NCBI GenBank assembly: GCA_017992765.1
Contig: JAGOOA010000002.1
Coordinates: 85,626-119,119, forward strand
Length of the DNA: 33,494 nucleotides
Reading direction: 5' to 3'
DNA from: Syntrophorhabdaceae bacterium
GTDB taxonomy: Bacteria; Desulfobacterota; Syntrophorhabdia; Syntrophorhabdales; Syntrophorhabdaceae
Part shown: in pieces, positions 1 to 33,494 of the stretch
Numbering within the stretch: the first letter of the stretch is position 1
Layout: the number at the start of each line of letters is the position of its first letter
Program-made: the position numbers and the translations under genes
The notes under the pieces: model-generated
Told to the model about the DNA's origin: nothing
What the model saw: the letters and a program-made list of their open reading frames with translations, nothing else
Database searches by the model: none

Positions 1-140
1 CAGGAAAAAGCATATTTTCTTTTACTCCGTAATATCAGAAAAAACCATTTAGCTGCATTATCCATGCTGAATTACGCAGAAAAGTGACGAATATTTTGGT
101 TGATTTTTCTTATACTTGATATATCATTGAAAGAAAAGGC

Positions 141-164
141 AAGTTGGTATATTTGTTGTTAGCG
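141..164 (+). other. possible attI or cassette-junction core
   Basis: The stretch ends in GTTAGCG (158-164), which has the form of an integron recombination core (G/TT). It is preceded by the T-rich run TTTGTT, a layout resembling the end of an attI site. The 11-mer AAGTTGGTATA (141-151) recurs in the next hairpin at 293 and, inverted, at 332. No matching left half of an attC is visible in bases 1-140, which is why attI, or the worn end of an older attC, is proposed. Bases 1-140 are AT-rich and show no gene. An integrase gene would have to lie left of the window. Confidence 0.35.
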
Positions 165-186
165 CCGCGCTGCGCGCGCCGCTAAC
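158..186. repeat. GC-rich hairpin bounded by GTTAGCG and CGCTAAC
   Basis: Thirteen-base arms (158-170 and 174-186) are complementary except for one mismatch, around a 3-base loop. The outer seven bases on each side are GTTAGCG and CGCTAAC, the same boxes that bound unit A. The copy at 180-186 gives unit A a second candidate R'' box besides 271-277. Confidence 0.6.
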
Positions 187-270
187 GGGGCCGGGTTGAT
201 GGCCCTGGGGGTCGCTGAATGAGTTATTTTTCATCTCCGATGAAACCGCTCCGCGCGCTGATCCGCGCGT

Positions 271-365
271 CGCTAACAACTCATTCGAGCGAAAGTTGGT
301 ATAACCCGGCTCGACCTATGGTCGGCCTCATTATACCAACTTCCCTCAACTCGGCCCCGTTACCC
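271..365 (+). other. attC-like recombination site of non-coding cassette
   Basis: The site begins CGCTAACAACTCATTCGAGC, which resembles the R''-L'' half of known attC sites, and ends CAACTCGGCCCCGTTACCC, which resembles an L'-R' half. Between them, a perfect 12-base stem, AAGTTGGTATAA (293-304) with its complement at 331-342, encloses a 26-base loop. A longer pairing also exists: 182-202 is complementary to 342-362 with three mismatches, so the folded site may include 180-365. A REP-type palindrome is the main alternative reading. Confidence 0.5.
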
Positions 366-443
366 GTATGAAGATCGAGATTAAGATATTGAAGAAACAA
401 TTGTTTGGTGGTACTATTAGATGTGTCATAGGAGGTACAACCA

Positions 444-725
444 ATGCCAAACACACCAAGAATTATACCAATTTCAGATCTTAGACAAAATGCCAGCGAT
501 GTGGTTAGGGGTGTTTCATCGTCTGGAGAGCCAGTCTTCATAACGCAGCGTGGGCGGGCGGCGGCAGTTATGGTAAGTATGCAGGTCTATGAAAAGTCTC
601 AGCACGAACTCGACTTATTGCGGTTGCTTGCTCGTGGCGAAAAAGAGATCGAGTTGGGTGTCGGCTACGATCTTGAAGACGTCCTGAAAGAAGTCGATCG
701 TTTTCTTGATAGCGCAAAACCTTGA
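444..725 (+). CDS. Phd/YefM-family antitoxin
   Basis: The 93-residue protein is the likely labile antitoxin of a type II toxin-antitoxin pair. Its N-terminal half (IPISDLRQNASDVVRGV, then a GEPVFITQRGRAAAVMVS stretch) follows the Phd/YefM fold that binds operator DNA. The acidic, helical C-terminus from about residue 55 would wrap the toxin. A strong ribosome site, AGGAGG at 430-435, sits eight bases before the ATG. Its TGA stop overlaps the TTG start of the toxin gene (TTGA), so the two are translated together. The antitoxin-toxin complex normally represses its own promoter in this family. The pair fills one apparent integron cassette, a common home for such modules. The family call is firm; the exact toxin target is not shown here. 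Confidence 0.85.
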   Translation: MPNTPRIIPISDLRQNASDVVRGVSSSGEPVFITQRGRAAAVMVSMQVYEKSQHELDLLRLLARGEKEIELGVGYDLEDVLKEVDRFLDSAKP

Positions 726-1021
726 AAGTTCTTTTCACCCCAACGGGCCGCCGCCAGTTTCTTGATGCGATAGCCTATATTTACCGGGATAACCCTTCTG
801 CGGCAGTGGCTTTTCGCAAAAAGGCAGAGAAAAAACTTTCTCGACTAAAGAAGTTCTCAGAATCAGGGAGGCTAATTCCAGAGTTTTCAGACCTCCCTTT
901 TCGTGAGGTAATTGTGAGGCCATATCGGTTTTTCTATAAGGTAAAAGACGACACTGTGTGGATCATTGCCGTATGGCATAGCGCTCAGTTGCCCGAGGAA
1001 CCTGAAAGTGAAGACGGGTAA
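722..1021 (+). CDS. ParE/RelE-superfamily toxin
   Basis: The 99-residue basic protein belongs to the ParE/RelE superfamily of small toxins. It has an early strand with TPTGRRQFLDAIAYI, a Lys/Arg-rich helical hairpin (about residues 35-55), and the C-terminal block FREVIVRPYRFFYKVKDDTVWIIAVWHS that is typical of the fold. ParE members poison DNA gyrase while RelE members cleave mRNA on the ribosome. The sequence looks nearer ParE, but I cannot separate the two by eye. The start is TTG at 722, overlapping the antitoxin stop by three bases. The TAA stop lies inside GGGTAAC, the R'' box of the following attC site, as is usual for cassette genes. Confidence 0.82.
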   Translation: MKVLFTPTGRRQFLDAIAYIYRDNPSAAVAFRKKAEKKLSRLKKFSESGRLIPEFSDLPFREVIVRPYRFFYKVKDDTVWIIAVWHSAQLPEEPESEDG

Positions 1022-1076
1022 CGAGTCGCTGCACCGAATCCGCGCTATGCGCGTCTCGGTGAGCTTTTTGTTAGGA
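1016..1076 (+). other. attC recombination site of the toxin-antitoxin cassette
   Basis: The outer boxes are GGGTAAC (1016-1022) and GTTAGGA (1070-1076), with TAAC pairing to GTTA. The inner stem pairs GCTGCACCGA (1028-1037) with TCGGTGAGC (1055-1063), leaving one unpaired G. An extrahelical base of this kind gives attC its strand polarity. A CGCGC/GCGCG hairpin caps the site near 1041-1053. The box GGGTAAC is the exact complement of GTTACCC at the start of the same cassette (359-365). Confidence 0.75.
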
Positions 1077-1093
1077 TTAAGGAGCGAAGCAGG

Positions 1094-1876
1094 ATGATAC
1101 ACAAATCCTCAGTTTTCATTCTTGTCAGTGTTCTTCTTCTCGTATCAGCATGTGCGACTTCAAAAATCACACCGGAAATGGTTCAGGCGAATCTTACCGT
1201 TGTAACGCCCGAAGGGTCCGGCAAATTTCCTGTCGTCATTTATTATCAAGCAACCGGGAGAGGTATGCAAATAATGATGACATGGGCTCGTTGGTTCAAA
1301 TCTATAGGGGTTGCGTCGGCAATTGTGGACAACGCAACAATTCGTAATCGGACAGATAATCCTACTGGCTCCATGTACACCGAGGATGCTGCCATTGCCT
1401 TGGATCTGCTTAAAGATAATCCCAGAATCGACACGACCCGTTTCGCACTTATGGGATTTTCGCGTGGTGGTCAACAGGCTTTGGAGGCAGGCCCGCATTT
1501 TATAGGCAAGCGAGCCCTGCCAAGTTTCGTTTTTGCCCTCTACCCAGGCGGTTGGGGGCCTGATCGTTGTGGAAACAGCCACAAGAAGCCAACCGAGGTT
1601 CATATATTTTATGGCGACCTTGATGACATAAACCATTATGATAGGACCAATTCTGCCTGCAAAGGCTTGGCCATGCGGATGAATAACGTAAAGTTTCACG
1701 AGCTGAGAGGCGCCACTCACTGTTATGACGCAAATATCTCTTTCCCATTGTTTTGCTGCGGGGGAAAGCCGGTCCGCGTTGAACCCAATCCAGAGGCCGT
1801 TGAAACCACAAGGGCTATCATTAGGAATGCCATAAAGGCAGGTTGGAACCTACCGACCGTCCCGGGACGTTGGTAA
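1094..1876 (+). CDS. lipoprotein, dienelactone hydrolase-like alpha/beta hydrolase
   Basis: The 260-residue protein starts with a lipoprotein signal peptide (MIHKSSVFILVSVLLLVSAC; lipobox LVSA-Cys20), so it should be anchored on the periplasmic side of a membrane. The body is an alpha/beta hydrolase of the dienelactone hydrolase group. It has the nucleophile elbow GFSRGG with Ser123, a likely acid in YGDLDD (173-178) and His209 in GATHCYD. The substrate is unknown. The ribosome site AAGGAG (1079-1084) is nine bases before the ATG, and the gene begins 24 bases after the attC of the previous unit. It therefore looks like the coding part of a third cassette. Its TAA stop lies in the left arm of a large inverted repeat, again cassette-like. 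The family call is good; the role in the cell is not known. Confidence 0.75.
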   Translation: MIHKSSVFILVSVLLLVSACATSKITPEMVQANLTVVTPEGSGKFPVVIYYQATGRGMQIMMTWARWFKSIGVASAIVDNATIRNRTDNPTGSMYTEDAAIALDLLKDNPRIDTTRFALMGFSRGGQQALEAGPHFIGKRALPSFVFALYPGGWGPDRCGNSHKKPTEVHIFYGDLDDINHYDRTNSACKGLAMRMNNVKFHELRGATHCYDANISFPLFCCGGKPVRVEPNPEAVETTRAIIRNAIKAGWNLPTVPGRW

Positions 1877-2005
1877 CTTTGGTAACTAACTTGCTACGAC
1901 CAAAGGTATGCAGTCAGTTAGCGAAATGGTTTTTATGCTGGCATTTCACGCTTTGAGACATGAGAGATTGGGGTATGAGTAAGTTACGGAAGTTACCAAC
2001 GTCCC
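1864..2005. repeat. long inverted repeat after the hydrolase gene
   Basis: Arms of 24 bases (1864-1887 and 1982-2005) are complementary except at two positions. Each carries GGGACGTTGGTAACTT, read inward from its own end. Inside lies a smaller hairpin, CTAACT (1886-1891) with AGTTAG (1916-1921). TGGTAAC (1871-1877) and GTTACCA (1992-1998) could act as R'' and R' boxes of a long attC. They do not match the GTTAGGA start of the cassette, so this may instead be a degenerate attC or a transcription-ending structure. No T-run follows the right arm. Confidence 0.6.
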
Positions 2006-2030
2006 TGATTATCCTGATTATTTTTTCCGT

Positions 2031-4499
2031 TTACCCGCCGGCGGCCGTCCCTTTGTATTGCAGCGCCAGCATCGTGATGTCGTCTGACTGGGGAGCCTCC
2101 CCGGCGTAGCCTTTTACCGCATCCCTTACGCCGGAGACCAGCTCAGCGGTCTCTGCGCCCCTGAGGGATGAAAGCGTTGTTCTCAGTCTCTCTTCAGAGA
2201 AGAACTCCGAACGTGGGTTCATGGCCTCGGTGACCCCATCGGTATAGAAGAAGATGAGATCGCCTGGTTCAAGGGTTACCTTGAGAGAAGAGAACCGTGC
2301 GCCCTCGATAGGGCCAAGAACGATGCCCTCGGGCAAGGGCATAAATTCGAATCCCTCACCATTGCCCCTATGGATAAGCGGGGGATTGTGGCCTGCATTC
2401 GCTATCTCCACCTCGCCTGTTTCCGTATCCAGCATGGCGCAGAGGATCGTAACGAACATCCCCTGCTCGTTCTCGGAAGCGATCATGTTGTTCGCCTTGA
2501 AGAGGGCCTCATCAGGAGGAAGGCCGCTCATTGCCAGGGTTTTGAGCAGGATCTGGGTGACCATCATAAAGAGCGCCGCGGGGATCCCTTTTCCCGAAAC
2601 ATCGCCGATAATAAAGCAGAGTTTGTTTTCATTGATCAGGAAAAAATCATAGAAATCGCCCCCAACCTCCCTGGCCGGCTCCATGAGGGCGAATATATCG
2701 AAATCCTCCCTGTCGGGGAATGCGGGAAATGACCGCGGCAGCACGCCTGCCTGGATATCGCGGGCTATCCTCAGGTCTGCCTCGATCCTTTCTTTTTCTG
2801 CGACGGCAGCCTTCAGATTTTCCAGGGACCGCATGATGCTGATATGGACGAGGTGGAATATGATCGAAGGGTCCCTGTAGAATAAGGCCTTTGCCTTCTC
2901 TTCATACAGGCTGAAAAGCTCAACATCCTCTTCGCACACGACCGACACGGTCCTTTCCTTGGCAGGGGTGATGATCCCCATCTCGCCGATAAGGCTGCCC
3001 TTCCCGACGACATGGTTCAACCCCTCCAACCTTACGCTGCCCTTATCGATGTAGAACATCCTGTCGGCCTTATCGCCTTTATGGAAGAGGTATTCGCCCT
3101 TCCTGCAGCATACTTTCTCCATGTGCTGCGTGAGCCAGTCGAAGGAGTAATCCGATGGCCTGTTGTCCATCAGCTCGCCGATGACCTTTTTCATGCTTGC
3201 CTGGATCGCTTCCGCCATCTCCAGCTTGCTTGTCATCCTCTCGTTGGCCGCCGTGGCCGTTTTCAGGTCGGCAATGTATTCCTGGAGCCTGCCGATCATC
3301 TCGCTGAAGGTGTGCGCCAGCTCGCCGATCTCGTCGCCGCGCGCTGCCGATATACTGATAAGCTCTGACGTGACCTTGTCGTTCAACAGGCCTCCGTCCT
3401 CTTGGCCGCCGCTCAACATCCTTGTGGCGTTCGTAAGGGACCTGATCGGACGGATCATGGCCCTCCCCAAGACAAGTGCAAACAGCGCTATCAGTATGCC
3501 TGCCGCGGCGACGCTTCCGAGGCACTTGTAAAAGAGGATGTTAAGGGGCCTTGCAAAAAAGGCCTCCGGCTCTGTGATCCCCACTGTCCATGAGTGCAAG
3601 GCCATGCGTGCATACCCGAGGACATGATGGGCATTTGTTTTCGGAAATCGGTACTCCATGTATCCCGGCGAGGCGTCTTTCAGCATGGCCCCGGCCACGT
3701 CCGGACGGTCGAGGCTTGCTATGGTCTTCACGGGGAACCTGCTGTGGCGCTGGATCTCTTCGATCTCGCTCCGGGAAAGAGGGGTAAGGCTGTGGTACAG
3801 CAATGTGCGATCCGGGTGGGATATGATGATCCCGTTCCTGTCAACGAGAAATGCGCGGACCGGCGTTTTCGAGAGGTTGACCTGGTCAAGTATGGTATGT
3901 ATTGCCCGTGCGTTCATCTTGATGACAGCGACGCCGATTATCTTTTCGTCTTTTCCGCGTACGGGCCCGGAAAAATAGACGCCGGACTCCCCGGAGACAG
4001 AGCCTATCAATATATCCGAAACGTACTTCTCGCCGCGTACGCCGTGGATATAATAGGACCGGAAGCTTATGTCTTTCCCTACTATCTCGGGGTATGTGGC
4101 GGCCACCATTATCCCGTCGACGCTCATCAGGTAGGCGCTGGCGATGTCGGGGGATGCCGCCTTGACGCGGAGCAGCGCGCCGGTTGCCTTTTGATGGTAC
4201 TCCCTCCTCCTATTGCCGGTCGCGGTCAGAAAGGCGGCGACGTCATGATCGGTTGCGATAATGTTGATTATCTGGTGGTTGTCCTTGATGAGCTGGTCGA
4301 GGCGGCCTGCGATGCTGGCAGCGAGGAGGCGCAGGTTGTTCTGCTCCGACGCGCTGATGGCCTTCAGGCTTTCCCGCAGGGTGTAATATGCGATGAACGT
4401 CATGGGAACAATGGAGACCAACAGGAGGATGACGGTCAGCTTCGCAGTTATCGGCCACCCCTTCATGCGGGGATGCTTTCGGTCATCGTTTGCTTGCAT
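2031..4499 (-). CDS. Cache-HAMP-cNMP-SpoIIE signalling phosphatase
   Basis: The 822-residue inner-membrane receptor appears to turn an outside signal into Ser/Thr protein dephosphorylation. Membrane segments lie at about 18-40 and 322-345, and the periplasmic region between them is a double-Cache-type sensor. A HAMP linker follows (about 346-410), then a cyclic-nucleotide-binding domain (about 455-560, with KGSLIGEMGIITPAKERTVS as its phosphate-binding cassette). The C-terminus is a PP2C-type SpoIIE phosphatase (about 590-815) with metal ligands in GGDFYD (Asp615, Asp618), GDVSGKG (Asp633), YTDG (Asp754) and SDDIT (Asp806/807). The catalytic set looks complete. The usual substrate is a phosphorylated anti-sigma-factor antagonist, but no STAS or anti-sigma gene is nearby. 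AGAAGG precedes the ATG. Confidence 0.9.
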   Translation of the reverse strand: MQANDDRKHPRMKGWPITAKLTVILLLVSIVPMTFIAYYTLRESLKAISASEQNNLRLLAASIAGRLDQLIKDNHQIINIIATDHDVAAFLTATGNRRREYHQKATGALLRVKAASPDIASAYLMSVDGIMVAATYPEIVGKDISFRSYYIHGVRGEKYVSDILIGSVSGESGVYFSGPVRGKDEKIIGVAVIKMNARAIHTILDQVNLSKTPVRAFLVDRNGIIISHPDRTLLYHSLTPLSRSEIEEIQRHSRFPVKTIASLDRPDVAGAMLKDASPGYMEYRFPKTNAHHVLGYARMALHSWTVGITEPEAFFARPLNILFYKCLGSVAAAGILIALFALVLGRAMIRPIRSLTNATRMLSGGQEDGGLLNDKVTSELISISAARGDEIGELAHTFSEMIGRLQEYIADLKTATAANERMTSKLEMAEAIQASMKKVIGELMDNRPSDYSFDWLTQHMEKVCCRKGEYLFHKGDKADRMFYIDKGSVRLEGLNHVVGKGSLIGEMGIITPAKERTVSVVCEEDVELFSLYEEKAKALFYRDPSIIFHLVHISIMRSLENLKAAVAEKERIEADLRIARDIQAGVLPRSFPAFPDREDFDIFALMEPAREVGGDFYDFFLINENKLCFIIGDVSGKGIPAALFMMVTQILLKTLAMSGLPPDEALFKANNMIASENEQGMFVTILCAMLDTETGEVEIANAGHNPPLIHRGNGEGFEFMPLPEGIVLGPIEGARFSSLKVTLEPGDLIFFYTDGVTEAMNPRSEFFSEERLRTTLSSLRGAETAELVSGVRDAVKGYAGEAPQSDDITMLALQYKGTAAGG

Positions 4500-4572
4500 A
4501 TGAAACTACCTTCTGTTCTCTTGCTGCCGTAATACGTTGCCGGGACCATACAGGATCAAGGGAGAGGGCGAA

Positions 4573-5079
4573 TTATCTGACGGCTGAACAAAAGTATCTG
4601 ACGAATATGCCCATCACGTAATCCCTGCCGGCATTATCCACACCGTGAAGCGTGATCGTTTCGCCGTTTCTGCCCAGCACGATCCGGTATACGTTTCCGG
4701 GTCGGTCGGGCAATATCATATCCCATCCCGTCACCTTCGTGCGCCAGATCTCATGCTGGGTAAAACATGTACTGAAGGTGGTTGAACAGTAGGATTCATT
4801 TTTAAGGTATTCATAAAGTATCAGGGTCCCGTCTTTCAGCTCGAGGTATACGTCAGCGTATGGGTTACCCGGGGTTTTGTACCAGGCGCAGCCATTGAAC
4901 CTGGCGAGGAAGTGCGCTATCTCGTTTTCCTGCGATCCTCCGTCAGGTGCATCGCCGTATAACGGCGCCGGCGGGGGGTGAAGTTCCTGGGAACAAAGGC
5001 ATGCCGGAAGGAAGGCAAGAGAAAGCAGGCACGCGAGCAGCGCTGCGAGAATCAGGAATTGTCTTTGGACACCGGGCAT
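4573..5079 (-). CDS. secreted orphan protein, possible lipoprotein
   Basis: I do not recognise this 168-residue protein. It begins with a hydrophobic export signal (LILAALLACLLSLAFLPAC). LPAC at about residues 24-27 could be a lipobox, which would make Cys27 the lipid anchor. The mature part has a Pro-rich stretch, then a globular domain of about 110 residues with several cysteines (NGCAWYKTPG, YCSTTFSTCF, RYFCSAVR). These could form disulfides in the periplasm. It lies 73 bases upstream of the signalling phosphatase on the same strand, so the two may be co-transcribed. A promoter with a perfect TATAAT box lies 36 bases before its ATG. Function unknown. Confidence 0.7.
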   Translation of the reverse strand: MPGVQRQFLILAALLACLLSLAFLPACLCSQELHPPPAPLYGDAPDGGSQENEIAHFLARFNGCAWYKTPGNPYADVYLELKDGTLILYEYLKNESYCSTTFSTCFTQHEIWRTKVTGWDMILPDRPGNVYRIVLGRNGETITLHGVDNAGRDYVMGIFVRYFCSAVR

Positions 5080-5114
5080 TGATTCCGCTCCCTCAGGATA
5101 ACCTTCTTTGTCAG

Positions 5115-5142
5115 ATTATACAGAAAAACAGACTTTTTACAA
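5115..5142 (-). promoter_or_regulatory. sigma70-type promoter for the secreted orphan gene
   Basis: Reading on the minus strand, TTGTAA (5142-5137) and TATAAT (5120-5115) are separated by 16 bases. The -10 box is perfect and the -35 matches four of six. The start codon of the 168-residue gene is 36 bases further on. Confidence 0.5.
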
Positions 5143-5192
5143 GCGCTGAAGCGCCCGCTGCAGGGGACCGCCGCAGGTGGCGCTATCGGCAC

Positions 5193-5221
5193 TTGACTTT
5201 AGGCGTGTAAACCATTAATTT
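5193..5221 (+). promoter_or_regulatory. sigma70-type promoter for the 118-residue orphan gene
   Basis: TTGACT (5193-5198) and TAATTT (5216-5221) are 17 bases apart, 26 bases before the ATG at 5248. With the opposite-facing promoter at 5115-5142, this makes a compact divergent promoter region. Confidence 0.4.
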
Positions 5222-5247
5222 AAGTGTAAAATATCATAGAAGGAGCG

Positions 5248-5604
5248 ATGCAGATGATCAGGGCAAAATTATGGTTCCGGTGCGCCGCCATGCACGACCC
5301 GGTGACGCCCATGGTGGCGCAGCCGGCGCTCGTGGGGTGGGAGGCGAAGAAGAGAAGGGTTGACCTCACCATTGAACGGTCATTCAGCGGCGAAGAGCTC
5401 GTCAGGCGGATGAAAGGGTGGGTAACAACCGACCCCGTTAAAGTTGCCGATGTGGTAAAGAAATATGGTAGGTTAAAGGTCCTCGATGACAGGGAGCTTG
5501 TTATCGAACTGGAGAAGCAGGGAGATTTTGATAAGCTCCAGGACGACCTCGCGGCAGAATTCGGCGGCGAAGTGGATATAGAGATGGTGAAGAAGGGGAA
5601 ATAG
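5248..5604 (+). CDS. hypothetical cytoplasmic protein, 118 residues
   Basis: I do not recognise this protein. It has no signal peptide or membrane segment and is rich in charged residues. The first 35 residues include WFRCAAMHDPVTPMVAQPAL. The rest alternates strands and helices (RRVDLTIERSFSGEELVRRM, KVADVVKKYGRLKVLDDREL), as expected for a small alpha/beta domain, perhaps ligand- or protein-binding. The ribosome site AAGGAG is only a few bases upstream of the ATG. The gene is monocistronic as far as can be seen and precedes lepA by 146 bases. That spacer is filled with low-complexity repeat words. Confidence 0.7.
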   Translation: MQMIRAKLWFRCAAMHDPVTPMVAQPALVGWEAKKRRVDLTIERSFSGEELVRRMKGWVTTDPVKVADVVKKYGRLKVLDDRELVIELEKQGDFDKLQDDLAAEFGGEVDIEMVKKGK

Positions 5605-5610
5605 AAAATC

Positions 5611-5692
5611 AGCTGAGAGCGTAGGGCAGAGAGCGGAGAGTAGAGTTTAACGCTCGATGTTAAGACCAAACAGATTAAACAGCTAAACAGAC
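5611..5692. repeat. degenerate word repeats (GAGAGCGGAGAG and AAACAG themes)
   Basis: Between the orphan gene and lepA, 5611-5645 repeats variants of GCTGAGAGC/GCAGAGAGCGGAGAG, and 5668-5692 repeats AAACAG with small changes. The first theme recurs inverted at 19297-19331 (CTCAGCTCTCTGCTCTCAGC) and as GGAGGGCGGAGGGCGG at 27838-27878. Confidence 0.55.
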
Positions 5693-5750
5693 AAGAGAAG
5701 CCAGGTTCATAACTGATTAAAATTCGTAAAAGGAAGCCGCCGACAATCAT

Positions 5751-7547
5751 ATGAAACATATCAGGAATTTCAGCATCATCGCACACATAGACCACGGCAA
5801 GTCGACGCTTGCCGACCGCCTGATCCAGTATACGAACCTCGTCGATGAGCGGCAGTTCCGCGACCAGATCCTCGACACGATGGACATTGAGCGGGAGCGG
5901 GGCATCACGATCAAGAGCCAGACCATAGACCTGCCCTATACGGATAATGACGGCAGGGAATTTGAGCTGAACCTCATCGACACCCCGGGGCATGTGGATT
6001 TCTCTTACGAGGTGTCGCGGGCCCTTGCCTCCTGCGAGGGCGTGCTCCTCCTTGTGGACGCGTCTCAAGGAGTCGAGGCCCAGACCCTTGCCAACCTTTA
6101 CGCTGCGATGGAGCACGACCTTGTCATCATCCCCGTGATCAACAAGATAGACCTGCCGGTCGCTGACGTAGAGAGGGTAAAGCTCGAGATCGACCACGAG
6201 CTCGGGCTTGACCCTGATTCCGCCATTCTCTGCTCGGCGAAGGAAGGTACCGGGATCGAAGACATCTTCGGGGCAATTATTGACAGGATACCTCCTCCTG
6301 CAGGTGATCCTGAAAAGCCGCTCTCGGCGCTCATCTTTGACGCCCACTACGATCCCTTCAGGGGGACCATTGTAAGCTGCAGGGTATTTGACGGCACCGT
6401 ACGGCCCGGAGACATGATACGGCTCATGTCGAACGGCATGACTTACAAGGTCGAGGAGGTGGGCATCTTTCACCTCACGAGGGAGCCCGGAAAAGAGCTT
6501 TCAGCCGGCATGGTCGGTTATATCATCGCGGGCATCAAGACGGTGAGCGACACGAGGATAGGCGATACGATCACCCTCGACGCAGACCCGGCGCCGGCGC
6601 CGCTGCCCGGCTTCAAGGAGGTGAAGCCCGTTGTCTTCTCCTCCATCTACCCCATCGCTTCAGACGACTACCAGTCCCTCCTCGAAGCGCTGGAGAAATA
6701 TAAGCTGAACGATGCATCGCTGGTCTATCAGAAGGATTCTTCGGCGGCGCTCGGTCAGGGCTTCCGGTGCGGCTTCCTGGGGCTGCTTCACCTTGAGATC
6801 GTGCAGGAACGCCTCGAGCGCGAGTTCGACCAGTCTATCATTATGACGGCGCCGAGCGTCCAGTACCGCTTTATCCTGGCCAACGGGGATGTTGTTACCG
6901 TTGACAACCCTCTCTACTACCCGGACCCTGCGAAGATAAAGGCCTCTGAAGAGCCCTTTATCAAGGCAAATATCCTTGTGCCGGAACGCTACGTGGGCAC
7001 CGTAATGAAGCTCTGCATGGAAAGACGCGGGATAAACTCCCATCTTAATTACCCCACGCCGGGCAGGGTAGAAGTGACCTTCAATATGCCCCTCGCGGAG
7101 ATCATCTTTGACTTCTATGACAAGCTGAAGAGCATCACCCAGGGATACGGTTCCTTTGACTACGAGATCACGGACTACAGGGAGAGCGACCTCGCGCGGC
7201 TTGATATCCTCGTGAACGGCGAGAAGGTCGACGCGCTTTCGATCCTTGTCCACAAGGAGCGCGCACGCGACAGGGCAGTTACCATATGCGAGAGGCTGAA
7301 AGAAGAGATACCGAGGCAGCAGTTCAAGATCGCCATACAGGGCGCCATCGGGGGAAAGATCATCGCCCGCTCGACCGTTTCAGCGTTCAGGAAGGATGTG
7401 ACAGCCAAATGCTACGGGGGCGACATTACAAGGAAGAGAAAGCTTTTAGAGAAACAGAAAAAAGGCAAGAGGCGCATGCGCATGGTCGGCAACGTGGAGA
7501 TACCCCAGAGCGCCTTCATGGCCGCACTCAAGACCGACAATGAATAG
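5751..7547 (+). CDS. lepA: elongation factor 4 (LepA)
   Basis: This 598-residue ribosomal GTPase acts on stalled or misadjusted ribosomes, where it is thought to reset translocation or help assembly. The length matches the usual 600 residues. The GTPase signatures are AHIDHGKST (11-19), RGITIK (50-55), DTPGH (77-81) and NKID (131-134). Further on are the EF-G-like domains ([16 protein letters not shown]), and the C-terminus carries the LepA-specific block with [19 protein letters not shown]. The gene overlaps the following hemW by eight bases, so the two form an operon; lepA-hemW neighbours are common in bacteria. The start is ATG at 5751 with AAGGA some 15 bases upstream, a rather long spacing. 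Confidence 0.97.
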
Positions 7548-8694
7548 ATCAACAACGGGCAAACCGACGATGGACAGGATAAACCTGCCGGGGCTCTATG
7601 TCCATGTCCCCTTTTGCAAGACAAAGTGCCCCTATTGTGATTTCTATTCCATTACCGACGACTCTCTCGTTGTGTCCTGGCTTGAAGGGGTCCGGCAGGA
7701 GGCTTCTTTATATGGCAATGAATGGCCGGAGCCTTTCGATACCCTCTACATCGGCGGGGGGACGCCATCTCTCCTTGGCGAACGCGGCCTTGAACGGTTG
7801 ATGGGCATTCTCCAGGATGGTTTTTCCCTTGTCCTGAACGCAGAGGTGACCATCGAGGTAAACCCTGACGACGTCACCCCGTCACTGCTTGCCTGTTGCA
7901 AGGCGCTTGGCTTCAACCGTCTGAGCGTAGGGGTCCAGTCGTTGCAGGAAAAGGAGCTTCGGTTCCTACAGCGAAGGCACACGGCAGCTGGAGCACAGAA
8001 GGCATTAGAGCTCATACAATCAACAGGCTTCCATAATTTTGGCGTCGACCTTATGTACGGCTTCCGTGGCCAGACCATGAAAAGCTGGTCCGACACCCTC
8101 GACAGGGCGCTCGCATGGGAACCCGCCCATCTGTCCTGCTATCAGTTTACCCTTTCAGGGGAAACTCCTTTCGGCAGGATGGTGTCGGATGGCACGCTCC
8201 GCAGGATCACAGAGGAGCAGGAGAGACGATTTTTTATCCATACCTCTCATTTTTTGAGAGATCGAGGCTTTATTCACTACGAGGTCTCGAATTTTGCAAG
8301 GGAGGAAGGGTATTTTGCGCGGCACAACATAAAATACTGGCAACGTGCGCCATACCTCGGCCTTGGCCCCGCAGCGCATTCCTTCCGTGATAACGTCCGC
8401 TGGTGGAACCTCAGGTCTGTGAGGGACTACTGCCGCCTCCTCCAGGAAGGCGGGCACCCCGTGGAAGGGCAGGAGGAACTTTCATCCGATGATGCAAGGC
8501 TTGAAAAGCTCATGCTCGGATTCAGGACGGGAGATGGTGTTGATATCGATGACATTGTAGGACAGGCGGCCGGCGTAGAGGCGTTGACGCGGCTTGCGTC
8601 CTCCGGAATTGTGAGGATCGAAGGGAAAAGGGTCTTGCCGACCCTCGATGGCTACCTGATGGCAGACCGTCTGCCCATGATATTTTTTGTTTAA
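7540..8694 (+). CDS. hemW: HemW-type radical SAM protein
   Basis: The 384-residue protein is of the HemW/HemN superfamily. HemW is regarded as a heme chaperone rather than a coproporphyrinogen dehydrogenase, and the sequence favours HemW. The radical-SAM cluster motif is Cys26-x3-Cys30-x2-Cys33 followed by Asp-Phe, without the extra cysteine (CxC) that HemN has. Other marks are the SAM-binding GGGTPS, the EVNPDD strand, and the late [20 protein letters not shown] block. The ATG at 7540 overlaps the end of lepA. A second ATG at 7570 ([15 protein letters not shown]) is equally close to the family's usual N-terminus, and neither has a clear ribosome site. A 317-base spacer with a probable small RNA follows. 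Confidence 0.92.
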
Positions 8695-8711
8695 AATTAT
8701 AATAATTTCTA

Positions 8712-8740
8712 TTGACAAAAAAACAGTTATGTTCTATTAT
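8712..8740 (+). promoter_or_regulatory. strong sigma70-type promoter in the hemW-tolQ spacer
   Basis: TTGACA (8712-8717, perfect) and TATTAT (8735-8740, five of six) are separated by exactly 17 bases. There is no ORF of note directly downstream. The first gene, tolQ, starts 272 bases later, beyond a terminator. The promoter therefore appears to serve the RNA at about 8747-8959. Confidence 0.65.
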
Positions 8741-8746
8741 TAAATC

Positions 8747-8959
8747 AAGGTATGTTAAATAATTCACAATATAGCTATTCTGAAATATTTGATAATTGTG
8801 GGTTTTTAAAATATGCCTCTGCATTGTGTTGAAATGACTTTGTAAGGAAAGGTAATTAAGTACATTTCTTCACAAGGTAGCTAAAACAGCAAAACCACCT
8901 CCATAGCTTCTCATAATAACCCCCCTTCCCCCTGGGAACCCACCCAGGGGGTTTTCTTT
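8747..8959 (+). ncRNA. candidate small RNA with own promoter and terminator
   Basis: The interval runs from about seven bases after a near-consensus promoter to the end of a strong intrinsic terminator, giving a transcript of about 210 bases. It is AT-rich compared with the flanking genes and has no coding pattern. A CACAAT/ATTGTG pairing closes a possible 5' hairpin (near 8763-8798). Close to the 3' end lies CCACCTCC (8895-8902), which is complementary to Shine-Dalgarno sequences and could pair with mRNA ribosome sites. I do not recognise a known RNA family; it does not look like tmRNA, RNase P or SRP RNA. It could alternatively be a long leader of tolQ controlled by termination. Confidence 0.45.
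8928..8959 (+). terminator. intrinsic terminator
   Basis: A perfect nine-base stem, CCCCCTGGG (8928-8936) with CCCAGGGGG (8943-8951), has a six-base loop and is followed at once by TTTTCTTT. It ends transcription from the promoter at 8712, and read-through from lepA-hemW, before tolQ. Confidence 0.88.
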
Positions 8960-9011
8960 GGCAGGTGTTTTTCTTTACAAGGATAACCTTTTGTTGTAAG
9001 ATGTTTGCGAA

Positions 9012-9689
9012 ATGGGTTTATCCAGCCTCAATGCATACTCCGGCGGACTTTTCAGCCTAATCTATTCAGCGGGTCCTGTGGCAAAGGCCGTCATGCTGAT
9101 CCTCTTAATCTTTTCCATCATTTCCTGGACGATAATGTTTGTAAAGTTTCGTCAGTATGGGAGAACGGAAAGGGAGGCGGAACGTTTTTTTCATGCCGCA
9201 CGGGAGGCCGATTCCTTTAAAAAGCTCATAACCATATACAGAGAGAGTCCCGACAATTCTTTTTACAGGCTCATACTGGCGTGCTACAAAGAGATCACCA
9301 AGAGGCAAAAAGAGAACAACCCGGAAATAAAACAGGAAACAATTCCAATTATCGAGAATGCGATGAGGATAACGATCTCCGAGGAAACGACAAGGCTTGA
9401 ACGGAGGCTCTCATTCCTTGCGACGACCGCCAACGCCTCACCCTTTATCGGCCTCTTCGGTACTGTCTGGGGGATCATGGACTCTTTCCGGGAGATCGGC
9501 GTCAGGGGAACGACAAGCCTTGCCGTTGTGGCTCCCGGCATAAGCGAAGCGCTCATTGCAACCGCGATGGGGCTTGCGGCGGCCATCCCCGCAGTTCTTG
9601 CGTACAATTACTTTTCGGGCAGGCTCAAAAGGATCATGTCGAGGATGGAGAACGCTTCCCTGTACCTCATCAACCTCATTGGAAAATGA
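9012..9689 (+). CDS. tolQ: TolQ/ExbB-family proton channel subunit
   Basis: The 225-residue inner-membrane protein is of the MotA/TolQ/ExbB family. With TolR it uses the proton gradient to drive a partner that reaches toward the outer membrane. Three membrane segments are visible: one near residues 22-45 (AVMLILLIFSIISWTIMFV), and two in the C-terminal half (FIGLFGTVWGIMDSF and ALIATAMGLAAAIPAVLAYNYF), the latter being the conserved channel signature. The cytoplasmic loop lies between the first and second segments. It is the first gene of tolQ-tolR-tolA-uppP; its stop overlaps the tolR ATG by four bases. The ribosome site before 9012 is weak. TolQ is preferred over ExbB because of the TolA-like third gene, but this is not certain. 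Confidence 0.88.
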   Translation: MGLSSLNAYSGGLFSLIYSAGPVAKAVMLILLIFSIISWTIMFVKFRQYGRTEREAERFFHAAREADSFKKLITIYRESPDNSFYRLILACYKEITKRQKENNPEIKQETIPIIENAMRITISEETTRLERRLSFLATTANASPFIGLFGTVWGIMDSFREIGVRGTTSLAVVAPGISEALIATAMGLAAAIPAVLAYNYFSGRLKRIMSRMENASLYLINLIGK

Positions 9690-10090
9690 AATTATCGCAA
9701 GATAAAGGACCGCTTTCAGAGATAAACGTCATACCCCTCGTTGATATTGTCCTCGTCCTTCTCATCATCTTTATGATCACCGCCCCCATGATGCAGCACG
9801 GCATGAACATCGACATTCCAAACGTCACGGCAAAGCCCCTGCCAACCAAAGACGAACCCCAGATATTGAATATTACAAAGGAACAACGTCTCGTCCTGAA
9901 CGAGAAAAAGCTCGGGATGAAGGAGCTCAAGCCTGCCATCCAGCTCCTGTTTGCCAACAAAAGCAACAAAGAGATCTTTCTCAGGGCTGACAAGGACGTT
10001 CCATACGGATTTGTCGTAAGGTGTATGGGGGTAATACGTGAAGCAGGGATCGAGAAGATAAATATCGTGACCAAACCCCTCGAGGAATGA
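9686..10090 (+). CDS. tolR: TolR/ExbD-family protein
   Basis: The 134-residue partner of the upstream channel subunit has a single membrane helix (VDIVLVLLIIFMITAPMM, about residues 18-35). It begins with the conserved Asp19, which carries protons in this family, after the typical SEINVIPLVD lead. The remainder is a periplasmic domain of about 95 residues, with the ExbD/TolR block EIFLRADKDVPYGFVVRCMGVIREAGI. Four-base overlaps (ATGA) with both neighbours show translational coupling. The length is normal for the family. Confidence 0.9.
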   Translation: MKLSQDKGPLSEINVIPLVDIVLVLLIIFMITAPMMQHGMNIDIPNVTAKPLPTKDEPQILNITKEQRLVLNEKKLGMKELKPAIQLLFANKSNKEIFLRADKDVPYGFVVRCMGVIREAGIEKINIVTKPLEE

Positions 10091-10863
10091 TGCGCGAAGA
10101 AGCCTGGTACAAAATGCTCATCATCTCTTGTGCAATTCACGTCTTCGTTATCGCTGCCTTTAGCATACCTTTTAAAAGATCGTCAAAGCGATTTGATGCC
10201 CTCTCATCATATTCTGTTAACCTTGTCGGCCAGCTTGGCGGTGGTGGAGGCTCAACGGGGGCAGCGAAGGCCGAAAAGAGCCCGCCCGGAGCGAAGCCTG
10301 TCCCTGCCGCTCCGGCACGTGTTAAAAAGCACGCCCCTATAAAAAAACCAGCGAAAGAAGAAGTTTCGTTATCAAAAAAGAAGGTTGCCGCGCGGGAAAA
10401 GACCACCAAAGAAGAGCTGAGCCGGCTCGAAGAGAGGATCCGCGATATGAAAAAGAGGGCGGATTACCTTGACGTATCGAAGACAAAGACAGCAGGTGCA
10501 GGCGGCCAAGGCGGCGCAGGGGCCGGCGCCCCGGGACTGCCGTTCGGGTCTGAGGGTGGGGGCAAACCGCTCGATCCGGCGATGCAGAAGTATATCCTTG
10601 ATATCTGGGATAAGGTAAAGAGCGCCTGGGGCGTCCCGGGTATGACATATAAGAAGGACCTTGAGACGATCGTGATCATAAGGATACGAAAAGACGGAAG
10701 GATCGTGGACATCACTATCGAAAAGAGATCGGGCAACAGGATTTACGACGAGTCGATCCTGAGGGTTTTGAGGGCCGTTGACCCGCTGCCGCCAATTCCG
10801 CCATCGCTTAACACCGATTCTATGGAGCTCGGCTTCAGGTTTCTGCCCGGGGATCTTTCGTGA
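10087..10863 (+). CDS. TolA/TonB-like energy-transducing protein
   Basis: The 258-residue protein has one N-terminal membrane helix (about 8-27, KMLIISCAIHVFVIAAFSIP), a long flexible periplasmic stretch rich in Lys, Pro, Ala and Glu (about 55-150, including a predicted helix around RLEERIRDMKKRADYLD), a Gly-rich hinge, and a C-terminal TonB/TolA-fold domain (about 168-258; IVIIRIRKDGRIVDITIEKRSGN). Such proteins are pulled by the TolQR motor to act at the outer membrane or during division. The layout QR-A fits TolA, but the C-terminal domain also reads as TonB-like. No tolB or pal follows, unlike the classical Tol operon. Confidence 0.82.
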   Translation: MMREEAWYKMLIISCAIHVFVIAAFSIPFKRSSKRFDALSSYSVNLVGQLGGGGGSTGAAKAEKSPPGAKPVPAAPARVKKHAPIKKPAKEEVSLSKKKVAAREKTTKEELSRLEERIRDMKKRADYLDVSKTKTAGAGGQGGAGAGAPGLPFGSEGGGKPLDPAMQKYILDIWDKVKSAWGVPGMTYKKDLETIVIIRIRKDGRIVDITIEKRSGNRIYDESILRVLRAVDPLPPIPPSLNTDSMELGFRFLPGDLS

Positions 10864-11645
10864 ATGCGCTCCAGAGCGTCATCATGGGCGCAGTACAGGG
10901 CGTCACAGAATTTTTACCCATCAGCAGTTCCGCGCATCTCATTGTTATCCCCTGGTTCTTTAACATAGATGACGGCAATATCAATAAGCTCACCTACGAC
11001 GTGATGCTGCATTTCGGCACGCTTCTGGCGATCTTCGTTATTTATGGCAAAAAGTTCATTACCGTTATTGTTGAAGGCCTTATTGACCTCAGAAAGGGGG
11101 CGTTTCGGGACGCATTGCTATTAAAGATCATTATCGCCACCATTCCCGCCGGCGTTGCAGGCCTTCTCGGCAAGGATTTTATTGAACACTCCCTGAGGGC
11201 GCCTTTTGTTGCCGCCTTTATGCTTGTATTTGTTTCTATCCTGATGATCGCTGCCGAGAGGGTGCACGTAAGCAGGAGCAGCATCTCCTATCCCGTTGCT
11301 ATCGCCATCGGCATCGCCCAGGCGTTAGCCCTCGTACCGGGCACGTCGAGGAGCGGGATAACGATTACCATAGCGCTGCTCGTGGGCCTCAGGAGGTCGG
11401 AGGCCGTAGATTTTTCCTTTCTTCTGGCGATACCGATCATACTCGGCACCTCTATATACGAGATGAAACACCTTGATATACACGCGGGCGGCATGGATAT
11501 ATACTTCTATGGCGCCATTTCCGCCTTCGTTTTCGGTATCCTGAGCCTGAAATTTCTCATTGCCTATCTTAAAAAACATTCACTCGACCTTTTCGCCTAT
11601 TACCGGATCGGCATAGCCATCCTCATTTTGCTCTATTCGTTTTAG
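10860..11645 (+). CDS. uppP: undecaprenyl-diphosphate phosphatase (UppP/BacA)
   Basis: The 261-residue polytopic inner-membrane enzyme removes a phosphate from undecaprenyl diphosphate, recycling the lipid carrier for peptidoglycan and O-antigen synthesis. The catalytic signatures are QGVTEFLPISSSAH (about 14-27) and PGTSRSGITIT (about 160-170), the latter containing the active-site Arg. About eight membrane helices are visible. The start is GTG at 10860 and overlaps the stop of the tolA-like gene (GTGA), placing it in the Tol operon. The position often written as Glu in EGxTEFLP is Gln here, a common variant in the family. Low-level bacitracin tolerance is a known effect of this family. Confidence 0.95.
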   Translation: MNALQSVIMGAVQGVTEFLPISSSAHLIVIPWFFNIDDGNINKLTYDVMLHFGTLLAIFVIYGKKFITVIVEGLIDLRKGAFRDALLLKIIIATIPAGVAGLLGKDFIEHSLRAPFVAAFMLVFVSILMIAAERVHVSRSSISYPVAIAIGIAQALALVPGTSRSGITITIALLVGLRRSEAVDFSFLLAIPIILGTSIYEMKHLDIHAGGMDIYFYGAISAFVFGILSLKFLIAYLKKHSLDLFAYYRIGIAILILLYSF

Positions 11646-11684
11646 AGATTGAGTACAAGGGCTCCAGCCGGCGGCTCATTATAG

Positions 11685-11760
11685 ACCGTATATCGTAGTT
11701 CGTATGTCGTATATCGAAATTCAAGAAAAAACCTTTCGCCTTTCACCTTTCACTTTTCAC
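11685..11760. repeat. degenerate word repeats (TATCGTATA and CCTTTCACC themes)
   Basis: In the spacer after uppP, 11685-11725 carries variants of CGTATATCGTA and ends ATATCGAAATTCAAG. The same layout, ending ATATCGAGATTCTCAAG, lies at 25922-25964. A shorter version (TATCGTATACCGTATACCG) is at 14412-14442. Directly behind it, 11731-11760 repeats CCTTTCACCTTTCAC, a theme that recurs inverted at 12788-12833 and 13268-13300. Confidence 0.65.
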
Positions 11761-11784
11761 GATATCGGTGTATTATAAATATGT

Positions 11785-11958
11785 ATGGCGGACGGTAAAG
11801 AACACAGGGGCGATCAGGCCATAGGGAAGACGTTTGTCATCTATGACCCTGAAAAAGAAGGCCATCAGAAGCTGCTCCTCTGCGAGTATCTGAGCGAGCT
11901 CCCGGAGGTGAGCCCGGAAGAGATCAGTGAATATCCCGAGAACAGAAAAAAGCAATAG
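11785..11958 (+). CDS. small hypothetical protein, 57 residues
   Basis: This short ORF (begins MADGKEHRGDQAIGKTFVIY, ends YPENRKKQ) is acidic, soluble and free of membrane segments or Cys clusters. A CEYLSELPEVSPEEISEY stretch looks like two short helices. It lies 16 bases before the preferred start of the glycosylase gene on the same strand, so the two may be co-translated. No clear ribosome site is seen at its ATG, only the AT-rich TATTATAAAT before it. I do not recognise a family. Confidence 0.4.
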   Translation: MADGKEHRGDQAIGKTFVIYDPEKEGHQKLLLCEYLSELPEVSPEEISEYPENRKKQ

Positions 11959-11974
11959 GCCCTCCGGCCAATTC

Positions 11975-12790
11975 ATGCCATCCACAAAGGAAGTATTGTC
12001 ATTCCGCCGGGAAATATACGGCTATTACAAAAAGAACAGGCGCAGCTTCCCCTGGCGGGATACGCACGACCCGTACAATATTCTCGTTTCAGAAATTATG
12101 CTCCAACAGACCCAGGTAGAAAGGGTGAACGGGAAGTACCAGGAATTCGTTGCCGCGTTTCCGGATTTTTCCTCCCTGGCCCGGGCAAGGCTGAATGCGG
12201 TCCTGCTGGTATGGTCGGGGCTTGGCTACAACAGGCGCGCAATATCGCTTGTGAAACTGGCAAAGACGATCGTTGCCGAGCAGGATGGATCGTTGCCAAA
12301 GGATGTTGATAAGCTTGCAGCCCTTCCCGGCATAGGGAAGGCGACCGCAGGCTCGCTCGCCGCCTTCGCGTTCAACCTCCCCTCTGTGTTTACAGAGACG
12401 AACATCAGGAGGGTTTTCATCCATTTCTTTTTCAAGGACAGCGAAGACGTGCACGACAGGGACATACTCCACCTCGTTGAAGTGACCCTTGATAAAACAA
12501 ATCCGCGTGAATGGTATTATGCCCTCATGGATTACGGGGCCATGCTGAAAAAGAAGGTGCCGAATCCGAACAGAAAAAGTGCGCATTATAAAAAGCAAGC
12601 TTCCTTTGAGAACTCCGACAGGAAGATCCGCGGGGAGATCCTGAGAATGCTGCTTGCCGGGAAGCCACTTTCTGCAAGAGAGATATCAGGGGCATTAAAA
12701 GAGAGGTCAGAGAGGGTCGGCAGCATCCTTGGGCAACTGCAAAGAGAAGGGTTTGTAAATGAAGGCGGGCGCGGCTATTACGTACCGTGA
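11975..12790 (+). CDS. MutY-like A/G-mismatch DNA glycosylase, no Fe-S motif
   Basis: From ATG 11975 the protein has 271 residues. It is an HhH-GPD DNA glycosylase of the MutY group, which removes adenine mispaired with oxidised guanine. The early WRDTHDPYNILVSEIMLQQTQVERV block carries the catalytic Glu of MutY. The helix-hairpin-helix LPGIGKATAGSLAAFAF follows. At the usual catalytic Asp (LDGNVKRV in E. coli) the sequence is TETNIRRV, with Glu instead. The C-terminal cysteines that hold MutY's 4Fe-4S cluster are absent. A winged-helix-like segment (KPLSAREISGALKERSERVGSILGQLQREGFV) and the end of the protein take their place. An in-frame GTG at 11927 would add 16 residues. Confidence 0.8.
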   Translation: MPSTKEVLSFRREIYGYYKKNRRSFPWRDTHDPYNILVSEIMLQQTQVERVNGKYQEFVAAFPDFSSLARARLNAVLLVWSGLGYNRRAISLVKLAKTIVAEQDGSLPKDVDKLAALPGIGKATAGSLAAFAFNLPSVFTETNIRRVFIHFFFKDSEDVHDRDILHLVEVTLDKTNPREWYYALMDYGAMLKKKVPNPNRKSAHYKKQASFENSDRKIRGEILRMLLAGKPLSAREISGALKERSERVGSILGQLQREGFVNEGGRGYYVP

Positions 12791-12833
12791 GACATTAAAA
12801 GACGTGAAATGTAAAAAGTGAAATGTAATATCC
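12788..12833. repeat. degenerate repeat (GTGAAATGTAAA theme)
   Basis: Words GACGTGAAATGTAA and AAGTGAAATGTAA follow each other directly after the glycosylase stop. Read on the minus strand they are the TTTCAC theme, and they encode the last codons (SLFTFHVF) of the neighbouring membrane protein. Confidence 0.5.
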
Positions 12834-13250
12834 TGCGCCGAAGACGACATGGAGAATGAGCTGTTCGAGCCATGTGGCGGAGCCGGCCTTTCTTCCCAGC
12901 AGGCCTTGCCCTGCAATCGGAAGGGCTATGAGTAGCATTGACAGCCACAGCACAAAGAAATAGATTGATACGAGCAGCGCCGAGAGGGGCGCAAGCGCGA
13001 GAAGATGGGTTGCGGCAGTATAGATGCCCCCGAAGACGCCGCTTGTGATAAGGTGGATCACGCTGCCTACAATGTAGCGGGTTCGATTGTTCGGTTTCAT
13101 GTTCACGGTCCGGAAGAGGAACTCCCCATCAACGAGTATGAGGCTGGACTTGAATAGCCGAATCCTGAAACAGGCTTCAGAGGCCAGGCCCATCAGGATA
13201 CCTGCCAGTATGCCGGCGATCAATCCTGGAATAACGATCATCATATGCAA
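12795..13250 (-). CDS. small integral membrane protein, 151 residues
   Basis: About four hydrophobic helices are visible (IVIPGLIAGILAGILMGLAS, an IVGSVIHLITSGVFGGIYTA segment, ALLVSIYFFVLWLSMLLIAL, and LHVVFGAGYYISLFTF). A short hydrophilic loop with KPNNRTRY lies after residue 50. I do not recognise a characterised family; it resembles small uncharacterised bacterial membrane proteins with a helix-loop-helix repeat. The last eight codons fall within a low-complexity repeat of the spacer, so the natural C-terminus may have been altered. A ribosome site (GGAGGG) is present just upstream of the ATG on the minus strand. Confidence 0.7.
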   Translation of the reverse strand: MHMMIVIPGLIAGILAGILMGLASEACFRIRLFKSSLILVDGEFLFRTVNMKPNNRTRYIVGSVIHLITSGVFGGIYTAATHLLALAPLSALLVSIYFFVLWLSMLLIALPIAGQGLLGRKAGSATWLEQLILHVVFGAGYYISLFTFHVF

Positions 13251-13267
13251 CCCTCCTTATATATTTG

Positions 13268-13300
13268 TAAAAGGTTAAAGGTGAAAGGTAAAAGGTTTTT
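13268..13300. repeat. degenerate repeat (AAAGGTGAAAGGTAAAAGG theme)
   Basis: Several near copies of AAAGGT(T/G)AAAGG fill the short space between two minus-strand genes. The reverse complement matches the CCTTTCACCTTT theme at 11731-11760. Confidence 0.6.
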
Positions 13301-13305
13301 TAACA

Positions 13306-14646
13306 TTAGAAGATGCCGCCGAGGCTCCCCGCATATCCTGTTAGCTCAACATACCCTTCGCAGGTTACGTCCCGTCCCATTGATGCGCCGCTTCCCCCTA
13401 TAGCCCCCTCCCAGTATGTAATACCCGATGATTCTTCAGTAATAAGCTCCTGGTCGGGAACGTAGGGCGAGATCGTCAGGTCTATCTTCGCCGACGGGAC
13501 ACGGATGCGCCACCGCGCCGGATAGGTCCCGTTGCTTTTTGGACTTTTCCATTGTCCAAGGATATCGATGCTGATCTCAGAAAGCCTGAGGTGGCGGCTT
13601 GCGCCGTCCTTTTCGACGATAGTCCCCGATGATGCCTGCTCCACTGCCCCATCCTTCCTGCGCAGAAAATAGAGCATCAGGTCGCGCCCGTCCGAGAGAT
13701 GGAGGCTGAACCAATCCCAACCCGCCTGATCCGGTGAAAGCTGGTTGGAGCCGAACTCCTGGTCGAACCAGCTTGTTCCTGTAACGCGTACAGGTTGTTT
13801 TGAGGGGGTCCTGATGGTGCCGGTCGTCCTCAGGGCCGTGAAGGAATAGTAATAAGAGGATTGTCCCTCCCCCGGGCCTTTCCTGCTTAACCCCTTTTGA
13901 CCATGCAGGACTGGCGGCTTTTGGGGAACGAGCTCCAGGTTGATCTCCAGATCTTTCTGACGGGCCGAAAGGTGGATAACGTTTTTTACCATGCGCGCTG
14001 ACCAGCTAAGGAGCCACACATTAAGGCCTTTCGTCTCTGAAAAGGCGAGGCCGGGCCCCTTCCGCGATGTCCGCTCGTTATACCAGAACTTCTTTCCAGC
14101 TGCATCGGTAACGGTAAGGTGCGCCAGGTATATGTCGCGTATGGACCACGGGTTGCCGGGGTCTTTCGGCGTTCTTTCGATGCCGTGCCTGAAGAAGGTT
14201 AGCTGGTAGCCGTATCTGTTGCCGCTTTTATCTGCAAGGTTTCCCGTGAAGTACCACCATTCCGTCCTGTACTCAGGATGGCTCCCATGGTCCCGCGGGA
14301 ACGACCATGCCCTCTCGCCTATCGCCCTCTCCCAATCGGCACCGTTGGCGGATGTTGCACAGACAAGGATCGCCAATATAAGAAGGCATAGCGTGCGGCA
14401 TACATCCTTTACGTATATCGTATACCGTATACCGTATATCGTGGTTGCAGGAAAATCCGTTCGGCGTAGCGCGTTCGGCGTTCGAGGTTCAGCATAGCAG
14501 CCAAAAGTAAAAGGCACCGCTAACCGAGGTACTCTGCTTTCCGTTCTTTTCATCTTCTGATCTTCTAGTCGCCTCACGCCTAACGCCTCACGACTTACGG
14601 ATTTATGCTTCTTGCTATTCACTGTTTCGTTCTCACTGCGGAGCAT
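13306..14646 (-). CDS. AttH/CrtC-type lipocalin-like secreted protein
   Basis: The core, from a signal-peptide-like stretch (CRTLCLLILAILVCATSANGA) onward, is a COG5621-type predicted secreted hydrolase. It shares the double lipocalin-like fold with carotenoid 1,2-hydratase CrtC and AttH. Landmarks are YRTEWWYFTGNL, YGYQLTFFRHGIE, GTSWFDQEFGSNQL and GWDWFSLHLSDGRDLMLYFLR. It would be exported and may handle a lipid or other apolar ligand. It is the last gene of an ABC exporter operon, a known association. The start is a problem. No ATG, GTG or TTG lies just before the signal peptide. The best-supported start, 14646 (GGAGGAG upstream), adds about 80 residues encoded by word repeats. An internal ATG at 14553 and an earlier ATG at 14703 are alternatives. 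Confidence 0.78.
   Translation of the reverse strand: MLRSENETVNSKKHKSVSREALGVRRLEDQKMKRTESRVPRLAVPFTFGCYAEPRTPNALRRTDFPATTIYGIRYTIYVKDVCRTLCLLILAILVCATSANGADWERAIGERAWSFPRDHGSHPEYRTEWWYFTGNLADKSGNRYGYQLTFFRHGIERTPKDPGNPWSIRDIYLAHLTVTDAAGKKFWYNERTSRKGPGLAFSETKGLNVWLLSWSARMVKNVIHLSARQKDLEINLELVPQKPPVLHGQKGLSRKGPGEGQSSYYYSFTALRTTGTIRTPSKQPVRVTGTSWFDQEFGSNQLSPDQAGWDWFSLHLSDGRDLMLYFLRRKDGAVEQASSGTIVEKDGASRHLRLSEISIDILGQWKSPKSNGTYPARWRIRVPSAKIDLTISPYVPDQELITEESSGITYWEGAIGGSGASMGRDVTCEGYVELTGYAGSLGGIF
14412..14605. repeat. mosaic of several degenerate repeat families in the 5' end of the lipocalin gene
   Basis: Four themes are stacked: TATCGTATACCG (14412-14442), CCGTTCGGCGTAGCGCGTTCGG (14457-14490; near copy at 30261-30283 with three mismatches), CATCTTCTGATCTTCT (14551-14567), and CGCCTCACGCCTAACG (14569-14605). 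The last ends CTCACGACTTACGGATTTA, whose exact 19-base complement lies at 25882-25900. The reading frame of the lipocalin gene stays open through all of them. Confidence 0.65.
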
Positions 14647-14654
14647 TGCTCCGC

Positions 14655-17144
14655 CTACTCCTCCCTGATCTGTATTTGCGGATAGGTCCGGTAGACCTTC
14701 CATATGGGATATATTGATGCGCCGATGCTCGCTGCTATGGCTGTAATGGCTGCGATGAGATAGGGATCGAAGGTAAAGCGGTAAAAGATCGTCCAGTTGA
14801 AGCTCCGCAGGTTGATGACCTTGATGAGTATCAGCGCCAGCGCAGTACCTACGCCGGTGCTCATGAGGAAGCTTACAAGACCCATCCCTATCCCTTCAAA
14901 AAGCGTCATCCCTGCGATCTGGCGGACAGAAAAACCAAGGGCGCGGTAGATGCCGAACTCGCGCCGCCTTTCAACGAAGAGCGTCATAAGGGCGCCGGCT
15001 ATCCCGAAAAAGGCGACGATGATCGCAAGGACCCTCATCGACCTCGTGACCGCAAAGGTATTATCAAAGACGGAAAGTATCGTGTTGTGAAGCTCGCTCC
15101 TGGTCGCAACGGGCAGGTTCCTTCCCTGCGCCCGCTTCTTTACCTCCGCGATCACCTTCTCCCGATCCGGATATTTGGGGTCGACGAAGACGCCGAGGCT
15201 GTTGATGGTGCGGTCCTTGAAGTGCCGTATATATGTCGAACGGTCCATCATGATCAGGCCGTGCTCGGTCGTGTAGTCATAGAATATTGCCGTTACGGGA
15301 AATTGGACCGCCCCCTCTATCCCCTCGATGGTGACTGCATCGCCCTTCTTTACATTGAAGCGCCGGGAAAAGCTCTCGGAGATGATGACCGACCCCTGCT
15401 TCACCGGTTCCCAGTTCTCGTTGCCGCCGCTCACCCAGCCGAATTGGGTAAATCGCTGGAGGATCGAGGCATTGATCGCCGTGATGTAGGCCGGTATGCC
15501 CCGGTATGTGACCTGAACGTTCCTGTAGGCATCGACGCCGCCTATGCCCGGCATCCCCTTCAGCTCCTCATAAAAGTCCTCAGGCACATCTATGTCACCT
15601 TTTGTGGAGACATACAATTCCCCTTTAAGCTGGCTGTTCATCCACCAGATAAGGGAATATCGGAAGCTCTCTATCATCGATCCCAGGCCGATGGACATGG
15701 AAAGGGCCACCATGAACGCAGCTATGGCGACAGCGGTACGCCCCATGTTCTTCCGGACATTGGCGACGGCAAGCTTGCCCTGAACCCCCCCGACCCTTGA
15801 AAAGAGCCATCGAAGCGCCGGGGCCACGAACATCACCGTAAGCCCGGTAAAAAGGCTGACGCCGAGGAGGAATATGAAGGTGCCCGCATATCCCACATAC
15901 ACGTGATAGAAGGAGAACACGAGGAAGACGGCGGCCGCGCACAGGACCACGATGCCGGTGAGGGCAACCTTCCCCGCCTTCTTTGTTCCGCCCTTATAAG
16001 CAACCCTGCCCCTGATCGCCTTCACTGGTTCAATGAGGATAAGCTCAATGAGGGGTGCAACGGCGCCCAGCAGGCTTGCGATGCAGCCGAGGGCGATGCC
16101 TGCGGCGAGGGTCAGCAATGACCAAGGCTGCGGCGAGGGCTTGAGGAAAAAATAGAGCGTGCTTATGGTGCTTCCCACGATCTCCGTAAGGAAGCGGCTC
16201 AGTATATGGCCAAAGACCGCCCCCATCGCCCCGCCCAGTATCCCAAAGAGAAGTATCTCGGCAAGAAAGGCGGCTACGACCTCATGGCGCCGGGCTCCGA
16301 GGCTCCTTAAGACGCCGGCATCCCTCCTGCGGCTGACCACAGCGAACATTGCAGTATTGTAGATAAGGAATGTCCCGACAAAAAGGGCAAGAAGCGACAG
16401 GGCCTGGAGATTGAGCTTGAAGGCATAAAGGAGGGCGGCCAGGGTCTCCTGACGCTGCCTTTTCGATTCGATCCTGAAGCCATGCTCCCAGCGGGAGCGG
16501 AACGCTGCCTCGTCGTTGACGATGAGGTCGATGCGGTCTATCGACCCCTTGAGGTCGAATATCTTCTGGGCGTTCAGTATATCCACGAGGATGAGAGGCT
16601 CGCCTGAAGGGTTCGTGAAGGTGCCGGTCACGTTGAAGGCGCCCTGCGATGTCTCGAAGCGGCTCCCCGGCTGCAGCCTAAGCTGCGCAGCGAGATTTGA
16701 GTCGATCAGAACGGAACGATCGTCAGTAAAAAAAGAGAAGGGATCTTCTTTGGCGCCCCGTCGCCTTTCAGCAAAATAGGCACGGTAGATCTCCGGCCGG
16801 ATGTTTCTGTCGAGGAACGGATCTATGCCGAGGACGCGGACCGCATCGCTGTCTTTCAGCCTTACGCGGCGGTCGATAACGGGGGCAAAAAAGTCAACGG
16901 AGGGGTCCTGCGCGAACTTTGCGAGCAGCCCTTCGTCTATCGGTCCTGCAGGCCGCTCAATAAGGTGCGTAGAGCTTCCCCTGAGGAACTCTACGGCCTT
17001 GCTGAAGCTGGAAAGCGCTGATCGCGCAGAAAGGCCCATGCCGATGACCGCCGCTACGCCGCAGGCGATGCCAAGAAGTTGAAGTATGCTTAAGCTGCGC
17101 CTTTTGAGAAGATAACGAAGGAAGGCCTTTACGACGATCTTCAA
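14655..17144 (-). CDS. MacB/FtsX-type ABC transporter permease
   Basis: The 829-residue permease has two FtsX-like halves. The first helix (about 17-40, [20 protein letters not shown]) leads to a large periplasmic MacB-PCD-type domain. Three helices follow (about 240-400), then a hydrophobic linker. A second periplasmic domain ([23 protein letters not shown]) and three C-terminal helices (about 700-820) complete the protein. Such proteins do not carry substrates through the bilayer but extract lipids or lipoproteins, or act mechanically across it. The TTG start at 17144 is chosen because it overlaps the ATPase stop (TTGA). The region upstream of it in the same frame is out-of-frame ATPase sequence. 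The lipocalin gene follows after eight bases. Confidence 0.9.
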
Positions 17145-17833
17145 GGGCCGGAGGCCTCGCAGGATCGGTCTTCCATGACAACGCCGTCCTCCATCTGCAG
17201 GATCCTCCTGGCGTACTGGCAGGTTATCATTGCATGGCTGACCATGATGAGCGTTGTCTGCGTCTGGCGGCACTGGTCGACGAGAAGGTCAAGGATATGC
17301 GTCCCGGTGTGCGTATCAAGGTTGCCCGTGGGCTCGTCGGCGAGGATGATGGAAGGTTTTTTGACGAGGGCCCGTGCGATCGCCACGCGCTGCTGCTCTC
17401 CGCCGGAGAGTTCGTGCGGATAGCGATCCTCCTTTCCCGCGAGCCCCACCGACGCAAGCGCCGTCCTGGCAGCAGCGGGGTCTGGCCGCCCTGCAAGCTC
17501 AAGGGACAGAAAAACATTTTCAAAGGCAGTAAGGGTTGGAAGGAGGTTAAAGAATTGAAAGACAAAGCCAAGGCGGCTTCGCCGGAATTCCGTTCTTCCT
17601 CGTTCTCCCAGGGCCTCGAGGTCCTGCCCTTCTATCTCGATCCTGCCCCGCGTGGGCCTGTCGAGCCCCGCTAGGAGATTTAAGAGCGTCGTCTTGCCTG
17701 AGCCGCTTTTCCCGAAGAGGGCAACGATATCACCGGCAGCCACTTCGAGGTTTGTCCCCCGGAGCGCCGGCTCGCCCTGCTCGTCATCGCCGTAATATTT
17801 CCATAGGTCTGTAACGCGTATAACAGGCTGCAT
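17141..17833 (-). CDS. LolD/MacB-type ABC transporter ATP-binding protein
   Basis: The 230-residue ATPase powers the neighbouring FtsX-like permease. All ABC motifs are present: Walker [10 protein letters not shown] (41-49), Q-loop Gln93 in [18 protein letters not shown], signature LSGGEQQ (142-148), Walker [12 protein letters not shown] (163-173) and the H-loop VSH. The sequence [13 protein letters not shown] is typical of the LolD/FtsE/MacB group. The start is taken at 17833 ([15 protein letters not shown]), which fits family length. An ATG five codons earlier (17848) is possible. The first gene of the three-gene exporter operon, it is preceded by a 180-base spacer with no gene. Confidence 0.93.
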
Positions 17834-18016
17834 GCCTAAAAAAAACATATTTTTCCGGAAATGGCAACCGGGCCGGAGCAAAAAAGATATCCGGCCGCCA
17901 ATACCCGCGCTCCAATGAAGCCCCAATACCCAATCAGGACGGGCGCGCCCTCCGTTGTGCAACGGGGTCGCCTTCTTCAGGTATTACCCCGGTTATTGAC
18001 GATCTAATGTTGAGCA

Positions 18017-19135
18017 TTACCGCTTCGAGTCGGCTGCCTCCTGGCATATCCTTTCCATCGCTGTTGCGTTTTTTTCGATGGTAAAGCTCTCAAGCTTTGA
18101 CCTGGCGGCCGCACCCATGGAGCGTATTCGCTCCCTGTCCAGCAATGCCTTTATCGCCGATGCAAGGCTGCCGACGTCCCTCGGTTCGTCGATGACATAG
18201 CCCTCGTTTTCAGAGATGAGCGTTGCCGCGCCGTTCCATTTCGTTGTTATTGTCGGAAGCCCCGATGCCATGGACTCCATCGTTGTCAGCGAACAGGCGT
18301 CGTAGAAGGTAGGGTGCACGAGTATATGGGCATCGCGGTAGACATTCTCCGGCGCCGAAGATTCTCCGAGAAAGGTCACGTTGCCCGCTATGTTCAATGC
18401 GGCTATCATTTTTGTATATCTTTCTTTTCTCCCCCTGCCCATAACCATGAGGTGGAAATCATTTGTCTCCTTTGAAACCTCACCAAGTGCGGAAAGGAGC
18501 GGGGAAAGGCCTTTAAGCCTGAAGTTCCCTGCCGAGAAGAGTATCCTCGGTACGCCCCCGGGCATCGCTGCCGCAGGCCTGAAGCGTTCCGTATCCACGC
18601 CGTTATACACGACATCTATGCTTTCGCCGGCCAGGTTATAGTGCCCGGACATATGCCCTTTTATCATATCTGAGATGGCAACGATCCTGGAATATCTTTT
18701 GCTCCTTATAGGGAATTCTTCAATCCATCGCTGCATCATCTGATTAACGCTTCTCTTCAAAAGGAATGCCTTCGTTGAACGTTCCCGCGGGTCGTCGTAG
18801 CTCTCGATCTCCCTTTCCATCCAGACTCTCTGTACGCCGCCGTGGCTCTGGTACACGTCAAGATCAAGGGTATTCCCGAAGCCAAGCATCACATCAAGCT
18901 TAAAGAACCTGGCATACTTCCTGTGGTTCAGCGCGAACGACAGGTTCCTGAGCCAGCGGGGGAAGGGCATTGTGTTGAACCTTACCAGGTTTATACCGGG
19001 CACTTCCATTCCCATCGAGCAGAAGACAAAGATCTCATGCCCTCTCCGGCTCAGGATCGTGGCGAGGTCATATGCATATCGTTCTGCGCCGCCTTTTTTC
19101 GGATTAAAATTATAGACCGCTATGCCTATCTTCAT
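18017..19135 (-). CDS. family-4 glycosyltransferase (WaaG-like)
   Basis: The 372-residue cytoplasmic GT-B enzyme transfers a sugar from a nucleotide donor to a growing glycan, probably lipopolysaccharide core. The N-terminal Rossmann half begins MKIGIAVYNFNPKKGGAERY, with the GGAER acceptor-side motif of WaaG-like enzymes. The donor half has VYNGVDTERF, RILFSAGNFRLKGLSPLLSAL and the late HPTFYDACSLTTMESMASGLP block containing the Glu that contacts the nucleotide sugar. It stands alone between the exporter operon and a repeat-filled spacer. The exact sugar and linkage cannot be told. Confidence 0.9.
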   Translation of the reverse strand: MKIGIAVYNFNPKKGGAERYAYDLATILSRRGHEIFVFCSMGMEVPGINLVRFNTMPFPRWLRNLSFALNHRKYARFFKLDVMLGFGNTLDLDVYQSHGGVQRVWMEREIESYDDPRERSTKAFLLKRSVNQMMQRWIEEFPIRSKRYSRIVAISDMIKGHMSGHYNLAGESIDVVYNGVDTERFRPAAAMPGGVPRILFSAGNFRLKGLSPLLSALGEVSKETNDFHLMVMGRGRKERYTKMIAALNIAGNVTFLGESSAPENVYRDAHILVHPTFYDACSLTTMESMASGLPTITTKWNGAATLISENEGYVIDEPRDVGSLASAIKALLDRERIRSMGAAARSKLESFTIEKNATAMERICQEAADSKR

Positions 19136-19218
19136 GAAGCTCCACGTTCAGTTCAAGGGAAATCTGCCTGCTGTAAATCTACAATACTTGGGGAAATAAA
19201 TAAAGGTGCAAATACACC

Positions 19219-19331
19219 AGCGATCAGCTATCAGCGTCGATTATCGATCATCGATTACCGGGTGACGAGTATTCAGCGACGAGCATCCTCTCTCTTCGCC
19301 CTCAGCTCTCTGCTCTCAGCTCTCTGCTGTA
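19219..19331. repeat. degenerate word repeats (GATCAGCTATCAGC and CTCAGCTCTCTGC themes)
   Basis: The spacer between the divergent glycosyltransferase and methyltransferase genes has CGATCAGCTATCAGC, followed by ATCGATCATCGATTACCG and then CTCAGCTCTCTGCTCTCAGC (19301-19320). The first theme resembles TTCATGGCTGATAGCTCATGG at 27971-27991 in part. The second is the inverse of the GAGAGC theme at 5611-5645. Confidence 0.55.
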
Positions 19332-19399
19332 TTGCTTGCCGAACTTTTCCTTAAGGAGCAGGGATATTATTTATTCCTCTTCTATGATAGATTATTAAT

Positions 19400-20119
19400 A
19401 TGGTTCAACGAACCTTCAGCACGCTGCTTTCTCTCATAATGGTATGTGTCTTCTTAAGCGGTGTAGTCCACGCTGCCGATGCGTTCGCCGCGCGAAGACA
19501 GGAGATGGTGAAAAAGGATATCGAGTCCCGCGGGGTCAGGGACAAGAAGGTGCTCGACGCCATGATGAAAGTGCCCAGGCACCTTTTCGTGGATAAGCTC
19601 CAGGCAGACAGGGCATACAACGACCACCCCCTGCCGATAGGCGAAGGCCAGACAATATCGCAGCCCTACGTCGTTGCCCTCATGACAGAAGCGGTGTCGT
19701 TGAAGGGCGCGGAGCGGGTCCTCGAGATAGGTACCGGGTCGGGCTACCAGGCCGCAATCCTCGGGGAGATAGCCGGCGAGGTTTATACGATCGAGATCAA
19801 AAAGGGCCTTTATGAAATTGTGCGGGACAGGCTGAAGGGGCTGGGGTACGGCAATGTCCATGTAAGGCACGGTGACGGCTATTTCGGGTGGGAGGAGCAT
19901 GCGCCCTTCGACGTCATTATGGTCACCGCATCTGCAAACCATATCCCGCCGCCGCTCCTTGCCCAGTTGAAGGAAGGCGGCCGCCTTATCATCCCGCTCG
20001 GCAGCACGGTCTTTTATCAGACCCTTACCCTCGTGAAAAAAGAGAAGGGCAAATTCCCCATAAAAGAGCTGGGCGGCGTCGCCTTCGTGCCCATGACAGG
20101 ACAGGTGCGGAAGAAATAG
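19400..20119 (+). CDS. pcm: exported protein-L-isoaspartate O-methyltransferase
   Basis: The 239-residue enzyme starts repair of age-damaged aspartyl/asparaginyl residues by methylating L-isoaspartate with S-adenosylmethionine. The family signature is complete: [23 protein letters not shown] (about 73-95), SAM-binding [13 protein letters not shown] (107-119), and [20 protein letters not shown]. Unlike cytosolic Pcm, it begins with a clear signal peptide (about residues 1-25, [18 protein letters not shown]). That predicts a periplasmic or secreted enzyme. Such exported versions are known in Gram-negative genomes, but their methyl donor supply is not obvious. No ribosome site is evident right before the ATG; AAGGAG lies about 40 bases upstream. 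Confidence 0.92.
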
Positions 20120-20148
20120 TCTATTTCAACGAGAAATTTCTCATATGA

Positions 20149-20745
20149 TCATCTCATCAGCCGGCGCATCGAATAATTGTAAGAGATAATCTGCCAGACG
20201 ATCAGCATCAGTATAATCGTTGTGCCGGAAACAGGCAGACCTCTGTAAGAGAATATGTCCTGTCTTTGGATCGTATCTTCCGGTCTATCCTGTTTGTCAT
20301 ATTTCAGCAAATCGAAGCCGAGGCCCAATGTAACAAATCCTGTTTTGCCGTCAACGGCCTTTTCCGGCGGCACCCTATAGATGGAAACATGAAAACAGGA
20401 GAGGCAAAAGAGAAGGATCAGAAAGGCTATGGAAGTCAAAAATGCTGTCTTGGCGGCCTTTCCCGTCAATATGGCTTCGCGTTCGTCACGTTCCCGTATG
20501 AATGTGATCTTGCCTATCACATGGTTCCGAAAGGACCCGGAAACCATCAACCGGATACTCAGATAGACGGAAATCACCATCCACAGCGCAAAACCAAGCC
20601 CCGCGAAACTGTTCAGGAACCTACTGTAGCCACTGTTATGGTTGACCATTCCCGCGCTGTAACAGTAAGCAAAAACAGCAAGAATAGCGATTACGGGGAG
20701 CCCACGCAAAAAAACCTTCAACAGCATTGAGTCAAATTTCTTCAT
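20149..20745 (-). CDS. membrane protein paired with HTH regulator
   Basis: The 198-residue protein has about four membrane helices (around 12-30, 45-68, 100-118 and 172-190). A charged cytoplasmic loop, IGKITFIRERDEREAILTGKAAK, follows the second. The ERDEREAxxxGKAAK pattern resembles small DUF2178-type membrane proteins that commonly sit beside an HTH gene. I infer that class but cannot prove it. The ATG overlaps the stop of the upstream HTH gene by four bases, so the two are co-translated. A regulatory or sensing partnership is likely; the signal is unknown. Confidence 0.7.
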   Translation of the reverse strand: MKKFDSMLLKVFLRGLPVIAILAVFAYCYSAGMVNHNSGYSRFLNSFAGLGFALWMVISVYLSIRLMVSGSFRNHVIGKITFIRERDEREAILTGKAAKTAFLTSIAFLILLFCLSCFHVSIYRVPPEKAVDGKTGFVTLGLGFDLLKYDKQDRPEDTIQRQDIFSYRGLPVSGTTIILMLIVWQIISYNYSMRRLMR

Positions 20746-20972
20746 TCTATCTCCTCCTCAACCGAAAAGATCGTATGTATATCTCTTTTAAAGTAACGCG
20801 CGATGCGAAACGCCAACTCAAGTGAAGGGTTGTAGTTGCCCCCTTCGATTGCTACAATGGTCGCCCGTGTCACTCCGACCTCCTTCGCGAGTTGTTCTTG
20901 TGTTATCCGTTGCTCAGCGCGGAGAACGTGCAGGCGATTGACCACCTTTAGCTGCGGGAGTGATTTAGACAT
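20742..20972 (-). CDS. small XRE-family HTH transcriptional regulator
   Basis: The 76-residue protein is almost entirely one Cro/CI-type helix-turn-helix (VNRLHVLRAEQRITQEQLAKEVGVTRATIVAIEGG then NYNPSLELAFRIARYF). It resembles the small regulators that control a neighbouring membrane protein. The ATG at 20972 has a good AGGAAG ribosome site on the minus strand, about seven bases away, so the longer in-frame version starting at 21017 is less likely. A promoter with an embedded 12-base palindrome lies directly upstream, which suggests self-regulation. Its stop overlaps the start of the membrane protein (ATGA). Confidence 0.88.
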   Translation of the reverse strand: MSKSLPQLKVVNRLHVLRAEQRITQEQLAKEVGVTRATIVAIEGGNYNPSLELAFRIARYFKRDIHTIFSVEEEIE

Positions 20973-20996
20973 TATTAACTTCCTACCTTTTAGATA

Positions 20997-21025
20997 AAAG
21001 TATACTTTATTATACATTATGTCAA
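20997..21025 (-). promoter_or_regulatory. promoter with AAAGTATACTTT palindrome for the HTH gene
   Basis: On the minus strand TTGACA (21025-21020) is followed 15 bases later by TATACT (21004-20999). The perfect palindrome AAAGTATACTTT (20997-21008) covers the -10 box, a typical place for an autorepressor to bind. The spacing is slightly short. Confidence 0.5.
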
Positions 21026-21150
21026 GTTAATTTATCATTTCGAGCCTTCCGATCCTCTGTGTTGAATTTAATAATCCCTGATGTTTCACCAGGACGAGCA
21101 CCTGTGTGGGTATGTCCATTCCCTGGGCTCACGTCGTTCCTTCTTCGCGA

Positions 21151-21220
21151 CCCACCCGCCGGGTGGGTGCCCCGGCCCGAAGAGACTCCCCCTCGCGCCT
21201 CACGCCTTACGACTTACGGG
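21151..21220. repeat. GC hairpin and CTCACGCCTTACGACTTACGG repeat
   Basis: CCCACCC (21151-21157) and GGGTGGG (21161-21167) form a seven-base stem without a T-run on either strand. The words CGCGCCTCACGCC and TTACGACTTACGGG (21190-21220) then lie right at the 3' end of the spermidine-synthase-like gene. Near copies are at 14569-14605 and 32131-32159. Confidence 0.5.
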
Positions 21221-21221
21221 T

Positions 21222-23612
21222 TCAGATGTTTGAACGTTTCAATGAGCACACTGCCAACGCTGCGGCGTACAGTGCTGCTGCAAGGATGAGGAGGGCCTTC
21301 AGACCGTATGCCACGGCGATCGTTGATGCGAGGACAGGACCGATGACCGATGCGGCGCCGTTCATCGCGTAGGCGAGTGGGATCGCAGTACGGTTTTTCC
21401 CCAGAAACCTGCGTATCCCGAAGGGAAAGAAAAATCCGAGGAATATCCCGATGGGAGCGATAAAGACAAAACTATACTGCCACAACACAACCTTCTGGAA
21501 AAAGACTGCGCAGCATATCAACAAGAGCGGCAGGAGATACATGAAGGGCATCGGTCGCCTTTCAGTTACAAAACCGCCCATCATGCTCCCGGCGCCGGCG
21601 CTCAGAAGCAGAGTCACCAGAACCGCGGAGAGGGCCGCGGCCGGAGACCCCAGAGGCAGTATCATGGTGTGAAGAAAATATACCTCGACGAACATGAACG
21701 CAAAACCGATGAGAACAAAATAACACGCCGTATATATAGTAAAGGTCCGGATCCTTTTTGACAAAAAGGTTGCCGCAAAGATCGCCAACGCAACGAGCGC
21801 AAGGAACACAAGAAGGAAAGGCAGCATCATGCCTTCGTGGAGGAAATAGGCCCACTTCCGTCCGGACAGCATGTAGACCTCTTGTATCTTACCCGCCTTC
21901 ATAAAATAATTGAAAAACGGCCTGTCATCCGTTGTGGGACGGATATCGAAGGAATAGCCGCGGACGATCTCTTCTCTTTTCCCTTTATCTGCGAGGCTGC
22001 CCAGGAGCCCTCCGTAATCGAGACCCTCTATGAAACGCGCCTTCCCTTCAGGAGACGGATAGACGATATCGAATTGATTTGCATTCAAAAAATCCCTCAT
22101 TGTCCTGTCTTCATCCTTTGTAAATCCCAATGGTTTTACGAGGAAGTTCATTGTATCCCAGGTCCTGAACACGACAAGCCGCCTTTCGGGACCGCCCGGG
22201 GCGAGGCCGTCAAGCGCCTGCATGATGTTATTGAAGATCCGCAACTCGTAGCGCGGCGGGGGCAGCACAAAGACCTGGATATAGAGCATCCCTCCCCGGC
22301 GCATATTGGCAAGATAATATTGGATAGCGTCGACGGTCGCATTGTAATCCTCTGCGAGGCCGAAGGTGCCTGCCGGAAAAAAGCCGGTCTCGGATAGACA
22401 GACTACGTCGACCTTTCCGGGCAGGTCTTTCATCAACCTCCTTCCGGAAACCCCGTACAGGTTCATTCTGTGGAGGCCCCCTTTTTCATAGCTGCCGCGA
22501 AGAAGCCTCAGCACCGAGAGGTTTGTCTCAGCCTTATACACCGTTTCTGCGCCGAAATAATAGGGCGTGAGCACGTCAACGCTGCCCTTCACCCCTGCGA
22601 CAAGGACTACCGGCGAGCCTTTCATGATAAAAGGCAGGGCAGAGGGAATATGCTTAAGAAATTCGTAGGTCTTTGTTCCCTTCTCATCCAGAAGAACGCC
22701 TGTAATATCCCCGTCAATCGCAATGCCAAGCCCTCCCGGCACCGGTTTTTGATATCCAAGGGACAATCCGGGGGCGAACTTCATCCTCGGGTTCGAGAAG
22801 ACATCGAGCCTCGCGTGCGATGTGTCGATGGTCTTAACGAGGCGCGCATCGTCATCCTTTAATGCCTGCATAAGACCTTTATAGGGAGATATCTCAAGGG
22901 CAATGGTCCCGGACAGAACAGGCAGGCAGAGGATCAGGGGCGGGAGCGCATAGGCGGTCCTGAGGACCACCTTTCCGGTTTTGAAGAACAGGAGGAGGGA
23001 AAGCATCGCGGTGGACACCATGATAATGCATTCTGTATCTGCATGATTTAACAAAAACATCGCCAGGGCGATGCCCCCTGCAGCGCCGGTAAGGTCTGCG
23101 GCATATACCCTGTTCACCTTATCTGAGAAGCGATAGAGGGCTGACGACAGGATCACGCCGTATAGAAAGAACGGCACGGACTGCGAAAGGATAAAGAGAA
23201 TAAGGTAGAGGAACTGCATATCTTCCCAGAGCGCCCTGTAGTTGTCAAAGGGAATGGCCGCGGAGATGATAAAGGTAAGGGGATAAGAAAGCGCGAGGAT
23301 GAAAACATAGAAGGTGAGAAGGCGAGAAGAGCGGAAGATGAGAGGATGAGAGGATGAGAGGATGTGAAAAGTTTCCTCCCCTCCGATCCCCTGTTCCTCT
23401 TCTTTTCTGCTCTTCTGATCTTCTGCTCCTCTTATCCTTTGCTCTACGAAGTATGCAAAGATGCCGCCCAGCACAAGACCGAGCATGGAGACGCTGATGA
23501 TCAGCGACGCGTAGTGGTAGGAAAACCTGATGGAGAATATCCGTATGAGGGCGATCTCAAAGGCAAGAACGGTAAGAGACGAAAAAAAGATAACCAGATA
23601 AGGAGGGCTCAT
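21222..23612 (-). CDS. membrane-embedded spermidine-synthase-like protein
   Basis: The 796-residue protein is a fusion of transporter-like membrane helices with a soluble spermidine-synthase-like (Rossmann) domain. About eight helices occupy residues 1-240. The soluble part spans about 250-590 (VVLVAGVKGSVDVLTPYYFGAETVY and VDVVCLSETGF), and about seven more helices follow. The strict catalytic Asp pattern of true aminopropyltransferases is not evident, so polyamine synthesis is doubtful. Such fusions are known but not well understood. Residues 60-98 (RGAEDQKSRKEEEQG and onward) are hydrophilic low-complexity sequence encoded by word repeats, inserted between two helices. It is the last gene of the minus-strand glycan cluster. 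Confidence 0.75.
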   Translation of the reverse strand: MSPPYLVIFFSSLTVLAFEIALIRIFSIRFSYHYASLIISVSMLGLVLGGIFAYFVEQRIRGAEDQKSRKEEEQGIGGEETFHILSSSHPLIFRSSRLLTFYVFILALSYPLTFIISAAIPFDNYRALWEDMQFLYLILFILSQSVPFFLYGVILSSALYRFSDKVNRVYAADLTGAAGGIALAMFLLNHADTECIIMVSTAMLSLLLFFKTGKVVLRTAYALPPLILCLPVLSGTIALEISPYKGLMQALKDDDARLVKTIDTSHARLDVFSNPRMKFAPGLSLGYQKPVPGGLGIAIDGDITGVLLDEKGTKTYEFLKHIPSALPFIMKGSPVVLVAGVKGSVDVLTPYYFGAETVYKAETNLSVLRLLRGSYEKGGLHRMNLYGVSGRRLMKDLPGKVDVVCLSETGFFPAGTFGLAEDYNATVDAIQYYLANMRRGGMLYIQVFVLPPPRYELRIFNNIMQALDGLAPGGPERRLVVFRTWDTMNFLVKPLGFTKDEDRTMRDFLNANQFDIVYPSPEGKARFIEGLDYGGLLGSLADKGKREEIVRGYSFDIRPTTDDRPFFNYFMKAGKIQEVYMLSGRKWAYFLHEGMMLPFLLVFLALVALAIFAATFLSKRIRTFTIYTACYFVLIGFAFMFVEVYFLHTMILPLGSPAAALSAVLVTLLLSAGAGSMMGGFVTERRPMPFMYLLPLLLICCAVFFQKVVLWQYSFVFIAPIGIFLGFFFPFGIRRFLGKNRTAIPLAYAMNGAASVIGPVLASTIAVAYGLKALLILAAALYAAALAVCSLKRSNI
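23321..23446. repeat. word repeats inside the coding region (GAGGATGA and CTCTTCTGAT themes)
   Basis: Tandem GATGAGAG words (23337-23363) and CTTTTCTGCTCTTCTGATC plus TTCTGCTCCTCTTATCC (23401-23438) lie within the spermidine-synthase-like gene without breaking its frame. The 12-mer TGCTCTTCTGAT also occurs in the spacer near 26049, and CTTCTGATCTTCT occurs at 14553-14565. Confidence 0.65.
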
Positions 23613-23624
23613 GTGACCCTGGGG

Positions 23625-24758
23625 TTATTTTCTCTTCCCCATAAGGATAAGCTTTTCATAAAAGACTTTCAGTTGTCCGGCCTGCGCCTTGAAATCCCAC
23701 TTCTCCCTGGCCTTCTTAGCTGCGTTAGCCCCGAAGGCCTTTCTTCTTCCCTCATCCTTCAGGAGATCTTCCATCTTCATCGAAAGGTCATTCTCATCCC
23801 AGGTCGTTACAAAACCTGACTCTCCGTCATCGACAAGCTCCGGCAGCATGCCCGCGTCCGATACTATCGCCGGTTTTCCCATGCCCATGACCTCCCGCAG
23901 CGCCCTGGCGGAGCCGTCGCTTCCCGCCCTCATCATGACAAATATATCAAAGGCCGCAATAACTGAAAAATAGTCCTCCACCCTGTACCCCGCTAGGATC
24001 ACATCATTCTCAAGGCCAAGCTCGGCGAGCGGCTTCTTTATGCTTTCCTCTATCTGGGAGCTCCTGCCCATGATCAGGAGCCTGACCTTGTCCTGGCGGT
24101 CTTTCACCCTTTTGAATGCCTTGAGCACGATGTCGTATCCGCGGTCAGGCTTGAGGCGCCCGATAATGCCGATGACCCTTTCGTCCGGCCCTATGCCGAG
24201 GTCGTTCCGCATGTCTTTAACGGGACCTTCGTATACCTTTATCGCGGGCGGTATAACGGACGTCCTTTCAACGGGAAAATTGAATCTTTTTATATCCTGC
24301 TCCCGCAGCCTTTCGCTGTATGTTACGATCCCGTCCGTCCTGTTGAGCGCCCAGGACATAAAGATATTATCCGGCATACCGTCTCTCTTGTGGTCTGTCC
24401 GTACTATCAGGGACCGGCCGCCGGCGAGGAGCATCGAAATTACAGCGGTGTAATGGTCGTGGGAAAGATTCGTATGGACGATATCGATATTTTCCCTGCT
24501 CACATAATCCTTTAAATGGTGTATATCGTGGGACCAGTCGCGAAAAGAAAAATACCTGTTCAGCCTCAGCCCGTCATAATGCCGTACCGCCCTTTGTTTT
24601 ACCTGCTTTTCAACGGTGCGCTCGTGAAACTCAAGGGGGGTTTTTCTGTAGGCAAGCGTCACGTCGACCCCTTGGCGGCTAAGGGCCTCGCAAAGCGAGA
24701 GCACCGGCTCTGCCGGTCCCGTCCACTTCCAGTCGCTGAATAATTGGAGGATCTTCAT
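23625..24758 (-). CDS. family-4 glycosyltransferase
   Basis: The 377-residue GT-B enzyme is likely cytoplasmic and acts on a surface glycan. The N-terminal half starts MKILQLFSDWKWTGPAEPVL, with the GPAEP acceptor-side turn, and contains VHTNLSHDHY and the late TDHKRDGM segment. The donor half has IGIIGRLKPDRGYDIVLKAF and RAGSDGSARALREVMGMGKPAI, holding the Glu that usually contacts the sugar nucleotide. The start at 24758 is fixed by a four-base overlap (ATGA) with the stop of the aminotransferase gene. It lies just upstream of the spermidine-synthase-like gene. Sugar specificity cannot be inferred. Confidence 0.9.
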   Translation of the reverse strand: MKILQLFSDWKWTGPAEPVLSLCEALSRQGVDVTLAYRKTPLEFHERTVEKQVKQRAVRHYDGLRLNRYFSFRDWSHDIHHLKDYVSRENIDIVHTNLSHDHYTAVISMLLAGGRSLIVRTDHKRDGMPDNIFMSWALNRTDGIVTYSERLREQDIKRFNFPVERTSVIPPAIKVYEGPVKDMRNDLGIGPDERVIGIIGRLKPDRGYDIVLKAFKRVKDRQDKVRLLIMGRSSQIEESIKKPLAELGLENDVILAGYRVEDYFSVIAAFDIFVMMRAGSDGSARALREVMGMGKPAIVSDAGMLPELVDDGESGFVTTWDENDLSMKMEDLLKDEGRRKAFGANAAKKAREKWDFKAQAGQLKVFYEKLILMGKRK

Positions 24759-25864
24759 AGACCGTAGAATTCCCGTATGCATCGGCATACGTGGAGTATC
24801 TCGTCCTGCTTCAACGTCGGGTACATGGGCAGCGAGATGATCTCTTTGGCCGCCTGTTCCGCTTTTGCGAAAGACCCTTCCTTGTAACCAAGGCCGCTGT
24901 ATGCGCCCTGGAGGTGTATCGGCGTCGGGTAATGGATCAGCGTCGAGATGCCGTTGTCGCTTAAATACTGGCGGAGGCTGTCCCGCTCTTTCGACCTTAC
25001 GACGTAAAGGTGGTATACGTGGTACGCCCAGGAGGCCTCTGTGGGAAGGATAAGCGGCGTGTCCTCGAGCTCCTTACGGTAAAACCACGCGTTGTGGCGT
25101 CTCTTCTCGTTCCAGTGATCGAGATGATTCAATTTATGCCTCAGGAACGCTGCCTGGACCTCATCGAGCCTCGAGTTGAAGCCTTCTATCGTGTGGACAT
25201 GCTTATCCGTCTGGCCGTAGTTCCTGAGCATGACCGCCCTCCGGTATACCTCATCGGAATCGGTCACGACGATGCCCCCGTCTCCGTAACAGCCGAGGTT
25301 CTTTGTGGGATAGAAGCTGAAGGCGGCCACATCGCCGAAGCTGCCCACCTTCTTATCTTTGTACAATGCTCCGTGGGCCTGGCAGGCATCCTCCATGATC
25401 TTCACTCCATGGGACTTGCAGATGCTCATAATCTCGTCCATCCTGCAAGGGTGGCCATAGAGGTGAACGGGTATGCAGAGCTTGACGCCCCTTTCCTTTT
25501 TCAGAAGGGCTTCCAGCCTCTCCGGGTCCATGTTATATGTTTCGTGCTCAATATCACAGAAGAGGGGTATCAATCCGTGCACCGACAGCGCCATCGCAGA
25601 GGCGACGTACGTGTTTGGGGTCGTTACGAACTTATCCCCTGCCTTGAGATCAAGGGCAAGGCCGCCGATCCGTATCGCGTCCGTGCCGTTGCTTACTCCT
25701 ATGGCATATTTGACCTTGTTGTATGACGCAAAGGCATCTTCCAGCGCCTTCACCTCTTTCCCGAGTATGAACTCGCCGTTTGACATGACATCCTCAAAGA
25801 TCCTGAGAAGGTCTTGTTTGATATCCTCGTGGTCTCGCTCCAGGTTAAACATTTTTACGATCAT
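24755..25864 (-). CDS. DegT/DnrJ/EryC1-family sugar aminotransferase
   Basis: The 369-residue PLP enzyme converts a keto-sugar nucleotide to an amino sugar for a surface glycan. The cofactor motifs are SNGTDAI (about 58-64), EDACQAHGA with Asp159, and SFYPTKNLGCYGDGG with the Schiff-base Lys188. The length is normal. The start at 25864 is preferred (GGGGAA upstream, then MIVKMFNLERDHE). The in-frame stretch upstream to 25993 is word-repeat sequence. The protein is most like the family members that make 3- or 4-amino sugars. The neighbouring SDR protein and glycosyltransferases support a role in one glycan pathway. Confidence 0.92.
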   Translation of the reverse strand: MIVKMFNLERDHEDIKQDLLRIFEDVMSNGEFILGKEVKALEDAFASYNKVKYAIGVSNGTDAIRIGGLALDLKAGDKFVTTPNTYVASAMALSVHGLIPLFCDIEHETYNMDPERLEALLKKERGVKLCIPVHLYGHPCRMDEIMSICKSHGVKIMEDACQAHGALYKDKKVGSFGDVAAFSFYPTKNLGCYGDGGIVVTDSDEVYRRAVMLRNYGQTDKHVHTIEGFNSRLDEVQAAFLRHKLNHLDHWNEKRRHNAWFYRKELEDTPLILPTEASWAYHVYHLYVVRSKERDSLRQYLSDNGISTLIHYPTPIHLQGAYSGLGYKEGSFAKAEQAAKEIISLPMYPTLKQDEILHVCRCIREFYGL

Positions 25865-25881
25865 AATCTCATTCCCCTTAT

Positions 25882-26110
25882 TAAATCCGTAAGTCGTGAG
25901 CAGAGGAAACCCGGCCCACTGACGGTATATCGTATTTCGTATATCATATATCGAGATTCTCAAGAGGGCTTTCAGCGTAGAAACCGAATGCAAAAAGTTG
26001 TACTAACCCCGGCATTCTGCCTTCTGCTCTTCTCACCCTCTCATCCTCTGCTCTTCTGATTCTCATCGTCCCTCGTCCTAGCGTAGCGGACGTCCCTCGT
26101 CCCTCGATCT
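25882..26110. repeat. spacer filled with several word-repeat families
   Basis: TAAATCCGTAAGTCGTGAG (25882-25900) is the exact complement of 14587-14605. 25922-25964 carries TATCGTATTTCGTATATC words like those at 11685-11725. 26015-26068 has CTCTGCTCTTCTGATTCTC, and 26066-26110 repeats CGTCCCTCGTCC around a TAGCGTAGCGGACG word. No promoter or gene is evident. Confidence 0.65.
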
Positions 26111-27106
26111 TCATTGCCAGTATTCCTTCTTATACTTTCTGTAGAACGCCACGGTCTTGCGGATCCCTTCATCGAGAGACGTCTTCGGCTCCCACTTTAC
26201 TGTCTTTTTTATATGGCTGATGTCCGCATAGTAATCCCCGGGCTCAACCTCTTTTCTCTCCCGGGTGAATTCCGTGAATTGTGTCTTCCCTGTTCCCGTG
26301 ATCCGGACGATCGTCTTCGCAAGATCATAGAAGCTGACCGGCGCCCCTGTCCCCACATTAAAGACCTTGCCGTAGGAGGCATCCGTCGTCGCCGTCATCA
26401 GCATGCATCCAATAAGGTCTTCCACGTAGAGAAAATCCCTGAGGATGCGTCCATCGCCGAAAACTGGGATGGCTTCGTTGTCCATTGCCTTCCGTATGAA
26501 CCAGTTAAAGACGCCGTACTCATCGTGCATCATTTGGTGCCGCGGCCCATAGGTATTTGTGATCCGCAGGCATACGCCCCTGATCTTATAGACATCATCA
26601 TAGACAAGGACCATCTTCTCCGCCGTAAGGTTGGTAACGGCATAAATGCCCTTCGGGTTTGTCGGGTGGTCTTCGTCGACGGGCAGCTTGACGCTCGACC
26701 CGTATTCCCCGCGGGTGCCCGCGAAGATGACCCGCGCTCCGGTGTTGTGCTGGCGAAGCGCCTCGAGCAGAACGAGCGTACCCTTGCAGTTGATGTCGAG
26801 GTCCTGGATCGGGTTGCGCATGCTGTCAACGTGATTAACCTGTCCGGCTAGGTGAAAAACGTAATCCTTTCCCTTCACGAGGTGGTTCATCGAAAGCTCA
26901 TTTCTCACATCAGAGAAATTCACCTTTACCTTATCCGCAACATCCTTAATATTGAAAAGGTTCCCGCCCTGTCTCGGAAGCATGTTATCTATGATCGTTA
27001 CCCTGGCGCCAAGCCTGACAAGGGCCATGGCAAGGTTGCTGCCGATAAACCCCAGCCCCCCCGTGATGAGCACTTCCTTATTCCTGAACCCCTTTATCTC
27101 TCCCAT
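26111..27106 (-). CDS. NAD-dependent sugar epimerase/dehydratase (extended SDR)
   Basis: The 331-residue protein is an extended short-chain dehydrogenase that probably acts on a nucleotide sugar. The NAD-binding GGLGFIGSN motif is at about 16-24, the central HLAGQVNH block near 85-92, and Thr131 sits in AGTRGEYG. The YxxxK active site reads Tyr155-Ala-Val-Thr-Asn159, so the usual catalytic Lys is Asn. The late LRITNTYGPR and the DFLYVEDLIG block support the sugar-nucleotide class. The start at 27106 has a GAGAGGAAAT ribosome site and lies inside the end of the GT2 gene (29-base overlap). The sequence seems intact, so the changed residue is probably real biology, not decay. Confidence 0.88.
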   Translation of the reverse strand: MGEIKGFRNKEVLITGGLGFIGSNLAMALVRLGARVTIIDNMLPRQGGNLFNIKDVADKVKVNFSDVRNELSMNHLVKGKDYVFHLAGQVNHVDSMRNPIQDLDINCKGTLVLLEALRQHNTGARVIFAGTRGEYGSSVKLPVDEDHPTNPKGIYAVTNLTAEKMVLVYDDVYKIRGVCLRITNTYGPRHQMMHDEYGVFNWFIRKAMDNEAIPVFGDGRILRDFLYVEDLIGCMLMTATTDASYGKVFNVGTGAPVSFYDLAKTIVRITGTGKTQFTEFTRERKEVEPGDYYADISHIKKTVKWEPKTSLDEGIRKTVAFYRKYKKEYWQ

Positions 27107-27899
27107 ATTTCCTCTCCATTTCCCATAGTTTCGCATGTTTCATAAAGACATAGTACATCGTCGAAGCGCAGATGATAAGCCCCGGTATGCCGTCAAGGAA
27201 TCCCATCTTGAAGATATAGTCCCGGAAAAAACGGTACACCGGCCTGCCGAGCATATTGAAAAGGTGAAAATGGCGGTTCGACCTATAGAGGTCGCCGGCA
27301 AATGCCTCTGAATATCGGTCTATTGTCCTGATCTGATGCGCAGTATCTGCATAGGGCGTATGCATGTAATGGCTTTTCAGCGTCCCTATCTTTCCATCAA
27401 CGTGGACCTTCGCATGGATGCCGCCCTGCCAGCTTCCCCTGTCTTTCCTGTACAGCCGCACCTCGTAATCGGGATACCAGCCGCCATGCTTGATCTCCCT
27501 GCCCAGATAGATGTTTCTCCTGTGGGCGATAAAGCCGCTGTAAGGCGTATCGCCTGCAACGATGCCGGCCACCTCGTTCTTAAATTCCTCTGTGAGCCAC
27601 TCATCGGCGTCAATAAAGAGCACCCAGGGGTTGCTGCAGAGATTCTGGGCTGACTGGTATTTTTCGCGCTGGTCCTTTGTATCGAACTGGTAGAGCTTGT
27701 CGGTGTACTTCTGGATCGTCTCGATCGCGCCGTCGGCGCTGTGAGAATCAACGACGACAACTTCGTCGGCCCAGCCCGAGACGCTCTTCAGCGCCCCCTC
27801 GATCGTTGCGCCGTTGTTGAAGGTGATCATGTAGACAGAGAGAGGGAGCGGAGGGCGGAGGGCGGAGGGCGGAGAGTTCCTGTCTTTCATGGCTGTCAT
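27078..27899 (-). CDS. family-2 glycosyltransferase (WaaE-like)
   Basis: The 273-residue GT-A enzyme resembles lipopolysaccharide-core transferases such as WaaE/KdtX. The nucleotide-sugar region has LSVYMITFNNGATIEGALKSV and DEVVVVDSHSADGA. The metal-binding DxD is in WVLFIDADEWLTEEF. The acceptor region has GGIHAKVHVDGKIG and a C-terminal amphipathic or membrane-facing tail (FFRDYIFKMGFLDGIPGL). The first 20 residues (SPPSALRPPLPLS) come from repeat DNA, and no good ribosome site precedes either of the two nearby ATGs (27899 and 27890). The true N-terminus is therefore uncertain. It is the promoter-proximal gene of the minus-strand glycan cluster. Confidence 0.88.
   Translation of the reverse strand: MTAMKDRNSPPSALRPPLPLSVYMITFNNGATIEGALKSVSGWADEVVVVDSHSADGAIETIQKYTDKLYQFDTKDQREKYQSAQNLCSNPWVLFIDADEWLTEEFKNEVAGIVAGDTPYSGFIAHRRNIYLGREIKHGGWYPDYEVRLYRKDRGSWQGGIHAKVHVDGKIGTLKSHYMHTPYADTAHQIRTIDRYSEAFAGDLYRSNRHFHLFNMLGRPVYRFFRDYIFKMGFLDGIPGLIICASTMYYVFMKHAKLWEMERKYGRDKGVQE
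27838..27878. repeat. GGAGGGCGGA tandem words at the GT2 5' end
   Basis: Near-perfect copies of GAGGGCG(G) follow each other inside the first codons of the GT2 gene. They encode a Pro/Arg-rich run and resemble the AGCGGAGAG theme at 5611-5645. Confidence 0.55.
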
Positions 27900-27962
27900 G
27901 GTGAATATTGGTTACATTACACCAAAAAGTGCTTGAAATCAAACAGAGAATGAAGGAATGCG

Positions 27963-28000
27963 GCTCATAGTTCATGGCTGATAGCTCATGGCTGCTGATA
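27963..28000. repeat. GCTCATAGTTCATGGCTGATAG words
   Basis: Copies of (T/A)AGCTCATGGCTG and its variants lie between the GT2 gene and the copA promoter. Confidence 0.5.
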
Positions 28001-28005
28001 CATCC

Positions 28006-28034
28006 TTGTTATTCCCATAAGACAGTCTTATACT
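28006..28034 (+). promoter_or_regulatory. copA promoter with a palindromic operator
   Basis: TTGTTA (28006-28011) and TATACT (28029-28034) are 17 bases apart. The perfect palindrome ATAAGAC-A-GTCTTAT (28017-28031) fills the spacer and overlaps the -10 box. A repressor or MerR-like activator could bind there. It is unlike the usual CueR or CopY boxes. No regulator gene is adjacent. Confidence 0.55.
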
Positions 28035-28064
28035 TAAACATCATTTCGGACGATTGGAGGCAAC

Positions 28065-30251
28065 GTGCCAGAAAAGATCGAACTTCCCATAACCGGCATG
28101 AGCTGCGCTGCATGTGCCGCGCGCATTGAGAAGGAACTGAACAAGCTTGACGACATCGGCGAGGCACGCGTCAATTTTCCCCTGAAAAAGGCCGTTATTA
28201 TCCCCAAAAGGGAGCTCGAGCTGAAAGAGGTCATCTCCATTATCCGGGATATAGGCTATGACGTTGACATTGAAGCTGACGTGACGATCAGGGCCCAAAA
28301 AGAGGAGGCGGCATTAAAAGGGGACTTCATCTGGTCTGCCTTATTCAGCGCCGTCATCATGGTCTTCTCAATGTGGGAGGTCCTGCCCTACAGCAATTTC
28401 ATACTCCTCCTCCTTGCCATACCCGTTCAGTTCTACTTCGGCCGGAGGTTCCATACCGCCACCCTCTTAAACCTCAAGCATTTCACCGCCGATATGAACA
28501 CCCTCATATCCGTCGGCACATCGGCCGCGTTCTTCTACAGCGCCTTCGTAACTTTCTTTCCCCATGTTATTGCGGCGGCAGGTGTAATGCCCATGACGTA
28601 CTTTGATTCGAGCGCCACGATCATCACGCTCATACTCCTTGGAAGATACTTCGAGTCAAAGGCAAAGACAAGGACCTATGCAGCTATCAAGATGCTCTAC
28701 GAGCTCTCGCCCAAAGATTGCGTCGTGCTGAAGGACGGCAAGGAGGTGCGCGTACCTACAGATTCCCTGGAGGTAGGCGACATGGTTCTCGTCCGGCCCG
28801 GGGAGAAGATACCTATTGACGGGGAAGTGGCGGAGGGAAAGACCTACGTTGACGAATCGATGATAACCGGCGAAAGCATGCCCGTTTCCAAAACTGTCGG
28901 CGATGAGGTCATCGGCGGGACGATAAACGGCAAGGGGTCTGTTACGGTCAAGACATTGCGTATCGGGAAAGATACGGTTCTTGCCAAGGTCATCCGCCTT
29001 GTGGAAGAGGCCCAGTTCACAAAGGCGCCCGTTCAGCGTCTCGCCGACAAGGTTGCGGGGGTCTTCGTGCCGATCGTGATCCTCATAAGCATCGTTGCAT
29101 TTTTTGTGTGGTTTATCGTCGGCCCTGACCCGAAGATCACAAACGCCCTCCTCTCCTTTGTGAGCGTCCTCATCATCGCCTGTCCCTGCGCACTCGGACT
29201 TGCCACGCCGACGGCGATCATGGTATCCACCGGCGTAGGCGCCAAAAAAGGTATCCTCATAAAGAATGCAGAGTCCCTCGAATTGACGAATAAGGTCCGG
29301 CACGTGCTGTTCGACAAGACGGGAACCCTCACCGAAGGGGTGATCGTTCTTGCCGGGATAGTCCCTCTTAATCACTTTACCGAGACGGAGGTTCTGCGCA
29401 TCGCCTTTAACCTGGAAAAACAGTCCGAACATCCATTCTCCGAGGCGTTAAGGAAAAAGGCCGAAGAGCTGAAGATCGAGGCGGTGAAGGTTGATGATTT
29501 CGAGGCTATCGTCGGCAAGGGCATCAAGGGAAAGATCGCCGGCAGAGAATATTTTACCGGCAATGTCGCCCTCTATGAGGATGCGGGAAAGACGCCCGGC
29601 CAGTCGATCCTTGGCAGCTATCACGAAAAGGAGCGGCAAGGGACATCGCCTGTGCTCGTTTGGAGCGAAGAGGGCCTTATGGGGATACTCACCTTCAGCG
29701 ACAAGGTGCGGGATGAGGCCCAGGGGGTGGTAGCGGAACTGAAAGATATGGGCATAGAGGCGGTGATGATCACCGGGGATAGCAAGGAAGGCGCAAAGAC
29801 TATCAGCGAAAAGGTCGGCATCGATACATATTTCTCCCGTATCCTTCCGGATAAGAAGGCAGAGATCGTGGAAGATTTTAAAAAGAAGGGGATTACGGTG
29901 ATGGTGGGGGACGGGATCAACGATGCACCGTCCCTTGCAACAGCCCACGTCGGCGTCGCCATGGGCAAAGGCACCGACATTGCGATTGAATCTGCGGACG
30001 TGGTGCTCATGAAGGGCCAGCTCTCCCGGCTCGTGACCCTCGTCAAATTATCAAAGAAGACCCTTTGGGTCATCAGGGAGAACCTTTTCTGGGCGTTTAT
30101 CTACAATATTATCGGCATCCCCATAGCCTTCGGCGCGTTATATCCATTTTTTGGCATACGCCTGGAGCCCATGTTCGGCGCGCTGGCAATGGTCGTAAGC
30201 TCCATCTCCGTCGTGAGCAACTCGCTGCGATTGAAGCTGTTCAGGGAGTAA
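28065..30251 (+). CDS. copA: Cu(I)-exporting P1B-type ATPase
   Basis: The 728-residue inner-membrane pump most likely exports Cu(I) or Ag(I) using ATP. One N-terminal metal-binding domain has GMSCAAC (Cys14, Cys17). Then come about eight helices, the actuator TGES (268-271), CPC (373-375) in [13 protein letters not shown], phosphorylation Asp417 in DKTGTLT, HP (456-457), and GDGIND (615-620). YN (680-681) and MVVSS (709-713) in the last helices indicate the copper subclass. The start is GTG at 28065 with GGAGG four bases upstream. The upstream promoter has a palindromic operator. No chaperone or regulator gene is adjacent; the pump stands alone. Confidence 0.95.
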
Positions 30252-30260
30252 TGCCGAAAT

Positions 30261-30283
30261 CCGTTCGGCGTGATGCGTTCGGC
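30261..30283. repeat. CCGTTCGGCGT word repeat
   Basis: Two GTTCGGC words in tandem lie just after the copA stop. The 23-base block matches 14457-14479 at 20 positions. Confidence 0.5.
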
Positions 30284-30303
30284 AAAAGATACAGCTGCTC
30301 GCC

Positions 30304-30717
30304 CTAAGATGGCAAATCCGGGTTGAAGAACTTTATATAGACGCATCCTGATCGTATCTTTCCCTCCTCGTCGAGCTCGTAGAAATCGGCGCAGGCGAAG
30401 TCCAAACGATCTCCCTTCTTATACTCCTTTCCGTAAAAGATGCCGTCCTCAAGGAAATCAAGGTGGGCCGTCACCTGAAGATAGACCATACGATCTCCGA
30501 AAAGGATCTTTTCGGGTTTCCCCAATGTCTCCTTGAATGTGCCGTGATACTTTGTCCAGTAATCGATAATGGCATCCCTTCCTTCCATGCGTTTTTCAGA
30601 TGCATCCCAGATGCAATCATTGCTCATATAGCTGAATACGGTGTCCCATTCGCGGCCATTGAAGGCATTGAAGAAGTCCTCAATGTCCTTTGCTGATGCA
30701 ATTGCCGGTTTCTTCAT
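30304..30717 (-). CDS. SnoaL-like (NTF2-fold) protein
   Basis: The 137-residue protein has the cone-shaped NTF2-like pattern: a starting helix pair (IEDFFNAFNGREWDTVFSYM), then SNDCIWDASEKRMEGRDAIIDYW, then strands (PEKILFGDRMVYLQVTAHLDF, RLDFACADFYELDEEGKI). Members bind or isomerise small organic molecules, or simply carry a pocket. The catalytic type is not evident. The start at 30717 has GGGAGG six bases upstream, which makes the longer version (from 30747) less likely. It lies 22 bases after the MmgE/PrpD stop and is probably the last gene of that operon. Confidence 0.8.
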   Translation of the reverse strand: MKKPAIASAKDIEDFFNAFNGREWDTVFSYMSNDCIWDASEKRMEGRDAIIDYWTKYHGTFKETLGKPEKILFGDRMVYLQVTAHLDFLEDGIFYGKEYKKGDRLDFACADFYELDEEGKIRSGCVYIKFFNPDLPS

Positions 30718-30739
30718 GTCAACCCTCCCTGATGTACTG

Positions 30740-32101
30740 TCATTCAAGAATTCTTTGCTTCAACGGTGCGACAAGCCAGTCAATAGACGGTTCCCTCTCC
30801 ATGTTCCAGACGCGCTTGATGATGGAATCAACGTTTTCTCTGTCTGCGATAAGCGACAGGTATCTGTTTGCCTTTTCTTCGATCTCCTCTTCGCTGAGCG
30901 GGTCATGAGGATCTCCATGAGGAAAATCTCGATACCGGCTGATACTTGTCCCGTCTTTCAGCGTCACAACGATCCTGCACGGGGATCCGTCAGGAAATTT
31001 TTCTGTCATCTGAACGTCCTCCACCACCGCGATCCTCGGGATCAGATCAGTAGCTTCTTTCTCCTTTTTTATAAAATCGTCGTCAAAATGGCTGTATTCG
31101 ATAGTTTTCTTGATGAGCGCCACTGCCACGCAATAGGGGATAGAATGCGTGCGTCCGGCACGGCTTACCGGACGATAGGACGACTCAATGGCCGCCTCCT
31201 CGATCGCCTTCCTGTATATCTGCACCTCGACATGATCAATGGCTCGATGGTCGTCGATCCTGTTGGCGATCTCAACGGCAACATCAATTGGCGTCTGGCA
31301 AAAGACAAGGGCCGGCCATCGTTTGAAGATGATCGACCCCAGGTCAGGAAGGGGATCCAGCATCCTCGCGCCGTGAGGGATGAACCGGTTGATGCCTGCT
31401 TCACCTTCGTATATCTCCTTCGGACCCTCAAATCCGGCAAAGGCCATCTTGACGGAATGCAGGGCAAGCATCGCACAGGATGCATAGGTGCAGTGCTTCC
31501 AGTCGGTAACCTCACCCATGGCCGCCTGGTTGATGTCGAGCCCCAGCATGCCGGCGATCCGCTGAGCCTCCGTCATCTGCGGGATAGAAAGCCCTATTGT
31601 GAATCCAATAACCAACGGAAGGTAGAACATCGCCTGGGCGTCATGATCATACCAGTTCTTCTCGGGATTGAAGTAATCCGCAAAGGCACAGGACAGGAGG
31701 TATGCAGCATAGGTAGATGTCAGAACATCCTGCCCGTTCTTACCAAGCCAATCCGCCATTGTGAGCACGAGAGACACATTGTCCGAAGGGTGGCAGCCTC
31801 CCATCCTGCGCGGAGACATATATGTGTTTACGAGATCGCTTCGCCTGCCCAGGATCGTGTTCATGAAAAATGCGTCCGATGTATTTCCATTCCGATTCAG
31901 CCCCCAGACACCCACACCTCGTTCGGTCGGTGTCAGAGAGGTCATCCGGTCGAATTTCTCGATCATCCCCTTGTCCTGGAGAGAAGCGCAGATACCCGCG
32001 TAGGAATCGAGGATATTGCGTTTAAGAATGTGGATCACTTCAGGGCCGATACCCTGAAATGTGATCTTGGAAGCATATTGGGCCAGGACTTCCTCGAGCA
32101 T
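30740..32101 (-). CDS. MmgE/PrpD-family protein
   Basis: The 453-residue protein is of the family that includes 2-methylcitrate dehydratase (PrpD) and cis-aconitate decarboxylase. Family segments are LDSYAGICASLQD (about 32-44), NTYMSPRRMGGCHPSDNVSLVLTMAD (about 91-116) and EVTDWKHCTYASCAMLALHSV (about 205-225). The YDHDAQAM stretch lies in the helical core. The C-terminal half is a mixed-strand lid. The substrate is unknown. No prpB or prpC lies beside it, so propionate degradation by the methylcitrate cycle is not supported. It lies in a row with an exported isochorismatase-like gene and a SnoaL-like gene, hinting at a small catabolic set. Confidence 0.88.
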   Translation of the reverse strand: MLEEVLAQYASKITFQGIGPEVIHILKRNILDSYAGICASLQDKGMIEKFDRMTSLTPTERGVGVWGLNRNGNTSDAFFMNTILGRRSDLVNTYMSPRRMGGCHPSDNVSLVLTMADWLGKNGQDVLTSTYAAYLLSCAFADYFNPEKNWYDHDAQAMFYLPLVIGFTIGLSIPQMTEAQRIAGMLGLDINQAAMGEVTDWKHCTYASCAMLALHSVKMAFAGFEGPKEIYEGEAGINRFIPHGARMLDPLPDLGSIIFKRWPALVFCQTPIDVAVEIANRIDDHRAIDHVEVQIYRKAIEEAAIESSYRPVSRAGRTHSIPYCVAVALIKKTIEYSHFDDDFIKKEKEATDLIPRIAVVEDVQMTEKFPDGSPCRIVVTLKDGTSISRYRDFPHGDPHDPLSEEEIEEKANRYLSLIADRENVDSIIKRVWNMEREPSIDWLVAPLKQRILE

Positions 32102-32130
32102 ACTTTTTTTCTTTCCCTCAATCTCCCTTT

Positions 32131-32159
32131 GTAACGCCTTACGACTTACGCCTCACGGG
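32131..32159. repeat. ACGCCTTACGACTTACGCC word repeat
   Basis: This spacer between two minus-strand genes holds the theme seen at 14569-14605 and 21190-21220, sharing the core CTTACGACTTACG. Confidence 0.6.
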
Positions 32160-32175
32160 TGTTCTGTGTCATACG

Positions 32176-32907
32176 CTATGAGCCGTCTTTCATCAGTTCC
32201 CTCATGATCTCTTCGGCTGTTCGAACATCGCCGAAGAAAAGTCGCGTATTCGTCAGCGTGCCCTCAAGCAGGGCATCATCAACGGCGGCGATGCCGTCGG
32301 AGACAAGCACGACCTCGTAGTCGAGCTGCATGGCATCCCTCACTGTCGACTCCACGCATACGTTCGCAGCGATTCCCGCGAAGATCAACTGACTCCTCTT
32401 CAGGGCACCGATCTTCCCTCGAAGCTCAGGCGGCTTCGACAGGAATGCGCTGTAACGGTTCTTGAAAACGACATGATCCCGGGCGGCGTCAAAGCTCATA
32501 CCGGCATAGATACCTGTCCCCTTGCCGGCATCCATTACGCTTTTTGTGTGGCCCTTGTCGTGGAAGAGAGAATAGAGCCCGCCGTCGTCGGTCGCTCCAG
32601 CGGACGTTATATTATGGCGGACCCATATCACGGGGATGCCCTTCTCCCGGCAGAAATTCGCCAGCCTGTTTATCTGCTTTATTACACTATCAATCCGTGG
32701 CAGGGGCTCTCTTCCTTCCGGAGCACAGGAGAAATTCTGCATATCGATGACCACGAATGCGGCCTTCTGAGGATTCAGGACGAAAAGGTTCTCCGGACGC
32801 TTCCACTGTTCAATCATATCCGATCCCCTCTCTGCAGAGAAGAGGTCGCCGCGCGGGAACACGGCAATAAACATAAGCGCGGCAACAAGTATAAATAATC
32901 TTTTCAT
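32176..32907 (-). CDS. exported isochorismatase-like cysteine hydrolase
   Basis: The 243-residue protein has an N-terminal signal peptide (MKRLFILVAALMFIAVF, cleavage near FSA-ERG), then the isochorismatase/nicotinamidase fold. The catalytic triad is complete: Asp55 in VVIDMQNF, Lys149 in VFKNRYSAF, and Cys184 in GIAANVCVEST. Relatives hydrolyse amides or vinyl ethers, but an exported form is unusual and its substrate is unknown. The ATG at 32907 has AAAGGAG nine bases upstream and is preferred over an in-frame TTG at 32916. It is followed by the MmgE/PrpD and SnoaL-like genes on the same strand, with a repeat-filled spacer of 74 bases. Confidence 0.88.
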   Translation of the reverse strand: MKRLFILVAALMFIAVFPRGDLFSAERGSDMIEQWKRPENLFVLNPQKAAFVVIDMQNFSCAPEGREPLPRIDSVIKQINRLANFCREKGIPVIWVRHNITSAGATDDGGLYSLFHDKGHTKSVMDAGKGTGIYAGMSFDAARDHVVFKNRYSAFLSKPPELRGKIGALKRSQLIFAGIAANVCVESTVRDAMQLDYEVVLVSDGIAAVDDALLEGTLTNTRLFFGDVRTAEEIMRELMKDGS

Positions 32908-33059
32908 AGCCGGCAACTCCTTTAACTTCTCGGGAAAGTTGTTTTCGCTTTATTCTGCGATGTAAGCATTGTAAAAAGGTACATAAGTAATGTCAAGAGG
33001 AGGCTGCAACTGAAACCCTGAAGTAGACAAGGCAGCTATATGAAGGAATGCGAATTGGT

Positions 33060-33107
33060 CTGAAAGTCAAGCGGGTTGGCTAAATCGCCAACCCGCTTGA
33101 CTTTCAG
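33060..33107. repeat. perfect 21-base-pair hairpin downstream of tRNA-Gln
   Basis: Arms 33060-33080 and 33087-33107 are perfectly complementary around the six-base loop TAAATC. On the minus strand it lies six bases past the tRNA's CCA end. No T-run follows, so it does not fit an ordinary intrinsic terminator. It may be a processing or RNA-stabilising structure, or a palindromic mobile repeat. Confidence 0.8.
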
Positions 33108-33112
33108 AATGC

Positions 33113-33186
33113 TGGCTGGGAGACAAGGATTTGAACCTTGATTCACGGAGTCAGAGTCCGTTGTCCTGCCGTTGAACGATCTCCCA
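33113..33186 (-). tRNA. tRNA-Gln (anticodon CTG)
   Basis: Read on the minus strand, the 74-base gene has acceptor stem TGGGAGA paired with TCTCCCA, followed by G and the encoded CCA end. The anticodon arm is ACGGA-CTCTGAC-TCCGT with anticodon CTG. The T arm is CAAGG-TTCAAAT-CCTTG. It lies 21 bases after the rplQ stop, so it may be transcribed with the ribosomal-protein operon. Confidence 0.93.
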
Positions 33187-33207
33187 ATAAAATTGTCTAT
33201 GGAGATG

Positions 33208-33494
33208 TCACTCTTTTGTTTCTGCTGCCACCGTTTTCTTAACCGCTTTCTTTCTCGGCTTTTTCTCTTTCGTTTCGGTCTGTTCGGACTTCTCTTTTGC
33301 CGTCTTTTCTTTCTTGGCGGTTTTCTCTTTCTTTTCTTCTTTCGGCTTCTTTGCTTTTGGTTCCGAAGCCTTCTTTTTCTCGGCCTTTTTTTCTTTTTTC
33401 TCTTCCTTCTCTTTCTTGTGGGTAAGCTCAATGATGGCCATGGGGGCATTGTCGCCCTTTCTGCTGCCGATCTTAAGGACCCGCGTGTATCCGC
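33208..33494 (-). CDS. rplQ: ribosomal protein L17, C-terminal part (cut by window edge)
   Basis: Only the last 94 or so codons lie in the window; the gene continues past 33494. The first visible residues, [23 protein letters not shown], are the conserved end of bacterial L17, a 50S subunit protein near the polypeptide exit tunnel. The protein normally ends close to there. Here about 70 further residues follow, an almost continuous Lys/Glu/Ala run ([15 protein letters not shown], then repeated KTAKEK-type words) ending AAETKE. The frame is open and clear, so the tail is real or a recent expansion. It is followed by tRNA-Gln. Confidence 0.88.

Follow-up and report, generated by a model that had tools for sequence, protein, structure and literature searches.

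The closest described counterpart of the element reported here is RoxS/RsaE, a small RNA of Bacillus subtilis and Staphylococcus aureus that has C-rich pairing regions. In Bacillus subtilis, roxS carries a Rex site immediately downstream of its start (PMC5419742), and the published Rex consensus is TTGTGAANNNNTTCACAA (PMC6391272). In the literature that we found, a small RNA is described as a Rex target for RoxS/RsaE only. The element, a predicted small RNA, shares with RoxS/RsaE a C-rich character, with candidate pairing regions, and a candidate role in NADH/NAD+ balance, and it shares with Rex regulons an 18-bp operator, a host that encodes Rex, and energy-metabolism genes beside other sites. 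It differs from RoxS/RsaE in its predicted length of ~213 nt, in its two operators ~105 bp apart, in the internal open frame found in many genera, and in its host, which belongs to the Desulfobacterota rather than the Firmicutes. Rfam scans returned no sequence or structure match to the RsaE family even at lax thresholds, placing the element outside that family by sequence.

The window (the whole stretch of DNA that was analyzed, 33,494 nt) contains, between hemW (TIGR00539) upstream and tolQ (TIGR02796) downstream, an unannotated unit bounded by promoter P1 and an intrinsic terminator. Its features are as follows:

8712-8740, plus strand: promoter P1, with -35 TTGACA at 8712-8717, a 17-bp spacer and -10 TATTAT at 8735-8740; 11 of 12 consensus positions match, and the start is expected at ~8747.
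8747-8959, plus strand: predicted small RNA of ~213 nt, as delimited by promoter and terminator.
8752-8769, no strand assigned: operator O1, ATGTTAAATAATTCACAA, a perfect match to the Rex-type pattern WTGTKAANNNNTTMACAW, at ~+5 to +22 of the predicted transcript.
8752-8832, plus strand: leaderless open frame of 26 codons here, MLNNSQYSYSEIFDNCGFLKYASALC, with a TGA stop; 41-51 codons in most other genera.
8858-8875, no strand assigned: weaker second operator O2, AAGTACATTTCTTCACAA, 106 bp from O1; matrix score 4.1, rank 9 in the window.
8894-8927, plus strand: C-rich invariant segment ACCACCTCCATAGCTTCTCATAATAACCCCCCTT, a candidate mRNA-pairing region identified in alignments and unpaired in predicted folds.
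8928-8959, plus strand: intrinsic terminator, CCCCCTGGG - AACCCA - CCCAGGGGG, then TTTTCTTT; conserved in relatives.
8974-9002, plus strand: separate tolQ promoter, TTTACA-17-TAAGAT, conserved in nearly all relatives; the tolQ ATG is at 9012.

The sequence-only reading had described a near-consensus promoter and a perfect nine-base-pair terminator with a T-run at this locus, and both are present where it placed them, the latter as a hairpin at 8928-8951 with 9 pairs and a 6-nt loop. Since shuffled versions of the surrounding 3 kb yielded similar sites (2.7 weaker promoter-like and 3.8 terminator-like), a single promoter or terminator is unremarkable; it is conservation that exceeds chance. A DNA search with positions 8700-8970 matched 42 of 60 relatives, representing the whole genus, nearly the whole family and most sampled members of the order, and none outside the order Syntrophorhabdales. 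In nearly every relative read (43 loci, three families), both TTGACA and the 17-bp spacer were exact and the -10 was TATAAT-like, and the distance from the -10 to the palindrome was mostly 9-11 bp across the relatives inspected. Promoter, operator, C-rich core and terminator were preserved over three families, whereas the flanks diverged. The last ~65 nt were almost invariant: the terminator stem and the C-rich stretch before it were nearly unchanged in alignments of relatives, and the 3' end, CACCTCCATAAGCTTCTCATAATAACCCCCCTTCCCCCTGGG-loop-CCCAGGGGG-T, was kept almost intact, while TolQ itself is only ~70% identical between genera. The sequence-only reading had stated that its proposal would fail if relatives sharing this gene order did not conserve the promoter and terminator; both proved to be conserved throughout the order.

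A covariance model of the 3' module found one copy per genome within Syntrophorhabdales. Applied to 395 genomes of the phylum, it found nothing credible beyond the order, returning four weak matches (E 5e-4 to 0.01). The three of these that were read proved to be unrelated: one was a G/C-rich inverted repeat, one lay 3' of a cobalamin-riboswitch-like stretch and one was an ordinary terminator, and none had tolQ. An apparent second copy in one genome (G003) was rejected as a paralogue, as it represents the end of a broken contig, and a search of IMG/VR viral contigs did not recover the core pattern. The terminator is too invariant for covariation and is thus uninformative regarding RNA structure, while an apparently covarying hairpin 5' of the core is more readily accounted for by the palindrome of O2. 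No Rfam family was assigned, whether at the gathering threshold or at relaxed ones (best sub-threshold match E 0.26-0.5), bearing out the earlier remark that the element fits no known RNA family. The best sub-threshold matches, Ref84 (RF02846; 24.6 bits) and csRNA (RF02379; 19 bits), resemble the element in having a C-rich stretch followed by a terminator, but these scores are far under the respective gathering scores (52 and 57) and reflect mostly the terminator and C content.

We next considered the relationship of the element to tolQ. In every relative with enough contig, tolQ is the next gene, and hemW lies upstream in some genera only. The constant presence of tolQ, which is not required for action in trans, counts against a purely trans-acting RNA, and would fit an element that serves as the 5' leader or attenuator of tolQ with no separate RNA. 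We consider this latter reading very unlikely. Judged from sequence, tolQ is not transcribed through the element; instead, the terminator is followed directly by a conserved promoter for tolQ (TTTACA-17/18-TATATT-like in relatives), with the tolQ start 5-13 nt past the -10 in most of them, and tolQ is probably read from its own leaderless transcript. Furthermore, the terminator is strong, predicted folds contain no competing antiterminator helix, and in four genomes the gap between terminator and tolQ spans ~200-330 bp (L032-L034 in G030, G034 and G010, and L155 in G012). The tolQ promoter and these gaps support the earlier description of the RNA as free-standing. One of the four, G012, was considered as an instance of the RNA without tolQ and rejected, as tolQ lies ~330 bp further on. 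In the window, the tolQ promoter abuts the sRNA terminator, and the ATG is 9 nt past the -10 (8974-9012). A loose inverted repeat, TTTACAA...TTGTAA, occurs near the tolQ promoter in many relatives.

Two features of the locus, the predicted Rex operator and the open frame, had been missed by the sequence-only reading. O1 is an 18-bp palindrome ~11 bp 3' of the -10, which fits the Rex consensus in the relaxed form WTGTKAANNNNTTMACAW and, as in roxS, lies directly 3' of the (predicted) start; the promoter thus bears an 18-bp palindrome of the TTGTGAANNNNTTCACAA type. Using a matrix trained on non-sRNA sites alone, O1 ranked first of all 18-mers in the window, with a score of 24.0 vs 9.1 for the next. 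This genome contains 3 perfect Rex-pattern sites compared to 0 for a control pattern, and with one mismatch 13 compared to 2. Perfect sites numbered 1-7 per genome in 42 of 42 genomes of families f1 and f3, where the control pattern occurred 0-1 times. Other recurrent perfect sites precede genes for acetyl-CoA synthetase, F0F1 ATP synthase subunit A and a glutaryl-CoA-type dehydrogenase, a set in keeping with a regulon for redox and energy metabolism. Of the 46 genomes examined, 45 encode Rex, and the Rex protein of this genome scores above the NCBIfam equivalog cut-off (NF003993). Many genomes of the family (G010, G012, G017, G021 and others) encode a second protein with a Rex N-terminal domain; the genus of the window has one such protein.

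The four genomes of family f2 (G037, G039, G041 and G043) possessed no perfect Rex-pattern site, and Rex was found in 3 of the 4; the operator may have drifted in this family. That f2 encodes Rex yet lacks a perfect site, and that the 18-bp CRP/FNR-type palindrome TTGTGA-N6-TCACAA overlaps in form with TTGTGAA-N4-TTCACAA, might instead indicate that O1 serves a different factor whose palindrome has a similar form (CRP/FNR or HcpR type), in which case the RNA would be regulated, but not by NADH via Rex. We regard this as quite improbable, as the sites keep the inner AA and TT of the Rex consensus and precede energy-metabolism genes, and Rex is nearly universal in the order. We consider it likely that the locus is a free-standing sRNA gene, present in one copy per genome and conserved throughout Syntrophorhabdales, that is repressed by Rex, the NADH/NAD+ sensor.

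Paired Rex-like sites were also observed elsewhere. At one locus (L156, G000 C15:18200-20600), an identical one-mismatch site, TTGTAAATCGTTTCACAT, occurs at positions 968 and 1195, 227 bp apart, within a locally duplicated, partly masked segment in which a small frame begins. Two identical TTGTTAAATAATTCACAT sites lie ~9 kb apart on one contig each in G022 (C105:18077/27116) and G027 (C17:143/8976), and these pairs are possible extra Rex targets.

O2 is weak in the genus of the window, in contrast to many other genera, in which its matrix score is 8-19. The O1-O2 interval was 103-106 bp at 34 of 38 loci, 114, 116 and 117 bp at three, and 100 bp at one, corresponding to approximately 10 or 11 helical turns; the sequence between the operators is otherwise unconserved. 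Distances of 103, 104, 106 and 116 bp cannot be explained by a reading-frame constraint. In family f3 (G038, G040 and G042), the strong promoter is located at the second site instead, again with a gap of 11 bp, which leaves the first site as an upstream accessory. Retention of the operator pair while the promoter moved suggests that O1 and O2 may be bound cooperatively or by looping.

Between the operators, the sequence-only reading had found nothing encoded, a claim that is now doubtful. An open frame starts inside O1 in most genera and is strongly depleted of stop codons. Among 19 divergent loci with an ATG at the operator, this frame contained 11 stops compared to 29-68 in the other five frames, and 15 of the 19 were open across the O1-O2 interval vs 1.4 expected. 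Where O1 begins with TTG, the frame is closed. The O1-O2 region is likely translated in many genera, or was so in the past, which weighs against a plain sRNA. These findings, together with some sign of purifying selection among close relatives (pN/pS 0.43 and 0.23), raise the question of whether the locus is mainly a Rex-controlled small-protein gene, with a leaderless mRNA encoding a 26-51-residue peptide, MLNNS(Q/H)..., and the C-rich 3' part as its untranslated end. This reading appears unlikely to us. It is the non-coding 3' end that is best conserved, while in the genus of the window (26-42 codons), several other genera and family f3 the frame is either short or closed. Moreover, pN/pS is ~1 in the genus of the window and 0.8-0.9 in two other comparisons, the middles of the peptides are unrelated between genera, and MLNNS and the terminal residues are imposed by the operator sequence. 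Amino-acid constraint on the frame is weak (pN/pS 0.23 to 1.05), and the data do not support a conserved function for the peptide. On the minus strand, a mini-frame covering the core (MRSLWR) was discarded, as it is broken by a one-base difference in the genus of the window.

The C-rich 3' segment is the candidate pairing region of the predicted sRNA. Its invariant core is CTTCTCATAATWACYCCCC (8909-8927). Further 5', CCACCTCC (8895-8902) is kept in most relatives but not conserved in one family of the order: family f2 keeps CTTCTCATAATTACTCCCC without CACCTCC, and the anti-Shine-Dalgarno stretch is therefore not part of the invariant core. In many genera the segment contains (A)UCACCUCC, the very sequence of the 16S rRNA anti-Shine-Dalgarno end. 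The sequence-only reading had suggested that CCACCTCC could pair with ribosome-binding sites. Pairing energies computed for 338 start regions reached -20 kcal/mol or lower at 66 sites compared to 37 in gene interiors, providing a mild preference for starts over interiors, although these values barely exceeded those of shuffled controls. Target prediction on the 338 genes singled out no convincing target. The suggested pairing of CCACCTCC with ribosome-binding sites is thus weakly supported, and pairing of the C-rich segment with mRNA targets is no more than plausible. Hfq was not found in any of the 12 genomes examined (control genomes were positive), and the element is accordingly unlike Hfq-dependent sRNAs, whose hosts encode Hfq.

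A combination of these features can also be envisioned, namely a dual-purpose redox RNA which Rex silences by bridging both operators, ten helical turns apart; once released, the leaderless transcript is first translated between them, and its 3' segment, with (A)UCACCUCC in many genera, mimics the anti-Shine-Dalgarno sequence broadly and, free of Hfq, reduces translation at high NADH. We view this as doubtful. The best-supported reading is that the element is a Rex-repressed, C-rich, Hfq-independent sRNA, an analogue of RoxS/RsaE that arose by convergence and is not homologous to it in sequence. According to the model that we favor for this sRNA, at low NADH Rex would occupy O1 just 3' of the start and block transcription, probably aided by O2 some ten helical turns away. 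A rise in NADH would release Rex, allowing synthesis from P1 of the ~213-nt RNA, ended by its own terminator. The unpaired C-rich 3' segment (ACCUCC...CUUCUCAUAAUAACCCCCC) would then pair, without Hfq, with G-rich ribosome-binding regions and down-regulate those mRNAs, which would help to restore redox balance, as RoxS/RsaE does.

Members of the Syntrophorhabdales live by syntrophic oxidation near what thermodynamics allows, and in this range it is the NADH/NAD+ ratio that determines whether metabolism can proceed. If this reading is correct, the element would be, as far as the literature searched shows, both the first Rex-controlled small RNA outside the Firmicutes and the first family of sRNAs reported from Syntrophorhabdales. 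It would also mean that the combination of Rex with a C-rich sRNA arose twice independently, here in hosts in which no Hfq was detected.
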